DNA from: Gulosibacter macacae
GTDB lineage: Bacteria; Actinomycetota; Actinomycetes; Actinomycetales; Microbacteriaceae
Direction: 5' to 3'
DNA length: 64,000 nucleotides
Assembly (NCBI RefSeq): GCF_003865375.1
Contig: NZ_RQVS01000002.1
Coordinates: forward strand, 186,001-250,000
Shown here in pieces: positions 1-64,000 of this stretch. Within the stretch, counting starts at the first letter, position 1; each line of letters opens with the position of its first letter. The notes below the pieces were generated by a model. The model did no database searches. It saw nothing but the letters and a program-made list of their open reading frames with translations, and was not told where the DNA came from. The position numbers and the translations under genes were made by a program.

Positions 1-479
1 CCTTCGGCTTCACTGGCTTGTGGCCGATCATGATGCTCGTGCAGAACGCGATGGGCCTTGGCATGTCGGCAGCCGTGCTTGCTTCGTTCGGTCACCTGGA
101 TGCGTTCTTCCTCTGGATTGCGCCGCACGGCCTGCTTGAGTTGACGATGATTTTTGTGGCGGCTGGTGCCGGGTTTGCGGTGTTCTGGGCGCTCATTGTG
201 CCGGGGCCAAGGCCCCGCATTGAAGGTGTGGGTCGGGCCGGTCGTACGCTCATCGTGGTCGCTGTGGGCACCTCGATCTTCCTGTTTATCTCGGGGCTCG
301 TTGAGGGCTTTGTGACCCGGCAAGACTGGCCCTGGGCGGTGAAGATCGGCATTGGCGCGATTGCGCTCGCCTCGTATCTTGCGTACTCGCTCGTGCTCGG
401 GCGGCGTGCCTATCGCGCCGGTCACAGCGGCGACGTGTCGACGATGGATGCGGGCTACACGAACGTACACGCCGACTAG
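1..479 (+). CDS. Stage II sporulation protein M-like membrane protein, 3' end only
   Basis: This is the C-terminal part of a gene that begins before the window; the open frame runs from base 3 to the TAG at 477-479. The visible part (about 158 residues) has three to four hydrophobic segments, including an early Gly/Met-rich one, an LLELTMIFVAAGAGF-type segment and two later helices, then a short polar tail. The LLEL...GAGF pattern and helix layout match the SpoIIM (DUF95) family, known from sporulating Firmicutes but common in non-sporulating actinobacteria, where it often lies beside MoxR/DUF58 clusters. That cluster faces it here. The family's role in actinobacteria is not established; a membrane or envelope function is inferred. 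Confidence 0.75.
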   Translation, partial: FGFTGLWPIMMLVQNAMGLGMSAAVLASFGHLDAFFLWIAPHGLLELTMIFVAAGAGFAVFWALIVPGPRPRIEGVGRAGRTLIVVAVGTSIFLFISGLVEGFVTRQDWPWAVKIGIGAIALASYLAYSLVLGRRAYRAGHSGDVSTMDAGYTNVHAD

Positions 480-480
480 C

Positions 481-620
481 TATATGGGAACCGAAGGGTA
501 GCCGGAGCGAAGCAGGATTTCGATACGGCCTTGGGCCTACTCAATCAACCAATGCGGCCTTCGGCCTACTCAATTAACCAATACGGCCGAGCCCTACTCA
601 ATCAACCAATACGGCCGAGC
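481..620. repeat. Intergenic repeat: element fragment plus three tandem units of 28-29 bp
   Basis: The gap between the converging SpoIIM-like and DUF58 genes starts with a copy of an element seen elsewhere in the window (key words gtagccggagcgaagc and tttcgatacggcc). Three tandem units follow at 536-564, 565-592 and 593-620, each beginning cctactcaatYaaccaat and ending in a cggcc-containing segment. A fourth cctac begins at 621, at the stop codon of the DUF58 gene. Related sequence occurs at 23790, 35138 and 56049. Confidence 0.75.
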
Positions 621-621
621 C

Positions 622-1953
622 CTACAGGCGCCCGGCTCGCTTGAGTTCGAGGTAGCGGTCAGCGACGCGCGGTGGCAGCTCGAGCGGCGGCGCGCTGATC
701 GCATCCGCCCCGAAGCGGGTCAGCGCACGCCGCACCCGCGAGGCATCGAGTAGCGATCGTTCGGCCGCAGCCGCGCGGTACACCGCATCCCGATCGTCGA
801 GCTCGGTCGTCGCGCGCACCGCATCCGGGTCGGCGACCGACGCGACCATGACGAGGTGATGACGCGTCAACTCAGGCAATGACTCCAAAAGTGCTCGCGA
901 GGCCCCACCGTGGTCGGCCGTCGTCAGTAGCACCACCAGCGCCCGATGCGTCGTGATGCCGCGCACGAGCCCGGGCACCGCCGACCAATCGGTTTCAATG
1001 AGCTCGGGCTCGACATTCGCCATGCCATCGACGATCTTCGACAGCAACGCCGGTCCGGTCGCGCCCTGCACCCGCGCGCGCACGCGGCGGTCGTAGGCAA
1101 TGAGATCGACGCGGTCGCCCGCACGCGTGGCCAACGCCGCGAGCAACAACGCTGACTCAATCGCGGTATCGAGGCGCGTCTCGTCATCGATGCGCGCCGC
1201 GGCAGTGCGGCCGGTATCGATGAGAATGATCACCCGACGGTCACGCTCGGGCCGCCAAGTGCGCACGACCAGCCCGGTCTTCCCGGCCGCGTTCTCACCT
1301 ATGCGTCGAGCGGTCGCCCGCCAGTCAATCGAACGCACATCATCGCCGCGCACATAGTCACGCAGCGAGTCGAACTCGGTGCCCTGGCCACGCACCTGCA
1401 GGGTCGTGGCCCCATCCAGCTCGCGCAGGCGCGCCACTCGCGACGGCAGGTGCCGACGTGAATTGAACGGCGGCAGGATGCGTACCCGCCCGGGCGAGCG
1501 CAGCGTCGCCTGCCGAGCGACCAAACGCAGCGGACCCCAAGAACGCACGACGACCATTTCGCTGCGGCGATCACCGCGGCGCCAGGGGCGGAGTGTCCGC
1601 TGCACGGCCCGTCGTTCACCTGCCGGGATGCGCACGGTTTCACGCATCCGTCCCGAACCTGCCGACGGCTCCCACGCATCCCGCACGACGCCGTTGAGCG
1701 TGCGGGTGCCGAGGTTCGTGAGCAGCAGCGTGGATGCGACGGGCTCGCCGAGGCGCACCCGGTCGGGCAACTCGCGCTCTACCGACAGCAGGCGGGGCGC
1801 GGCGGCGAGCGCAAAGTCGATGAGGCCGATGATGAGCCAGATCGCGATGACAACGCCGAGCGTCGTGAACGCGCTCGCCGGATCAGTGCCGAAGAAAATC
1901 ACCGGCACGAGTCCAACGAGCAAGAGCCCGACGTAATACCCGCTGATTGCCAC
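622..1953 (-). CDS. DUF58 domain-containing protein
   Basis: Predicted 443-residue membrane-anchored protein. Two hydrophobic segments lie near the N-terminus (a YYVGLLLVGLVPVIFF-type helix and a TTLGVVIAIWLIIGL-type helix). The DUF58 core follows, with the family motif GTEFDSLRDYVRGDDVRSIDW and then a von Willebrand A-like segment (RRVIILIDTGR). The longer reading frame to 2019 overlaps moxR; a GTG at 1951-1953, one base after the moxR stop, is preferred because it puts the first membrane helix at the N-terminus. DUF58 proteins are almost always encoded beside MoxR ATPases and are thought to be their partners or substrates. Here the gene is last in a five-gene minus-strand cluster. The molecular function is unproven. 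Confidence 0.85.
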   Translation of the reverse strand: MAISGYYVGLLLVGLVPVIFFGTDPASAFTTLGVVIAIWLIIGLIDFALAAAPRLLSVERELPDRVRLGEPVASTLLLTNLGTRTLNGVVRDAWEPSAGSGRMRETVRIPAGERRAVQRTLRPWRRGDRRSEMVVVRSWGPLRLVARQATLRSPGRVRILPPFNSRRHLPSRVARLRELDGATTLQVRGQGTEFDSLRDYVRGDDVRSIDWRATARRIGENAAGKTGLVVRTWRPERDRRVIILIDTGRTAAARIDDETRLDTAIESALLLAALATRAGDRVDLIAYDRRVRARVQGATGPALLSKIVDGMANVEPELIETDWSAVPGLVRGITTHRALVVLLTTADHGGASRALLESLPELTRHHLVMVASVADPDAVRATTELDDRDAVYRAAAAERSLLDASRVRRALTRFGADAISAPPLELPPRVADRYLELKRAGRL

Positions 1954-1954
1954 G

Positions 1955-2908
1955 CTAGATCGGCACCTGCACCTGTTGCATGATCGACCGCAGAATCGAG
2001 TCGGCCGAGACACCTTCAAGCTCAGCTTCGGGCTCGAGCACGAGTCGGTGGCGCCACACCGGCAGCATCATGCGCTGCACGTGGTCGGGGGTCACCGCGT
2101 TGAAGCCGTAGAGGTAGGCGAGTGCCTTCGCCGAACGAAGTAGCGCCGTCGCGCCACGCGGCGAGACGCCGGTGCGCACCGAGGGTGACTGCCTGGTCGC
2201 GCGGGCGAGGTCGACGATGTAGGCGAGCACATCGGCCGAGATACCAATGGCCTGGGCGGCTTCGGCGGCCTTGGCGATGCCCGCGCGGTCAAGCACCCGC
2301 TGCACGCCGGCGGCTTCGAGATCGCGCGGATTGAAGCCGCTTGCATGGCGACGGAGCACTTCGAACTCGGCATCGCGCGGCGGCAGATCAAGGATGAGCT
2401 TCATGAGGAAGCGGTCAAGCTGCGCCTCGGGGAGGGTGTAGGTGCCCTCGTACTCGATTGGGTTCATGGTGGCGGCCACCATGAACGGTTCGGGCAACTT
2501 GCGGGTGACGCCATCGGCCGACACCTGGCGCTCTTCCATCGCTTCGAGGAGCGATGATTGCGTCTTCGGCGGCGTGCGGTTGATCTCATCGGCGAGGAGC
2601 AGGTTCGTGAACACCGGACCCTCGCGGAACTCGAACTCGCCCGAGCGGTTGTCGTAGACGAGCGAGCCGGTGACATCACCCGGCATGAGGTCGGGGGTGA
2701 ACTGCACACGCTTCGTCTCGAGGTCGAGGGCGTGGCTCAGGGTGCGCACGAGCAAAGTCTTGGCCGTGCCGGGCACGCCTTCAAGCAGCACGTGACCACC
2801 CGCGAGCAGGGCGATGACGAGCCCCTCGACGGCTTCATCCTGGCCGACGACGGCCTTGCCGACTTCGGCACGTACGCGGGCGAGTTGGCTGCGAATTTCG
2901 TCGCTCAT
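1955..2908 (-). CDS. MoxR family AAA+ ATPase
   Basis: A 317-residue AAA+ protein of the MoxR type. The Walker A motif GVPGTAKT is at residues 44-51 and Walker B is LLLADEINR, with Asp107/Glu108. The segment after it, TPPKTQSSLLEAMEERQVS, is characteristic of MoxR, as is the sensor region ATMNPIEYEGTYTLPEAQLDRF. MoxR proteins are chaperone-like ATPases, often linked to DUF58/VWA partners and to metal-cofactor insertion or envelope stress. The ATG overlaps the stop of the DUF4350 gene by four bases (ATGA), and the DUF58 gene follows one base after the stop, so the genes are probably translated together. The client is unknown. Confidence 0.93.
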   Translation of the reverse strand: MSDEIRSQLARVRAEVGKAVVGQDEAVEGLVIALLAGGHVLLEGVPGTAKTLLVRTLSHALDLETKRVQFTPDLMPGDVTGSLVYDNRSGEFEFREGPVFTNLLLADEINRTPPKTQSSLLEAMEERQVSADGVTRKLPEPFMVAATMNPIEYEGTYTLPEAQLDRFLMKLILDLPPRDAEFEVLRRHASGFNPRDLEAAGVQRVLDRAGIAKAAEAAQAIGISADVLAYIVDLARATRQSPSVRTGVSPRGATALLRSAKALAYLYGFNAVTPDHVQRMMLPVWRHRLVLEPEAELEGVSADSILRSIMQQVQVPI

Positions 2909-4173
2909 GCTCTGTTCCTTGGGTCGGTGTCGTTGGACTTGGGTTGGTGTTCGCAGCCGAGTGCGGCGCGCACGCGGCGCTCGATCTCGGCGCAGGCGTT
3001 GGCGAGGTCGACCATATTTGTATCGTTGCCGGGATCGCCGCCAACGAGCGCCTGGTGCGCATGCTCCCGCGGAACGCGCGCGGCACCCGCCGCCGCATCG
3101 GCAACAGTCTGCGCGCTGGCATCGCGTCCGAGGCCGAGGAGTTCGGCCAGGCGCGTCACGGTGCCGATGCGGATGGCATCGAGGGCGCGCAGGCGGGAGT
3201 CGCTGTGGTCGTAGAGGCGGGCGCGGCCCACAAGCGTTTCACTCGCGGGTACGGCGACGGGGAGCCGCTCCGAGACGAGCGGGCCGAAGCGGCGTCCGCG
3301 CCACACGGTGGCGGCGAGGCCGGCGAGGAGGAGCAAGAGTGTCGCCGGCAGCAGCCACTGCGGAATATACGAACCGAATGTCGGGCCACTACTCGCGAGG
3401 TCATCCATCCCCGGCTCGTACCAAACGAACTGCTCGTGGGCACCGAGCAGACCGATCGCCGCGGCGGCATTGGCGTTATCGGCAATCTCACCGTTCGCGA
3501 GGAAGCCCGGCTGGGCAATGACGACGACTTCAGTGGTGCCGGTCGCGTCCATCACGACCGCATAGCCGTCGCGCACCTGCCAACAGCCGACCGCATCCCC
3601 AACGGGCGCATATTCGGCGCCGCCGAGATCGCTCAGGGTCGGCGCATTCGTTGCGAGCGATGCTCGACACTCGTCGCCGACCGCATGCGTAGCCGGTTCT
3701 TCGGGAGGCGCGGTGTAGCCGACCACGGTGGCGACATCGGCAACTGCCGTGCGCGACGCCTGGCTTGACGGGATGACGATGAGGCGATCAACACCGAGGG
3801 CGCGTAATTCGTCCCACTGCCAATCCTGAAGAATCGCGCCGCGGTCGTAGACGAGCACGGTGGTCGATTCACCCACGGTGCCATTGAGCGTCTCGAGCGA
3901 GTCAGCTCGTTCCACGTCGACACCGTGGCTCTCGAGCGTGCGCACAATGGCGAGCGCGCCGTTGGGGGCGGCCGAGTCGGGGTCGAGATCCCTGCCCGAA
4001 TTCATCCGGTTAGATCCCAGCGCGAGCACCGTGATCGCGGTCACAATGAGCACGCCAAGCGTGATGAAGATCCACTTGCGCTGGCGTCGCCACCACTCGC
4101 CGAGCGTTGGCGTGAGTGATTCTGTCGGCGACGCCTGCGTGGTCGCCGGTGCCGGAGCAGTGTCGAGCGTCAC
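2905..4173 (-). CDS. DUF4350 domain-containing membrane protein
   Basis: A 422-residue protein starting at a GTG that overlaps the previous stop (GTGA). It has an N-terminal cytoplasmic stretch, a helix at about residues 35-53 (KWIFITLGVLIVTAITVLAL), an extracytoplasmic domain containing the DUF4350 region (NGALAIVRTLESHGVDVERADSL and VYDRGAILQDWQWDELRALGVDRLIVI), a second helix near residue 270-290 (LLPATLLLLLAGLAATVW) and a C-terminal cytoplasmic segment. DUF4350 proteins accompany MoxR/DUF58/DUF4129 in actinobacteria. The extracytoplasmic part may bind a ligand or envelope partner, but no activity is known. Confidence 0.85.
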   Translation of the reverse strand: MTLDTAPAPATTQASPTESLTPTLGEWWRRQRKWIFITLGVLIVTAITVLALGSNRMNSGRDLDPDSAAPNGALAIVRTLESHGVDVERADSLETLNGTVGESTTVLVYDRGAILQDWQWDELRALGVDRLIVIPSSQASRTAVADVATVVGYTAPPEEPATHAVGDECRASLATNAPTLSDLGGAEYAPVGDAVGCWQVRDGYAVVMDATGTTEVVVIAQPGFLANGEIADNANAAAAIGLLGAHEQFVWYEPGMDDLASSGPTFGSYIPQWLLPATLLLLLAGLAATVWRGRRFGPLVSERLPVAVPASETLVGRARLYDHSDSRLRALDAIRIGTVTRLAELLGLGRDASAQTVADAAAGAARVPREHAHQALVGGDPGNDTNMVDLANACAEIERRVRAALGCEHQPKSNDTDPRNRA

Positions 4174-4847
4174 GTGGCCGCTCCGACCGGGATGCGCGTG
4201 GGCTTCGTGCGCTCGAGTCGCTCATCGAGCGCGGTAAGGCGCTCGTAGCGCTCGCGGGAGCCGCTCGCCCCGAGATAGCGCACGGCATCGAAGGCGTTCG
4301 CGCCCTCATGCAATTCGGCGCGCTCGTCGGGGAAGGCGCGCTCGGCATCGCGCGCGACCCCCTGGGCGGTCGTGCCGGGACGCAACGCAATGAGCGTGCG
4401 GTCGGTGAGCGCGCGGCTCAGGGCGCGGAAGCGCTCGGTCGTGGCGAGGGCCCAGTCGCCGGCGTCGGCAGCGGCACGTGCGGCGGTGCGAAGTTCAGCG
4501 GATGAACGGTCATCGTCGTCGAGAAACACCGAGCCGGGTGCCTGGCCGCGGCGGGCGAGCGCACGCGGGCGACCGAAGAACACGAGCGCGAGGATCGCCC
4601 CGATTACCAGGATGAGGATGATGAGCAAAAGCGGGTTGAACGTGAAGGGGGAGTCGGGTGATGCCGAGAGCATGTCGAGCACCCACTCCCAGATGCTGTT
4701 GAAGAACTCGTCGATTGGGCTGGGGCGAGCTTGCGCGTACTCGGGCTTGCTGAGCTCCTGCAATACCCAATCGCGCCCCGTCGGCTCGTCGGGTTCGAGC
4801 GGCGGAGCGGCGGCGAGGGCCGTGAGGAGCTGCGGCGGAACGATCAC
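4170..4847 (-). CDS. DUF4129 domain-containing membrane protein
   Basis: About 225 residues if translation starts at the GTG at 4845-4847, which overlaps the upstream stop as GTGA, the coupling also used by the next two genes. An in-frame ATG at 4863-4865 would add six residues. After a short extracytoplasmic part rich in Pro and Glu, one strong helix (FNPLLLIILILVIGAILALVFF) leads to a cytoplasmic C-terminal domain with the DUF4129 pattern: repeated Ala-rich helices, DWALATTERFRALSRALTDR, then GTTAQGVARDAERAFP. DUF4129 is often found with transglutaminase-like or MoxR-associated proteins. Its role here is inferred only from the cluster. Confidence 0.82.
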   Translation of the reverse strand: MIVPPQLLTALAAAPPLEPDEPTGRDWVLQELSKPEYAQARPSPIDEFFNSIWEWVLDMLSASPDSPFTFNPLLLIILILVIGAILALVFFGRPRALARRGQAPGSVFLDDDDRSSAELRTAARAAADAGDWALATTERFRALSRALTDRTLIALRPGTTAQGVARDAERAFPDERAELHEGANAFDAVRYLGASGSRERYERLTALDERLERTKPTRIPVGAAT

Positions 4848-6439
4848 TGCGGCGGCTGATTCCATGCGTTGGGCGGTGTCGCCGGGGGTTGTTGCGGCGA
4901 TTGCGGCTGCTGCGGTGATTGCGCATGGCCCGGCTGTTGTTGCCACGCATCCGCTTGCTGCGGCGCCTGGCCCCAGGCTTGCTGCTGCGCCCACGGATCT
5001 TGCTGCTGGCCTGCCCACGACTCCTGCGGCGGCGGTTGCCAGGCCGGAGGTTGCTGGGCCACGGTCGGGCCAAGATCGGCAGCCGTCCACGGGTCTTCAG
5101 CCGGTTCGCGACCCTCGGCAAGCTCGTCGACGGCTTGCTGCAGGTGAATATTGAGACCCTCTTTACGCATCCGCAGATCGGTATACATCACCACGGCATT
5201 GCCGGCGATGAGCACTACGGTGAGCGTCGAGATGATCACGCTCACCACCATCGACAGCAGCATGAGGATGATGAGCACCGTGATGATCGCACCCTCTTGA
5301 CCCTCAGCGATGCCGCCGGTCGGCGCCATGATCGGGATGATGATGCCCATCACGAAGCCGATACCGCCCGAGACCACCTGGCCGACCGTGCCGACGATGG
5401 CCTGCAGTAGCAGGCTGATGCCGAGCGTGCGCCAGAAGTAGCCCTGCGAGAGCTGCCAGGAACGACGAATCGCCTTGATCGGGCCAAGGCCTTCCAGCAC
5501 GATCGCCGAGGGTACGAAGAGCAGGCGCACCGAGAGCCAGGCGCTCACCACTAAGAGTCCGATGAAAATCAGGATGGCGATGACAACGATCAAGGCGATG
5601 AGGCCTTGATTGTCTCGAGCCAACCAGGCGAGCCACGCGGTGAGTCCGAACACGATGCCAAATGCGAGGAGTGCCGCCGCGCCGACTAAGAAGAAATAGC
5701 CAAGGATCGGCCATGCATGCCTCAGGGCGCGCTTCCAGGCTTCGCCGAAACCGACCGTGCGCGTGACGGTGGCCGCAGCGACGACCTGCGCAATGATCGA
5801 TTGCAGCAGCCCCGAACCATACGCCGAGGCGAGCAAGCCCGGAATCATCGAGAGCATCAACCAGATGCCGAAGCTGCCCATGAACACGGTGTCATCACCG
5901 GCATCGGCTGAGACCAACCGTGAGTAGTTCCACATCACCATGAGGATGGGGAGGCCCGCCGTGATGAGTGTGGTGAGCCCGGTGATGAGTACCGCCGAAC
6001 CAATCGTGACGCCCGGCGTCACGCGGAGCAGGCGGAAGGTGCCGCTGAAGATCTCGCCGAAGGTGAGCGGGCGAAGGGGAATCAGCCCCGACTTAGGTGC
6101 GGGCGCCCAGCCAGCGGCAGTGGGCGCGGCCGAAGCGCCGGTGTCCCAGCTCGCCGCGCCATAGGGGTTCTGCACGGGCGAGCCGTAGTCGTAGCCGGGC
6201 TGCGCTCCATATTGAGGATGCTGTTGGTACCCGTTCGGGGCGCCGTCGCTCGACTGCGGGTAGCCGTAGTGCTCATAGCCGGTCTGCCCGTAGCCAGACT
6301 GCGCCGCATCCCAACTTTGGGATGCCGGCGAAGCTGATTCCGCGGGCGCACCCGCATACGGGCTCGCACCCTCGGCACCCGTCATGGATGCATCCGGACG
6401 GTCGGGCTCGTAGGCATTCGAAGTTGTCACGCGTTTCAT
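4844..6439 (-). CDS. Membrane protein with GPDPase-type membrane domain and long Gln/Pro tail
   Basis: A 531-residue protein. The ATG at 6437-6439 (MKRVTTSNAY) is preferred over the one 51 bases upstream because it begins the conserved-looking part. Residues about 1-125 are a low-complexity Gly/Tyr/Gln/Ser/Pro region. A segment of the type LRPLTFGEIFSGTFRLLRVTPGVTIG opens a membrane domain of about six helices, the pattern usually labelled glycerophosphoryl diester phosphodiesterase membrane domain. The last 80 residues are very rich in Gln, Pro, Trp and Ala. No catalytic phosphodiesterase domain is visible, so no enzymatic role should be assumed. It heads the MoxR cluster and is divergent from mtrA. 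Confidence 0.75.
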   Translation of the reverse strand: MKRVTTSNAYEPDRPDASMTGAEGASPYAGAPAESASPASQSWDAAQSGYGQTGYEHYGYPQSSDGAPNGYQQHPQYGAQPGYDYGSPVQNPYGAASWDTGASAAPTAAGWAPAPKSGLIPLRPLTFGEIFSGTFRLLRVTPGVTIGSAVLITGLTTLITAGLPILMVMWNYSRLVSADAGDDTVFMGSFGIWLMLSMIPGLLASAYGSGLLQSIIAQVVAAATVTRTVGFGEAWKRALRHAWPILGYFFLVGAAALLAFGIVFGLTAWLAWLARDNQGLIALIVVIAILIFIGLLVVSAWLSVRLLFVPSAIVLEGLGPIKAIRRSWQLSQGYFWRTLGISLLLQAIVGTVGQVVSGGIGFVMGIIIPIMAPTGGIAEGQEGAIITVLIILMLLSMVVSVIISTLTVVLIAGNAVVMYTDLRMRKEGLNIHLQQAVDELAEGREPAEDPWTAADLGPTVAQQPPAWQPPPQESWAGQQQDPWAQQQAWGQAPQQADAWQQQPGHAQSPQQPQSPQQPPATPPNAWNQPPQ

Positions 6440-6556
6440 CGTGTCACAGGCCGATTGCCGGGCACTCAGCAATCCGCAAGTGCTGATCACAAGGGGGTAA
6501 CCTGGTGACGGCCGCGGCCGTGCGGCGAAAGACTCGAGAAGTGAGATGGAGGGCGC

Positions 6557-7240
6557 ATGTCGGAGCGCATCCTGGTAGTCGATGACGACACGCCACTGGC
6601 CGAGATGATCGGCATCGTGCTTGAGTCAGAGGGGTATCAGGCCGAGTTCTGCTCCGATGGGGCGTTGGCGCTTCCGCGCTTCCGCGAAGTGCAGCCCGAC
6701 CTCGTACTGCTCGACGTCATGCTCCCGGGCATGGACGGCATCCAGATCTGCGAGCTCATTCGCGCCGAGTCGGGTGTGCCGATCATCATGCTCACTGCGA
6801 AGTCCGACACCACCGATGTCGTGCGCGGTCTCGAAGCTGGTGCTGACGACTACATCGTTAAGCCCTTCAACCCGAAGGAGCTCGTCGCACGCATCAAGAC
6901 GCGCCTGCGTAGCTCGGTGAGTGAGCCGACCGAACTCATTCGCGTTGGCGACATCACGATGAACGTGCCAGCCCACGAGGTGCTCCGCGATGGTCAGCCC
7001 ATCAACCTCACGCCGCTTGAGTTTGACCTGCTGCTTACGCTCGCCTCGAAGCCGCAGAAGGTGTTCACCCGCGAAGAACTTCTCGAGCAGGTGTGGGGAT
7101 ACCAGTACAAGGCCGATACGCGCCTCGTGAATGTGCACGTGCAGCGGTTGCGCTCGAAGATTGAGCACGACCCTGACCAGCCGAAGATCGTGACCACCGT
7201 TCGCGGCGTCGGGTACCGAGCAGGGCACACACCGGCGTGA
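6557..7240 (+). CDS. mtrA: Two-component response regulator MtrA
   Basis: A 227-residue OmpR/PhoB-type regulator. The receiver domain carries acidic residues in LVVDDDTP, phosphoacceptor Asp53 (LLDVMLPGMDG), Thr80 and Lys102 (IVKPF). The winged-helix domain contains LTPLEFDLLLTLASKPQKVFTREELLEQVWGY and ends in VTTVRGVGYRAG. Length, sequence and linkage to mtrB and lpqB identify it as MtrA, which in actinobacteria controls cell-wall turnover, division and, in mycobacteria, replication-related genes. A purine-rich site (gatggaggg) lies just before the ATG. The mtrB GTG overlaps its stop by four bases. Confidence 0.96.
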   Translation: MSERILVVDDDTPLAEMIGIVLESEGYQAEFCSDGALALPRFREVQPDLVLLDVMLPGMDGIQICELIRAESGVPIIMLTAKSDTTDVVRGLEAGADDYIVKPFNPKELVARIKTRLRSSVSEPTELIRVGDITMNVPAHEVLRDGQPINLTPLEFDLLLTLASKPQKVFTREELLEQVWGYQYKADTRLVNVHVQRLRSKIEHDPDQPKIVTTVRGVGYRAGHTPA

Positions 7241-9282
7241 GTTCATCGTCGACCGAGCTGGTCCGGGTAGAGCTGCCGGCCGGCCCGGGCGCGCACGACG
7301 ACAGTCTGCGGTTCGATGACCGACCGACTTCAAATTGGTGGAACCCGGCGGGTTTCATTGCGAACGTCAGGTTTCTCTGGCGCACCTCGCTACCGTTTCG
7401 CACCACCATCCTCGCGGTCGCGCTGACCACGCTCACTGTGGTGATCGTGGCGATCGTGATGGGGCAAGCGATCGCCCGAGACCTCTTTACCTCGCGCACG
7501 AACGAGATTCTTGCTGAGAGCAACCGCGCCGCCGCCGTCGTGCGCGCCACGCTCGAAATCGGCGCCGAAAGTGACGAGGTGGTGCTCGCCTCCCTGCGCC
7601 AACAGGCACTTGCTGCGGGTGCCGAACAGGCCGCGAACTCAGTCGGCTACGCCTTCTACCGGGTGCCGAGCAGTGGCGGCCGCGTGGTCTTGCAAGACAT
7701 CGCGTCGGAACTCGTGCATCCGGGGCTCGTGAGCGAGCAGATGCGCCAGGCCGTGCGCGAAGACCCGGGTGGTCAGCACTATCAATCGGTCGAAATCACG
7801 CTCAATAGCGGACTCAAGGTGCCGGGTGTCATCGTCGGGACGGCGATTTCGGTGCCGACGGCAGGGCTTCACGAGTACTACCTCGCTTATTCGCTTGAGG
7901 GTTCGCAACAGACGCTCGAGTTCGTGCAGCGCACGCTCGCGGTCTCGATGGCAATTCTCGTTTTGCTCGTCGCGGTGATCGTCGGCATCATCATGCGCGC
8001 CGTGATTCGACCCATCCGTGTTGCTGCAAAGGCGAGTCGCAAGCTCGCCGCCGGGCACCTCGAAGAGCGCGTGCCCGAGCGCGGCGATGACGATATCGGA
8101 ACGCTCGCGCGCTCATTCAACATCATGGCCGACAGCTTGCAGCAGCAGATTCAGCAGCTCGAGAATCTCTCGCAGGTGCAGCAGCGATTCGTGTCGGATG
8201 TGTCGCATGAGTTGCGCACACCGCTCACGACGATTCGCCTCGCTGGTGGCATCGTGTATGCCCGGCGCGATGAGTTTGATCCGACCGTGGCGCGCTCGGC
8301 AGAGCTGTTGCAAAACCAGATCGAGCGCTTTGAGATGCTGCTCAATGATCTGCTCGAAATCAGTCGCTATGACGCCGGTGCGGTCGAATTGTTGCGCCGC
8401 CCGAACAGCCTCGTGGCGATTGCCGATGACGTCATCGGTTCGATGACGCAGGTGGCATTGGATGCGGGGGAGGAGCTCATCTTCCGGGCACCCGGTGGCC
8501 ACGTTGAGGCGGAGTTCGATGACCGTCGCGTCACCCGAATCGTGCGGAACCTCGTGGCCAATGCAATCGAGCACGGTGAGGGCAAGCCCATCGTGATCTC
8601 GGTCGACTCGAATGCCACCGCGGTCGCGCTGAGCGTGCGGGACTACGGCATTGGTATGACCGAAGACCAGGTGGCGCACGTGTTTTCGCGTTTCTGGCGT
8701 GCCGACCCCTCGCGCAAGCGCACGATGGGTGGTTCGGGATTGGGCCTCGCGATCTCGATGGAAGACGCGCAATTGCACGATGGCCGCCTCGAAGTGTGGT
8801 CGGCGCCGGCGCTTGGCACGAACTTCAGGCTCACCCTGCCGCGCGAAATTGGCGAGCCCATTGTCACCTCGCCGCTGCCGCTCATGCCCGAGGATGCCGG
8901 CGCCGAAAACTACCAGCGTAGCCGTGACGATATCGCGTCGATCGGTTTCAGTGACGTCAGCGTCGACACCCAGCCAATTACGCTGCCCGTGACTTCAGCG
9001 ACGGCGCTGCCGGCGGCCTCCGCGACGACCTCGCCGGTACCGCAGGTGTCGGAACCCGCGGCGACGACGGTCTCGATCCCCATCCCGGTGGCGCTCATTG
9101 CCGAAGCGGCCGATGGCACCGACGCTGATGGCACCGATACGGATGCATCCCGTGCCGACGACGAGATCGATGAACTCGACATGGTCTACGACCTTGAAGA
9201 TCTCGATTGCCCCGATGAGCCGAGCACGCGCGAGGAGCCTGAGCCGTTCGAGGAGCCTGGTCAGTTCGAGGAGGAGAAGTGA
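7237..9282 (+). CDS. mtrB: Sensor histidine kinase MtrB
   Basis: A 681-residue membrane kinase starting at a GTG that overlaps the mtrA stop. Helices lie at about residues 50-75 and 232-256 around an extracytoplasmic sensor domain, followed by a HAMP region. His324 sits in SDVSHELRTPLTTI, and the ATPase domain has N-box NLVANAIEH, DYGIGM and GGSGLGLAISMEDAQLH. It phosphorylates MtrA, and LpqB, encoded next, modulates MtrB in mycobacteria. The catalytic core ends near residue 550; the remaining 120 or so residues are a Ser/Thr/Ala stretch and then a very acidic Asp/Glu-rich tail with a repeated DADGTD-type word. The tail is probably disordered. Confidence 0.95.
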   Translation: MSSSSTELVRVELPAGPGAHDDSLRFDDRPTSNWWNPAGFIANVRFLWRTSLPFRTTILAVALTTLTVVIVAIVMGQAIARDLFTSRTNEILAESNRAAAVVRATLEIGAESDEVVLASLRQQALAAGAEQAANSVGYAFYRVPSSGGRVVLQDIASELVHPGLVSEQMRQAVREDPGGQHYQSVEITLNSGLKVPGVIVGTAISVPTAGLHEYYLAYSLEGSQQTLEFVQRTLAVSMAILVLLVAVIVGIIMRAVIRPIRVAAKASRKLAAGHLEERVPERGDDDIGTLARSFNIMADSLQQQIQQLENLSQVQQRFVSDVSHELRTPLTTIRLAGGIVYARRDEFDPTVARSAELLQNQIERFEMLLNDLLEISRYDAGAVELLRRPNSLVAIADDVIGSMTQVALDAGEELIFRAPGGHVEAEFDDRRVTRIVRNLVANAIEHGEGKPIVISVDSNATAVALSVRDYGIGMTEDQVAHVFSRFWRADPSRKRTMGGSGLGLAISMEDAQLHDGRLEVWSAPALGTNFRLTLPREIGEPIVTSPLPLMPEDAGAENYQRSRDDIASIGFSDVSVDTQPITLPVTSATALPAASATTSPVPQVSEPAATTVSIPIPVALIAEAADGTDADGTDTDASRADDEIDELDMVYDLEDLDCPDEPSTREEPEPFEEPGQFEEEK

Positions 9283-10970
9283 ACCGATTCCGACGCGGCG
9301 CCGCGGCGCTCCTCGCCTTTACCGTGACGCTTGCACTCGCAGCTTGCGCCGCCATTCCCACTTCCGGTCCCGTTGAGGCGGGTCGTTCACCCGAAGAAGA
9401 CCGGCAGCAGGGCATCTTCTACTACCCGGCCGGACCCCTCGATGGAGCTAGCCAGGAAGAGATCGTGCAGGGCTTCCTCGATGCCGGCACCGGCACACAG
9501 AACGACTTCGCGACCGCGCGCGAATACCTCGCCCCGCAACTTGCCTCGACCTGGGAGCCGACCGGCCGCGTCTACGTCACCGACGGCCAGGCGGCCATGC
9601 GCTCCGCCGAAAACTCCACGGTGTCGGTCTCGGTGCAGGTGAGCGCCCGCATTGACGAATCCGGCAACTACCGCGAGTCACGCCCGACGGTCGTCGAAAC
9701 GGTCGACTTCCGGCTCGAGCAGATCAATGGTCAGTGGCGCATCGTTGAGGCGCCCGATGGCATCGTGCTCCCGCGGCAGCCGTTCACCGACCTGTTCAAA
9801 TCGCGCTATCTCTATTTCTTTGGCACGCACATGCGGTACCTCACGCCCGATCTGCGCTGGTATCTCAACGATGCGGATGCGTCGACGGCCGCGACCCTGG
9901 GGCTACTCGACGGGCCCTCGCTGTGGCTTGCGCAGGGTGATGCCGTGCGTAGTGCGTTCCCGCCCGGGGTCGAACTCTTGCAGCCGGTGCGCGTCGAAGG
10001 TGGCATCGCCATCGTCGACTTCAACGAACAGCTCTCGACGGCAACGCCAGACAACCTCAAGCTCATTCGTTTGCAACTCGAGAAGACACTCCTCCCGATC
10101 GTCGACGCGACCACGGTCGAGGTGCGCATTAACGGTGCCAAGCTTGATATTGCGCTGCCGCAGGCCGGGGTCATCGTCGAGACCGCCGATGTGAACTCGT
10201 CGCCGCTCGTCTATCAAGACCAGCGCATGGGGTACCTCAGTGGCGGCCAGCTCACGGTGCCCGCGGGTGCCGAGAACGTGGCGGTCGCGATGGCCGAACA
10301 CACCCTCATCCGCGGTGCGCTCTCGGCTTCGCGCCGCACGGTGACCTTCCTCACTGACGAGGGCACCTGGGCGATGCGCTTCGATGATGCCAATGCCCAG
10401 CTCGTCGACTCCCGCGAAGGGCAAATCGAGCCCGTGCTCGATAACTGGGACTACGTCTGGACCCAATCAATGACGAATCCCGGGCTCTACGTGAGCGAAG
10501 TCGGCGGCGATCGCCAGCGCACCATTCCGCTTCCGCAACCGATCGCCGATGATTTCATTTCGTTCCAGGTTTCGCGCGACGCGACCCGGCTCGCGATTCT
10601 CTACAAGAGCGGCGACCGAGTGCAGCTCGCGGTGACCCCGATCATCCGTGATGAAGGTACGCCGATCGCGCTTGGCGACCCAATCATCGTCGATATGCCG
10701 AGCGCTTCACCGAACGATGTCGCATGGGTTGACCCCAACACGATCGCAATGCTCGTTGACATGCCCGAGGGCACGACCGATGTGCGCATCTATCGGGTCG
10801 GCGGCGAACTCACGACCCTTGGCACGATCAAGGATGCAGTGCAGGTCGCGGGCTCGAACACCCTTGCCGGGATGCGCATCGTCGACAAGCAGGGCACGCT
10901 CTATGCGCCGCGCGGCACCGGCTGGCGATCGAGCGATTCGGTGGTCACCTTCCTCTTCGCCCAGGTCTAG
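9279..10970 (+). CDS. lpqB: Lipoprotein LpqB (MtrAB accessory, GerMN domain)
   Basis: A 563-residue predicted lipoprotein. The signal peptide ends in LALAACAA with lipobox Cys23, so the mature protein should be anchored outside the membrane. The middle part contains a GerMN-type region (about residues 190-300, with LGLLDGPSLWLAQGDAVRSAFPPGVELLQPVRVEGGIAIVDF spread across it), and the C-terminal half resembles the beta-propeller-like LpqB domain. The GTG overlaps the mtrB stop by four bases. In mycobacteria LpqB interacts with the MtrB sensor domain and affects MtrA phosphorylation; the same role is inferred here from identity and operon position. Confidence 0.94.
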   Translation: MNRFRRGAAALLAFTVTLALAACAAIPTSGPVEAGRSPEEDRQQGIFYYPAGPLDGASQEEIVQGFLDAGTGTQNDFATAREYLAPQLASTWEPTGRVYVTDGQAAMRSAENSTVSVSVQVSARIDESGNYRESRPTVVETVDFRLEQINGQWRIVEAPDGIVLPRQPFTDLFKSRYLYFFGTHMRYLTPDLRWYLNDADASTAATLGLLDGPSLWLAQGDAVRSAFPPGVELLQPVRVEGGIAIVDFNEQLSTATPDNLKLIRLQLEKTLLPIVDATTVEVRINGAKLDIALPQAGVIVETADVNSSPLVYQDQRMGYLSGGQLTVPAGAENVAVAMAEHTLIRGALSASRRTVTFLTDEGTWAMRFDDANAQLVDSREGQIEPVLDNWDYVWTQSMTNPGLYVSEVGGDRQRTIPLPQPIADDFISFQVSRDATRLAILYKSGDRVQLAVTPIIRDEGTPIALGDPIIVDMPSASPNDVAWVDPNTIAMLVDMPEGTTDVRIYRVGGELTTLGTIKDAVQVAGSNTLAGMRIVDKQGTLYAPRGTGWRSSDSVVTFLFAQV

Positions 10971-10974
10971 TCGC

Positions 10975-11676
10975 GTGCCCAGAGTGCTCGACGCGATTCG
11001 GGATGCGCTCGCGACACTCTTTCCGGTGCGGTGCGCTGGGTGCGGGCGCGCCGACCGGGGCGTCTGCGCCGAGTGCCGGCGGGCGCTCCAAGGGCTCGGT
11101 GCGATGGTCACTCCACTCACACCCTCGGATGCACTGCCGCTCGCGACCGCTGCCGAGTACGACACACGGATGCAGCAGCTCATCGATTCCTTCAAGGAAC
11201 GCGGCCGCGCCGACGTCGCGAGCGTGCTTGGCCCACTGCTCCGGAAATCCATCGCCGCCGTCGTGCAGAGTGCAGCAACCGACAGTGCGGGCGCGGCGGG
11301 TGACCTGACCGCCGGCTCAATTGCGCTCATCCCGGTGCCCTCGAGCCGATCGGCACGAGCGCGACGTGGCTATGAGCACGTGCCGCTCTTGCTCGAGCGT
11401 GCCATGCCGGATGCGCGGCCAGTGCGCGCGCTGACGCATGCTCGCCGCATCCGAGATCAGGCGGGGCTCGGGGTGAGCGCGAGGGAAGAGAACCTTGCTG
11501 GCTCGATGCGGGCCCACGAATCATTGGATGGCGTGACCTGCATCGTGGTCGACGATGTGGTTACCACTGGCGCGACGCTCCGTGAAGCTGTGCGTGCACT
11601 GCGAGCCGTCGGGGCCGTGCCAATCGGTGCTGCGGCCATTGCGCGCGTGCCGCGGCGAATTGTCGCCCAGACATAG
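10975..11676 (+). CDS. ComF family phosphoribosyltransferase-like protein
   Basis: A 233-residue protein starting at GTG 10975, four bases after lpqB; the longer open frame through lpqB is ignored. Four cysteines near the N-terminus (Cys20, 23, 31, 34; CAGC and CAEC) form a likely zinc-ribbon. The C-terminal phosphoribosyltransferase fold shows the PRPP-binding signature IVVDDVVTTGATLREA and an earlier RARRGYEH segment. ComF proteins aid natural DNA uptake in some bacteria, possibly at the ATP-driven translocation step, but most actinobacterial members are uncharacterised. Its place after lpqB and before hpf is a common actinobacterial arrangement. Confidence 0.9.
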   Translation: MPRVLDAIRDALATLFPVRCAGCGRADRGVCAECRRALQGLGAMVTPLTPSDALPLATAAEYDTRMQQLIDSFKERGRADVASVLGPLLRKSIAAVVQSAATDSAGAAGDLTAGSIALIPVPSSRSARARRGYEHVPLLLERAMPDARPVRALTHARRIRDQAGLGVSAREENLAGSMRAHESLDGVTCIVVDDVVTTGATLREAVRALRAVGAVPIGAAAIARVPRRIVAQT

Positions 11677-11819
11677 CACAACAAATTCGCCACGAGCACC
11701 CCGTACTTGGCGAAATCTCGGTATCCCACAGGTAACCAGGTTCTACGATGAAGGGACAGTCATTCCCAACGCGGGGAACCTGGATGCAGGCCCCCGCGCT
11801 CGCAGATCAGGAGGGTGAA

Positions 11820-12497
11820 ATGGACGTCACCATCACCGGCCGCAACACCGAAATCCCGGACCGTTTTCGCGAATATGCGAATGAAAAGGTCACGGCGAAA
11901 GTGCAGCAGCTCTCCGGGCGGGCCCAGACGGTCGAGGTGAAACTGCGTCGCCGCACCGACCGCGCGGGAAACGTTCTGGACAAGGGCAAGGTTGAGATCA
12001 CGATCTTCGGACCGTTCCCGACCATTCGAGCCGAAGCCGAAGCGGGCGACAAGTACGCTGCCTTCGACATCGCGCTCGACAAGCTGGTTGAACGCCTGCG
12101 CCGGTCGAAGGATCGCCGCAAGTCGCACCACGGCAAGAGCCTGACTGAGGCCTCTGCCGAAGAGTTCGCTGGGCTCGACATCGTGCCCGCCGACACCGGT
12201 GTGATCGATGTTGTGGCCGGTCGCGTTGACCCGAACGCTGAAGCTACTGCCGATGAGCAGTACGACGCCGAAGAGTACAACCCGATCGTGATTCGCGAGA
12301 AGGTCTTCGCCCCGAAGACCATGTCGCCCGACGAAGCCGTTGACCACATGGAACTGCTTGGTCACGACTTCTTCCTGTTCATTGAAGCGGGCACTGACCG
12401 CCCGGCCGTCGTCTACCGCCGTCGCGGGTGGGACTACGGTGTCATCGCCCTCGGCGAAGACGGAGAAGCTGAGGCCGCCGAAGAGCCGGCTGCCTAG
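11820..12497 (+). CDS. hpf: Ribosome hibernation-promoting factor, long form
   Basis: A 225-residue protein starting at the ATG at 11820, preceded by a strong Shine-Dalgarno (aggaggg). The N-terminal domain (MDVTITGRNTEIPDRFREYANEKV onward) is the S30AE/YfiA fold that binds the 30S decoding region. After an acidic linker, a C-terminal domain (VIREKVFAPKTMSPDEAVDHMELLGHDFFLF) dimerises ribosomes into 100S particles in long-form HPFs. It protects idle ribosomes in stationary phase or stress. It is probably transcribed on its own, with a possible -10 (tacgat at 11744-11749). Confidence 0.95.
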   Translation: MDVTITGRNTEIPDRFREYANEKVTAKVQQLSGRAQTVEVKLRRRTDRAGNVLDKGKVEITIFGPFPTIRAEAEAGDKYAAFDIALDKLVERLRRSKDRRKSHHGKSLTEASAEEFAGLDIVPADTGVIDVVAGRVDPNAEATADEQYDAEEYNPIVIREKVFAPKTMSPDEAVDHMELLGHDFFLFIEAGTDRPAVVYRRRGWDYGVIALGEDGEAEAAEEPAA

Positions 12498-12503
12498 CTC
12501 AAA

Positions 12504-12543
12504 CGTGGGCTGAGGCTCTCCCCATTCGTGGGCTGAGGCTCTC
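12504..12543. repeat. 17-bp direct repeat after hpf
   Basis: The word cgtgggctgaggctctc occurs exactly twice, at 12504-12520 and 12527-12543, a 23-base spacing, just after the hpf stop. It precedes the GC-rich hairpin at 12560 and may be part of the transcript end. No function is visible. Confidence 0.7.
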
Positions 12544-12559
12544 GAAGCCCAATCGCACT

Positions 12560-12593
12560 CGCGCCCCCGTCCGGAATACCGGGCGGGGGCGCG
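12560..12593. terminator. GC-rich hairpin between convergent hpf and reductase genes
   Basis: The arms cgcgccccc and gggggcgcg, with inner pairing ccgg/ccgg around aata, form a strong hairpin in the gap between converging genes. No T-tract follows on either strand, so it is a weak intrinsic terminator at best, but it could end transcripts from both sides. Confidence 0.5.
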
Positions 12594-12605
12594 GCCCGTG
12601 TGCAC

Positions 12606-13550
12606 CTAGTGCGCGACCACGGGTTGAGGTTTGCCTGCAAGTGCCGCCACGGCCGCGGCCATCGTTTCCGCGAGCGGCGTCGAGGTTTCGTCCAGGAGCG
12701 TGCGGGCATCGCTGTCGTCGATGATGAATGGCTGCTCGAATTGATAGAGCGTGTCGCGCAGGCCACGCATCATCGGCGACCCGAGCGCAAGCGTGCGCAC
12801 GAGCCATGAGGGAACCGGCCGCATCCGCGGTTCGGCAGTGCTCCCGGCCGCGCGAAGCGCGGTGGTCAAGAGCTCGCGAATCGACACCGGCGGTGCACTT
12901 GGCACATGCCAGGCGCGACCGAGCATCTGTTCATCGCGGGTCGCGCGAGCAAGCAGGCGCCCGAAGTCGTCGAGGGCGGTCCACGAATGCGGCTGATCAG
13001 GGTCGCCGAGCGGTTGGGCGACGCGGCCGGCAAGGAGTGGCACGAGCAGTCGATCACCGCCGTGGGCGCCCGGACCGGTGGTGGCACCGATGTAGTCGCT
13101 GCCGCGTACTTCGACGGCACGCACTCGGCCAGCGGAGTGGGCGGCGCGCGCCTCGCGCCAGACTTCGGCCCGGATGCGGCCGTTTTGGAACTCGGCGGCG
13201 AGTGGGTCGGTCTCCCGCATCGGCGCGCTGGGCGGGCCATAACCATAAAGGTTGCCAGCGATGACCAGGGTGGCGTTGCGGCGCTCGGCCGCGGAAATAA
13301 GTGACTGGATGGCCGGGGGCCAGTGGCTGGCCCACTTGCCATAGGGAAAGTTGCAGGCGGCAACGATCGCATCCACTGCCGGAATCTGGTGAGCGAAGCC
13401 GGGGTCCGTGACATCGAGGGCGAGCGGTGTGGCGCCAGGCAGTGCGGTGCCTGAGCGAGTGGCGACGGTGACTTCGTCGCCGCTGGCGATGAGGTGACGG
13501 GTGGTGGCGCGGCCCAGCGGGCCGGCACCAACGACGAGGATGCTTGACAT
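12606..13550 (-). CDS. NAD(P)-binding epimerase/dehydratase-like protein
   Basis: A 314-residue Rossmann-fold protein. The ATG at 13548-13550 is chosen because ggaggttccg lies immediately upstream and the protein then begins with the dinucleotide-binding strand SSILVVGAGPLGRATTRHL (GxGxxG). Later segments (IVAACNFPYGKW, VIAGNLYGYGPPS, SAGRVRAVEVRGSDYIG) resemble extended short-chain dehydrogenases of the NmrA/NAD-dependent epimerase group. No classic YxxxK pair was assigned with confidence, and the substrate is unknown. It is divergent from a TetR regulator across a gap with two identical palindromes, so it is probably repressed by that regulator and induced by its ligand. Confidence 0.82.
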   Translation of the reverse strand: MSSILVVGAGPLGRATTRHLIASGDEVTVATRSGTALPGATPLALDVTDPGFAHQIPAVDAIVAACNFPYGKWASHWPPAIQSLISAAERRNATLVIAGNLYGYGPPSAPMRETDPLAAEFQNGRIRAEVWREARAAHSAGRVRAVEVRGSDYIGATTGPGAHGGDRLLVPLLAGRVAQPLGDPDQPHSWTALDDFGRLLARATRDEQMLGRAWHVPSAPPVSIRELLTTALRAAGSTAEPRMRPVPSWLVRTLALGSPMMRGLRDTLYQFEQPFIIDDSDARTLLDETSTPLAETMAAAVAALAGKPQPVVAH

Positions 13551-13590
13551 CGGAACCTCCGAGACGTTGCGGCAAGGATGGAGACCGAGT

Positions 13591-13605
13591 GTGAACACTG
13601 TTCAC
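13591..13605. promoter_or_regulatory. TetR-type operator, copy 1
   Basis: A perfect palindrome, gtgaacactgttcac (7-base arms around one central base), in the gap between the divergent reductase and TetR genes, closer to the reductase start. Copy 2 is identical and centred 34 bases away. Paired palindromes between a TetR gene and a divergent enzyme gene are the usual arrangement for autoregulated TetR repressors. Confidence 0.75.
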
Positions 13606-13624
13606 GCCCGGTCTATCCAGTATC

Positions 13625-13639
13625 GTGAACACTGTTCAC
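13625..13639. promoter_or_regulatory. TetR-type operator, copy 2
   Basis: Second exact copy of gtgaacactgttcac, nearer the TetR gene (start at 13688). The segment between the copies probably holds overlapping divergent promoters. Confidence 0.75.
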
Positions 13640-13687
13640 GCATGTCAAGTGCGAAGATCAAATTGGCAGTGAATGAGGGGAGTGCGC

Positions 13688-14383
13688 ATGTCGAACGAGT
13701 CGCATGCCACGATGCGTGAGCGCATCCTGGTGGCCGCCCGTCTGGAACTCGCCTGTGTTGGCCCGGTGATGCTCTCGATGCGGGCCATCGCCCGCGAAGT
13801 CGGTGTCACAGTGGGCGCGCTCTACCGCTATTTCGCTGACCGCGATGCCGTGCTTACGGAGCTCATTGTCGAGGCCTACGAGTCGATCGGTGCGGCCGCA
13901 CGGCAGGGCGTCGAGCAGGGCGGAACGCCCGGCGAGCAATGGATGCGCGGCTGGAGCGAGGTGCGCGCCTGGGCCCTCGCGCATCCGCAGGAGTTCGCGC
14001 TCGTCTACGGCACCCCAGTCATCGGCTACGCGGCCCCCGAACGCACGATCGCTGCCGCAAACCAGCTCTTTATTGCGCTGCTGTCGATCTTTGCTCGCGC
14101 GGATGCGGCGCCAGCGGCTGAGCATCCAGCACCGTCCCTGACTGCAGGGCTTGCTACCGATATTGCGCAGGCGCGTGCGTGGGCCAGTGCCGTCATCGGC
14201 GACGCGCTCGACGCGCGATTCTCGGATGCGCGCATCCTCGGCTTCTTGCGCGCCTGGACCGAACTCATTGGCGCCATCGGCTTCGAAATGCACGGACACT
14301 ACGTCGGCAGTCTCGACCATGGCGACGAATTCTTCGCACACATCGTGGCCGCGCACGCCAAGGCACTCGATCTCGACAACTGA
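13688..14383 (+). CDS. TetR/AcrR family transcriptional regulator (WHG-type C-terminus)
   Basis: A 231-residue regulator. The ATG at 13688 is preferred over one 15 bases upstream because a gaggggag site lies at the right distance. The N-terminal helix-turn-helix is clear: MRERILVAARLELA, then LSMRAIAREVGVTVGALYRYFADRDAVLTELI. The ligand domain has WSEVRAWALAHPQEFALVYGTPVIGY, typical of the TetR C-terminal WHG group. It probably binds the two palindromes upstream and represses itself and the divergent reductase gene. The ligand is unknown. Confidence 0.92.
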   Translation: MSNESHATMRERILVAARLELACVGPVMLSMRAIAREVGVTVGALYRYFADRDAVLTELIVEAYESIGAAARQGVEQGGTPGEQWMRGWSEVRAWALAHPQEFALVYGTPVIGYAAPERTIAAANQLFIALLSIFARADAAPAAEHPAPSLTAGLATDIAQARAWASAVIGDALDARFSDARILGFLRAWTELIGAIGFEMHGHYVGSLDHGDEFFAHIVAAHAKALDLDN

Positions 14384-14469
14384 GCGCAGTGCATCCCTCG
14401 TAGCCCGCTCGTTCAGCGGCGACGAGTACCATTACACGAGTTTCCGCAACACAACGCTAGGAGTTGGCC

Positions 14470-17466
14470 TTGGCCTCAGTGCTCGAGAAGATGCTGCGAT
14501 TTGGCGAGGGCCGGCAGGTTCGTCGCCTTGAGCGCATCGCGAAGCAGGTGAACCAGCTCGAAGAGCACTTCCTCGACCTCAGCGATGAAGAACTGCGCGA
14601 TCTGACCGAAGACTTCCGGGAGCGCTACCAGGAAGAGATCGACGCAGGGAAGAAAGAGGCCGACATCCTCGACGGCATGCTGCCCGAGGCCTTCGGCGCC
14701 GTGCGCGAGGCGGCTCGTCGCACCCTTGGCCAGCGTCACTACGACGTGCAGATCATGGGTGGTGCAGCGCTTCACGGCGGCAATATCGCCGAGATGAAGA
14801 CCGGTGAAGGTAAGACGCTCGTCGCGACCCTCGCCGCCTACCTCAACGCCATTCCCGGCAAGGGTGTGCACGTCGTCACCGTCAACGACTTCCTCGCGTC
14901 GTACCAGTCTGATCTCATGGGGCGCGTGTTCCGCGCGCTTGGCATGTCGACCGGGTGCATCCTTGTTGGCCAGACCCCGGCCGAGCGCCGCGAGCAGTAC
15001 GCCGCCGACATCACCTACGGCACGAACAACGAGTTCGGCTTCGACTATCTGCGCGACAATATGGCCACCTCGGTTGAGGCTTGCGTGCAGCGCGGACACC
15101 ACTTCGTCATCGTTGACGAGGTCGACTCGATTCTGATTGACGAGGCGCGTACGCCGCTCATCATCTCGGGCCCCGCCTCGGGAGATGTGAACCGCTGGTA
15201 CACCGAGTTCGCGAAAATCGCGCGCCGCCTCAAAGAAGACCGCGACTACGAGGTCGACGAAAAGAAGCGCACCATCGGCGTGCTCGAGCCGGGTATCGAT
15301 CGAGTCGAGGATGAACTCGGCATCGACAACCTTTACGAGCAGGCGAACACTCCGCTCATTTCGTTCCTCAACAACGCCATCCGTGCGAAGGCGCTGTTCG
15401 CCCGTGACAAGGAATACGTCGTGCAGAACGGCGAAGTGCTCATCGTTGATGAGCACACCGGCCGCATCCTGCCGGGTCGTCGCTACAACGAGGGTCTGCA
15501 CCAGGCCATCGAGGCGAAGGAAGGGGTGGAGATCAAGGCCGAGAACCAGACGCTCGCGACCGTGACGCTCCAGAACTACTTCCTCATGTACGACAAGATC
15601 TCGGGCATGACCGGTACCGCCGAGACTGAGGCGGCCGAGTTCAACACGACGTACAAGCTCGGCGTGATCCCCATCCCGACGAACCGGCCGATGGCTCGCA
15701 TCGATCAGCCCGACCTCGTCTACAAGAACGAGCGCGCGAAGTTCGACCAGGTCGTCGAAGACATCGTCGAGCGTCACGACGCCGGACAGCCGGTGCTCGT
15801 CGGTACCACCTCGGTTGAAAAGAGCGAATATCTCTCGAAGCTGCTCGCCCGCCGGGGCGTGAAGCACGAGGTGCTCAACGCGAAGAACCACGCGCGTGAG
15901 GCGGCAATCGTCGCTCAGGCTGGCCGCAAGGGTGCCGTGACCGTGGCGACGAACATGGCTGGTCGTGGTACCGACATCATGCTCGGCGGCAACGCCGAGT
16001 TCATCGCGGTGGCCGAAATGGCTGCCCTCGGACTCGACCCGGAAGAGAACTCGGAAGAGTACGAGAAGCAGTGGCCGATCGTGCTCGAGCGCATGAAGGA
16101 AGCCGTTGCTGAAGAGGCGGAAGAGGTTGCTGACCTCGGCGGTCTTTACGTGCTCGGTACCGAGCGCCACGAATCGCGCCGTATCGACAACCAGTTGCGC
16201 GGTCGTGCCGGTCGTCAGGGTGACCCTGGTGAGTCGCGCTTCTACCTCTCGATGACTGACGACCTCATGCGTCTGTTCAACACGAGTGCCGCGCGCACGC
16301 TCATGGCTTCGGACAACATCCCCGATGACATGGCGATCGAATCGAAGATCGTGTCGAACTCGATCAAGCAGGCGCAGGGCCACGTCGAATCGCGCAACGC
16401 GGAGATTCGTAAGAACGTCTTCAAGTACGACGTTGTGCTCAACGAGCAGCGCGAGTCGATCTACTCCGACCGCCGCGCGATTCTCGAGGGCGATGACCTG
16501 GCTGAAAAGGTGCGGGCGTTCATCTCGGGGGCGATCGATGACATCGTCGCGACGCACACGACCGCTGGCGCCCCCGATGACTGGGATCTCGACCAGCTTG
16601 AGACCGAGCTCAAGCAGCTCTACCCCATGTCGATCACGGTCGACGAGATCATCGAGGATGCGGGCGGGCTCGGCGCGATCACGCGCGAGCAGATCGAGGC
16701 CGAACTGCACGCTGACGCCGACCTCGCCTACGAGAAGCGGGAAGAGGTGCTTGGCGAAGAAGCCACGCGCGAACTTGAGCGCCGTGTTGTGCTCCAGGTA
16801 ATCGACCGCAAGTGGCGCGATCACCTCTACGAGATGGACAGCCTCAAGGACGGCATCGGTCTGCGCGCTATGGCGCAGAAGGATCCGCTCGTCGAGTACC
16901 AGCGCGAGGGATTCGCGATGTACCAGCAGATGCTCGGTGGCATTCGCGAAGAGTCGGTCGGCTTCCTCATGCACCTCGATGTGAAGGTAACTGAGGTTGA
17001 GGCGCCCGATGGGTCAACCCAGCGCAAGATTTCGGTGCAGGCGAAGGGGCTTGACGCTCAGCCGGCGCAGCAGCTCAACTACTCGGCGGCTGACGAGCGC
17101 GGTGACGTCAAGGTCACCGATGGTCGCGGTCACGTCAACGTGGGTGCCACCCGTGCGGCAATGCGGAAGGAAATGACGCAGGGTACCGCCTCGGCACTTC
17201 GCGAAGCAGCGGCCGAGTCGGGAGATGCGGGCAGCGAAGTTGCCGGTGCTCGGCCCGCGGCCGCCGCCGCGACGAAGGCGCCGACAAAGCCGCAGCCGAA
17301 AAAGGGCAAGGCAAAGTCGGGCAACCCGGCAAAGCAGGCCGCGACGCAGGGTCGTTCGGCGGCCGATGTGGCGCGCGAACAGCGTGCCGCAACGGCTCGC
17401 AACGAGCAGCGCGGCACCTTCGGTCAGCGCACCGACGGGACTGAGCCGCGCAAGCCCAAGCACTAG
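14470..17466 (+). CDS. secA: Preprotein translocase ATPase SecA
   Basis: A 998-residue SecA motor, which drives unfolded preproteins through SecYEG. The start is the TTG at 14470 (protein begins [13 protein letters not shown]); aggag at 14459-14463 is correctly spaced for it, less so for the TTG six bases earlier. Walker A is MKTGEGKT at residues 109-116 (Lys115). Also visible are [46 protein letters not shown] and [20 protein letters not shown]. The last 90 or so residues are a basic Ala/Lys/Gln-rich tail without the Cys/His zinc motif of proteobacterial SecA. Of the two actinobacterial SecA types, the length and hpf linkage fit the essential SecA1. Confidence 0.97.
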
Positions 17467-17476
17467 CGGGCAGGGC

Positions 17477-18199
17477 ATGGTCGAACAGACATGGGCCGGG
17501 GCGTTCAACGCTCGCGACCTGGGTGGCATCCCACTCGGCGCGGGTGCGGTACGCCCCGGCGTGCTTTTCCGGTCGGGGCAACCGGAGGCGTGGTCGCCTG
17601 ACGGCTGGCGTGAGGCGAGCGCGGCCGGGGTGGCTCGGGTGCTCGATCTGCGCCACCCCTCCGAGCCTCGGCGCCCGGCAACTGGGGCGGCAGAACTCGG
17701 TGTCGGCTACGAGTTTGCCGCGGTCGACGACCCGAATGATCCGCGATTCCGTGCGCGGTTCGTGCCGTACCTCAATCATCCAAATGGCTATGCCGACTTT
17801 CTCGACCTCTTCGCTGAGCCCGTAGCCGCGGCAGTGGGTCGCCTCGTCGAGGCCGGGCCGGGCACCGTCGTCTGTTGTTCGGCGGGCCGCGATCGCACCG
17901 GACTCGTCACCGGTCTCTTCCTGCGGGCGCTCGGCACGCCCATTTTCGTGCTTCAGGATGCGGACGAACTCGCGACCAGGAAGGTAAATCTGCGGCACCT
18001 CGTGCGTGAGACACCGCATCCCTATGAGTGCTATGAAGCCGAGCCCGAAATTTCGGCGACGGTCGCCTCGCGTCGGGCCGCAATTGCCGAGTTCTTTGGG
18101 CAATTGGATGCGGCGAAATTCTTGTCGGAACACGGCGTAGATGTTGCTGCCGCGCGGCCCTGGCTCGCTGGTGCTGGAGAACTCCACAAAGATCACTAG
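17477..18199 (+). CDS. Tyrosine-protein phosphatase family protein
   Basis: A 240-residue protein beginning at ATG 17477, ten bases after the secA stop. The N-terminus NARDLGGIPLGAGAVRPGVLFRSGQ is typical of the MptpB/Y_phosphatase3 family. The active-site loop is CSAGRDRTG with nucleophile Cys134 and the phosphate-binding Arg in place. The residue before the nucleophile is Cys133 where most members have His. Members act on phosphotyrosine, and some on phosphoserine/threonine or phosphoinositides. The function is probably cytoplasmic dephosphorylation; the target is unknown and the link to secA may be only positional. Confidence 0.85.
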   Translation: MVEQTWAGAFNARDLGGIPLGAGAVRPGVLFRSGQPEAWSPDGWREASAAGVARVLDLRHPSEPRRPATGAAELGVGYEFAAVDDPNDPRFRARFVPYLNHPNGYADFLDLFAEPVAAAVGRLVEAGPGTVVCCSAGRDRTGLVTGLFLRALGTPIFVLQDADELATRKVNLRHLVRETPHPYECYEAEPEISATVASRRAAIAEFFGQLDAAKFLSEHGVDVAAARPWLAGAGELHKDH

Positions 18200-18407
18200 T
18201 GAAGATATTCAATGCCTGTTGAGTAGCTTTTTTGGCAGAGTCGTTACTTCGCTGGGATCATGCGGATCTGCGCCGGATGCGGCTTCCTCAACAAATTGGT
18301 GAACCTTGTTTACTTGCGCGCAACTTGCGCGCCACCTTCTCGATGACTCGACAGCGCACACTCGGCTTCGGCGCCGTTTGGTTGCCAAGTCGTTTTCTGA
18401 AGCAGAA

Positions 18408-19553
18408 TTGAGAATTCCTTTGCGTCGCAAGCTTCCCATTGCCTTCGCCGGTGGCCTCGCCGCCGTCGCGATGCTCCTGACCGGATGCGCATCCGGCACC
18501 CCGGCCGCCACCACTGAGGGCGGTTCTGACTGGGCCACCATCACCAGCGCCGAAGAAGGCGGCGGCATGGAGGCACTCATCGCCGCAGCTCAGGCTGAGG
18601 GTGAACTCAACGTCATCGCCCTCCCCGACAACTGGGCGAACTACGGCCTCATCAAGCAGGCGTTCACCGAGAAATACGGCATCAAGATCAACGACAACCT
18701 TCCCGACGCTTCGTCGAAGGAAGAGATTGACACCGCCGAGAAGACCAAGGGCACGACCGCTGCCCCCGACGTCTTCGACCTTGGCGCCAATGTCGCCCTC
18801 TCGTCGACCGACTACTTCGCTCCCTACAAGGTGGAGCAGTGGGACAACATCCCCGACGCCAACAAGGAAGCCACCGGCCTCTGGGTGAACGACTACACCG
18901 GCGTCATGTCGGTTGGCTACAACAAGACCAAGTTCGGTGAGGTCACCTCGCTCGACCAGCTCACCGACCCGAAGTTCGCCGGCCAGGTTGCCCTCAACGG
19001 CAAGCCCGCTGAAGCTGGCGCGGCCTTCAACGGCTTCCTTATGGTGAACAATGCCGAAGGCGGCGACTTCGCCAACGGCCAACCGGGTCTCGACTACTTC
19101 AAGACCCTTTCGGAAGCCGGCACCCTCAACCTCCAGGATGTCACCGACGGCACCATCGCCTCCGGTACCCACGGCGTCGTGTTCGACTGGACCTACAACC
19201 AGATGTCGTACCAGGCCTCGCTCAAGGACAAGGGCGTTGAGTGGGAGATCTTCGTGCCCAAGGGTGGCGAAATCGCTTCGTACTACAACCAGGCCATCAA
19301 CGTCGACGCGCCGCACCCGGCCGCCGCACGCCTCTGGCAGGAGTTCCTCTACTCGGCTGAGGCGCAGAACCTCTGGCTGCAGGGTGGCGCTCGCCCCGTG
19401 CTCTTCGACGCCCTGGAAGCAGACGGCACGCTGATCGAGAACTGGCAGGAATTCCTCCCAGAACTCGACGGCGAAACCAAGACGCCCAAGGCTGACGAGG
19501 CCGAGTCGATGACGGCCTTCATCAAGGAGAACTGGGACTCGACGGTCGGCTAA
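18408..19553 (+). CDS. ABC transporter substrate-binding lipoprotein
   Basis: About 381 residues, first gene of a four-gene ABC importer. The open frame extends further upstream, but a start at TTG 18408 (or TTG 18420) gives a proper lipoprotein signal: a basic n-region (RRK), a hydrophobic core and LLTGC with lipobox Cys27. The mature part (GELNVIALPDNWANYGLIKQAFTEKYGIKI; GVMSVGYNKTKFGEVTSLDQLTDPKFAG) resembles the family of extracellular solute-binding proteins for polyamines, Fe(III), thiamine or 2-aminoethylphosphonate. The substrate cannot be fixed from sequence. The stop overlaps the next start (TAATG). Confidence 0.85.
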   Translation: MRIPLRRKLPIAFAGGLAAVAMLLTGCASGTPAATTEGGSDWATITSAEEGGGMEALIAAAQAEGELNVIALPDNWANYGLIKQAFTEKYGIKINDNLPDASSKEEIDTAEKTKGTTAAPDVFDLGANVALSSTDYFAPYKVEQWDNIPDANKEATGLWVNDYTGVMSVGYNKTKFGEVTSLDQLTDPKFAGQVALNGKPAEAGAAFNGFLMVNNAEGGDFANGQPGLDYFKTLSEAGTLNLQDVTDGTIASGTHGVVFDWTYNQMSYQASLKDKGVEWEIFVPKGGEIASYYNQAINVDAPHPAAARLWQEFLYSAEAQNLWLQGGARPVLFDALEADGTLIENWQEFLPELDGETKTPKADEAESMTAFIKENWDSTVG

Positions 19554-20428
19554 TGACCATCACGTCCTCGAAGCGGCGCCGCGCCCTGGTGAACTACCTG
19601 GGCGCGGTGCCCTTCTTCCTCTATACCGGTATCTTCCTCCTCCTGCCGACGGTGCTCGTCATCCTCGGCTCAGTGCGGTCATCTCGCGACGGCTCGTTCA
19701 CGCTGAACGGCCTCGCGCTCCTGTTTTCATCGCGCACGCTCGGCATCTTCTGGAATTCGTTCTGGATTAGCGCCGTCACCGCCATTGCCGGTGCCATCAT
19801 CGGTGCCCTGCTCGCCTGGGCAATTTCCAACGCCCCGGCACACAGCGCGAGCCGTCGCGTGTTCGTCGCCTTCAACTCGGTGATCGCGCAATTCGGTGGC
19901 GTCATGCTCGCGTTCGCGTTCATCGCGACGCTCGGCATCAATGGTGCGCTGACGCTGCTCCTCGGTGCCATTGGTGCGCCGACGCCGTCACCGGGGTTCC
20001 TCTCATCGCTCTGGGGGATCGCTGCGGTCTACCTTTACTTTCAGGTGCCGCTCATGGTCATCGTCTTCCTGCCGGCCATTGACGGTCTCGCCCCGCAGTG
20101 GCGTGAAGCCAACGAGAACCTCGGCGGCAACTCGAAGACCTATTGGCTTCGCATCGCCGCGCCGATTCTCGCGCCGAGTTTCCTCGGTTCGCTGCTCCTG
20201 CTGTTCGCGAACTCGTTCAGCGCTTTTGCCACCGCGGCCGCGCTCATTTCGCAGCAAACGATCATCGTGCCCATGGAGATTCAGTCGGCGTTCCGCAATG
20301 AACTCGACCTCACGCTCGACTCGTATGCGCAATCGCTCGCGCTCGGCATGATCGTCGTGATCGCCGTGGTGATGACCCTCTACGCCCTCATCCAGCGGCG
20401 CGCCGGAAGGTGGTTGGCCAGCTCATGA
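19553..20428 (+). CDS. ABC transporter permease
   Basis: A 291-residue inner-membrane permease with about six helices and a binding-protein-dependent transport domain: LPAIDGLAPQWREANENLGGNSKTYWLRIAAPILAPSF is the EAA loop that contacts the ATPase. It starts at ATG 19553, overlapping the preceding stop by one base, and pairs with the next permease. The type resembles the PotB/CysT-like permeases of polyamine and related importers. Confidence 0.9.
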   Translation: MTITSSKRRRALVNYLGAVPFFLYTGIFLLLPTVLVILGSVRSSRDGSFTLNGLALLFSSRTLGIFWNSFWISAVTAIAGAIIGALLAWAISNAPAHSASRRVFVAFNSVIAQFGGVMLAFAFIATLGINGALTLLLGAIGAPTPSPGFLSSLWGIAAVYLYFQVPLMVIVFLPAIDGLAPQWREANENLGGNSKTYWLRIAAPILAPSFLGSLLLLFANSFSAFATAAALISQQTIIVPMEIQSAFRNELDLTLDSYAQSLALGMIVVIAVVMTLYALIQRRAGRWLASS

Positions 20429-21273
20429 CGAATCTCCAACAGGGCGCAGCGTTGCAGCACAACGCGCGCGTCGCGAAGCGCCGCAGCGTGATCTCGCGCA
20501 CGATTCTCGTGCTCGCGTGGGTGGGCCTGCTCATCCCGCTCGCCTCGCTCTTTGTCTTCTCGATTCGCTTCCCGCTCACCGGGGTCGTCGATTGGGGCGG
20601 CTGGGTTGGCCTCTTCGAATTCGAAGGATCAACGACCGCCAGCCTCCTCTGGCAGGGCATCGGCACGAGCCTCGCGATGGCGATCATCACGGTCGCGATC
20701 ATGCTCGCGCTACTCATCCCGACGATGGTCTGGGTGCGACTCAAACTGCCGAAGCTCGACCGCATCATTGAGTTCATCTGTCTCTTGCCGCTCACCATCC
20801 CGGCGATTGCGCTCGTGGTCGGTCTTGCACCGATCTACGCGTTCATCTCGACACGCGTCCTCGACGCGAACTCCATCTGGTTGTCGTTCGCCTACGTCGT
20901 GCTCGTGCTGCCGTTCTCGTACCGCGCGCTCGACGCGGGCCTCCGGGCGATCAACGTCAAGACGCTCACCGAGGCAGCCCGCTCGTACGGCGCATCCTGG
21001 TTCACCGTGATCACGCGCGTGATCGTGCCGAATGTGCGCCCGGCGATCGTGTCGGCGACGTTCGTGTCGATCGCCGTCGTGCTTGGTGAATACACGATCG
21101 CGTCGATCCTCGCCCGCACCAACCTGCAGACGGTGCTCTTCCAAATCAACCTCTCTGATGCGCAGGTCTCGGCGGCGGTTTCGCTGCTCGTACTCGTGCT
21201 CACCATCGGATTACTCGTGCTTCTCGACGTCCTCACGTCGCGCCAGCCCGGCCGAAAGGACTCCCGCAAATGA
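20425..21273 (+). CDS. ABC transporter permease
   Basis: A 282-residue permease, PotC-like. The ATG at 20425 overlaps the previous stop (ATGA) and is preferred over the in-frame GTG at 20410. Six helices are apparent, with an EAA loop ALDAGLRAINVKTLTEAARSYGASWFTVITRVIVPNVRPAI. It probably forms the heterodimeric channel with the preceding permease. Confidence 0.9.
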   Translation: MTNLQQGAALQHNARVAKRRSVISRTILVLAWVGLLIPLASLFVFSIRFPLTGVVDWGGWVGLFEFEGSTTASLLWQGIGTSLAMAIITVAIMLALLIPTMVWVRLKLPKLDRIIEFICLLPLTIPAIALVVGLAPIYAFISTRVLDANSIWLSFAYVVLVLPFSYRALDAGLRAINVKTLTEAARSYGASWFTVITRVIVPNVRPAIVSATFVSIAVVLGEYTIASILARTNLQTVLFQINLSDAQVSAAVSLLVLVLTIGLLVLLDVLTSRQPGRKDSRK

Positions 21274-22352
21274 CCGACACCACGACTTCTGCGCCGCTGA
21301 CGGCTACGGCCACGGCCGCTGCCGTTGAGCTGCGCAATCTCGCCCGTCACTACGGCGAAGTGCGCGCGCTCGACAACTTTTCGCTGCAAATCGAACCCGG
21401 CGAGATGGTCGCGTTGCTCGGTCCATCAGGATGCGGCAAGACCACGGCCCTGCGCTCGCTCGCCGGTCTCGACGACATCGATTCGGGGAGCATCCTCGTC
21501 GATGGCCGCGATGTCACCGGCTCGCCCGCGAACCAGCGCGATATGGCCATGGTCTTCCAGGCGTACTCGCTCTTTCCACACATGACGGTGGCAGAGAACA
21601 TCGCGTTCGCGCTCGAACTGCGCAAGGTGCCGAAGGCCGAACGTGCCGAGCGCGTTGAGCGCTATCTCGAGCTTGTCGGACTCGATGCCCACGGTGGCCG
21701 CTATGCCCACCAGCTCTCGGGTGGCCAGCAGCAGCGCGTGGCGTTGGCTCGCGCGCTGGCGGTGCATCCCAAGGTGCTCTTGCTCGACGAGCCGCTCTCG
21801 GCGCTCGATGCGAAGGTGCGCGTGCAGCTGCGTGAAGAGATCCGTCGGTTGCAACAGGAAATTGGCATCACGGCGCTGTTCGTCACGCACGACCAGGAAG
21901 AGGCGCTCGCGATCGCTGACCGCGTGGGTGTGATGAGCGCTGGCCGCATCGAGCAACTCGGCGTGCCGCAGGAGATCTACAACCGGCCAATCAACGAGTT
22001 CGTGGCGAACTTCATTGGCGTGACGAACCGGCTGCCAGCCACGGCTTCGGCCGAGCGCGCGGATGTGCTCGGTCTGCCGGTGCCGCTGCTGCCCGGCAGC
22101 GCGCAAGGCGATGCGACCGTGCTCGTGCGACCTGAGCGGGTGCGCATTGAGCCCGAGAACGAGCAGACGCCGGCGCAGCGCCGGGCGACCGTGATGAGCG
22201 TGAGCTTCCTCGGTGCGCACACGCAGATCACCGCTGAACTCGGCGACGGGATGCGCGTGCTCGCGCGCGTCGGCGCGAACCAGGCCGCGCGCTTCTCGCC
22301 GGGCGATCTCGTCGAGGTCGTGCTCGACGACTACCCGGCGCTCGCGATCTGA
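21270..22352 (+). CDS. ABC transporter ATP-binding protein
   Basis: A 360-residue ATPase that should power the importer. Walker A is GPSGCGKT (residues 51-58), the Q-loop is VFQAYSLFP, the signature is LSGGQQQR, Walker B is LLLDEPLSALD and the H-loop is VTHDQEEA. The C-terminal 110 or so residues form a TOBE-type regulatory domain, as in PotA, FbpC and MalK. The start overlaps the preceding stop (ATGA). It is the last gene of the operon and converges on the Rv3235-like gene. Confidence 0.94.
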   Translation: MTDTTTSAPLTATATAAAVELRNLARHYGEVRALDNFSLQIEPGEMVALLGPSGCGKTTALRSLAGLDDIDSGSILVDGRDVTGSPANQRDMAMVFQAYSLFPHMTVAENIAFALELRKVPKAERAERVERYLELVGLDAHGGRYAHQLSGGQQQRVALARALAVHPKVLLLDEPLSALDAKVRVQLREEIRRLQQEIGITALFVTHDQEEALAIADRVGVMSAGRIEQLGVPQEIYNRPINEFVANFIGVTNRLPATASAERADVLGLPVPLLPGSAQGDATVLVRPERVRIEPENEQTPAQRRATVMSVSFLGAHTQITAELGDGMRVLARVGANQAARFSPGDLVEVVLDDYPALAI

Positions 22353-22421
22353 CGGCTGTGGGGCGGCGGGGCTGGGCTGATTCGTTCGGCCTGGCCCCGC
22401 TGGTCTTGGCGAGTGATTCCG

Positions 22422-22513
22422 GAGCGTTCACGCCAAACCTGAGCCGCGTTGCGAGCGTTTACGCCAAACCTGGCCCGTTCGCCGGTCAGGTATGGCGCGA
22501 AGGGTCAGGTTTG
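22422..22513. repeat. Direct and inverted repeats between convergent genes
   Basis: Two near-identical 20-base words (gagcgttYacgccaaacctg) lie at 22422-22441 and 22453-22472, 31 bases apart. Downstream, caggtatggcg (22487-22497) and caggtttgtggc (22505-22516) are inverted imperfect matches to cgccaaacctg, so the stretch can fold into alternative hairpins. It fills the junction between the ABC operon and the oppositely oriented Rv3235-like gene and may stop transcription from both sides. Confidence 0.65.
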
Positions 22514-22546
22514 TGGCTGTTCGAGTTGGGCCGGAGCGCGCAGGCC

Positions 22547-23035
22547 CTAGAGTACGTGCACCCTCGCGGCGCGCCAGCGTCCGCGGAAAGCTTCCAGGCG
22601 AATTGCCACTGCCCGCACGCGCGGGCCGAGATCGACAATGACCGTCGCCTCGACGACTCCGGGGCGGATGCGTTGCGAGACACAAGCGCGCGTGCGCACG
22701 TTCGGGCGTCGCACCGGCACACCCCGCACTGCGCGGGCGCGAGTCGCGTGCTGCGAGCGTTGCACGAGGGCGGTGAACACCTCGGGCGCCACCCACCGGG
22801 CGATCTGCTCGACCTCGCGGAACCCGCCGAGCGCTTCGACGACGCTGCGCGCGAGGTTGTGCAGGAGCGGATCCGGATCGGGGAGTGCGGCGTGCTCCGG
22901 CGCATCCAACCCATCGTGTTCGTCGTCGCTGCGGCGCGGCGGCGGCGGGATGACCGGCACCGACATCGGTGCTGGGGTGCGCTGCAGGCGAGCGAGGTTG
23001 GCGGCATCGGGTTGAGTTGCGGCGCTTGAAGTCAT
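22547..23035 (-). CDS. Rv3235 family protein
   Basis: A 162-residue protein starting at ATG 23033-23035 (MTSSAATQPD); the open frame continues upstream but lacks a ribosome site there. The N-terminal third is Pro/Asp-rich and probably disordered. The C-terminal part (LHNLARSVVEALGGFREVEQIARWVAPEVFTALVQRS then RPGVVEATVIVDLGPRVRAVAIRLEAFRGRWRAARVHVL) matches the Rv3235 family, a small actinobacterial group of unknown function usually encoded close to secA, as here. Confidence 0.82.
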   Translation of the reverse strand: MTSSAATQPDAANLARLQRTPAPMSVPVIPPPPRRSDDEHDGLDAPEHAALPDPDPLLHNLARSVVEALGGFREVEQIARWVAPEVFTALVQRSQHATRARAVRGVPVRRPNVRTRACVSQRIRPGVVEATVIVDLGPRVRAVAIRLEAFRGRWRAARVHVL

Positions 23036-23124
23036 CAGGTTTTCCGATCGGACATTACTCACACGGATCGTTTGAGCCAGATTGTGCCCATACGAAGCCA
23101 ACCTCTGGGTGAACTTTCCGAAAC

Positions 23125-23133
23125 TGTGGATAA
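23125..23133 (-). promoter_or_regulatory. DnaA-box-like 9-mer
   Basis: tgtggataa here reads ttatccaca on the minus strand, the consensus DnaA box, within gaaactgtggataactcccg upstream of the gene at 23172. A second copy in near-identical context lies at 24143. It could be a DnaA-responsive promoter element or chance. Confidence 0.4.
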
Positions 23134-23171
23134 CTCCCGGGCGACGCTTCGAAACCCGGCAGACTCAAGCC

Positions 23172-23774
23172 GTGCGTTGGGACGACCTCTTTGACGATCT
23201 CGCGAGCCAGTTCGATGCTGGGCTCGAAGAGGAGCGACGCCGCGCACTCATCGACGAAGAGCGTTTGCGGGTCTCGCGGTTGACAACCCGTGATCGCCTC
23301 AGTGCGCTCGCTTCGACGTTGCAACCGGATGAACACATCGGGCTGCAATTGCACTCTGGGGATCGCGTCGACATCGTGCCAGTTGAAATCGGTGCCGATT
23401 GGTTGGGCGCCGATTTGGTGGGTCCCGCGCATCGCTACGGTGCCTGCCTCATTGCCCTCGGTGGCATTGGGGCGCTGCTACTCACGCCTGAGCAGGTCGC
23501 CCGTTCGATGCAACCGATGTCCGAGCGGGCCGGAGGGCTTTCGGCGAGGCTCGGTTTTGGCATTGCCCTGCGCGATCTTGCTCGTCGCCGCTTGGCCTGC
23601 GAGTTCTCCACGCGACTCGGAGTGGTCTATGGCACCGTCGATCGCGTAGGCCGCGATCATCTTGACATCGCTGTGCACGATCCGGAGGTGCCGCGTCGCG
23701 CGAGCGCAGTCATCACCACGCGCATCCTGCCGCTCGACGACCTATTGGTCGTGCGCATCCGCACCACCGACTAG
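23172..23774 (+). CDS. Conserved actinobacterial protein of unknown function
   Basis: A 200-residue soluble protein, starting at GTG 23172 (RWDDLFDDLASQFDAGLEEERRRAL). The open frame extends 90 bases further up, but the conserved-looking part begins here. An N-terminal helical region rich in Asp/Glu/Arg is followed by a mixed domain (GLQLHSGDRVDIVPVEIGADWLGADLV) and a C-terminal part (RLGVVYGTVDRVGRDHLDIAVHDPE). No catalytic motif was recognised. In this setting such genes accompany the HTH/SAF/CpaE-like cluster of Microbacteriaceae. The function is unknown. Confidence 0.7.
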   Translation: MRWDDLFDDLASQFDAGLEEERRRALIDEERLRVSRLTTRDRLSALASTLQPDEHIGLQLHSGDRVDIVPVEIGADWLGADLVGPAHRYGACLIALGGIGALLLTPEQVARSMQPMSERAGGLSARLGFGIALRDLARRRLACEFSTRLGVVYGTVDRVGRDHLDIAVHDPEVPRRASAVITTRILPLDDLLVVRIRTTD

Positions 23775-23789
23775 GGAGCACCTCTTCAT

Positions 23790-23830
23790 GGCTGGTCGAG
23801 TAGCGCGTAGCGCGTATCGAGACCCCGCCT
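23790..23830. repeat. Dispersed intergenic repeat, short copy
   Basis: Contains ggtcgagtagcgcgtagcgc and gtatcgagaccccgcc, the words that also mark the longer elements at 35138 and 56049. It sits between the converging genes that end at 23774 and 23837. Confidence 0.65.
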
Positions 23831-23836
23831 CCCTGA

Positions 23837-24103
23837 CTAATCGCGCGCTGTGATCTCCGGCAGATCAATGAACTCCTGCTGCGCAAACAGCGCCTCGCGG
23901 CGACGCAGCTCGTACTGATCTTCAATGAACGCCTCGAGCACATCCTGCTCGACGCGCCACTGCCCAGCCTCGCCAATGCGAATCGCCGCGAGCTGGTTTG
24001 ATTCGACCAACTCGCGGGCGACATTGAGGTCGACCGCGAGCACATCCGCCACATCGGCGAGCGTGAGAAATCGCGGCAGGCGACCTGGACTACGAGACGA
24101 CAC
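23837..24103 (-). CDS. Small helix-turn-helix (excisionase/AlpA-like) DNA-binding protein
   Basis: An 88-residue protein starting at GTG 24101-24103 (SSRSPGRLPRFLTLADVADVLAVDLNVARELVESNQLAAIRIGEAGQWRVEQDVLEAFIEDQYE). The pattern FLTLADVADVLAV...VARELVESNQLAAIRIG...WRV...LEAFI is the MerR/excisionase winged-helix fold. No Shine-Dalgarno is seen. A cataat -10-like word lies 7 bases before the GTG, so a leaderless transcript is plausible. It is divergent from the SAF/CpaE-like genes and may regulate them. Confidence 0.78.
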   Translation of the reverse strand: MSSRSPGRLPRFLTLADVADVLAVDLNVARELVESNQLAAIRIGEAGQWRVEQDVLEAFIEDQYELRRREALFAQQEFIDLPEITARD

Positions 24104-24142
24104 CCGTTCATTATGCGCGTCCGAACGGCGCTCATGTCGAAC

Positions 24143-24151
24143 TGTGGATAA
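24143..24151 (-). promoter_or_regulatory. DnaA-box-like 9-mer
   Basis: Second tgtggataa (ttatccaca on the minus strand), in gaactgtggataacttccgg, in the divergent gap between the HTH gene and the SAF-domain gene. It is 1018 bases from the first copy. Confidence 0.4.
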
Positions 24152-24221
24152 CTTCCGGGGCTGTCTGCCAATTCCATGCACCATGTACCGCGTCCCCCAA
24201 CCCCGCGCCTGCAGGAGAGAC

Positions 24222-24863
24222 ATGTCCGCCACCGCCTCGCGTCGCCGTCTGCCGCACCTCGATGCGCGTCTTGTCATCGGCATCCTCCTCGTTGTCGCCT
24301 CGGTTGTTGGCGTGATCGCCGTCGTTGCCGGCGCGAATCGCACCGTCGCGATCTACGCAGCCAGCGGCCCGATCGCCGCTGGCGAACCACTCACCACCGA
24401 ACGGCTTTCGCTGGTGCAGGTGCACGAGCAGGACTCGGTGGCGCTCTATCTCTCGCCCCAAGCGCTCCCTGACGGCGAGGTGATCGCCACGCGTCCCATC
24501 GGCGCGGGCGAACTCATCCCGGTCAGCGCGCTCGGTGCTGCCGACGCGTCAATGTCGACGGTCGTGGTGCCGATTTCCGGCACGCTGCCGGTCGAGGTCA
24601 CCACGGGCGCGACGGTCGCCCTGTGGTCGTCGGTGCCAGGCGAACAGCCGGGCAGCTACACCGAACCGCGAGTGCTCGTCGCTGAGGCGCAAGTCATTCG
24701 CGTCGTTGAACAAGACCGCATGATCGCCACCGGCGAGGTCGAACTCGAATTGCGCCTGCCAGCACACTTGGTGGCGACCGTCCTCGGCGATGTCACCAAT
24801 GGCGCACGCTTGCACGTCATTCCGGTGCACAGTGCCCCGGCCGCTCCCGTGGCAGGCCCGTAG
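24222..24863 (+). CDS. SAF domain-containing membrane-anchored protein (CpaB/RcpC-like)
   Basis: A 213-residue protein with a good ribosome site (aggagag at 24213-24219) before ATG 24222. One N-terminal helix (LVIGILLVVASVVGVIAVV) anchors it. The SAF domain follows (VAIYAASGPIAAGEPLTTERLSLVQV, then GEVIATRPIGAGELIPVSAL). SAF-domain proteins of the CpaB type belong to Flp/Tad pilus assembly, but no pilin, CpaF or TadBC gene is visible nearby, so the function here may differ. The CpaE-like ATPase follows directly. Confidence 0.83.
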   Translation: MSATASRRRLPHLDARLVIGILLVVASVVGVIAVVAGANRTVAIYAASGPIAAGEPLTTERLSLVQVHEQDSVALYLSPQALPDGEVIATRPIGAGELIPVSALGAADASMSTVVVPISGTLPVEVTTGATVALWSSVPGEQPGSYTEPRVLVAEAQVIRVVEQDRMIATGEVELELRLPAHLVATVLGDVTNGARLHVIPVHSAPAAPVAGP

Positions 24864-24865
24864 CC

Positions 24866-26332
24866 GTGGCCCGCATTCTGCTCGCGGTCGACTTCGAAAT
24901 CGAGGCGCGCCTGCTCGAGGGCATCATTCGTCGCGGCCACGATATCGTCGATCGCGTCACTGGCGCGGATGCGGTGGTCGAGGCTGCGGGGCGACTGCGC
25001 CCTGACCTCGCCCTCCTCCAGGCAGGTCCAGAAACACTCACCGCGCGTAGCCTCGCCGCCTGCGACGGAGCTGGCACGCGCACGATTGCGCTCATTGCTG
25101 GTGACCTGGAACGCCGCAACGCTGCCTCGCTCGGTGTCGTTGATCGCATTGAGGCGCACGACGATTGGGATGCGGTCGAGGCGCTCATCGCGCCGGCGCC
25201 CTACTCTGCACCGGCCGCAACTGCGAAGCCAGCAATAACGCCTGTCCCGGAAGCCGTGCTTGATGAGTCGGTGGGTTGGCGACCGGATGCTCCGAGCATT
25301 CCCGTCGCGCCAGCCGCTCCCGAACAACTGAGTTCGCGACGTGATCGGCGAGACCGTGAGCGTCGCCGCCGCAGCGACCGGCGCGAGCAGGAGCAGGCTG
25401 CAAGGAGTGAACAGGCCGGACTGATTGCCGAGAGTCAACAGCTCGGGGCGGGCATCCCGCCAGCGGCTCCTCGCACACCGCGCCGAGCGGCGCCCGCATC
25501 GCAATCGCCAGCGGCGCATCCTTGGCAATCGACCGTCATCGCCGTGTGGGGGCCGTATGGTGCGCCGGGACGAACCACCATCGCCGCCGGCCTCGCCGGT
25601 GCGTATGCCGCCGCGGGCCACCGAGTGTTGCTCATCGACGCCGATACCTACGGTGGAGCGATCGCGCCGCTCCTCGGTATTGCTGACGAGGCGCCGGGAT
25701 TCGCTGCCGCCTGCCGTCTCGCCGGTGCCGAAAGCCTCAATGTCGCGGAGCTCGATCGCGTTGCCTCAACCGCGGGCAAGCAGGTGCCCTTTCGCGTGCT
25801 CTCGGGCATTTCGAATCCCGCCCGCTGGCCAGAACTTGGTCGCGATCGGGTGCGTGGCACGCTCGCAACCTGTCGCGCCTTCGCCGATGTCGTCATCGTC
25901 GATGTCGGGTTCAATCTCGAAACCGATGAGGAACTCCTCAGCGATGTGGTTGCCCCTCGGCGCAATGCAGCGACGCTCGCGGTGCTCGAAAACTGCGATG
26001 CGGTCGTCGCGGTGGCCGAGGCAACTCCGGTGGGAATTCCGCGATTCCTGCGCGCCCGCATGCAACTCATCGATCGCATCGGCACTGAAACTCCGGTCGC
26101 GACGGTCGCGAACCGGGTGCGGAGCGCCGCCACGGGCGTAGATGCGGCGGGCCAGGTGCGGCAGGCACTGCGACGCTTCGGCGGCATTGAGGATGCGGTG
26201 CTGCTGCCCGATGACCCAAAGGCTTGCGACCGCGCGCTTAGCCTTGGCGTACCGGTCGTTGAGGCGGCACCGCGCTCGACACTCACCCGACACCTGCGAC
26301 AGCTGGCAATGGGGCTGGTTACCGTCCCCTAG
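24866..26332 (+). CDS. MinD/CpaE-like P-loop ATPase with altered Walker A
   Basis: A 488-residue protein starting at GTG 24866, two bases after the preceding stop. An N-terminal receiver-like region of about 110 residues (ARILLAVDFEIEARLLEGIIRRGHDIVDRV) is followed by a basic, probably disordered linker, then a SIMIBI ATPase domain: VIAVWGPYGAPGRTTIAAGLAGAYAAAGHRVLLIDADTYGG, ADVVIVDVGF and a region of the CpaE type. The P-loop reads GAPGRTT, with Arg236 where the lysine of GKT/GKS should be, and the deviant first lysine is also missing. This is a CpaE/ParA-like protein, possibly positioning or regulating a surface structure. Confidence 0.85.
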   Translation: MARILLAVDFEIEARLLEGIIRRGHDIVDRVTGADAVVEAAGRLRPDLALLQAGPETLTARSLAACDGAGTRTIALIAGDLERRNAASLGVVDRIEAHDDWDAVEALIAPAPYSAPAATAKPAITPVPEAVLDESVGWRPDAPSIPVAPAAPEQLSSRRDRRDRERRRRSDRREQEQAARSEQAGLIAESQQLGAGIPPAAPRTPRRAAPASQSPAAHPWQSTVIAVWGPYGAPGRTTIAAGLAGAYAAAGHRVLLIDADTYGGAIAPLLGIADEAPGFAAACRLAGAESLNVAELDRVASTAGKQVPFRVLSGISNPARWPELGRDRVRGTLATCRAFADVVIVDVGFNLETDEELLSDVVAPRRNAATLAVLENCDAVVAVAEATPVGIPRFLRARMQLIDRIGTETPVATVANRVRSAATGVDAAGQVRQALRRFGGIEDAVLLPDDPKACDRALSLGVPVVEAAPRSTLTRHLRQLAMGLVTVP

Positions 26333-26342
26333 GCTGACAACC

Positions 26343-27857
26343 GTGTCGAGCGTTTTCAACCTTCTGCAACGTCACGGCGGCCTTGACGAGGACGACCGCG
26401 AGTGGCTGGGCCTGCTCACGGCCGATTGGCAACTCCTTGCCGACCTCGCAACCGCCGATCTCGTGCTCTGGGTGCGCGATCCTGAGGAAGGTTTCGTAGC
26501 CGTCGGGCAGGTGCGTCCTTCCGGCGCGCCGACACTCTTCTACCGTGACCTGATCGGTCAGCCGGTTCGGGAACAGTGGGAGGCGCAGGTGCTGCGCGCC
26601 TGCGAGCAGGGACGCACCGTGCGTTCGACCGAACCGGACTGGTTCGACGAGATCCCCGCGCAGCTCACGGTCACGCCGATCTATTCGACCCGACGCGTCA
26701 ATGGCGGACGCGAGCGCTCGGCGAATCCCATCGCCATCCTGACTCGGCACACGAACCTTGCCGGCGCGCGGCAGCTCACGCGCCAGGAAGTGACCTTCCG
26801 CGAGTGTTCCGAAGACCTCTTCGACATGATCGAAGCGGGCGAGTTTCCCGACCCGGATGCGCCGGAATTCTCGCGACGCGGCGCCCCGCGCGCGCACGAC
26901 GGTCTTATCCGCCTGAACCAAGAGGGCATCGTCACCTTTGCGAGTGCGAACGCGCTCTCGGCGATGAACAAGCTCGGCTTCGGTGGCGAACTCGAGGGTG
27001 AAGCACTCGTCGATGTTGCCGCCATGCTCGTCGACGACAAACGGCACGTCACCGTCGATGAGGCGCTACCGCTCGTCGTTACCGGCCGTGCGCCCTGGAT
27101 GACGGATGTGGATGCTCGCGGCGTCACGGTCACGCTTCGCGCCATTCCGTTGCGCCGGGGGAGTGAGCGGCTCGGTGCGATCGTGCTCTGCCGCGACACC
27201 ACGGATGTTCGTCACCAGCAGCAAGAGCTCATTACTAAGGATGCGACGATCCGCGAGATTCACCACCGGGTGAAGAACAATCTGCAGACCGTTGCCGCGC
27301 TTCTGCGCATCCAGGCGCGCCGTGCCCGCAGTGACGAGGCCCGCGAGGCGCTCCTGCAGGCGATGCGACGGGTGTCGTCGATTGCGGTCGTGCACGACAC
27401 TCTGAGCGGCGGCTTCTCGCAATCGGTTGAGTTTGACGAGGTCTTCTTGCGTGTCATGAAGCTCGCGACCGAGGTCGCGAGCGGCGAGGGTGGACAACGC
27501 ATCCGCCCCGAACTGCAGGGCACCTTCGGCGCTGTGCCGAGCGAGTATGCGACCCCGCTCGCGCTCGCGCTCACCGAGCTCGTCACGAACGCAGTCGAGC
27601 ACGGCTTCGACGCTGGCGCCACGGGTGGCCGAGTGATTGTGCGGGTTGATCGCGACGATGAGTTCCTTGATATCTCGGTCATCGATAACGGCCGCGGCAT
27701 GGTCGCAGGCTCGCTCGGTAACGGCCTCGGCACGCAGATTGTGCGCACCCTCGTTGAGGGTGAACTCGGTGGCACGATCGATTGGAACTCCACCTCCGAT
27801 GGCACGAGCGTCGATATCCGCGTGCCCAAGCGCTGGGGTGTCACGACGACGTCGTAG
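26343..27857 (+). CDS. pdtaS: PdtaS-type sensor histidine kinase
   Basis: A 504-residue soluble kinase starting at GTG 26343 (SSVFNLLQRHGGLDEDD). An N-terminal GAF-like sensor (about 1-150), a PAS-like domain (RLNQEGIVTFASANALSAMNKLG) and a HisKA_2 domain with His307/His308 in TIREIHHRVKNNLQTVAALLRIQARRA precede a HATPase domain (TELVTNAVEHGF, DNGRGM, GLGTQIVRTL). This is the architecture of PdtaS, which phosphorylates the antiterminator PdtaR in mycobacteria. Its position before whiB1 matches the mycobacterial order. PdtaR is not encoded in this window. Confidence 0.9.
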   Translation: MSSVFNLLQRHGGLDEDDREWLGLLTADWQLLADLATADLVLWVRDPEEGFVAVGQVRPSGAPTLFYRDLIGQPVREQWEAQVLRACEQGRTVRSTEPDWFDEIPAQLTVTPIYSTRRVNGGRERSANPIAILTRHTNLAGARQLTRQEVTFRECSEDLFDMIEAGEFPDPDAPEFSRRGAPRAHDGLIRLNQEGIVTFASANALSAMNKLGFGGELEGEALVDVAAMLVDDKRHVTVDEALPLVVTGRAPWMTDVDARGVTVTLRAIPLRRGSERLGAIVLCRDTTDVRHQQQELITKDATIREIHHRVKNNLQTVAALLRIQARRARSDEAREALLQAMRRVSSIAVVHDTLSGGFSQSVEFDEVFLRVMKLATEVASGEGGQRIRPELQGTFGAVPSEYATPLALALTELVTNAVEHGFDAGATGGRVIVRVDRDDEFLDISVIDNGRGMVAGSLGNGLGTQIVRTLVEGELGGTIDWNSTSDGTSVDIRVPKRWGVTTTS

Positions 27858-27876
27858 CGGCACCACCAACCTCCCA

Positions 27877-27944
27877 CTAATCCGCGCGTCCCCGCCAAAT
27901 CCGCGCGTTGCAGCGCGCGGATTTGGCGGAAGCACGCGGATTAG
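27877..27944. repeat. Nested palindrome between convergent pdtaS and whiB1
   Basis: A 16-bp perfect stem (ccgccaaatccgcgcg at 27892-27907 with its complement at 27914-27929, loop ttgcag) sits inside a second stem of 10 bp (ctaatccgcg at 27877-27886 with cgcggattag at 27935-27944). The 68-base structure could act as a bidirectional transcription stop. Confidence 0.8.
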
Positions 27945-27962
27945 CGACGCAGCTCCGCGCGG

Positions 27963-28005
27963 AAAAGCGCTTCGCCCTCGCATCAAGTGATGCGAGGGCG
28001 AAGCG
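27963..28005 (-). terminator. Rho-independent terminator of whiB1
   Basis: A perfect 17-bp stem (27968-27984 with 27989-28005) and a four-base loop lie just after the whiB1 stop. In the minus-strand direction it is followed by tttt (27963-27966), a classical intrinsic terminator. Confidence 0.85.
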
Positions 28006-28018
28006 TGGGGCCGAGGGG

Positions 28019-28267
28019 CTAGGAAGCACGGCGGGCGCGTGCGGCGCGGCGCTTGAGCGCGCGACGCTCATCTTCCGAAAGGCCACCCCAGACACCCGAG
28101 TCCTGGCTCGTGTCGAGCGCATACTGCAGGCACTGCTCAGTCACGCGGCAACGAGCGCATACCGACTTCGCGGCATCAATCTGCTCGAGGGCCGGGCCAG
28201 TGTTTCCGACCGGGAAGAAGAGCTCCGGATCGGCGTCGAGGCAGGCAGCAGAATCACGCCAGTCCAT
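28019..28267 (-). CDS. whiB1: WhiB1-type iron-sulfur regulator
   Basis: An 82-residue WhiB protein. Four cysteines, Cys9, Cys37, Cys40 and Cys46 (CxxC plus two), bind the [4Fe-4S] cluster, and GVWGG is at residues 58-62. The N-terminus MDWRDSAACLDADPELFFPVG and the end SEDERRALKRR are very close to mycobacterial WhiB1, an essential regulator that senses NO and binds the primary sigma factor. The ribosome site aaaggag precedes the ATG. Confidence 0.95.
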   Translation of the reverse strand: MDWRDSAACLDADPELFFPVGNTGPALEQIDAAKSVCARCRVTEQCLQYALDTSQDSGVWGGLSEDERRALKRRAARARRAS

Positions 28268-28441
28268 CTAAAGGTGCTCCTTTTCTCTGCGCGCACGGAT
28301 GCGCGCCAATATGCTCCGGTCAAGGAGCGTTCCCGAGGCAACATCACTACCGGGATGCGGAACCGCGCCCACACAGCGGACGTTGCCCTGATCTGAAGTA
28401 ATATCTTGCCACGCACTTGCAGGCTGATCAAGGAATTTCTT

Positions 28442-28873
28442 TTGACTGAGACAAAGGCAGACGAGCCTATCCCGGCCCTTACGACGCCGGTTCGCCTGCT
28501 CATTGGCATCATTCTCATCGAAGCAGTTGCGATGTTTGGGGTGGCCGCGTTGCTCGTCTACGAGATCTTCACGCAGCCCTCGCTCTCGGTCGCCTCGTCC
28601 ATTGCGCTCATTGTGCTCGCGCTCATCGCGACGGCCGCGCTCGCGGCGATTGCCCTCGGTATCTACCGGGCGCAGCCGTGGACGCGCGGTGCCTCGATTG
28701 TGTGGCAGGTGCTACAGGCTGCGGCCGCCGTCGTCGTATTGCAGGGTGATATGGCCGACGGCATCGGTTGGATTCTCGCGGGGCTTTCGCTCGCGGGACT
28801 CCTCCTCGTGTTCCACCCGGCAGTGACCGCTCGCTTGCGCCATCGCGAGGAGCGACCCCGCGACGACCGCTAA
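28442..28873 (+). CDS. Small four-helix membrane protein, unknown function
   Basis: A 143-residue protein starting at TTG 28442 (TETKADEPIPALTTPVRLLIG), chosen because agga lies seven bases upstream at 28431-28434; the open frame begins 36 bases earlier. Four hydrophobic helices are visible (IGIILIEAVAMFGVAALLVY, SIALIVLALIATAALAAIAL, VWQVLQAAAAVVVLQ, IGWILAGLSLAGLLLVF), then a basic tail. No family was recognised. It ends by overlapping the stop of the converging TPR gene by four bases. Confidence 0.65.
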   Translation: MTETKADEPIPALTTPVRLLIGIILIEAVAMFGVAALLVYEIFTQPSLSVASSIALIVLALIATAALAAIALGIYRAQPWTRGASIVWQVLQAAAAVVVLQGDMADGIGWILAGLSLAGLLLVFHPAVTARLRHREERPRDDR

Positions 28874-29952
28874 ATACCGTCGGTGCGAAGTGCGTGCACC
28901 GCGAACGTGTGGAAGAACCACGTCACGAGCATGATCCCGAAGGGGAGCGGGAGCAGGATGACTGCCGTGCCAAACACGATCGTGAGCAGGTAGCACAGCG
29001 CCATCGCGATGAGCATGATGCCGATGATCCAGGTGCGCACGCTGCGGCTCGCGAATCGCAGCACGGCCCGCCGCACGCTCGCATCCGCGAGATGCCGCAA
29101 TTGGATGCTCGCCACGAGCAAGAGTGCGACAAGACCCACCGCCCCGCCGCCGCGGATCACGGTGTCGGTAAGCGCATCGTCGATCCACTCGCCACGCTGC
29201 GTGCGCATGCCGAGCACCCCGAAGGTGAGTAGCGGCACGAGAAACGAAATGATGAGCGCCGAGAACACGAGTCGCAACTCAATGAGGAAGAGCGCGATCT
29301 TTGAGAGGTTGACCGGCGCGACATCGGTTGGCGTCACCCGCAGCACACCGAGCGCCGTAGCAATGGCCTTGGCCCGCTGGCCGAGCGCGAGCTGCATCCG
29401 TACGAGTGACGATTGCAACTCGATGTCGGTGGGTGCCAGCGCCATCGCCTGGCCGACGGTCTCGCGCGCCTCGCGCCGGTAGCCGGCGCTGAGTTCGAGT
29501 TTCGCGAGTGTCATCAGTGCTTGAGCGCGATCGTACTCATTGGTCACCGCGAGGTTGACCGAATGTTGCGCCTCGGCGAGTGCGGCCGCCGGCAGATTCG
29601 CAGTATAGAGCGCGATTGCGAACATCTGTCGACCGCGCCAATCATTTGGGTCGCTGCGCACTGCGGTGGTGGCAGCCGCGAGAAACTCTTCCTTTCGCTC
29701 CGGGATGCGCTGCAGCACGTTCGCGAGAAGCAGCCAGCCGGATGCGGCGAGTTCGTTTGACGTCAATGCCAGACGGGCATGCTGCTCGGCTTCGGTGAGA
29801 TTGTCGAGTTCAGATTCAGCGGCGCCGAGCAGGAGGTGCGTTGCTGGGTTCGTTGGGTCGGTCGCGAGTTCGGCGCGGAGAAGCTCGCGGGCGCGGTCGG
29901 GCATCCCTGCCGAAAGGTAGCCCTGCGCCTGCTGCAGTGCGTTCGCCGTCAT
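28870..29952 (-). CDS. TPR-repeat membrane protein, partner of the AAA ATPase
   Basis: A 360-residue protein. Residues about 1-215 form at least four tetratricopeptide-like helical repeats (ALQQAQGYLSAGMPDRARELLRAELATDPTNPATHLLLGAAESELDNLTEAEQHARLAL and so on), which usually bind other proteins. The rest has about four helices (LVFSALIISFLVPLLTFGVL; GAVGLVALLLVASIQL; TWIIGIMLIAMALCYLLTIVF; ILLPLPFGIMLVTWFF). The cytoplasmic-looking TPR part would sit next to the AAA protein encoded two bases upstream. Nothing in the sequence identifies its cargo. Confidence 0.8.
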   Translation of the reverse strand: MTANALQQAQGYLSAGMPDRARELLRAELATDPTNPATHLLLGAAESELDNLTEAEQHARLALTSNELAASGWLLLANVLQRIPERKEEFLAAATTAVRSDPNDWRGRQMFAIALYTANLPAAALAEAQHSVNLAVTNEYDRAQALMTLAKLELSAGYRREARETVGQAMALAPTDIELQSSLVRMQLALGQRAKAIATALGVLRVTPTDVAPVNLSKIALFLIELRLVFSALIISFLVPLLTFGVLGMRTQRGEWIDDALTDTVIRGGGAVGLVALLLVASIQLRHLADASVRRAVLRFASRSVRTWIIGIMLIAMALCYLLTIVFGTAVILLPLPFGIMLVTWFFHTFAVHALRTDGI

Positions 29953-29954
29953 GA

Positions 29955-31307
29955 TCAGATGCGGTGCTGCTTGAGGTAGCTGCGTAATTGCGCGAAGGTG
30001 CCGTCGTCGATGCCGTATTCGAGCACCGGCTTGATTTCGGCAAACCAGCCGCGGCTTGAGGGTGTTACCGAACCCGTGGCGCGCACGAGGTCGGCGGTTT
30101 CGATCATGCGCGGCACGCCGTCGCGCATCGACTCCATGAACGCGTGCTGCACCGCCGTGTCGACGAGGTAGCTGAGGTCGGCGCCCGAGAACTCATCGGT
30201 GCGGCGCACGATTTCGTTGAGGTCGACGTTGGCGGCGGGCTTGTCTTTGAGTCTGCTGTGCACGATTGCGGCCCGCGCGACCTCGTCGGGCGGCAGGATG
30301 AGCACGGTGCGGTCGAGGCGGCCCGGGCGCCGCAGTGCCGGGTCGATATCCCAGGGGCGGTTCGTGGCCGCGAGCAGGTAGATGCCGTCGTTTGAGGCTT
30401 CGACGCCGTCGAGTTCGACGAGCAATTGGCTCGTGAGCATGCGCAATTGTTGCGAGTTTGAGCCACCCGAGGTGCGGCGGCCGCCCACGGCATCGAACTC
30501 GTCGAAGAAGATGACGCAGGGGCGCGCTGCCCGTGCTGCCTCGAAGACATCGTGGATCGCCTTTTCGGTCTGACCCCAGAATTGGCCCATGATGTCGGCC
30601 ACGGTGACGTGAATGAAGTTTGCGCCGAGCTCACCCGCGATGGCGCGCGCAATGAAGGTCTTGCCGCATCCTGGCGGGCCGTACATGAGGAGGCTCCCGC
30701 GCGGTGCCTGACCATACATGCGCGCGAGTTCGGGGTTGCGCATCGGCGCCAAGAAGGTGGTCTCGAGGTGTCGCTTCACCTCGAACATTCCGGCGACATC
30801 ATCGAGCCGCACTGCTGGCCGGTCGACGTCGAAGAATTGGCGTTCTTCTTCGTCACCGACACCCATGCGGATGCGGGGGTCGTGCGTCTGCGCCGGCGGC
30901 GGTTCACCGGCAGGCGGCCAGACAAGTGAGTCATCGCTGAGGCGCGTTTCGGGAGACTTGACTGGCGGAAGTGGAGGAAGCGACGGCATCGACGGGAAAT
31001 CGGTTGCTGCGGGTGCCGCCTCTGGCGAGGCCGATGCGGCCGATGGTGGAGTGGCATCGCCGAGCCCGCCCGTATTCGCGCGTCGGCGCAGGCGAGCCGC
31101 GGCGGCACGTGCGCGCAATACCGCTACGGTCTGCGGATTTGCGCCGTACTGATCGAGCGCCGCAATCTCAGGGTCTGCCGAGTCGACATCGTGCTCGAGC
31201 AAGAGTTCAACGAGGTCGATACGTAAGCCCAGGTTGGTCGGATCGGCCGCCACTGCGCTACGAATAATCGCCACGAACTCGTTCGTCGCGCCCCGCTCAT
31301 CAGTCAT
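29955..31307 (-). CDS. Vps4/Cdc48-like AAA ATPase with TPR-like N-terminus
   Basis: A 450-residue protein. Residues 1-75 resemble a degenerate TPR region (VAADPTNLGLRIDLVELLLEHD), and 80-145 are a Pro/Ala/Ser linker. The AAA module has Walker A GPPGCGKT (210-217), pore-loop 1 GQFWGQTEK, Walker B VIFFDEFD (265-272), sensor-1 ATNRP near 314-318 and the RRPGRLDR second region of homology. It resembles the classical Vps4/katanin/p97 clade, not FtsH; no protease domain is present. Such enzymes remodel or unfold protein complexes. The membrane-bound TPR protein is encoded next, two bases after the stop. Confidence 0.85.
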   Translation of the reverse strand: MTDERGATNEFVAIIRSAVAADPTNLGLRIDLVELLLEHDVDSADPEIAALDQYGANPQTVAVLRARAAAARLRRRANTGGLGDATPPSAASASPEAAPAATDFPSMPSLPPLPPVKSPETRLSDDSLVWPPAGEPPPAQTHDPRIRMGVGDEEERQFFDVDRPAVRLDDVAGMFEVKRHLETTFLAPMRNPELARMYGQAPRGSLLMYGPPGCGKTFIARAIAGELGANFIHVTVADIMGQFWGQTEKAIHDVFEAARAARPCVIFFDEFDAVGGRRTSGGSNSQQLRMLTSQLLVELDGVEASNDGIYLLAATNRPWDIDPALRRPGRLDRTVLILPPDEVARAAIVHSRLKDKPAANVDLNEIVRRTDEFSGADLSYLVDTAVQHAFMESMRDGVPRMIETADLVRATGSVTPSSRGWFAEIKPVLEYGIDDGTFAQLRSYLKQHRI

Positions 31308-31358
31308 GCCGCGAGACTAACAACCGCCTCCGACATTACGACCGTGGGCGGACTCGGC

Positions 31359-31829
31359 TTAGGCCGCGAGCTTCTTCAAGATGCGGTCAACGTGCCCGGT
31401 GGCGCGCACGTTGTAAAGCGGCTCGATGATGCGACCCTTTTCATCAATGAGGAACGTCGACCGAATTGCGCCCACATAGGTGCGGCCGTAGTTCTGCTTC
31501 TCGCCGAAGGCGGCGTACTGCTGCTGCACCTTGTGGTCGGGGTCACTGAGCAACTCGTAGGGGAGGTCGTACTCCTCCTTGAAGCGCGCGAGCTTCTCGA
31601 CCGGGTCGGCCGATACCGCGAGCACCGTGTAGCCAGCCGCAGTTAGTCGCGCCTCGCTGTCGCGGAAGTCGCAGGCTTCCTTCGTGCATCCGGGAGTAAA
31701 CGCCTGCGGGTACGTGAACAGCACCACCTTGCGGCCGCGGAAGTCGGTAAGCGAAACCTTGTCGCCATCCTGGTTCTGCAGCGTGAACTTGGGGGCGAGG
31801 TCGCCGGCAACGAGACGTTCTGTAGTCAT
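31359..31829 (-). CDS. bcp: Thioredoxin-dependent peroxiredoxin (Bcp type)
   Basis: A 156-residue peroxiredoxin that reduces hydrogen peroxide and organic hydroperoxides with thioredoxin. Peroxidatic Cys48 is in FTPGCTKEAC and resolving Cys53 is five residues later, the atypical 2-Cys Bcp/PrxQ pattern. A Shine-Dalgarno (aggagt) precedes ATG 31829. It is monocistronic, divergent from tRNA-Lys. Confidence 0.94.
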   Translation of the reverse strand: MTTERLVAGDLAPKFTLQNQDGDKVSLTDFRGRKVVLFTYPQAFTPGCTKEACDFRDSEARLTAAGYTVLAVSADPVEKLARFKEEYDLPYELLSDPDHKVQQQYAAFGEKQNYGRTYVGAIRSTFLIDEKGRIIEPLYNVRATGHVDRILKKLAA

Positions 31830-31865
31830 TTCGTACTCCTAGATTCGGATGCGTTCCACTCGAGT

Positions 31866-31895
31866 TTGCAGGACATCGCGCTTTGGTGCTAATCT
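31866..31895 (+). promoter_or_regulatory. Likely promoter of tRNA-Lys
   Basis: ttgcag at 31866-31871 and taatct at 31890-31895, spaced 18 bases, resemble -35 and -10 boxes. The tRNA starts 25 bases after the -10. Confidence 0.5.
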
Positions 31896-31920
31896 TGCTC
31901 AGTCGTCGTCACGACGGCAT

Positions 31921-31996
31921 GCGCCTCTAGCTCAATCGGCAGAGCAACTGACTCTTAATCAGTGGGTTCCGGGTTCAAGTCCCGGGGGGCGCACCA
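31921..31996 (+). tRNA. tRNA-Lys (anticodon CUU)
   Basis: A 76-base cloverleaf with the 3' CCA encoded. The acceptor stem gcgcctc pairs with ggggcgc (one T-G pair). The anticodon stem actga/tcagt encloses ctcttaa, giving anticodon ctt. The T arm is ccggg-ttcaagt-cccgg. It reads AAG codons. Confidence 0.97.
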
Positions 31997-32071
31997 GTTA
32001 TTTTCCTACCGCAGTCGGGCCAGGGGGCCGCGAAGCAGTGCTTCACGGGGTTCAAGTCCCGGGGGGCGCAC
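31971..32071. repeat. 24-bp duplication of the tRNA-Lys 3' end (att-like)
   Basis: The last 24 bases spanning the T arm and acceptor of tRNA-Lys (31971-31994) recur exactly at 32048-32071, 77 bases downstream. Their shared core is ttcaagtcccggggggcgca. The second copy lacks the rest of a tRNA and ends in actttt instead of cca. Such 3'-tRNA duplications are left by site-specific integration. The 53 bases between the copies contain only a small hairpin (gaagca/tgcttc). Confidence 0.75.
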
Positions 32072-32160
32072 TTTTCGTTTTCCGCAACCGCTTTTCCGGA
32101 TGCACCAATTCCTCTGCTGGAATCCGACAGAATAGTCAGAACGGCAGGAAGGCGGAATCA

Positions 32161-33471
32161 GTGGTGACTTCGAGCGAGCTTGCGACGCGTAGCGGCGGCG
32201 TCTGGCAGAACCAAGCGGCGACGGTGCGAGCAACGCCCAATCGCATTGAGCATCCGACCACCGTTGCCGAGCTTGTCGCAGCGGTGCGCAACGCATCCCT
32301 GAGCGGTGCCAACATTCGCCCGGTCGGTGCGGGACTCTCGATGACCGGCCTTGCCGCTGGCAACGACGTGCTCATCGACCTCGCGAAGTTGCGTGGTCTC
32401 GTCAGCATCGACCGGCGGGCCGGCACCGCCACCTTCCTCGGCGGTACGAGCGTCGATGAAGCGGCGACCATTCTCGAAGCCGAACGGCTCTCGATCATTG
32501 GCGCTCCTGCCATTGGTAGCGCGACCCTCGCGGGCGCCATGTCAACAGGCGCCCACGGCTACGCTCCGCGCGAAGCCAGCTTCTCGGCAAACGTCGCAGG
32601 CATCTCGCTCGTCACCCCCGACGGCCGGCTGCTCAAGATCGACGACCGCCACAACACCCAGCTCTGGCCCGCCGCCCGACTCAGCCTCGGGGCTCTCGGC
32701 GTCATCGCCGAGGTGACCGTGCGTATCCGCGACTACGTCGAACTGCGCACGAACCGCAAGCGCCGCGACATCGAACGTCTCGTGCGCGACCTCGGCGAGG
32801 CCCGCGCGAAGCTCGACTTCTACCGCGTCGACTGGCGACCCCACACTGACACCGCAATGCTCACCGTCGGCTGGCTCGAGGCGACTGCTCCCGCGGCACT
32901 CCCCGCCGCATCCTCGTCGCGCCGCGAACGGGGACGGCGACGCGACCGCATCCGTGCCCGCGTCGCCCGCGCACTTCCCTTCCTCGCACCGGCGATCGAC
33001 GCTGTCGCCAACCGCCTCGAGCCGCTCGGCGACGAAGGTGTGCGCGCCGCTCGCGATGTGCACGATGGCGGCGAACCGTTGCCCTTCGTCGAGTACCAGT
33101 TCCCGATTGCGAAGGCCGGCAATGTCGTGACGGCGCTGCGCGAATTCGTGCACGGCAACCGTGCCATGGCGGCCGCCGATGTGCGCCTCACGCTCGTTGC
33201 CGCCGATGAAGTGTGGCTCTCGCCTGCGTATGGCCGCGATGTCATTGCCGTGATGGTGCGCGTGCCGACCGCGGATGCGGCTGCGCTCGTTGATCTCGAA
33301 GACCTGTTCATCTGGCTTGGCGGCCTGCCTTCTTGGGGCGGTTTCCATACGCTGACCGGGGCGGAAGCCGCCTATGTCATGCCACGCTTCAGCGACTTTT
33401 CGAGCATCCGTCACGACCTCGACCCCTATGAGCGGATGCAGAACGAAACGCTCCACAGGTTGCTCGGATAG
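32161..33471 (+). CDS. FAD-linked oxidase, D-arabinono-1,4-lactone oxidase-like
   Basis: A 436-residue protein starting at GTG 32161, after aggaagg at 32145; the open frame starts far upstream, across the tRNA, and is ignored there. The N-terminal FAD-binding_4 (PCMH) domain shows RPVGAGLSMTGLAAG, AKLRGLVSIDRRAGTATFLGGTSVDEAATIL and STGAHGYAPREASFSANV. The C-terminal part (PFVEYQFPIAKAGNVVTALREFV, VMPRFSDFSSIRHDLDPYERMQN) matches the ALO domain. Family members oxidise sugar lactones or alditols; the substrate is not known. Confidence 0.88.
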   Translation: MVTSSELATRSGGVWQNQAATVRATPNRIEHPTTVAELVAAVRNASLSGANIRPVGAGLSMTGLAAGNDVLIDLAKLRGLVSIDRRAGTATFLGGTSVDEAATILEAERLSIIGAPAIGSATLAGAMSTGAHGYAPREASFSANVAGISLVTPDGRLLKIDDRHNTQLWPAARLSLGALGVIAEVTVRIRDYVELRTNRKRRDIERLVRDLGEARAKLDFYRVDWRPHTDTAMLTVGWLEATAPAALPAASSSRRERGRRRDRIRARVARALPFLAPAIDAVANRLEPLGDEGVRAARDVHDGGEPLPFVEYQFPIAKAGNVVTALREFVHGNRAMAAADVRLTLVAADEVWLSPAYGRDVIAVMVRVPTADAAALVDLEDLFIWLGGLPSWGGFHTLTGAEAAYVMPRFSDFSSIRHDLDPYERMQNETLHRLLG

Positions 33472-33566
33472 CGTCTCTGCGGAGAGCTGGCACAAAGATT
33501 CGGTAACAATTTCACCGCATCGCATAGAATCATCGACGGCCTACTCACCGACGGAAGATTGAGCGC

Positions 33567-34433
33567 ATGGCGACCAAAGACCGAGACCAGATCCGCAAGC
33601 TGCGGGAAGAAGCGAACGCACTGCGCAAGCAGGAAGAGGCGAAGAAGCGCCGCGCTCGCATGCTCACGCAGATCGGCGTGATCGCCGCAGCGGTTCTCGT
33701 GATCGCCGCTGTGGTCGTGGTGGCCGTCATGGCACCGACCTGGTTCGGTAACCGAAATGTCCCGGCCTCGCAGGGCACCGTCGCAGTCGCAACCTCGACC
33801 GGTGGCACCGCGGAGGTGCCGATCGCGGTGAGCGAAGAGGGCGTCCTCATTGGTGACCCGAATGCGGCCGTGAAGATTGACTACTACCTCGACTTCTCGT
33901 GCAGCTACTGCAAGGACTACCACGACGCCATGGGTCACGAGTACGAGACCCTTGTCGGCGACGGCGAAGCCGCCGTCAACTTCCACTTCATCCGCTACGT
34001 GAATGACTTCGGCACCCGCGCTGGCGCCTCGCTCATCGCAGCCATCCAGCACCAGCCCGAGCTCTTCTTCACGATCATGGATGGCATCTACGCCACCCCC
34101 GCTCAGGACCAGGTGAACTGGAACTTCAACAACTACACGACGCTCCTGTCGAGCCTTGGCGTGACCAACTCCGACGCGATCTCGTCGATCACCAACGGTG
34201 ACTACGCCTGGTACATCAGCGACTCGACGCAGAAGGCACGCTCGGCCGGCGTCCCCGGCACGCCCTCGCTCTACTTCAACGGTGAGCGCAACGACAGCCT
34301 GCCGACCGACGGTGCAAGCCTGCGCACGCTCGTCGCTGAACTCTCGGGCGCACCGGCCGAAACCCCCGCTGAGACCCCGGCCGCCGAAACCCCGGCCGCT
34401 GAGACTCCCGCCGAAACTCCGGCTGCGAACTAG
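33567..34433 (+). CDS. DsbA-family thioredoxin-fold protein, membrane-anchored
   Basis: A 288-residue protein. A charged N-terminus and one helix at about residues 33-57 anchor it with the catalytic domain outside. The thioredoxin-like domain has the CSYC active site (Cys112, Cys115) in DYYLDFSCSYCKDYHD and a cis-Pro region AGVPGTPSLYFNG. The last 30 residues are PAETPAE repeats. It probably introduces disulfide bonds into exported proteins, being reoxidised by the VKOR protein encoded next, whose start overlaps its stop by one base. Confidence 0.92.
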   Translation: MATKDRDQIRKLREEANALRKQEEAKKRRARMLTQIGVIAAAVLVIAAVVVVAVMAPTWFGNRNVPASQGTVAVATSTGGTAEVPIAVSEEGVLIGDPNAAVKIDYYLDFSCSYCKDYHDAMGHEYETLVGDGEAAVNFHFIRYVNDFGTRAGASLIAAIQHQPELFFTIMDGIYATPAQDQVNWNFNNYTTLLSSLGVTNSDAISSITNGDYAWYISDSTQKARSAGVPGTPSLYFNGERNDSLPTDGASLRTLVAELSGAPAETPAETPAAETPAAETPAETPAAN

Positions 34434-35131
34434 TGACGCGCGAGGATGCGCCCGCCGAGGCAGCGGAGCTGGATTACGACGAACTCGATGAGTTCGATGA
34501 TGCCGACGAGTTTGGCGAAGAAGTAGGCGAGCACACGCCGCTGTTGCTTCGCCACTCGCCGGTCGGCTGGATTCTCATCATCTGTGGTGCGATCGGCCTG
34601 CTCGCGAGCTTCATGCTCACGATCGAGTACCTGCACAAGCTGCAGTCACCGACCGAGCAACTCATCTGCGACATCAACCCGTTCATCACCTGTGGACCGG
34701 CGATGATGTCGGATGCCGGCAGCATCCTCGGCTTCCCGAACATCATTCTCGGCCTCGTGTGTTTCACGATCACCATCACCACCGGTGTCGTGATTCTCAC
34801 TGGCGTGAAGCTCCCGCGCTGGTACTGGATCTGCTTCCAACTGGGGCTCGTGGGCGCTGCGGCGCTCATCACCTACCTGCAGTGGTTCAGCGCCTTTGAA
34901 CTCGGCAAACTCTGCCTGTGGTGCATGATCATCTGGACCGCGACGATTCCGCTCGTTGCGCTCACCACGATCGCGAACCTCGGCCACGGCCGCCTCGGCG
35001 CGGGGGCTGTAGGTCTCGGCCGCAAGCTCGCCTCGTGGGGATGGGTTGTCGTCGTGCTTTGGTATCTCGCCGTCATTGGCTTGATCGCCATGGGCATGTG
35101 GGAAGCCTTCATGCTCGCGTTCGCGTACTAG
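34433..35131 (+). CDS. Vitamin K epoxide reductase (VKOR) family protein
   Basis: A 232-residue membrane protein starting at GTG 34433. It has an acidic N-terminus, about five helices, a loop pair Cys79/Cys87 (LICDINPFITC) and an active-site CLWC (Cys161, Cys164) in the quinone-facing helix. In actinobacteria VKOR replaces DsbB and reoxidises DsbA-type proteins, passing electrons to menaquinone. The pairing with the DsbA-like gene supports this. Confidence 0.93.
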   Translation: MTREDAPAEAAELDYDELDEFDDADEFGEEVGEHTPLLLRHSPVGWILIICGAIGLLASFMLTIEYLHKLQSPTEQLICDINPFITCGPAMMSDAGSILGFPNIILGLVCFTITITTGVVILTGVKLPRWYWICFQLGLVGAAALITYLQWFSAFELGKLCLWCMIIWTATIPLVALTTIANLGHGRLGAGAVGLGRKLASWGWVVVVLWYLAVIGLIAMGMWEAFMLAFAY

Positions 35132-35137
35132 CGCGGG

Positions 35138-35253
35138 CGGGGGTCGCGATACGCGGCTACGCCGCTACTCGACCAGCCACAATGTCCTGGCTTCTCGATC
35201 AGCCACGATGTTCTGGTTGGTCGAGTAGGCCGCAGGCCATATCGACGCCCCGC
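35138..35253. repeat. Dispersed intergenic repeat
   Basis: Carries cgatacgcggctac, ctactcgaccagccac and, inverted, ggttggtcgagtaggccgc with atatcgacgcccc, the words of the family at 56049. It fills the junction between the converging VKOR and 35264 genes. Confidence 0.65.
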
Positions 35254-35263
35254 TGCCGAGCAG

Positions 35264-36031
35264 CTAGCTCGCGCGCGGAAGCTCTTCGTCTTCCTGCGGC
35301 GCTGCCGTGATCATCTTGAGCGGTTCAATGCGCTCGAGTTCGGCGACATCAGCAATCGTGTTCTGCACACGGCGCACAAGGTCAGCAGTCATGATCTCGG
35401 CGAACATTGCGTCATCGCCGCGGCGGCGATCGGTACGCCACTCAAGGCGGTAGCGGCCGCTCGGGCCAAACAGGTCATCAAATAGCTTGAGCAGTTCCTG
35501 CTGTGCCTCGGGCGTCAGCGCCGCCTCAGGCTGCAGCAGGCGCGGCGCGGTCGGCTCCCAAACCGCCAGGTCGAGCCCGGCGAAGTTGGGGTGGGCACTC
35601 AGCGGCATGGCCGGACGCACCGAGGGCGCAGGCACGATGCCATCAAAAATGGCCTCGGCTTCTGCATCCGCTGTAGTCGGGTCGAGTGCGGCCGGCTCTG
35701 CAGCGATTGGTTCTTCAATGGCCGACGCAGGTTCGGCAACCTCGGCAAGCGGCGCGGATGCACTGGGCACAGGCTCGGGGCGTGCTTCGTCGGCTGCCTC
35801 AACCGGCGCGGTCGGTGCCTCAACCTTCGGCTGTGCCGCCGCGGGCTCGGGAGCGGCTGGCCGGGCGGGGGCGGCGGGCTGGGCTGGGGCCAAGGCTGGC
35901 GATGACGCCGAAACTTCAACGACTTCAGCTTCGAGGGCCTGTGGCAACTCGCCGTAATCGGGTTCGTCAAGCAGGAGGGAATTGTCGACGATCGTCGACT
36001 TCTTGGTGAGGTTGCGGAACCAACCGAACAT
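35264..36031 (-). CDS. Unrecognised protein with Ala/Pro/Glu-rich middle
   Basis: A 255-residue predicted soluble protein starting at ATG 36029-36031 (MFGWFRNLTKKSTIVDNSLLLDEPDYGELPQ). Residues about 40-130 are a low-complexity Ala/Pro/Glu stretch. The last 90 residues look folded (AALTPEAQQELLKLFDDLFGPSGRYRLEWRTDRRRGDDAMFAEIMTADLVRRVQNTIADVAELERIEPL). No family was recognised. Confidence 0.65.
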   Translation of the reverse strand: MFGWFRNLTKKSTIVDNSLLLDEPDYGELPQALEAEVVEVSASSPALAPAQPAAPARPAAPEPAAAQPKVEAPTAPVEAADEARPEPVPSASAPLAEVAEPASAIEEPIAAEPAALDPTTADAEAEAIFDGIVPAPSVRPAMPLSAHPNFAGLDLAVWEPTAPRLLQPEAALTPEAQQELLKLFDDLFGPSGRYRLEWRTDRRRGDDAMFAEIMTADLVRRVQNTIADVAELERIEPLKMITAAPQEDEELPRAS

Positions 36032-36114
36032 CGTGAACCCCTTCCGTGGCTTCTCGGAAGCGTACGGCGGGGTCGGTGCGCATCCGCGATGCCACGCGGA
36101 AAGCGATGCGAAAA

Positions 36115-36306
36115 CTACGCTTCGAGCTCGCGTTCTTCCTCGGCTTGATCGCGCACGGCAGCAATGGCGAGCGCAACGGTCGCGCCCCAGAGAATCCAGT
36201 TCGCGATGGTGGCCCACCTCGAGCGCGATTCTTGCGAGCGCTTGATCGTGGGGATGAAACCGAGCACGGCGGAGATGAACGCGCCGTTGAGGAGGAACTT
36301 CCGCAT
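36115..36306 (-). CDS. Small two-helix membrane protein, unknown function
   Basis: A 63-residue protein with two hydrophobic segments (RKFLLNGAFISAVLGFIPTI; WATIANWILWGATVALAIAAV) and a charged tail DQAEEERELEA. The ATG at 36304-36306 is chosen because tatgct lies seven bases upstream as a possible -10, implying a leaderless mRNA. An ATG 12 bases further up is possible. Neither has a Shine-Dalgarno. Confidence 0.6.
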   Translation of the reverse strand: MRKFLLNGAFISAVLGFIPTIKRSQESRSRWATIANWILWGATVALAIAAVRDQAEEERELEA

Positions 36307-36378
36307 GGAGGTCAGCATAGTGCCGCGCAATCACGTGCACCCGAGAGGCGAGAACTATTCTTCAACAATTTGGTCGCG

Positions 36379-36394
36379 CTGACCACTCGGTCAG
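36379..36394. promoter_or_regulatory. TetR-type operator, copy 1
   Basis: ctgaccactcggtcag, perfect 6-base arms around actc, upstream of the TetR gene at 36493. A second, related palindrome lies 33 bases on. Confidence 0.78.
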
Positions 36395-36411
36395 TGTACG
36401 CTTGAGGTGTC

Positions 36412-36427
36412 CTGACCGAACGGTCAG
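36412..36427. promoter_or_regulatory. TetR-type operator, copy 2
   Basis: ctgaccgaacggtcag, the same arms with a different centre. Together with copy 1 it is the likely binding site for the regulator encoded downstream, controlling the TetR-MMPL-YhgE operon. Confidence 0.78.
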
Positions 36428-36492
36428 AGTTGTCGAGATTGCGGCGCAGGCCGCGACACCGTGCGGTTACCCCGCACTGAGGAGCCTCTGGA

Positions 36493-37125
36493 ATGACCAC
36501 GACGACGCCGCCCGCAGAACCCCGCGAGCGCATCCTGAAATACGCCCTGACTGAGTTCGCGAGCCGCGGCTACGAAGCCGCATCTCTCGCTCGCATCGCC
36601 GAACTGGCCGATGCGACGAAGCAAAACCTGCTCTATCACTTCGGGACGAAGGGGGCCCTGCTCCACGCCGTGCTCGAACCCGTGCTTGCGCAGGTTGCTG
36701 AAGTGTCCGAAGAATTGCGCGATCCCAACAGCACGATCGACCCGGCGCTCGCCGTGATCGACGTGCTCCTCGAGAACCGCACCGCCGCCGAACTCGTGCT
36801 GTTTCACCTCTCGACGCTGCCCGACAAGACGATCACCGCGTCGGTACTCGACCTTTTCGAACTCGTTGCCGCGCGACTCGCGCCCGGCGACCCGACCGCA
36901 CCGCTGCGCACGATCATCGCCCTGACCGGTATGGCCTACGCGATCGCCGCCCACGAGCGTCCCGAACTCGACCGCATCGTGCCCCGATACCGGCCCGAGA
37001 TGGAGTTTGCCGACAGGGAGCAACTCGCTGCCCTCCTGCGACAAATGACCGGCACCGAAATGACCGGCACCGAACTCAGCCGCATCACCCTCTCAAGCAT
37101 CTGCTCGAACGACGACGAGAACTAG
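36493..37125 (+). CDS. TetR/AcrR family regulator
   Basis: A 210-residue regulator with gaggag before ATG 36493. The helix-turn-helix region is EPRERILKYALTEFASRGYEAASLARIAELADATKQNLLYHFGTKGALLHAV. The C-terminal domain is helical, ending in two ACC-rich repeats coding MTGTEMTGTEL. The MMPL transporter follows nine bases after its stop, so it is probably an autoregulated repressor of this operon, responding to a transported compound. Confidence 0.92.
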   Translation: MTTTTPPAEPRERILKYALTEFASRGYEAASLARIAELADATKQNLLYHFGTKGALLHAVLEPVLAQVAEVSEELRDPNSTIDPALAVIDVLLENRTAAELVLFHLSTLPDKTITASVLDLFELVAARLAPGDPTAPLRTIIALTGMAYAIAAHERPELDRIVPRYRPEMEFADREQLAALLRQMTGTEMTGTELSRITLSSICSNDDEN

Positions 37126-37134
37126 GAGGCAACC

Positions 37135-40032
37135 ATGGCGCTATTGCTCTATCGCATCGGACTGTTCTCGTACCGCCACCGCTGGCAGGTGCTCGTCGCC
37201 TGGATCGTCGTGTTTGCAGGTCTTCTCGCCGCGGGCCTCGGGCTCGGCGGCACCATGAAGGAATCGTTTGCGATCCCGGGCACCGAGTCGCAGCGGGCAC
37301 TCGACCGTCTCGAGCAGGTGTTCCCCGAGGTCGCTGGTGCGAGCGCGCAGGTCGTGATCGAAACCACCGACGGCAAGATCGAACCGCACAAAGAACGCAT
37401 CCAGACCGCCGTCAAAGAAATCGCCGGCCAACCGCACGTCATCCAGGCCCTTGACCCGTGGAGCGAATACGCCACGAACACCCTCGCCGACGACGGCGAA
37501 GCGGTCATCGTGCAGGTGCAGTTCACCACAAATGTGACCTCAGAACTCACGGCCGATGTCGAAGCAATCCGCGAGATTGGCACGAACCTCGGCACCGACG
37601 GCCTGCGCGTCGCGTTTGGTGGCCAGCTCTATCAGAACCTCGAATACGGCCTCACCGTCACCGAACTCATCGGTGTCGCGTTCGCGGCGATCGTGCTCAT
37701 CGTCGCGTTCGGCTCGGTGCTCGCGGCCGGGATGCCGCTCATCTCTGCCATCGTCGCCGTCGGCACCACTATGGGGGCAATTCTCGTCGTCGCGAAGTTC
37801 GTGACGGTGTCGAGCGCGACGCCGCTCCTCGCGGTCATGATCGGCTTGGCGGTCGGTATCGACTACGCCCTGTTCATCTTGTCTCGACATCGGCAACAAC
37901 TGGCTCGCGGCGCAGAACCCGCAGAGTCGACGGCGACCGCGGTCGGCACTTCGGGCTCGGCGGTCGTGTTTGCCGGGGCGACCGTGATGGTGGCGCTCCT
38001 CGGCCTTGTCATTGTCGGCATCCCCTTCCTCTCGGTCATGGGTATCGCTGCGGCCGCCGGTGTCTTCGCCGCGCTCGCCGCATCGATCACGCTGCTCCCG
38101 GCCCTCCTCGGCTTCGCGGGCGAACGAATGCGACCAAAGGAAGGTTCGCGAGCCTGGCGCCGTGACACCGGCGCCAACGCGAAGCCGTCAATGGGTCGCC
38201 GCTGGGTGCGACTGGTGCTCAAGGCACCGATTGTGTTCATCCTGCTCGTCATCGCCGGACTCGGCGCGCTCGCGATCCCCGCCCTGCACATGCAAACTTC
38301 GCTGCCGAGCGGCAAGGGCGAGGCCGTCGGCTACACCGCCCGCGACGCCTACGACATTGTCACGAACCACTTCGGCGAGGGCGCGAACGGCCCGATGCTC
38401 GTGATGCTTGACATCACTCAGATGAGTAACGACACCCTCATGGATGACCTCGCCGCGATCCGCGACCGCGTGGCCGCCGTGCCCGGGGTCGCGCACACCG
38501 GCCAGGCGCTGCCGAACCCGACGGTCGACTCGGCGATCATCCAGGTGATTCCTACCACCGGGCCCGATGACCCAGCCACCTTCAACACTGTCGTCGGCCT
38601 TCGCGACCTCGCCGCGGGCATCCAAGACGACTACCACGCCGTGAGCTCGGTGACCGGCGCGACTGCCGTACAAATCGACATCACGAACCGACTCAACGGT
38701 GCACTCCTGCCCTTCGCGGCAGTCGTCGTCGGGTTGAGCTTCGTGCTGCTCACGATGGTGTTCCGCTCGTTGCTCGTGCCGCTCAAGGCCGCGCTCAGCT
38801 TCTTGCTCTCAGCGTTCGCCGCGTTCGGCGTCGTCGTACTCGTCTTCCAAGACGGCATCTTCGGCGAGATCTTCGGCATCGTGCCGGGGCCAATCATCGC
38901 GTTCCTGCCCGTGCTACTGCTCGCAATTGTCTTCGGCCTCGCCATGGACTACGAGGTGTTCCTCGTTTCGGGCATGCGTGAGGCGCATGTGCACGGCCAC
39001 CGCGCGCGGGAGGCCATCGAAGAGGGATTCACGAATGCTGCCCGCGTCGTTACCGCGGCCGCGCTCATCATGTTCTTCGTCTTCATCGCCTTCGTGCCCG
39101 AGGGCGCCGGCGTCATCAAGGTGATCGCCTTCGGCCTCGCCGCCGGCATCTTCTTCGACGCCTTCCTCGTGCGCATGACCCTCGTGCCGGCACTCATGGC
39201 GCTCTTCGGTGAAAAGGCCTGGGCGCTGCCACGCTGGCTCGACCGGATGCTGCCCGACCTCGACATCGAGGGGGAAGGTCTGCGCGAATATCAGGCGCAG
39301 GCTGCCTGGGCGCGCGAGCATCCGGCCGCCATCGCGTTCGAGTCGCTGCGCATCGGCGATGAAGCGCATCCGATCACCGCCGCCGACGTCGACGTGCCCG
39401 CGGGCGGCGTGCTCGTGGCGCGCGGCACGGCACCGACGCGGCGCCTGCTCAGTGCGACGCTCGCGGGTCGGCTCGATCCTGTTGGCGGGCGCGCGCAGGT
39501 GCTCGGGCGCTCATTGCCCGGGGATGCGCCGGGGCTCGTCACCCGCGTCGCAAGCGTCGATCTCGGCAACCTTGACGACCGTTCGCGCGAACTCACCCTC
39601 GGGCAATTGCTTGGTCGGCACGCCGCCTATGGTGGGCTGACGATGCGCACCGAGGTGCCGGCGAGCGCAACGGCCGAGGCCATCGAGCTCCTCAACGAGG
39701 CACTCACGGAGGCTGGGCATCCCTCCCCGAACCTGCGCGCCGACACCTACCTCGACGCCCTCGACCCGGTCTCGCGAGCGGTGGCCCTGATCGGCATCAC
39801 CGTCGCTGAACGACCGGAACTGCTCATCCTCGACCTCGGCGTGCTCGCGCATTCGGCCGAAGCCCCCCGACTCGGTAGCGCCGTCGTCCGCGCCGCCGAA
39901 CGACTTGCCGACCCGGGCACGACGGTCGTGCTCGGCGCATCCTCACAATTCGACCTCGACGCATTCGCGCGCGGGGTCGGCGACCGCAACGTCGCCAGCC
40001 TCACTCTCACAGGAAAGGAGTCGCGCGCATGA
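37135..40032 (+). CDS. MMPL-family transporter fused to a degenerate ABC-ATPase-like domain
   Basis: A 965-residue protein with aggaggcaacc before ATG 37135. Residues about 1-705 form an RND/MMPL exporter: a first helix, an extracytoplasmic loop (PGTESQRALDRLEQVFPEV), helix clusters such as VMIGLAVGIDYALFILSRHR and AIVFGLAMDYEVFLVSGMREA, twelve helices in all. The last 230 residues look like an ABC ATPase that has lost its motifs: ARGTAPTRRLL replaces Walker A near residue 760, LDPVSRAVAL replaces LSGGQ, and RPELLILDLG near 893 lacks the catalytic Glu. MMPL proteins export lipids, drugs or siderophores; the extra domain may be a docking or regulatory part. YhgE/Pip follows with a four-base overlap. 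Confidence 0.88.
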   Translation: MALLLYRIGLFSYRHRWQVLVAWIVVFAGLLAAGLGLGGTMKESFAIPGTESQRALDRLEQVFPEVAGASAQVVIETTDGKIEPHKERIQTAVKEIAGQPHVIQALDPWSEYATNTLADDGEAVIVQVQFTTNVTSELTADVEAIREIGTNLGTDGLRVAFGGQLYQNLEYGLTVTELIGVAFAAIVLIVAFGSVLAAGMPLISAIVAVGTTMGAILVVAKFVTVSSATPLLAVMIGLAVGIDYALFILSRHRQQLARGAEPAESTATAVGTSGSAVVFAGATVMVALLGLVIVGIPFLSVMGIAAAAGVFAALAASITLLPALLGFAGERMRPKEGSRAWRRDTGANAKPSMGRRWVRLVLKAPIVFILLVIAGLGALAIPALHMQTSLPSGKGEAVGYTARDAYDIVTNHFGEGANGPMLVMLDITQMSNDTLMDDLAAIRDRVAAVPGVAHTGQALPNPTVDSAIIQVIPTTGPDDPATFNTVVGLRDLAAGIQDDYHAVSSVTGATAVQIDITNRLNGALLPFAAVVVGLSFVLLTMVFRSLLVPLKAALSFLLSAFAAFGVVVLVFQDGIFGEIFGIVPGPIIAFLPVLLLAIVFGLAMDYEVFLVSGMREAHVHGHRAREAIEEGFTNAARVVTAAALIMFFVFIAFVPEGAGVIKVIAFGLAAGIFFDAFLVRMTLVPALMALFGEKAWALPRWLDRMLPDLDIEGEGLREYQAQAAWAREHPAAIAFESLRIGDEAHPITAADVDVPAGGVLVARGTAPTRRLLSATLAGRLDPVGGRAQVLGRSLPGDAPGLVTRVASVDLGNLDDRSRELTLGQLLGRHAAYGGLTMRTEVPASATAEAIELLNEALTEAGHPSPNLRADTYLDALDPVSRAVALIGITVAERPELLILDLGVLAHSAEAPRLGSAVVRAAERLADPGTTVVLGASSQFDLDAFARGVGDRNVASLTLTGKESRA

Positions 40033-42302
40033 GCACCGCAACCAGCTTCGCCGCGGCCCGCACTCGAAACCTGCTCATCGCGATTCTCTTGCCGCTGTTG
40101 CTCGTCGGCGTCTACCTCGCCTCGCTCGGTGGCGCCGCCCAGGCGTCGGCCAAGTTGCCGGCGGTGATCGTGAATAACGACCAAATGGTCGAGCAGGCCA
40201 ATAATGACGGCACGACGACCCCCGTGGTCGCCGGACGCCTGCTCGTCAGTTGGCTCACGAACCCCGAGAACGCGGGCGAGTTCAACTGGACCCTCGCAAA
40301 GCCCGAACACGCCCAGCAACTGCTCGATAGCGGTGAGGCCTATGTCGCCGTGACGATTCCGAGCGACTTCTCGGCCTCGATCGTGTCGGCAGGCGGCGGG
40401 TCTCCCCGCGCCGCGAAGATCGAAGTGACCACGAGCCAATCGCGCGACTACCTCACCGGCGCCGTCTCACAGCAATTGTTTGACGGACTCGTCGCCGAAT
40501 TTGGGCAGACGATCACGAACCAGATTGCTGTGGGGCTCGCTGACGGCGTGAATCAATCGGCCGAGGGTCTGCAGGCGGCCGCCGACGGGGCCTCGCAACT
40601 CGCCGATGGCGCCTCGCAACTCGGCGACGGCTTCGGTCAGTATCGCGATGGCCAGGCGCAACTCGCCGAAGGCACCTCGCAGGCCGCCGACGGTGCCTCG
40701 CAGCTTGCCGACGGTGCCTCACTCTTTGGCAATGGCGTGTCGAGTTACGTCGACGGCGTCGATCAATATCTCGATGGTGCCGGCACGCTCGCCGGTGGGG
40801 TGCGCGACTATGTCGATGGTGTGAACACGTACTCGCTCGGCGTCGATCAATTCGCCGGCGGCGTGCGCGATCTCAATGATGGGATGCAGCAGCTCGCCGA
40901 TGGCGCGGGCCCCCTCGGCGACGCGGCCACGCAATTGGGTGACATGGCTGGCCAGCTTGAGGGCGCATCCGGTCAGATCAATGACGCGATTGACGCGGCC
41001 GAACAATTGCGCCCGCTGCTGGAAGGACTCGCGAGCGTTGACCCGGCCTCGCTCTACGAAATCTGCACGGCACTCGAGGCGGTCGACCCGGCGCAGGCTG
41101 AGTCGTGCCGTGGCGAGATCGACACCCTGATCGACGCAATTGACACCTCCGGCCTTGACCTCGGCACGATTACCACCGGCTTCGATAACGCGATCGAAGG
41201 ATTGCGTCAGCTCTCGGGCGCGGGTGGCCAGCTCTCGCAGCTCGCCGATGGACTCGGCCAGTTCACCGATGGTGTGAAGCAGGCTGCCGATGGCAGTTCG
41301 CAATTGGCGGATGGTGCGGGTGCGCTGATCGACGGCGGCGTTGCGATCCGAGACGGTGGTTCGAAGCTCGCCGATGGCGCCAACCAACTCACCGGCGCGA
41401 ACTCGCAGCTGCGTGACGGTGGATCGCAATTGGCTGATGGTGCCGCTGGAATCTCGGGTGGTGCCTATGATCTCGCCCACGGTCTCGATGCGCTCGCGGA
41501 TGGGCAGCAGCAGATCGTTGATGGCGGCGCGCCGCTTGCCGACGGCATCACCCAGCTCGGTGACGGTGCGACGACAATGGCGAAGTCGCTACAGGAAGGT
41601 GCCGATCAGGCCAAGGTCGCGATTCAAGACCCGGATGCATTCGCTGCCGTGGTTTCGCAACCGGTCACCGTATCGACAGTGCCAACGCAAGACCCGGGCT
41701 TTGGAGGAGTGCTCGCCTCGATTGCGATGCCGCTTGGCGTGTGGCTGGCGGCGCTTATCACCGCGTTGCGACGACGCCTCGTGACGGCTGACCTGCTCAA
41801 TTCGAGCGCGTCGAACGCGATGATTCTGCTCACTGCCGCGCGGCGTCTGCTTGCCCCGGTCGGCATCGTCGCGGTGGTGCTCGCAATCGTGCCGCACGTG
41901 TTCGTGGGCGCCCCGTGGATTGGGCTCGGGGGTTCGCTGCTCTTCGCAGCGCTGGTCACGCTCGTTGTGGTCGCGGCACATTTGCTCTTCGCGATCCTGT
42001 GGGATCGGCGGAACGCCGCCATCGCCTCGGTCACGGCGCTCGCGATTCAGCTGGTGCTCGAGCGCGGCTTTATTCCGCTCGAGATCAAGGCCCCGTGGGC
42101 AGAGTCGTTGGCAGGGTTGCTCCCGCTTTCACAGGCGGCGGCGGGGATGCAATCCCTCTACGCGGGCGGCACGATCGGCTCGATCTTCGGTCCGGGCGCG
42201 CTGCTCGCGCTGGGGGCGATCGCCCTGTTCGCCATCGCCGCGGTCGCGCTCATGCGCAAGCGGCGGGCCTCTGTGGCGAAGCTGCTCGCCGCAGCGGGGT
42301 GA
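40029..42302 (+). CDS. YhgE/Pip family membrane protein
   Basis: A 757-residue protein starting at ATG 40029 (overlap with the previous stop). One helix near residues 13-31 precedes an extracytoplasmic domain (KLPAVIVNNDQMVEQ, the YhgE N-terminal type). A long coiled-coil-like region, about residues 170-540, is built from seven-residue repeats of the form QLADGAS. About six C-terminal helices from residue 558 on resemble ABC-2-type permeases. YhgE/Pip proteins include phage-receptor and type VII secretion (EsaA) relatives. It probably works with the MMPL protein. Confidence 0.88.
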   Translation: MSTATSFAAARTRNLLIAILLPLLLVGVYLASLGGAAQASAKLPAVIVNNDQMVEQANNDGTTTPVVAGRLLVSWLTNPENAGEFNWTLAKPEHAQQLLDSGEAYVAVTIPSDFSASIVSAGGGSPRAAKIEVTTSQSRDYLTGAVSQQLFDGLVAEFGQTITNQIAVGLADGVNQSAEGLQAAADGASQLADGASQLGDGFGQYRDGQAQLAEGTSQAADGASQLADGASLFGNGVSSYVDGVDQYLDGAGTLAGGVRDYVDGVNTYSLGVDQFAGGVRDLNDGMQQLADGAGPLGDAATQLGDMAGQLEGASGQINDAIDAAEQLRPLLEGLASVDPASLYEICTALEAVDPAQAESCRGEIDTLIDAIDTSGLDLGTITTGFDNAIEGLRQLSGAGGQLSQLADGLGQFTDGVKQAADGSSQLADGAGALIDGGVAIRDGGSKLADGANQLTGANSQLRDGGSQLADGAAGISGGAYDLAHGLDALADGQQQIVDGGAPLADGITQLGDGATTMAKSLQEGADQAKVAIQDPDAFAAVVSQPVTVSTVPTQDPGFGGVLASIAMPLGVWLAALITALRRRLVTADLLNSSASNAMILLTAARRLLAPVGIVAVVLAIVPHVFVGAPWIGLGGSLLFAALVTLVVVAAHLLFAILWDRRNAAIASVTALAIQLVLERGFIPLEIKAPWAESLAGLLPLSQAAAGMQSLYAGGTIGSIFGPGALLALGAIALFAIAAVALMRKRRASVAKLLAAAG

Positions 42303-42308
42303 GTGCGT

Positions 42309-42379
42309 CCCGCGATTTGCAATCTAGAGGGTCATCCCGCTCCGGGAGCGGGATGACCCTCCAGGAGGAAAATCGCGGG
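42309..42379. terminator. Nested palindrome between convergent genes
   Basis: A 16-bp stem (42327-42342 with 42346-42361, loop cgg) lies inside a second stem (cccgcgattt at 42309-42318 with aaatcgcggg at 42370-42379). No T-tract follows. It probably ends the YhgE transcript and the opposing TIM-barrel transcript. Confidence 0.75.
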
Positions 42380-42406
42380 CCGCCCTCCACTCAAAGCGTC
42401 GAGTGC

Positions 42407-43201
42407 CTACAGCATCCCCAGATTCCGGCGCGCAAACTCAACTGTGCGCTGTAACACCCGCAACCGCTCGGCCTCGTTCTTCGCCGAGCGCGTGTTCACC
42501 TCGGCCACCACGTGCCCCGACCACTGAATATCGCGCAAGTACTGCAGGGTTTCGGCAACCGGCTGGCCGCCCTCGCCGGGGGCGAGATGCTGATCCCAGA
42601 TCTTGTCGTTCTTGCCCGGCGCCTGGCCATCGCACAGGTGAATATGCCGCAACCGGTGCCCGGCCGCGCGCGCCATTTCAAGGCAGTTGTCGCCCGACAG
42701 TGCCGCGTGTGAGAAGTCGAGCGTGATCGAGTCGCAGTCCATCTCGACCGGATTGATGCCCGGCTTGTACATCTGCGCGCCCGAGTTGGTCACGTTCCAC
42801 GGGAACATGTTCTCGACGGCGACGGTCACGCCGCTGCGCTGCTCGAGGGTGCGCACGAGCTCCAAGAATCCTTCGGCATAGCCCGATTGCCAACGAAATG
42901 GCGGATGCACGACCACAGCCGACGCTCCCACGTCACGCGCCAGCTCGACCGAGCGCTCGAGCTTCACGCCAGGATTCGTGCCCCACACGAACTGCGTGAA
43001 AAAGAGCACGGGCGCGTGGATGGCGAGCACCGGCAGGTCGTGCTTCCGCACGAGGGCGCGCATCGCAGCGGCCGAGCGGGTTGCCTGCTCGGTCGAAACC
43101 ATTACTTCAATGCCATCAAAACCGGCGCGCTTCGCAATCTTGAACGAGGCGTCGAGCGATTTGGGAAATGTGCACGAAGTGCTCATGCCGACCTGGATCA
43201 T
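42407..43201 (-). CDS. Sugar phosphate isomerase/epimerase-like TIM barrel protein
   Basis: A 264-residue protein starting at ATG 43199-43201; a GTG nine bases upstream is also possible. The sequence (MIQVGMSTSCTFPKSLDASFKIAKRAGFDGIEVMVS, VAVENMFPW, TLDFSHAALSG, HIHLCDG, VVAEVN) shows the xylose-isomerase-like TIM barrel with metal-binding Glu, Asp and His positions. The substrate is unknown; relatives act on sugars or inositol derivatives. Confidence 0.85.
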   Translation of the reverse strand: MIQVGMSTSCTFPKSLDASFKIAKRAGFDGIEVMVSTEQATRSAAAMRALVRKHDLPVLAIHAPVLFFTQFVWGTNPGVKLERSVELARDVGASAVVVHPPFRWQSGYAEGFLELVRTLEQRSGVTVAVENMFPWNVTNSGAQMYKPGINPVEMDCDSITLDFSHAALSGDNCLEMARAAGHRLRHIHLCDGQAPGKNDKIWDQHLAPGEGGQPVAETLQYLRDIQWSGHVVAEVNTRSAKNEAERLRVLQRTVEFARRNLGML

Positions 43202-43252
43202 CAGGGTCACCCTAGGCCCTCAGGATGAATGTCCCGTACGGTTGCGAGCCGT

Positions 43253-44218
43253 CTAGAGCCAGTCGTACTTGCGGAAAAGAAAGAACAAGCCCGCCCCCAG
43301 CACGACGATGATGCCGTTCGAGACCCACCACGCGGGCTCGGTGCCAAAACCCGGGAACTGCAGGTTCTGCCCGAAATAGCCGGTGATCGCGGTCGGCACG
43401 GCGATGATCGCGGCCCAGGAGGTCACCTTCTTCATGATCTCGTTCATCCGATTGCCCTGAATGGCAACGTTCGTTTCGAGCACGGTGCCGATCTGGTCGC
43501 GAATTGTCTCGGCCCACTCCGAGGAGTGCAGGGTGTGGTCGTACACATCCGAGAAATAGGGCTCGAGACCCCGCACATTTACCCGCAGATCTCGACGCAA
43601 GAGTGTGTTCACGACCTCACGCAGCGGCAGAGTGACGTGCTGCATCCTTACGACTGAGCGGCGCAACCTAAACGCCTGCTGTTGCACCGCCATCGCATCA
43701 TGCTTTTCGACGAAGAGGGCACTCGAGAGCTCTTCGGTGTGATCGTCGAGTTGCTCAAGCGTTGCGACGTGGTCATCGACGACGACGTCGAGCACGCCCC
43801 AAAGCAAAAACGCGACGCCGTGCTCGATGAGGTCGTCGTTGAGTTCGAGGCGTTGCCGCAGATCGTCAATCGGGAAACCCGCTTCACGCACCGAAATGAA
43901 CAGATTCGGCAGGATGAACCCGGTGAATCGCTGCAGATGCACGCACCCCGTCTCATCAATTGACGAGGATGAAATCGTCAACAGCAGGTGCGTCGAATAG
44001 CGCGCGAGCTTGGGGCGTTCGTGATCGCTCAGCGCATCCTCGACCGCGAGTTCGTGCAGATTGAGTAGCTCGGCGAGGCGGCCGAGCTCGCTCGCATCCT
44101 CAGTCGTGAGGTCGATCCAACCGAACGCCCCGTCGTCATCGCGAAGTCGCTGGATGAGATCGTGGGTATCTCCTACGGCGATCTCGCGTCCGCCCGCATA
44201 AAGATGCGCATACTGCAT
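43253..44218 (-). CDS. corA: CorA-type divalent cation transporter
   Basis: A 321-residue protein with a large cytoplasmic N-terminal domain and two C-terminal helices, like Mg2+/Co2+ channel CorA. The helix pair is joined by YFGQN (Gly-Gln-Asn at 283-285) in place of the usual YGMN selectivity motif. A coiled-coil segment with HVTLPLREVVNTLLRRDL lies before. The family is recognised with confidence, but ion selectivity could differ. It is divergent from the Mrp operon. Confidence 0.88.
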   Translation of the reverse strand: MQYAHLYAGGREIAVGDTHDLIQRLRDDDGAFGWIDLTTEDASELGRLAELLNLHELAVEDALSDHERPKLARYSTHLLLTISSSSIDETGCVHLQRFTGFILPNLFISVREAGFPIDDLRQRLELNDDLIEHGVAFLLWGVLDVVVDDHVATLEQLDDHTEELSSALFVEKHDAMAVQQQAFRLRRSVVRMQHVTLPLREVVNTLLRRDLRVNVRGLEPYFSDVYDHTLHSSEWAETIRDQIGTVLETNVAIQGNRMNEIMKKVTSWAAIIAVPTAITGYFGQNLQFPGFGTEPAWWVSNGIIVVLGAGLFFLFRKYDWL

Positions 44219-44340
44219 GGGTTCAGCGTACGCCCGAGCGGTTCGCGAACGACGAATACAGTACTCCTGGTGTCAAACCGGCCGAATCGTCTGGGTAGTA
44301 TTACGGGGCAGATTGCTGAGTCAAAAGTGAGGGGACGTTG

Positions 44341-47301
44341 ATGGTAGTGCTGCTCGCGATCTTCGGAATCGTGAGTTGTGCAATGCCCGCCCTGCGTCGC
44401 CTGCCCGGCAATGGTTTCTTCTTCATCGCCGCCGCCGTTTCGGCTGCTGCCGCCGGTTGGCTCATCGCGATCGCGCCCACGATCTTCAGCGGCGAGATCT
44501 ATCTCGAGTCGTTCTCCTGGGTGCCGCAACTCGGTCTCGCACTCGACTTCCGCATTGATGCCCTGAGCTGGGTGCTCGCGATGATCGTCACGGTCATCGG
44601 CGCGCTCGTCTTGCTCTATTGCGCTCGCTATTTCTCGCCGGATGAACCATCGATTGGCCGCTTCGGCGCGGTGCTTCTTGCCTTCGCCGGCGTCATGCTC
44701 GGCCTCGTCACCGCTGACAACATCTACCTGATGTTCGTCTTCTGGGAAGCGACGAGCGTGCTGAGCTATCTGCTCATCGGCCATTACACCGGTCGTCGCC
44801 CGGCCCGAGGCGCGGCGATGCAGGCGCTTCTCGTCACCACCTTCGGCGGTCTGACAATGCTTGTGGGCCTCGTGATGCTCCACATCGAGGCAAACTCGCC
44901 GCTCCTCAGTGAGATTGTCACCGCCGGGCTCGAACCGAGTGGCTACACGATCACCGCGGCACTCCTCGTGCTCGTTGGCGCCGCAACGAAGTCGGCGCTC
45001 GTGCCGTTCCACTTCTGGCTTCCCGGCGCCATGGCCGCACCGACGCCGGTGTCGGCCTATCTGCACGCCGCTTCGATGGTGAAGGCGGGTATCTACCTGG
45101 TCTTGCGCCTCATCCCGGGGTTCGCCGATCTTCCCGGCTTCCGTGAGACGCTCATCGTGGTCGGTGTGGTGACGATGCTCGTCGGCGGTTGGCGCTCGCT
45201 GCGTCAGCACGATCTCAAGCTCATACTCGCGTTCGGTACCGTTTCGCAGCTCGGGTTCATGATCGTCATTGCCGGGTTCGGCACTCGCGATGCGGCCCTC
45301 GCCGCTCTTGCCATGGTCATCTCGCACGCGATGTTCAAGGCCGCGCTCTTCCTTGTCGTCGGCACCATCGACCACTGCGCCGGTACCCGCGATATCCGCA
45401 AGCTCACCGGTCTCGGCAAGCGTGCGCCGCTGCTCGCGATCACGGCCATCCTCGCCGCCGCCTCGATGGCGGGGCTTCCGCCGCTGTGGGGTTGGGTTGC
45501 GAAAGAAAGCGCGCTCGGTTCGTTCTTCCAGGCGATGGCGACTGGGGATGCCTGGGGTTGGGTTGCCTTGTTCGGTACCGCTCTCGGGTCGGTGCTCACG
45601 GTCGCCTACACCTGGCGCTTCCTGCACGGCGCCTTCGCGACGAAGCGCGATGTCGAGGTCGAAGAACCGACCATTGGCAAGCCCTCACCGCTCGAGATGA
45701 CCGCACCGGTGCTCCTCGTGTTCGCGAGCGTCCTCATGTCGTTCTTCGCGAAGCCGGTTGACGCGCTCATTTCGCACTTCGCCGACACGGTGCCGAGCCT
45801 TGACCCGGTGCATCCGGGATATCTCGCGCTCTGGCACGGTTTCGAGCCGGCCTTCTGGGTCTCGGTTGGCGCGCTCGTGCTCGGTACTCTCCTATTCGTC
45901 GTGCGTCGTCCGGTGGCCGTGATGCAGGATGCGGTTCCCGCCTGGTTCGAGGCAGCAAAGGGCTACTGGGCCACGATGCGCGCGGTCGACATCATTGCGG
46001 CCCGCGTCACGGCCATGACGCAGCGCGGTTCGCTGCCGTTCTACCTCTCGACCATCCTCATCGTTACGATCGTCGTGCTTGCGATCGGCGCCATCGGCAC
46101 CGACTACCAGGCGCTCGATGTCGAGCCGCGCATCACCTGGACGGGCGTTGCCATCGTCGGGCTCATGGCGCTCGCCGCCATTGGCTCGTCGAAATCGTCG
46201 AAGCGCTTCCAAGGTGTCGTACTCGTCGGTGTCACCGGCTACGGTATGGCCGCGATCTTCGCGCTCTCGGGCGCCCCCGACCTCGCGACGACCCAGGCAC
46301 TCATCGAGACGATCTCGCTCGTCGTCTTCGTGCTTGTGCTTCGACGCCTCCCCGCACACCACGCCGATCTCGAGACCAACCTGCCGAGCTGGCTGCGCTG
46401 GCTCATCGGTTGGGGCATCGGCATCGGCATCGGTCTTGCCGTCTACATCTCGATGGGCGCGCGCGTCGCCCCCTCCGACGGCCTCGCCTTCCCCGAACTC
46501 GCCTATAAGGGCGGCCACGGCGAAAACTTCGTCAACGTCACCCTCGTTGACATTCGCGGCTGGGACACCATGGGCGAATTGCTCGTGCTTGTCGCCGCGG
46601 CGACCGGTGTCGCGAGCCTCGTCTACCTGCGCACCCGCGGGTCGACCCGTGAACACGAGCGGGTCGCCAAGGCCCCGGTGCGTGAAGACGGCCGCCGTGT
46701 GTGGTTGCTCGCCGGTCACCAGGTCGACGCCGACCACCGTTCGATCGTGGTCGAGGTTGTCGTACGACTTCTCTTCCACGCGCTGTTTATCACCTCGCTC
46801 TTCCTGCTGTTCTCGGGCCACAACGATCCCGGCGGCGGCTTCGCCGGTGGCGTCGTCGCGGGCCTCGCGCTCGCGGCCCGCTACATTGCCGGTGGCCGCC
46901 GCGAGCTCGACGAAGCCGTGCGCATCGATGCCGGTCGGCTCCTCGGCGTCGGCATCGTGCTCGTCGGCCTCACCGTGCTCGTGCCCATGTTCTTCGGGCA
47001 GGCCCCGTTCACCTCATCGTGGATCGACGAGATGATCCCGGGCGTCGGTCACTTCGTGTTCGTCACCTCGACCGTCTTCGACATCGGCGTCTACCTCGTC
47101 GTGATTGGTCTAGTGATCGACATCCTCCGCTCGCTCGGTTCGGAACTCGACGACCAGGCGGAAGAAGAAGACCTGCTCGAGACGAACGTCGGCGCCATGG
47201 TGCTCGACGAGGCCGAGGTGAAGGGTGGCTCACCGACCGAGCGGCCGGTGACCCGCCGCATCCAAGTAATTGACCAGCAACGAAAGCGAGGCCGCAAGTG
47301 A
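44341..47301 (+). CDS. mnhA: Na+/H+ antiporter subunit A with fused B domain (Mrp/Mnh)
   Basis: A 986-residue membrane protein. ATG 44341 follows gagggga, with a TTG three bases earlier also possible. The first 750 or so residues resemble complex I antiporter subunits (FWEATSVLSYLLIGHYTGRRPARGAAMQALLVTTFGG; KSALVPFHFWLPGAMAAPTPVSAYLHAASMVKAGIYL). The C-terminal part from about residue 795 (LLFHALFITSLFLLFSGHNDPGGGFAGGVVAGLALAARY) is the MnhB domain, so no separate mnhB exists. It starts a six-gene operon that expels Na+ in exchange for protons. Confidence 0.95.
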   Translation: MVVLLAIFGIVSCAMPALRRLPGNGFFFIAAAVSAAAAGWLIAIAPTIFSGEIYLESFSWVPQLGLALDFRIDALSWVLAMIVTVIGALVLLYCARYFSPDEPSIGRFGAVLLAFAGVMLGLVTADNIYLMFVFWEATSVLSYLLIGHYTGRRPARGAAMQALLVTTFGGLTMLVGLVMLHIEANSPLLSEIVTAGLEPSGYTITAALLVLVGAATKSALVPFHFWLPGAMAAPTPVSAYLHAASMVKAGIYLVLRLIPGFADLPGFRETLIVVGVVTMLVGGWRSLRQHDLKLILAFGTVSQLGFMIVIAGFGTRDAALAALAMVISHAMFKAALFLVVGTIDHCAGTRDIRKLTGLGKRAPLLAITAILAAASMAGLPPLWGWVAKESALGSFFQAMATGDAWGWVALFGTALGSVLTVAYTWRFLHGAFATKRDVEVEEPTIGKPSPLEMTAPVLLVFASVLMSFFAKPVDALISHFADTVPSLDPVHPGYLALWHGFEPAFWVSVGALVLGTLLFVVRRPVAVMQDAVPAWFEAAKGYWATMRAVDIIAARVTAMTQRGSLPFYLSTILIVTIVVLAIGAIGTDYQALDVEPRITWTGVAIVGLMALAAIGSSKSSKRFQGVVLVGVTGYGMAAIFALSGAPDLATTQALIETISLVVFVLVLRRLPAHHADLETNLPSWLRWLIGWGIGIGIGLAVYISMGARVAPSDGLAFPELAYKGGHGENFVNVTLVDIRGWDTMGELLVLVAAATGVASLVYLRTRGSTREHERVAKAPVREDGRRVWLLAGHQVDADHRSIVVEVVVRLLFHALFITSLFLLFSGHNDPGGGFAGGVVAGLALAARYIAGGRRELDEAVRIDAGRLLGVGIVLVGLTVLVPMFFGQAPFTSSWIDEMIPGVGHFVFVTSTVFDIGVYLVVIGLVIDILRSLGSELDDQAEEEDLLETNVGAMVLDEAEVKGGSPTERPVTRRIQVIDQQRKRGRK

Positions 47302-47774
47302 CCGTCGACCTCGCCCTCATCATCGGCATGGTGGTGCTCTACGCCGCTGGCATCTACCAATTGCTCGAGCGCAGTTTTACGCGCATGATCTTTGGCTTCA
47401 TGCTCGTCGGCAATGCCACGAACTTGCTCATCTTTATTACTGCCGGGATGCCCGGGCTCGCGCCGCTGCGCACCGAAGGTGCCGCGCCCGAGGACTACAC
47501 CGACCCGCTGCCGCAGGCGTTCATCCTCACCGCCATCGTGATCACCTTCGCGACGACCTCGTTCATGCTTGCCCTGCTCTATCGCTCCTGGCGCCTCGCC
47601 CGCGTTGACACGGTTGCTGACGACCACGAAGACATCGCGCTGCGTACCGTCGACCCCGAGGCCGACGACGAAGTCTTCGAGCCGGATGACTCCGGCGACA
47701 CCGAGTTTGGGCCCGAATTCGAGGCCTCGCTCGGCGATGACGACCTCGACGACGAGATGGTGGTGCGCACATGA
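47298..47774 (+). CDS. mnhC: Na+/H+ antiporter subunit C (NuoK-like)
   Basis: A 158-residue protein starting at GTG 47298 (overlap GTGA). Three helices (DLALIIGMVVLYAAGIYQLLERS; IFGFMLVGNATNLLIF; ILTAIVITFATTSFMLALLY) match NuoK/MnhC. The acidic tail is longer than usual (about 45 residues, many Asp/Glu). Confidence 0.93.
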   Translation: MTVDLALIIGMVVLYAAGIYQLLERSFTRMIFGFMLVGNATNLLIFITAGMPGLAPLRTEGAAPEDYTDPLPQAFILTAIVITFATTSFMLALLYRSWRLARVDTVADDHEDIALRTVDPEADDEVFEPDDSGDTEFGPEFEASLGDDDLDDEMVVRT

Positions 47775-49354
47775 ACTGGCTCGTACCGCTGATCGTGCTC
47801 ACGCCGCTCCTCGGTGCGGCGATCACGTTGACCGCCGCGCGCAAGCAGCGACTGCAGATCATCATCGCCTCGCTCACGATGGTCATTGCGCTCATCGTGT
47901 CGATTGCGTTGCTCATCGCCGTGCACGTCGGCGACCAAACGCTCGTCGTGGTGGTTGGCGGCTGGGCGGCCCCCTTCGGCATCGCCCTCGTCGTTGACCG
48001 GCTTTCAGCGCTCATGGTGCTCGTCACGAGCATCGTGCTCATCGCGGTTATGGCGTTCTCGATTGGCCAGGGTGCGGCCGATGGTGACGATGAGACGCCG
48101 GTGTCGATCTTCTACCCGACCTATCTCGTGCTCGCCGCGGGCGTGTACAACGCGTTCATCGCGGGCGACCTGTTCAACCTTTACGTCGGGTTCGAGATTT
48201 TGCTCGTGGCGAGCTTCGTGCTCATCACCCTTGGCGGAACGGCAACGCGCATCCGCGCCGGCGTCACGTACATCATCGTTTCGCTCATTTCATCGATCCT
48301 CTTCCTCGTGACCGTCGCGCTCATCTTCGCGGCCGTCGGCACGGTGAATATGGCCGAGATCTCGATGCGCATGGCCGATGTGAGCCCCGATGTGCAGTTG
48401 CTCTTGCACCTCATGCTCCTCGTCGCCTTCGGCATCAAGGCAGCGCTCTTCCCGCTCTCGTTCTGGTTGCCTGACTCATACCCGTCGGCGCCTGCGCCGG
48501 TCACGGCCGTGTTCGCTGGCTTGCTTACGAAGGTCGGCGTCTACGCCATCCTGCGCACCGAGTCGCTCATCTTCGCCGCCCACGATGTGTCGATCTTGCT
48601 CGTGGTGATCGCCATGGCGACGATGGTCGTCGGTATTTTGGGTGCCGTTGCGCAGGCCGGTATTCGCAGGATGCTGTCGTTCACCCTCGTAAGTCACATC
48701 GGCTACATGGTGTTCGGCATCGCGCTTGGCACCGAGCTCGGCTGGGCTGCGACGGTGTACTACATCGTCCACCACATTCTCGTGCAGACGACGCTGTTCC
48801 TCGTGACGGGTCTCATTGAGCGCGTGGCTGGCACTTCGACGGTGACGCATCTCGGTGGCATGCTCAAGCGCGCGCCGGTCGTCGCCATCCTCTTCTTCAT
48901 CCCGATGCTCAACCTCGGTGGCATCCCGCCGTTCTCGGGTTTCATCGGCAAGCTCGCGCTCTTCGTTGCCGGTGCCGAGGGCACCACCCTGCAGGTGCCG
49001 CAGCCGCTCGTGTGGGTGGCGATCGGTGTCGGCGCGGCGACGAGCCTCCTCACGCTCTACGCCCTCATCCGCGTCTGGAACCTCGGCTTCTGGCGCCAGC
49101 ACGACGAGCTCGATGGCTTCGAGTCGCCGCTGACCGAGCGTCTTGAAGAAGACCCGGCCGCCGCGGTCGTCACCGAGCAGAAGTCGAACTCGGCGCTCAT
49201 GACCGGCGCAACCGCGACCATGGTTGCGGTGACGGTCGCGCTCACGATCTTTGCCGGGCCCATCTTTAATATCGCCTCGGATGCGGGTGTCAATCTCAAG
49301 GCTCCGGCGCAGTACATCGACTCGGTGCAGGATGTGGAGGTGACGAAGCCATGA
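47771..49354 (+). CDS. mnhD: Na+/H+ antiporter subunit D
   Basis: A 527-residue membrane protein of the complex I NuoN/NuoM type (FNLYVGFEILLVASFVLITLGG, FGIKAALFPLSFWLPDSYPSAPAPVTAVFAGLLTKVGVYAILR). It probably carries protons in the Mrp complex. The ATG overlaps the mnhC stop by four bases. Confidence 0.95.
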   Translation: MNWLVPLIVLTPLLGAAITLTAARKQRLQIIIASLTMVIALIVSIALLIAVHVGDQTLVVVVGGWAAPFGIALVVDRLSALMVLVTSIVLIAVMAFSIGQGAADGDDETPVSIFYPTYLVLAAGVYNAFIAGDLFNLYVGFEILLVASFVLITLGGTATRIRAGVTYIIVSLISSILFLVTVALIFAAVGTVNMAEISMRMADVSPDVQLLLHLMLLVAFGIKAALFPLSFWLPDSYPSAPAPVTAVFAGLLTKVGVYAILRTESLIFAAHDVSILLVVIAMATMVVGILGAVAQAGIRRMLSFTLVSHIGYMVFGIALGTELGWAATVYYIVHHILVQTTLFLVTGLIERVAGTSTVTHLGGMLKRAPVVAILFFIPMLNLGGIPPFSGFIGKLALFVAGAEGTTLQVPQPLVWVAIGVGAATSLLTLYALIRVWNLGFWRQHDELDGFESPLTERLEEDPAAAVVTEQKSNSALMTGATATMVAVTVALTIFAGPIFNIASDAGVNLKAPAQYIDSVQDVEVTKP

Positions 49355-50010
49355 ACGTGAGATCGAAGTCTGACCGGAAGCTCTGGCTCACCCAACTCCC
49401 GCTGCTCGTCGCGCTGGTATTGCTCTGGCTCGTGCTCTGGGGTCACGTCGACGTGATTTCCGTCGTCACCGGCATCGCCTTCTCGGTGTTCGTGGTGCGG
49501 GTGTTCTACCTGCCGCCGGTGGAACTCTCGAACCGGTTCCACCTCGGCTGGGCACTCGTGTTCCTCGCGCGCTTCCTCTGGTGGGTGTTGCGCGCATCCG
49601 TGAATGTCGCCTGGCTCGCACTGCGACCACAGAAGCCGCCGGTGTCGTCGATTATCGCGGTGCGTATGCGCACCCGCTCTGACTGGCTCCTCACGCTTGC
49701 AGCCGAGGTGAACATCCTTGTGCCCGGCTCGGTGGTGGTCGATGTCGACCGCTCGCTTGGCGTGCTCTATCTGCACGTGCTCGACGCCGACACCCCGGAA
49801 GAGGTCGAGGAAGCGCGCGACTTTTCGTTTGTCATCGAAGAAGCACTCACCCTGGCGCTCGGAAGCCGCGACGACCTCGCCCGCGTCAACCGCTCGCGCG
49901 TCGACCAGGGTCTCAAGCCCCTGCCGATTTCCGCCCGCCAGCGTCGCCACGAAGAAGCGCTCGAAGCCGAGCGCGTGCAGCGCGAACACGCCTGGGAGGA
50001 GAACTCGTGA
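49351..50010 (+). CDS. mnhE: Na+/H+ antiporter subunit E
   Basis: A 219-residue MnhE protein with two N-terminal helices and a cytoplasmic part (LAAEVNILVPGSVVVDVDRSLGVLYLHVLD). The ATG overlaps the mnhD stop. The extended charged tail (SARQRRHEEALEAERVQREHAWEENS) is longer than in many homologues. Confidence 0.92.
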   Translation: MNVRSKSDRKLWLTQLPLLVALVLLWLVLWGHVDVISVVTGIAFSVFVVRVFYLPPVELSNRFHLGWALVFLARFLWWVLRASVNVAWLALRPQKPPVSSIIAVRMRTRSDWLLTLAAEVNILVPGSVVVDVDRSLGVLYLHVLDADTPEEVEEARDFSFVIEEALTLALGSRDDLARVNRSRVDQGLKPLPISARQRRHEEALEAERVQREHAWEENS

Positions 50011-50297
50011 GTCCCGAAGTCATCACCATCGTGGCGTGGGCACTCGGCGCAATGTTCGCCGCCGCGGCCGTCCTCGCGCTCATCCGCATTGTGCGCGGGC
50101 CGTCAATCGTCGACCGCATGGCCGGTTCCGACACCCTGCTCACGGTGCTCATCTGTGTGCTCGCCTCAGAGATGGCGCTCAACGGCCACCTCAACACGCT
50201 GCCGCTACTCATCGCGCTCGCGATGACCGCATCCATTGGCACGCTCGCGGTGGCACGCTTCGTCTCGCGCGTGAGGAGGCAGTCGGATGAGCGGTGA
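50007..50297 (+). CDS. mnhF: Na+/H+ antiporter subunit F
   Basis: A 96-residue protein starting at GTG 50007 (overlap). Three helices, with RIVRGPSIVDRMAGSDTLLTVLI between the first two, typical of MnhF/MrpF. Confidence 0.92.
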   Translation: MSPEVITIVAWALGAMFAAAAVLALIRIVRGPSIVDRMAGSDTLLTVLICVLASEMALNGHLNTLPLLIALAMTASIGTLAVARFVSRVRRQSDER

Positions 50298-50706
50298 GTT
50301 CTGGCGTGATCTCGCGACCATCGTGCTGTTGCTTGCTGGCGCTTTCATGTCGCTGGCGGCAGGAGTGGGCCTGTTGCGCTTCACCGACATGCTTCAGCGC
50401 CTGCACGCACAATCGAAGCCGCAATCGGCGGGGTTGCTGTTCATCCTGATTGGCCTCGCGATTCAGCAGAACGGCTGGGCGCCGGCGCTCATGCTCGTAC
50501 CGGTGCTCGTGTTCCAGTTCTTGACGACGCCGACGGCTGCGCACACCCTCGCGCGCGGCGGCTATCGTTCGCGTCGATTCGAGGATGCAGACCTCTTTAT
50601 TGATGAGCTTGAAGACGACGTCGCCCGCGCTCAGCGCGCCGAAGAGGCGGAGGCCCGTCGTGAGGCGGCGCAGGCCGCGCGCGACGCCGCTGCGACGTCC
50701 GAATAG
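50287..50706 (+). CDS. mnhG: Na+/H+ antiporter subunit G
   Basis: A 139-residue protein overlapping mnhF by 11 bases. Three helices (IVLLLAGAFMSLAAGVGLLRFTDMLQRLHAQSKPQSAGLLFILIGLAI) fit MnhG/PhaG. The C-terminal 45 residues are Ala/Glu/Arg-rich and probably coiled. Last gene of the operon. Confidence 0.93.
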   Translation: MSGEFWRDLATIVLLLAGAFMSLAAGVGLLRFTDMLQRLHAQSKPQSAGLLFILIGLAIQQNGWAPALMLVPVLVFQFLTTPTAAHTLARGGYRSRRFEDADLFIDELEDDVARAQRAEEAEARREAAQAARDAAATSE

Positions 50707-50779
50707 GCGGAATGCGGTGGCCGCGCGCTTGGCGCGAAGCGCGGCACTTGGCGTCGGTGGCCCCGAGTAGACTTCAGGC

Positions 50780-52480
50780 ATGGCCGAACACGAGATCGAC
50801 ATCAAACCGAAGTCCCGCGCCGTCACCGACGGCATTGAAGCCACCGCGTCGCGAGGCATGCTTCGCGCCGTCGGCATGGGTGACGACGACTGGGCAAAGC
50901 CGCAGATCGGTGTCGCAAGCTCGTGGAACGAGATCACGCCCTGCAACCTTTCGCTTGATCGCCTCGCCCAGGCGTGTAAGGAAGGCGTGCACGCTGGTGG
51001 CGGCTACCCGCTGCAATTCGGCACCGTCTCGGTCTCTGACGGCATCTCGATGGGCCACGAGGGCATGCACTTCTCACTCGTCTCGCGTGAGGTCATCGCC
51101 GACTCGGTCGAGGTCGTCATGGAAGCCGAGCGTCTCGACGGCTCGGTGCTGCTCGCCGGTTGCGATAAGTCGTTGCCGGGCATGCTCATGGCGGCGGCTC
51201 GCCTGAAGCTGCCAAGCGTCTTCCTCTACGCCGGTTCGATCATGCCGGGCCGCGTGCGCCTTAGCGACGGCACCGACAAGGAAGTCACCATCATCGACGC
51301 CTTCGAAGCGGTCGGTGCCTGCAAGGCCGGACTCATGAGTGAGGCCGACCTCAAGAAGGTTGAAGAAGCCATCTGCCCGGGCGAGGGCGCCTGTGGCGGC
51401 TTCTACACTGCGAACACAATGGCCTCGGTTGCCGAAGCTCTCGGCATGTCGGTGCCCGGCTCGGCTGCGCCGCCGTCGGCCGACCGCCGCCGCGACTACT
51501 ACGCTCACAAGTCGGGTGAGGCGGTCGTCAACATGCTGCGCCAGGGCATCACCACCGCCGACATCCTCACGAAGAAGGCGTTCGAAAACGCCATTGCCGT
51601 GGTGATGTGCATGGGTGGTTCGACTAACGCCGTACTCCACCTGCTCGCGATCGCGCGCGAGGCCGAAGTTGAACTCACGCTCGACGACTTCAACCGCATC
51701 GCCGACAAGGTGCCGCACCTCGCCGATATGAAGCCCTTCGGCAAGTACGTCATGACCGACCTCGACCACGTCGGTGGCATCCCGGTCGTCATGGCAGCGC
51801 TCCTCGACGCTGGCCTCATCCACGGCGACGCCATGACCTGCACCGGCAAGACCGTTGCCGAGAACTTGGCCGAGATCAACCCCGAGCCGCTCGATGGCGA
51901 GGTCATGCGCACGCTCGACAACCCCATCCACGCCACCGGCGGCATTTCGGTGCTGCACGGTTCGCTCGCACCTGAGGGCGCGGTCGTGAAGTCGGCCGGC
52001 TTCGACCTCGACGTGTTCGAGGGCCCGGCGCGTGTGTTCGAGCGCGAACGCGAGGCCATGGATGCGCTCACTCGCGGCGAAATCAAGCACGGTGATGTCG
52101 TGGTGATTCGCTACGAGGGCCCGAAGGGTGGCCCCGGTATGCGCGAGATGCTCGCGATCACCGCGGCCATCAAGGGCGCGGGCCTCGGCAAGGATGTACT
52201 ACTGTTGACTGATGGACGATTCTCGGGCGGCACAACCGGCCTGTGTATCGGCCACGTTGCTCCCGAAGCGGTAGACGCAGGTCCAATCGCATTCGTGAAC
52301 GACGGAGATCTCATTCGGGTCAACATCGCGGCTCGGACCATCGACCTACTCGTCGATGAGACCGAACTCGCCGCCCGCCGTGAAGGCTGGGCACCGCTCC
52401 CTCCGCGGTACACGCGCGGCGTGCTTGCGAAATTCGCAAAGCTCGTGCGTTCCGCGTCAGAGGGCGCGATTACCGGGTAG
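50780..52480 (+). CDS. ilvD: Dihydroxy-acid dehydratase
   Basis: A 566-residue iron-sulfur enzyme that makes the 2-oxo acids of valine and isoleucine from their dihydroxy precursors. The key motifs are AGCDKSLPG and [24 protein letters not shown] with cluster cysteines, [11 protein letters not shown], and [22 protein letters not shown]. No Shine-Dalgarno precedes the ATG; tagact six bases upstream could be a -10, implying leaderless translation. The ilvBNC genes follow. Confidence 0.97.
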
Positions 52481-52574
52481 CCCCCGCGCGTCCGCGCGCC
52501 GGGCGCACCACCGCGCTGTGCGACTACCGCACCGTGCGGCTACCGCAAATGACCAAGTACAGGAATGATTCTGC

Positions 52575-54356
52575 ATGCCACGTGAAGCTTCGCCTTCCAG
52601 TGCTGCCGCGCCGGAGCGCATCACCGGCGCTGCCGCCGTCGTCCGCTCGCTCGAACTTCTCGGTGTCAAGGATGTCTTCGGACTCCCCGGTGGGGCGATC
52701 CTGCCGGCCTATGACGCGATCCTCGACGCCAAGGACATCAACCACATCCTCGTTCGCCACGAGCAGGGAGCCGGCCACGCCGCAGAGGGCTACGCCGCTG
52801 CATCCGGCAAGGTAGGCGTCTGCATCGCGACCTCCGGTCCCGGGGCGACGAACCTCGTCACCGCGATCGCCGATGCCTACATGGACTCGGTGCCGCTGCT
52901 TGCGATCACCGGCCAGGTGTTCTCGACGCTTATGGGCACCGACGCGTTCCAAGAAGCAGACATTGTCGGCATCACGATGCCGATCACGAAGCACTCGTTC
53001 CTCGTGCGTCGTGCCGAAGACATCCCCGGTGCGATCGCTTCGGCCTACCACCTCGCCTCGACCGGTCGCCCGGGCCCCGTGCTTGTCGACATCACGAAGG
53101 ATGCGCAGCAGGACGAGTTTGAGTTCAGCTGGCCGCCGCAGCTTGACCTGCCGGGCTACCGCCCGATCACGAAGGCGCACGGTAAGCAGATTCTTGCGGC
53201 GCTCGAAGCGGTGCGCGAAGCCAAGAAGCCGGTGATTTACGCCGGTGGTGGCATCATTCGCGCTGAGGCAGCAGAAGAGTTGCTCGCGTTTGCCGAGCGC
53301 ACGGGGATGCCCGTGGTCACCACGCTCATGGCTCGCGGCGCATTCCCCGACAGCCACCCGCAGATGCTCGGCATGCCGGGTATGCACGGCACGGTGCCGG
53401 CGGTGCTCGCGTTGCAGGAAGCCGATCTGCTGTTCACCATCGGTGCTCGCTTCGACGACCGAGTGACAGGCAAGGCCGAACTCTTCGCCCCGAACGCGAA
53501 GGTCGTGCACATCGACATCGACCCGGCCGAGATCTCGAAGATCCGCACTGCCGATGTGCCGATCGTGGGTGATGCGAAAGAAGTTCTCGCCGACCTCAAC
53601 CGAGCACTTGGCGATGACCGATTTGCCGAGAAGGCCGACACCGCTGAGTGGTGGAAGTTCCTCAACGGACTCACCACCGAGTTCCCGCGCGGGTTCACCG
53701 CAACGACCGATGGGCTGCTCGCACCGCAGCACATCATCGAGCGCATCAGCGAGCTTTCGGGGCCCGAAGCGGTCTTTGCGACCGGCGTCGGCCAGCACCA
53801 GATGTGGGCCGCACAGTTCCTCACGCTCGACCGCCCGAACTCGTTTCTCAACTCCGGCGGCGCCGGCACCATGGGCTACGCGGTTCCCGCGGCGATGGGC
53901 GCGAAGGTGGCACAACCCGAGCGCGTGGTCTGGGCGATCGACGGCGACGGATGCTTCCAGATGACGAACCAGGAAATCGCGACCTGTGTCGTCAACGACA
54001 TCCCGATCAAGATCGCAGTGATCAACAACTCATCACTCGGCATGGTGCGCCAGTGGCAGACGCTCTTCTACGACGGCCGCTACTCGAACACCGACCTCAA
54101 CACCGGTCACGACTCGATTCGCGTGCCCGACTTCGTGAAGCTCGCTGACGCCTACGGTGCCCTCGGCATCCGCGTCGAGCGCGAAGACCAGATCGACGAT
54201 GCCATCAAGCTCGCGCTCGAAACGAATGACCGACCCGTCGTCATCGACTTCGTCGTCTCGGCAGACGCCATGGTGTGGCCGATGGTGCCACAGGGCGTGT
54301 CGAACAGTTTCATTCGGTACGCGCGCGACGCGAGCCCGGCCTTCCAGGGGGAGTAG
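52575..54356 (+). CDS. ilvB: Acetolactate synthase large subunit
   Basis: A 593-residue thiamine-diphosphate enzyme. [25 protein letters not shown] and [37 protein letters not shown] include the catalytic Glu, and [21 protein letters not shown] binds TPP and Mg2+. It forms acetolactate or acetohydroxybutyrate with the IlvN subunit encoded five bases on. Weak aggaa site nine bases before the ATG. Confidence 0.97.
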
Positions 54357-54361
54357 TAGTC

Positions 54362-54844
54362 ATGTCCAAGCACATCCTGTCGCTGCTCGTCGAAGACAAG
54401 CCGGGCCTGCTCACCCGCGTTGCGGGTCTGTTCGCCCGCCGCGGCTTCAACATCGCCTCCCTCGCCGTAGGTGCGAGCGAGGTCGAAGGCCTCTCGCGTA
54501 TGACCGTCGTGGTTGACGTTGATGACTTCCCGCTCGAGCAGGTGACCAAACAGCTCAACAAGCTCGTCAACGTCATCAAGATCGTCGAACTCGAACCGGC
54601 CTCGGCCGTCGAGCGCGAACACGTGCTCGTCAAAGTGCGGGTCGACAAGCAGACGCGCTCCGAGGTCATCGAAGCCGTCAACCTCTTCCGCGCCCGCGTC
54701 GTAGACGTGGCACCCGATTCGCTCGTGGTCGAAACCACCGGCGACTCGGGCAAGGTGAGCGCCCTGCTGCGCATGCTCGAGCCCTACGGCATCCGCGAGC
54801 TCGTGCAGTCCGGCCTCATTGCCGTGGGCCGCGGACCCAAGTCG

Positions 54845-54868
<24 letters not shown>
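54362..54868 (+). CDS. ilvN: Acetolactate synthase small (regulatory) subunit
   Basis: A 168-residue protein starting at ATG 54362 (SKHILSLLVEDKPGLLTRVAGLFARRGFNIASLAVG), an ACT domain followed by the ALS small-subunit C-terminal domain. It binds valine and controls IlvB. The frame extends upstream into ilvB but has no better start. Purine-rich aggggga lies upstream. Confidence 0.96.
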
Positions 54869-55993
<1,125 letters not shown>

Positions 55994-56008
55994 TCATTAG
56001 TCAAGGTA

Positions 56009-56041
56009 AGGGGCGCTCCGATTGGGGCGCCCCTCTTTGTT
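56009..56041 (+). terminator. Rho-independent terminator of ilvC
   Basis: aggggcgc (56009-56016) and gcgcccct (56027-56034) form an eight-base stem, followed by ctttgtt, a short T-rich tail on the plus strand. Confidence 0.8.
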
Positions 56042-56048
56042 GGCTGGG

Positions 56049-56145
56049 GCGGGGGTTTCGATACGGCCTTCGGCCTACTCAACCGACCAAGCATGTTGGT
56101 TGGTCGAGTAGCCGGAGCGAAGCGGAGGTGTATCGAGACCCCGCC
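56049..56145. repeat. Dispersed intergenic repeat, full copy
   Basis: Left half begins gcgggggtttcgatacggcc and runs into ctactcaaccgaccaa. Right half is ttggttggtcgagtagccgg, then agcgaagcggaggtg and tatcgagaccccgcc. The halves are imperfect inverted copies. It lies at the ilvC/amidase convergent junction. Confidence 0.75.
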
Positions 56146-56150
56146 GCGCC

Positions 56151-57851
56151 CTACAGCCGCGGCGTGCGTGGGGGAGCGGTGCGGCGCATCCCAGTTGCCT
56201 CAAACGCCGCCGCCAGCGCGAGTAGCGCCGTGTCGTCATAGGCGCGACCGGCAAAGGTGAGCCCCACGGGCATCCCAATATCGGCCATTGTGCCCATCGG
56301 CACCGTCACCGTCGGAATACCAAGGTGACGCCAGATGAGGTTGCCGTTCGCGACCCAGGTGCCATTGCGCCAACCGAGGTCAGCCGACGCCTCGTTCACA
56401 TCCATATCGGCAGGCCCAACATCGGCGACTGCCGGCAACACCACCGCGTCAAGCCCGAGCCCGTCAAGCCACTCTTCGAAGTCAATGCGACGCGTTGCCT
56501 CAAGCCCGCGCAACCCCGCCTCAACGCCCGGAATCTCCTCAAGCGCGGGCACGCCCGACTCGCGCGCGCGCGACACATACTGCGTGATGTCGAAGTCGAG
56601 CGTGCCGTAGCGATCGGGCAACGCCCCTACGGGATGCGGGAAGATTTGCGGCGCATCCACATCGGCCAGCCGATGCAGCGCCGGATCGCCATTCGACTCG
56701 AGGAACTCGTTCCACGACCACATCGACAGCTCGAGAATCTCGCGATCGAGGTAGCCCTCGGGCACGAGCCCACGCGTGCCAATCGTCGGCGCCCCGGGAC
56801 GGTCACCCTCGTAGTTCGACACCACCGGGAAATCGACCTCAACCACCTCGGCACCTGCCGCCTCAAGATCGCGGCGAGCCGCTTCCCAGAGGTCAATCAC
56901 CGAGGCACGCGTCTCGATGCGCTCACCGGTGGGCCCACCAAAGCGCGGTTGGTCGCCGGTACCCGCTTCCGCATCCTGGTTGATGTACATGCGCGGAATA
57001 CCGAAGCGCTTGCCCGCAAGCGACGCGGAACCCGCAAGCGCCGGGTACGAATCGGGGCGCAGCTGCGACGACGCCGGAATCGGCAGCCACGGCTGCGCTC
57101 GCCAGAAATCGCCGCGCGTCTGGGCGTCGTCGGCAACGACGACATCGAGCACTTCGAGCAGGTCGGCCATCGTGCGGGTGTGCGGCACGACCACATCCAT
57201 GGTCGGCACGAGCGGCCAGTTGCCGCGAATTGAAATCACACCCCACGAGGGCGTGTAGGCGCAGAGGGCATTATTGGATGCGGGGCCGCGGCCCGACGAC
57301 CACGTCTCTTCACCGAGTCCAAACGCGGCGAAGCTCGCGGCGGTTGCCGTGCCCGAGCCGTTCGATGAGCCCGAGCCGAAGGGTGCCGTGAGGAAGTCGG
57401 CGTTGTAGGGGCTTTCGGCGCGGCCGTAGACGCCCCGCTGCATGCCGCCATTCGCCATCGGGGGCATGTTGGTGAGGCCGAGGAGTATCGCACCGCCCGC
57501 GCGCAGGCGCTCGATGGCGAACGCATCCTGCCCGGCGATGAGGTGCTGGAAAGCGGGGGAGCCGGCCGCGACCGTGAGTCCCTTGGCTGCGTAGCTGTTC
57601 TTGGCCGTATAGGGGATGCCGTCGAGCGGGCCGAGCGATTCACCCGCGGCGCGACGCGCGTCGGCGGCTTCGGCTTCTTCGAGCGCGTCGGGGTTCATCA
57701 CGACGAGTGCGTTGAGCCGGATGCCGCCCTGGTCATAGGCCTCAATGCGGGCGAGGTAGGCGCGCACAAGGTCAACGCTCGTTACTCGACCCGCGTCAAG
57801 ATCGGCTCGAAGCTGGGCAATGGGCGCTTCCACGACGTCGTAGTCGGTCAC
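56151..57851 (-). CDS. Amidase (amidase-signature family)
   Basis: A 566-residue hydrolase. The GTG at 57849-57851 follows aggag. Amidase-signature residues can be aligned as Lys84 (GIPYTAKNSY), Ser163 (GSGSSNGSGTA) and Ser186 (ETWSSGRGPAS), with spacing like known members, although the last motif differs from the usual GGSIRxPA. It cleaves amide bonds; the substrate is unknown. It is convergent with ilvC and divergent from the DASS gene. Confidence 0.85.
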   Translation of the reverse strand: MTDYDVVEAPIAQLRADLDAGRVTSVDLVRAYLARIEAYDQGGIRLNALVVMNPDALEEAEAADARRAAGESLGPLDGIPYTAKNSYAAKGLTVAAGSPAFQHLIAGQDAFAIERLRAGGAILLGLTNMPPMANGGMQRGVYGRAESPYNADFLTAPFGSGSSNGSGTATAASFAAFGLGEETWSSGRGPASNNALCAYTPSWGVISIRGNWPLVPTMDVVVPHTRTMADLLEVLDVVVADDAQTRGDFWRAQPWLPIPASSQLRPDSYPALAGSASLAGKRFGIPRMYINQDAEAGTGDQPRFGGPTGERIETRASVIDLWEAARRDLEAAGAEVVEVDFPVVSNYEGDRPGAPTIGTRGLVPEGYLDREILELSMWSWNEFLESNGDPALHRLADVDAPQIFPHPVGALPDRYGTLDFDITQYVSRARESGVPALEEIPGVEAGLRGLEATRRIDFEEWLDGLGLDAVVLPAVADVGPADMDVNEASADLGWRNGTWVANGNLIWRHLGIPTVTVPMGTMADIGMPVGLTFAGRAYDDTALLALAAAFEATGMRRTAPPRTPRL

Positions 57852-58092
57852 GACTGCTCCTGTCTGCATCGGGATGCGCGGCGCTGCGACTCCACCGATG
57901 CTCGATAAATGAATCACAATCACTATCGCACTACTGCGTGAAGTGTTGCAAGCGCACTGCTGGGTGGTCGCTACCTCCTAAAGTCAGGGGTCTGTTTTGG
58001 AGTGTGTAACCTGAATATTGGCTGTAAGCCGAACACGGCTTCCGCCTTCTCGGGGCCGAGCGCGGTCCCATCACCGAGTCAAAGGAGATGCA

Positions 58093-59754
58093 GTGACCGA
58101 ACCGGACGTTCCCGACTACCTCGAAGATCTACGGCCAGACCCGGCCAAGGGTCGCGAGATCGACCAAAAGTCCCCTGGTGAGCGCGAACCCGGTATCGAC
58201 GCGAAGTCGAACCGCACGCGCATCATTGGTCTCCTCGTAGGCCTGGCACTCGCGGCAGCGCTCTTCTTCCTGCTGCCCGAGGCGATGGGACACAACGCTC
58301 GACTTACCGCCGCCACCGCTGCTCTCATGGCGGTGTGGTGGATGACCGAGGCGCTCCCCATTCCCGCGACCGCGCTCGTGCCGCTCGTGGTCTTCCCGGC
58401 CATGACCGTGCCGGTCGAGGCCGCCGATGGCACCAGCTCGGCGATCTCGTTCGACTCAATCGGCGCCTCCTACGGCAACAACGTCATCTTCCTGTTCATG
58501 GGTGGCTTCTTCCTCGCCCTCGCGATGCAGCGCTGGAACCTCCACCGTCGCATCGCACTCCTCGTGCTCAAGGTCATGCCCTCACGCCCCGGCGCGATGA
58601 TCGCGGGCTTCATGATCGCCACTGGCTTCCTCTCAATGTGGGTGTCGAACACTGCAACGGCCGTGATGATGCTGCCGATCGGCATGTCGGTGCTCTCGCT
58701 CGTGAGCCAGGTGACCAAGGGCACCGGCGGTGCTGCACCGACCGGTTCGGTCACGCTCGACGCCGATGGCAACCCGGTGAAGGAACTCGCGCAGGTCATG
58801 CGCACCAACTTCGGTACTGCGCTCATGCTCGGTATTGCCTATGCGGCCTCGCTCGGCTCGCTCGGCACGCTCATCGGCACGCCGCCGAACGCCTTCCTCG
58901 CCGGCTACATGAGCGAGAACTACGACCGCACCATCGGCTTCGGTGAGTGGATGGTCGTCGGCGTTCCGCTCTCGGTCATCTTCATGTTCATCTGCTGGTT
59001 CCTGCTCGTGAAGGTGCTCTTCAAGCCCGAAATGGATGAGATCCCCGGCGGCAAGCAGCTCATTCGCGACGAACTTGCCAAGCTCGGCCCGGTCTCGCAG
59101 GGTGAGTGGCGCGTGCTCACGGTCTTCGTGCTCGCGGCGGTCTCTTGGATTTCGATCCCGCTCATTGCGGATGCAGTGGGCCAGAGTGCCTGGATCTCGG
59201 ATGCGGGTATCGCCATGGTCGCGGGTCTCCTGCTCTTCTTCATCCCCGGCGGTGCCGAGCGCGGCGTGAAGCTCCTCGACTGGAAGAGCGCCAAGGAACT
59301 GCCCTGGGATGTGCTGCTCCTGTTCGGTGGTGGCCTCGCGCTCTCGGGTATGTTCGCCCGCTCGGGGCTCACCGAAGCGATCGGTGACCTCGCGAGTGGG
59401 ATGAACGGGGTACCGATCATCCTCGTCATTGCGGTGCTCACGACGGCGATTCTCTTCCTCACCGAGCTCACGTCGAACACTGCGACGGCAGCGACCTTCA
59501 TCCCGGTAGCGGCGGGTATCGCGCTCGGTATGGGCGTCGATCCGTTCCTCTTCGCGGCACCGGTTGCGCTCGCGGCAACGTGTGCGTTCATGCTGCCGGT
59601 GGCGACGCCGCCGAACGCTGTGGCTTACGGTTCGGGTTACGTCACCATCGGTCAGATGGTTCGCGGTGGTCTCTGGCTCAACCTCATCGGTGTGCTCCTC
59701 ATCACGGGTACCGCGATGACGTTGCTTGCCTGGGTGTTCAGCCTGCAGGTCTAG
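58093..59754 (+). CDS. SLC13/DASS family sodium-coupled anion symporter
   Basis: A 553-residue transporter starting at GTG 58093, five bases after aaaggag. The motifs VSNTATAVMMLPIG and LTSNTATAATFIP are the two SNT substrate and sodium sites of the DASS family. About eleven helices are present. It probably imports dicarboxylates, citrate or sulfate with Na+. Confidence 0.92.
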   Translation: MTEPDVPDYLEDLRPDPAKGREIDQKSPGEREPGIDAKSNRTRIIGLLVGLALAAALFFLLPEAMGHNARLTAATAALMAVWWMTEALPIPATALVPLVVFPAMTVPVEAADGTSSAISFDSIGASYGNNVIFLFMGGFFLALAMQRWNLHRRIALLVLKVMPSRPGAMIAGFMIATGFLSMWVSNTATAVMMLPIGMSVLSLVSQVTKGTGGAAPTGSVTLDADGNPVKELAQVMRTNFGTALMLGIAYAASLGSLGTLIGTPPNAFLAGYMSENYDRTIGFGEWMVVGVPLSVIFMFICWFLLVKVLFKPEMDEIPGGKQLIRDELAKLGPVSQGEWRVLTVFVLAAVSWISIPLIADAVGQSAWISDAGIAMVAGLLLFFIPGGAERGVKLLDWKSAKELPWDVLLLFGGGLALSGMFARSGLTEAIGDLASGMNGVPIILVIAVLTTAILFLTELTSNTATAATFIPVAAGIALGMGVDPFLFAAPVALAATCAFMLPVATPPNAVAYGSGYVTIGQMVRGGLWLNLIGVLLITGTAMTLLAWVFSLQV

Positions 59755-59913
59755 TCAATTCAGGTTCCGAAGTCATTACATTTTGTGCAGTGTCTCCCGC
59801 AAACAGGCGACTCCTTGTGGGGAGCCTCAGGTTTTCGGTAACTCAGCAGTGAATCTGCACTAAATTTCTCGTTATGGCCGAACCAGGCCAAAAGTCTCTC
59901 TTTAGGAGGAGAT

Positions 59914-61548
59914 GTGAAGAACAAGCGCATTCTCGCCGGCGCCGCTGCAGCACTCGCTGCCGCACTCGTGCTGGCAGGTTGCTCGAACGGCACCGGGGGC
60001 ACCGACGCCCCAGCAGGTACCGAGGGCGCCGCAACTGGTGGGGTCATCCTCGCCAACTCCACTGAGCCGCAGAACCCGCTCATCCCAACGATGACCAACG
60101 AGGTTGGTGGCGGTAAGGTCCTCGACCTCATCAACGCGACCCTCGTCTACTACGACGTCGACGGCAACACGGTCAACGAACTCGCTGAGTCGATCGAGCC
60201 GAACGCTGACGCCAGCGAGTGGACCATCAAGATCAAGCCTGACCAGGTCTTCAGCGATGGCTCGACGATCACTTCCGACAGCTTCATTGACGCGTGGAAC
60301 TACGGCGCCAACCCGGCGAACGCGCAGCTTTCCTCGTACTTCTTTGAACCCATCCAGGGCTACAGCGCTGAAGAAGGCGCCAACGTTGAGACCCTCTCGG
60401 GCCTCAAGAAGGTCGACGACTCCACCTTCACCGTGACGCTCACCGGTCCCACCTCGGACTTCGGCCAGCGCCTCGGCTACTCGGCCTTCGCGCCGCTGCC
60501 GGCCGTCGCGTTCGACGACATCGCTGCCTACGGCGAGAAGCCGCTGGCTTCGGGCCCGTACATGCTCGCTGAGACGGGTTGGGAGCACAACGTCAAGATC
60601 TCGCTCGTGCCGAACCCCGACTACAAGGGTGACCGCAAGCCGCAGAACGGTGGCGTTGACCTCATCTTCTACGCAACCCAGGACGCTGCCTACAACGACC
60701 TGCTCGCGAACAACCTCGACGTGCTCGACCAGATCCCGGACTCGGCGTTCGGTACCTACGAGTCGGAGCTCGCTGACCGCTCGGTGAACCAGCCGGCGGC
60801 AATCTTCCAGTCGTTCGCGATCCCGCAGATCGACCACTTCCAGTTCGACGAAGAGGGCACCCTGCGCCGTGAGGCCATCTCGATGGCCATCAACCGTGCA
60901 GAGGTCACCGACGTCGTGTTCCAGAGCACGCGTACCCCGGCCAAGGACTTCACCTCGCCGGTCATCGCGGGCTACAACGACTCGCTCCCGGGCTCGGAAG
61001 TTCTCAACTACGACCCCGAAAAGGCCAAGGAACTCTGGGCTCAGGCTGACGCGATCAACCCGTGGTCGGGCACCTTCGAAATCGGTTACAACTCGGACGG
61101 TGGCCACCAGGCCTGGGTCGAGGCTGTGACCAACCAGATCTCGAACACCCTCGGCATCGAGGCGAAGGGCAAGCCCTACGCCGCGTTCAAGGAGCTGCGT
61201 GACGACGTCACCAGCGGCAACATCACCACTGCCTTCCGCACCGGTTGGCAGGCCGACTACCCCGGTTCGTTCAACTTCCTCGGCCCGCTATACGGCACCG
61301 GTGCAGGTTCGAACGACACCAAGTACTCGAGCCAGGAGTTCGACGACCTCATCCGTCAGGGTAACGCTGCCACTGACATCGAGACGGCGAACGGCTTCTA
61401 CGACCAGGCGCAGTCGGTTCTGTTCAAGGACCTTCCGGTTGTTCCGCTCTGGTACGCGAACGTGACCGGTGGCTGGTCGCAGAACGTTGACAATGTCGCG
61501 TTCGGCTGGAACAGCGTGCCGCTCTACTACGAGATCACCAAGAACTAA
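59914..61548 (+). CDS. Peptide ABC transporter substrate-binding lipoprotein (OppA-like)
   Basis: A 544-residue family 5 solute-binding protein starting at GTG 59914 after aggaggag. Lipobox Cys23 is in LVLAGC. It has the typical EPQNPLIP and LAESIEPNADASEWTIKIKPDQVFSDGSTITSDSFIDAWNY segments. It likely captures oligopeptides or similar compounds for the permeases that follow. Confidence 0.93.
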   Translation: MKNKRILAGAAAALAAALVLAGCSNGTGGTDAPAGTEGAATGGVILANSTEPQNPLIPTMTNEVGGGKVLDLINATLVYYDVDGNTVNELAESIEPNADASEWTIKIKPDQVFSDGSTITSDSFIDAWNYGANPANAQLSSYFFEPIQGYSAEEGANVETLSGLKKVDDSTFTVTLTGPTSDFGQRLGYSAFAPLPAVAFDDIAAYGEKPLASGPYMLAETGWEHNVKISLVPNPDYKGDRKPQNGGVDLIFYATQDAAYNDLLANNLDVLDQIPDSAFGTYESELADRSVNQPAAIFQSFAIPQIDHFQFDEEGTLRREAISMAINRAEVTDVVFQSTRTPAKDFTSPVIAGYNDSLPGSEVLNYDPEKAKELWAQADAINPWSGTFEIGYNSDGGHQAWVEAVTNQISNTLGIEAKGKPYAAFKELRDDVTSGNITTAFRTGWQADYPGSFNFLGPLYGTGAGSNDTKYSSQEFDDLIRQGNAATDIETANGFYDQAQSVLFKDLPVVPLWYANVTGGWSQNVDNVAFGWNSVPLYYEITKN

Positions 61549-61567
61549 GTAGGGTTATCTCCGGTTC

Positions 61568-61597
61568 ACCGGGGGTTGAGCTTGCTCGGCCCCCGGT
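61568..61597 (+). terminator. Hairpin between substrate-binding and permease genes
   Basis: accggggg and cccccggt form the outer stem, continued through ttgag/ctcgg with two T-G pairs. No T-tract follows. Such hairpins often stabilise the upstream mRNA and lower the expression of permeases relative to the binding protein. Confidence 0.5.
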
Positions 61598-61630
61598 ACA
61601 CCGGTTTCCCACCCTCCCGGAAAGCGAAAC

Positions 61631-62557
61631 ATGCTGAATTATCTCGGTCGGCGCCTGCTGCAGATCATTCCGGTCTTCTTCGGTGCCACCTTCCTCATCT
61701 TCGCCCTCGTGTACCTCATGCCCGGTGATCCCGTGCAGGCACTCGGTGGCGACCGCGGGCTCAGCGATGCGGCTGCCGCCGCAATTCGCGAGAGGTACAA
61801 CCTCGATGAGCCCTTCATCATGCAGTACCTGCTCTATCTCAAGGGCATCTTCACGCTCGACTTCGGTACTACCTTCAGTCAGCGCCCCGTGATCGATGTG
61901 ATGGCTCAGGCCTTCCCTGTCACCTTCCAGCTCGCCATCATGGCCCTCATCTTCGAGGCCGTCTTCGGTATTGCCTTCGGCCTCATCGCCGGCATCCGTC
62001 GTGGTGGCTTCTTCGACTCGACGTTGCTCGTGGTCTCACTCATCGTGATCGCCGTACCGACGTTCGTCATCGGTTTTGTGATGCAGTTCACCTTCGGAGT
62101 GAAACTCGGCTGGCTACCAACGACGGTGGGCGGCAATGTGAACTTCGTGTCACTGCTCATGCCAGCCATCGTGCTCGGTGCGGTCTCCTTCGCCTATGTG
62201 CTGCGGCTGACGCGCCAATCGGTGTCGGAAAACCTCTCGAGTGACTTCGTGCGCACCGCTCGCGCCAAGGGCCTGCCCGAGAGCCAAGTGTTCTCGAAGC
62301 ACGTGCTGCGCAACTCGCTCATCCCTGTCGTCACCTTCCTCGGCGGCGACCTCGGTGCACTCATGGCTGGCGCCATCGTGACGGAGGGCATCTTCTCGAT
62401 CAACGGTGTCGGTGGCACGCTCTACCAGGCGATTATTCGCGGTGAGGCGGCCACAGTGGTCTCATTCACGACCGTGCTGGTGCTCGTCTACATCCTGGCG
62501 AACCTGCTCGTTGACCTTCTTTACGCGCTGCTTGACCCGAGGATCCGTTATGCCTGA
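61631..62557 (+). CDS. Peptide ABC transporter permease (OppB-like)
   Basis: A 308-residue permease. An N-terminal helix (LLQIIPVFFGATFLIFALVYLMPGDP) with the family word YLMPGDPV, five more helices and an EAA loop (VRTARAKGLPESQVFSKHVLRNSLIP). The ATG follows a weak ggaaagcg site. It pairs with OppC, whose start overlaps its end by eight bases. Confidence 0.94.
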   Translation: MLNYLGRRLLQIIPVFFGATFLIFALVYLMPGDPVQALGGDRGLSDAAAAAIRERYNLDEPFIMQYLLYLKGIFTLDFGTTFSQRPVIDVMAQAFPVTFQLAIMALIFEAVFGIAFGLIAGIRRGGFFDSTLLVVSLIVIAVPTFVIGFVMQFTFGVKLGWLPTTVGGNVNFVSLLMPAIVLGAVSFAYVLRLTRQSVSENLSSDFVRTARAKGLPESQVFSKHVLRNSLIPVVTFLGGDLGALMAGAIVTEGIFSINGVGGTLYQAIIRGEAATVVSFTTVLVLVYILANLLVDLLYALLDPRIRYA

Positions 62558-63524
62558 GCCGATCATTAACCCGAACTTCGATCAGAAGGTTTTCCCGGGC
62601 CAGGAACGCTGGGTCTCGGACACCGACGAAACCGGCCTTGGCGCCGTCGACGCCGTCTCAGACGAGTCGGCGCCGCGCTCTGCCTGGGGCGAAGCGTGGC
62701 TCGCGATGCGTCGCCGACCCCTCTTCTGGGTGTCGGCCGTCATCATCGCGCTCGTGCTCCTCGTGGCGTTCCTGCCGCAACTGTTCACCCGCGTGAGCCC
62801 GACGTTCTGTGAGCTGAGCAATTCGCTTGGTTCCCCGACCGGCGAGCACATCTTCGGTTTCGACCGTCAGGGATGCGATATCTACGCGCGCATCATCTAC
62901 GGCGCTGGCCCCTCGGTCACCGTGGGCGCGCTCACGACCCTCGTTGTGGTGATCATCGGTGTCGTCTTTGGTGCACTTGCCGGTTACATCGGCGGCTGGA
63001 TGGACTCGCTCCTTTCGCGCCTCACCGACATCTTCTTCGCCGTGCCGTTCGTGCTCGGTGCGATCGTCTTCATGCAGATGTTCAAGGACTCGCGCAACAT
63101 CATGATGGTGGTCGTCGTCCTTGCCGTCTTCGGTTGGCCACAGATCGCCCGCATCACCCGCGGTGCTGTGCTCGAAACCAAGAATGGCGAGTTCGTCACC
63201 GCAGCCCGGGCGATCGGTGTACCCGAGTGGCGCATCCTGCTCACGCACGTGCTCCCGAACGCGGCCGCACCGATCATCGTCTACGCGACGGTGGCGCTCG
63301 GTACCTTCATCGTGGCCGAGGCGACGCTTTCGTTCCTTGGCCTCGGTTTGCCACCGGACATCGTCTCGTGGGGCGGTGACATCGCGAAGGCACAGACCTC
63401 GATTCGAACCGACCCCATGGTGCTGTTCATCCCGTCGATGGCACTTGCGATCACGGTGCTCAGCTTCATCATGATGGGCGACGTCGTGCGTGACGCGCTC
63501 AACCCGAAGGGGAACAAGCGATGA
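62550..63524 (+). CDS. Peptide ABC transporter permease (OppC-like)
   Basis: A 324-residue protein starting at ATG 62550 (PEPIINPNFDQKVFPGQERW), within the overlap with oppB; the frame further upstream is not used. It has a longer cytoplasmic N-terminus, six helices and the EAA loop TAARAIGVPEWRILLTHVLPNAAAPII. Confidence 0.94.
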   Translation: MPEPIINPNFDQKVFPGQERWVSDTDETGLGAVDAVSDESAPRSAWGEAWLAMRRRPLFWVSAVIIALVLLVAFLPQLFTRVSPTFCELSNSLGSPTGEHIFGFDRQGCDIYARIIYGAGPSVTVGALTTLVVVIIGVVFGALAGYIGGWMDSLLSRLTDIFFAVPFVLGAIVFMQMFKDSRNIMMVVVVLAVFGWPQIARITRGAVLETKNGEFVTAARAIGVPEWRILLTHVLPNAAAPIIVYATVALGTFIVAEATLSFLGLGLPPDIVSWGGDIAKAQTSIRTDPMVLFIPSMALAITVLSFIMMGDVVRDALNPKGNKR

Positions 63525-64000
63525 CCGACAACACTGGAAACGCCGCTCAGGGCGCGGCCGGTGAGCAGCAGCCGCTACTTCGTCTCACCGATCTCGAGGT
63601 CGCGTTTGAATCATCGACCGGCACGGTGCCGGCCGTGCGCAAGGCGAACCTCACGATCTACCCCGGCCAGTCGATCGCCATTGTGGGCGAATCGGGTTCG
63701 GGCAAGTCGACTACGGCCGCGGCCGTGATCGGCCTCCTGCCCGGCACCGGCAAGGTAGTCGGCGGCAAGATCGAATTCGACGGCCGTGACATCACGCACC
63801 TGTCGAAGCGGCAGCTGGTCGAGCTTCGCGGCTCGAGCATCGGCATGATTCCGCAGGACCCGATGTCGAACCTCAACCCGGTGTGGCGCATTGGCACGCA
63901 GGTTGAAGAGGCACTCGTCGCGAACGGGATGCCTCGGGGTTCGGCTGCGCGCAAGCGCACGATCGAGGTGCTCGGTGAGGCTGGGCTTCCGGATGCAGAC
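63521..64000 (+). CDS. Peptide ABC transporter ATP-binding protein (OppD-like), 5' part
   Basis: The first 160 residues, running off the window. The start ATG overlaps the oppC stop (ATGA). Walker A GESGSGKST is at residues 56-64, and the Q-loop region is IPQDPMSNLNPVW. The rest of the ATPase, with signature and Walker B, lies beyond the window. Confidence 0.93.
   Translation, partial: MTDNTGNAAQGAAGEQQPLLRLTDLEVAFESSTGTVPAVRKANLTIYPGQSIAIVGESGSGKSTTAAAVIGLLPGTGKVVGGKIEFDGRDITHLSKRQLVELRGSSIGMIPQDPMSNLNPVWRIGTQVEEALVANGMPRGSAARKRTIEVLGEAGLPDAD

Follow-up and report, generated by a model that had tools for sequence, protein, structure and literature searches.

The stretch of DNA analysed here, referred to as the window, comprises 64,000 nucleotides of the genome of Gulosibacter macacae. 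A cassette of three genes was identified in it, coding for a TetR-family regulator, a transporter of the MMPL family and a membrane protein of the YhgE/Pip type. The C-terminal part of the MMPL protein is a fused pseudo-ABC nucleotide-binding domain (NBD). The cassette and its features are the following, with the positions in the window and the supporting evidence in parentheses:

36379..36394, no strand assigned: predicted TetR-type operator 1, CTGACCACTCGGTCAG (inverted repeat, upstream of tetR)
36412..36427, no strand assigned: predicted TetR-type operator 2, CTGACCGAACGGTCAG (inverted repeat, upstream of tetR)
36493-42302, plus strand: cassette of three genes, TetR, then MMPL, then YhgE/Pip (open reading frames)
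36493..37125, plus strand: TetR-family regulator, first gene of the cassette, 210 aa (PF00440, 41 bits, cut-off 24)
37135..40032, plus strand: MMPL transporter with fused pseudo-ABC NBD, 965 aa (PF03176, 304.6 bits)
37135..39270, plus strand: MMPL core, residues 1-712 (alignment to PDB 7nvh)
39271..40029, plus strand: C-terminal pseudo-NBD, residues 713-965, about 250 residues (AlphaFold AF2 model, Foldseek, profile, hhalign)
39418..39450, plus strand: degenerate P-loop ARGTAPTRRLL (Walker A Lys absent in 52/52 close orthologues)
39760..39774, plus strand: ABC signature position, with LDPVS in place of LSGGQ (motif alignment)
39811..39840, plus strand: Walker B segment RPELLILDLG (Asp kept in 47/52, catalytic Glu in 0/52)
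40029..42302, plus strand: YhgE/Pip-type membrane protein, 757 aa (ABC2_membrane_3, TIGR03057 repeats, AF2 model)
40455..41618, plus strand: coiled-coil (LxxG heptad) region of YhgE, residues 143-530 (TIGR03057, AF2 model)
41646..42299, plus strand: C-terminal membrane domain of YhgE, ABC-2-permease-like (Pfam, NCBIfam, AF2, Foldseek)

The genes for MMPL and YhgE overlap by 4 bp, with ATGA common to both. For the regulator, both a TetR_N domain and a conserved promoter palindrome, the predicted operator, were found, and a TetR gene likewise lies upstream of the MMPL gene in the closer relatives. The sequence CTGACCNNNCGGTCAG has exact matches in the 2.82-Mb genome only at operators 1 and 2, and a similar palindrome, in most cases TGACCGATCGGTCA, precedes the cassette in 46 out of 55 related loci. 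The operators noted in the initial annotation are therefore real and conserved. At 33567-35131 of the window, a DsbA-like protein with a thioredoxin fold adjoins a VKOR-like membrane protein, as judged by eye from the translations.

The MMPL protein matched Pfam PF03176 above the cut-off in two stretches, which correspond to the two halves of the transporter. Its closest named relatives, from a Microbacteriaceae MAG, Gulosibacter chungangensis, [Zimmermannella] faecalis and Gulosibacter hominis, share 67-76% identity in the best segment. In the alignment with MmpL3 (PDB 7nvh), D243/Y244 and D605/Y606 of the window protein correspond to D251/Y252 and D640/Y641, so that an Asp-Tyr pair is present in both transmembrane bundles. 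In MmpL3, these pairs are the residues of the proton relay. Since both pairs are kept, proton-driven export is the default reading for the window protein.

Both ancestry and fold identify the C-terminal domain as an ABC NBD. When residues 725-965 were used as a single sequence, no match was obtained in the Pfam, NCBIfam or PDB/phmmer searches. A family profile was built from the window domain and 51 orthologous tails (52 sequences in total), and this profile matched ABC NBDs in the PDB, with EcfA as the best (1.4e-9) and CbiO at 3e-8. In hhalign, the domain was aligned to stand-alone NBDs linked to YhgE over 193 columns with a probability of 99.4% (E 2.6e-21); it is thus of one family with the NBDs that are encoded separately next to YhgE in other actinobacteria. 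Two orthologous tails richer in motifs (L106 and L101) scored above the Pfam ABC_tran gathering threshold. The initial annotation had read the tail as a degenerate ABC ATPase and had named a different fold as an outcome that would speak against this. An NBD fold was predicted instead: the AF2 model of the domain has a pLDDT of 94.0 and a pTM of 0.91, and its leading PDB matches in Foldseek were all ABC NBDs (CbiO, OppD/F and FtsE; E from 8.5e-12, probability 1.00), with a TM-score of about 0.6. The sequence of the domain evolves fast, with 19-57% identity between the orthologous domains and that of the window. The window domain is not picked up by any model of Pfam or NCBIfam, so that it is probably overlooked in most annotations.

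The three motif segments of the domain read as first described, and they depart from a canonical NBD throughout. The Walker A motif GxxGxGK[ST] is absent from the window domain; at the position of the Lys, none of the 52 window-type domains has Lys and 49 have Arg, and at their columns neither the preceding Gly nor the His of the H-switch is a common residue. In Walker B of the window, the Asp is retained and the catalytic Glu is replaced by Leu. None of P-loop, signature, catalytic Glu and H-switch is thus left, and, judged by its sequence, the window domain no longer has the residues needed to bind and hydrolyse ATP. A canonical SGG signature was not found among the aligned relatives, whether fused or stand-alone. 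The stand-alone NBDs linked to YhgE have kept the glycines of the P-loop in 20/20 cases, with Lys in 9 and Arg in 11; all 20 are devoid of catalytic Glu and H-switch His, and 15 have Asp at the position of the Glu. Much of the motif decay therefore predates the fusion or is independent of it, and as far as the aligned motifs tell, this class of NBDs is unusual already before, or without, fusion to an MMPL. In two loci of one distant family outside the order (L187 and L188), the fused domain has an intact P-loop, GPSGSGKT, and the proteins pass the Pfam models both for MMPL (284-295 bits) and for ABC_tran (51-57 bits, cut-off 25). Nucleotide binding thus did not have to be lost for the fusion to arise.

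Three further observations concern the shape and motifs of these domains. In the tails of group B (L096-L126), which are shorter, the helical or signature subdomain between the Q-loop region and Walker B appears to be missing. Two members of this group, L101 and L106, have an intact P-loop. Stand-alone NBD-like proteins without any P-loop were also identified directly before YhgE (L132-L137), so that decay in the NBD class occurs without MMPL fusion, too.

The YhgE protein consists of a first transmembrane helix, an extracytoplasmic domain of the ABC-2 type, long coils and C-terminal transmembrane helices. It passed the Pfam ABC2_membrane_3 model (53.4 bits, cut-off 31.6), and LxxG heptad repeats were identified between the membrane segments in nine stretches (TIGR03057, 85.6 bits compared to 18.6). 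It stays below the curated cut-offs for the N- and C-terminal YhgE regions, with 87.6/96.15 bits for TIGR03061 and 40.9/102.2 bits for TIGR03062. In the AF2 model, which is weak overall (pLDDT 77, pTM 0.53), a single helix at the N-terminus is followed by an alpha/beta domain, by long helices spanning about 390 residues and, at the C-terminus, by a membrane domain made of helices. In Foldseek, the list for the whole model consisted mostly of unrelated coiled coils, which were set aside; the meaningful, lower-ranked matches were 3cni, an ABC type-2 transporter domain, and ABCH and ABCA entries, with probabilities of 0.82-1.00 and weak E-values. The ABC-2-like character that had been assigned to the C-terminus at the outset is thus upheld by ABC2_membrane_3 above its cut-off and by these weak structural matches. 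For the YhgE homologues next to stand-alone NBDs, two (L129 and L153) score above the cut-offs of TIGR03061 and TIGR03062, the C-termini weakly match DrrB and other ABC-2 permeases, and the adjacent stand-alone NBD of L153 gave its best scores with models of the NodI and DrrA type.

YhgE/Pip proteins are known as phage receptors and are related to EsaA of type VIIb secretion; we know of no function that has been assigned to them. The occurrence of YhgE next to the fused domain is regular. YhgE follows the MMPL gene in the window and in five named records, and it lies immediately next to 79/79 further domain-bearing MMPLs sampled from the Microbacteriaceae (L048-L126), where the 4-bp overlap is frequent. 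For domain-bearing MMPLs from seven other families, YhgE is next in 8/8 cases, six of them from other Micrococcales-level families (L167-L172) and two from outside the order (L187, L188). Among MMPLs without the domain, YhgE was found nearby in 0/15 of the same family, including the two paralogues in the genome of the window, and in 0/16 elsewhere in the order and class. The linkage is without exception in the sample and gives a log10 p of -28.6 in a one-sided Fisher test, a figure that ignores shared ancestry and is weakened by the relatedness of the loci. The association of the fusion with a YhgE neighbour, pointed out initially for this one locus, accordingly recurs, and MMPLs without the domain do not adjoin YhgE (0/31 in total).

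The same association was identified for the domain in its stand-alone form. From a search of 297 genomes of the order with the window profile, 14 stand-alone NBD hits were chosen (L153-L166). All 14 lie directly before YhgE and all have a P-loop, among them GPASSGKT, GRSGAGKT and GPQGSGRS. More pairs of this kind (L128-L131, L143, L144) were reached from the side of YhgE; the loci L128-L146, picked by their YhgE hits, were left out of the unbiased evidence for linkage. When the distances of the C-terminal domains were compared with those of YhgE for 54 loci after removal of the MMPL distance, a partial r of 0.44 was obtained (permutation p 0.0005); a shared relaxation of constraint could be an alternative cause of this correlated divergence.

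Some domain-free proteins showed features of their own. The first extracytoplasmic domain of the MMPLs L176 and L178 contains an insertion that was weakly matched by the YhgE profile; heptad repeats considered for the two proteins were not confirmed by TIGR03057 (E 0.001). L200 and L201 have a tail of about 150 residues which, by eye, is like a carboxypeptidase-regulatory or Ig-like repeat.

The loci form a graded series, from a stand-alone NBD with YhgE, through a fused NBD with P-loop and YhgE, to a fused pseudo-NBD with YhgE. In the MMPL tree, the domain-bearing proteins make up one side of a branch that separates them from 29 domain-free MMPLs (SH-aLRT 99), a topology that fits a single gain of the domain on the MMPL side. 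In the YhgE tree, MMPL-linked and NBD-linked proteins are set apart, with a support of 98 for the NBD-linked side. L138, L139 and L142, in which a TetR-like gene lies directly before YhgE and neither an NBD nor an MMPL is present, form a YhgE clade of their own with good support. In the NBD tree, which has three outgroup sequences, too few for it to be relied on, the fused groups B and F were placed below the stand-alone NBDs (95/80); the stand-alone NBDs are nested among the fused ones, so the stand-alone pairs might be products of fission.

In the initial annotation, it was suggested that an ancestral pair of ABC ATPase and ABC-2 permease may have been captured by a proton-driven exporter and that the ATPase was reduced to a scaffold. 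NBD/YhgE pairs with P-loops do exist, as the first part would have it, but the NBD tree does not settle capture versus fission. The second part agrees with the motifs lost in the window; however, stand-alone NBDs are already devoid of LSGGQ and the catalytic Glu. A tentative reading, less likely than not, is that of a true RND-ABC hybrid, with an ancestor that had MMPL and a nucleotide-binding NBD in one chain acting on a shared YhgE partner, in the form seen in L187 and L188. The window lineage would later have given up the use of ATP and retained the NBD for mechanical coupling, and YhgE/Pip proteins would generally be the ABC-2-type partners of an unrecognised class of NBDs.

For the locus as a whole, we favour a TetR-repressed envelope exporter in which the MMPL pump and YhgE/Pip are made one unit by the pseudo-ABC domain, with a probability of about 0.6. 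The pseudo-NBD would most likely serve as a cytosolic docking adaptor for the ABC-2-like membrane domain of YhgE, binding at the place that corresponds to the NBD-permease contact of an ABC transporter and holding YhgE against the MMPL protein from the cytosolic side, in one physical export complex. The energy for transport would be provided by the proton relay of the MMPL protein, and the extracytoplasmic coils of YhgE may act as a conduit or wall-spanning extension, by analogy to the role that MmpL5 fills with its own coils. Group B domains are linked to YhgE although the helical subdomain seems to be missing from them, and docking may therefore involve another surface there. Going by what is generally known of the MMPL family, the substrate would most likely be a lipid, a glycolipid or an amphiphilic compound.

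The domain could instead regulate or oligomerise the MMPL protein, sensing nucleotide, lipid or a partner, rather than dock the co-regulated YhgE. It is covalently attached to the MMPL protein and diverges in step with it (r 0.72), and cytosolic partners are known for MMPL pumps, as AcpM binds MmpL5 (PMC12501195). This explanation is nevertheless unlikely, for the stand-alone relatives of the domain are linked to YhgE and not to MMPL, MMPLs without the domain never adjoin YhgE, and the domain tracks YhgE beyond the MMPL distance. Less probable still is that MMPL and YhgE work independently and are cotranscribed for a common stress response, with the domain as a non-functional remnant of an NBD; its fast-evolving sequence would be in line with this, but dozens of genera have kept the domain in frame and its predicted fold is intact, and its linkage to YhgE has no exception in the sample. 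An atypical mode of nucleotide binding by the domain, or its pairing with a second, intact NBD encoded elsewhere, either of which would make the complex partly ATP-driven, is very improbable, since the window domain and its 51 orthologues are without Walker A Lys, the Gly before it, signature, catalytic Glu and H-switch His and no separate intact NBD came up in the operons of domain-bearing MMPLs, even if the Walker B Asp is largely retained (47/52) and P-loops are intact in fused relatives and present in some members of group B.

RND-type and ABC-type transporters are usually seen as separate classes that are powered differently. The window protein unites both types in one polypeptide, with intermediates from an intact to a dead P-loop among its relatives. 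These findings further suggest that YhgE/Pip proteins descend from, or act as, membrane partners of the ABC-2 type, which makes their role directly testable. In the open-licence literature, no paper was found on an MMPL with YhgE, on an MMPL-NBD fusion or on YhgE with ABC-2.

Among known systems, MmpL3 and MmpL4-MmpL5 (MMPL family of the RND superfamily) share the MMPL core of 12 transmembrane helices with the window protein, and MmpL3 also has both Asp-Tyr pairs of the proton relay. To our knowledge, no known MmpL has an ABC-type NBD or a YhgE partner. The 712-residue core of the window protein leaves no obvious room for a coiled-coil insertion like that of MmpL5. For MmpS5L5, the coiled coil inserted in MmpL5 was found to be necessary for efflux and was modelled as a periplasmic tube (PMC12501195); whereas MmpL5 carries this long extracytoplasmic coil in its own chain, the coils in the window would come from a separate protein, YhgE. 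Pip and PIPEF, which are phage receptors, YueB, and EsaA of type VIIb secretion have an N-terminal YhgE domain, LxxG heptads and a C-terminal membrane part, as is the case here, but the window protein stays below the TIGR03061 and TIGR03062 cut-offs. For an enterococcal member of the YhgE/Pip group, no NBD partner was reported, and the function of its YhgE domain is not known (PMC4999554). With transporters of the ABC-2 class, of the NodI/NodJ and DrrA/DrrB type, the window domain has the NBD fold in common; in contrast to these, it is the fused tail of a proton-driven pump and, of the catalytic motifs, has kept the Walker B Asp alone.
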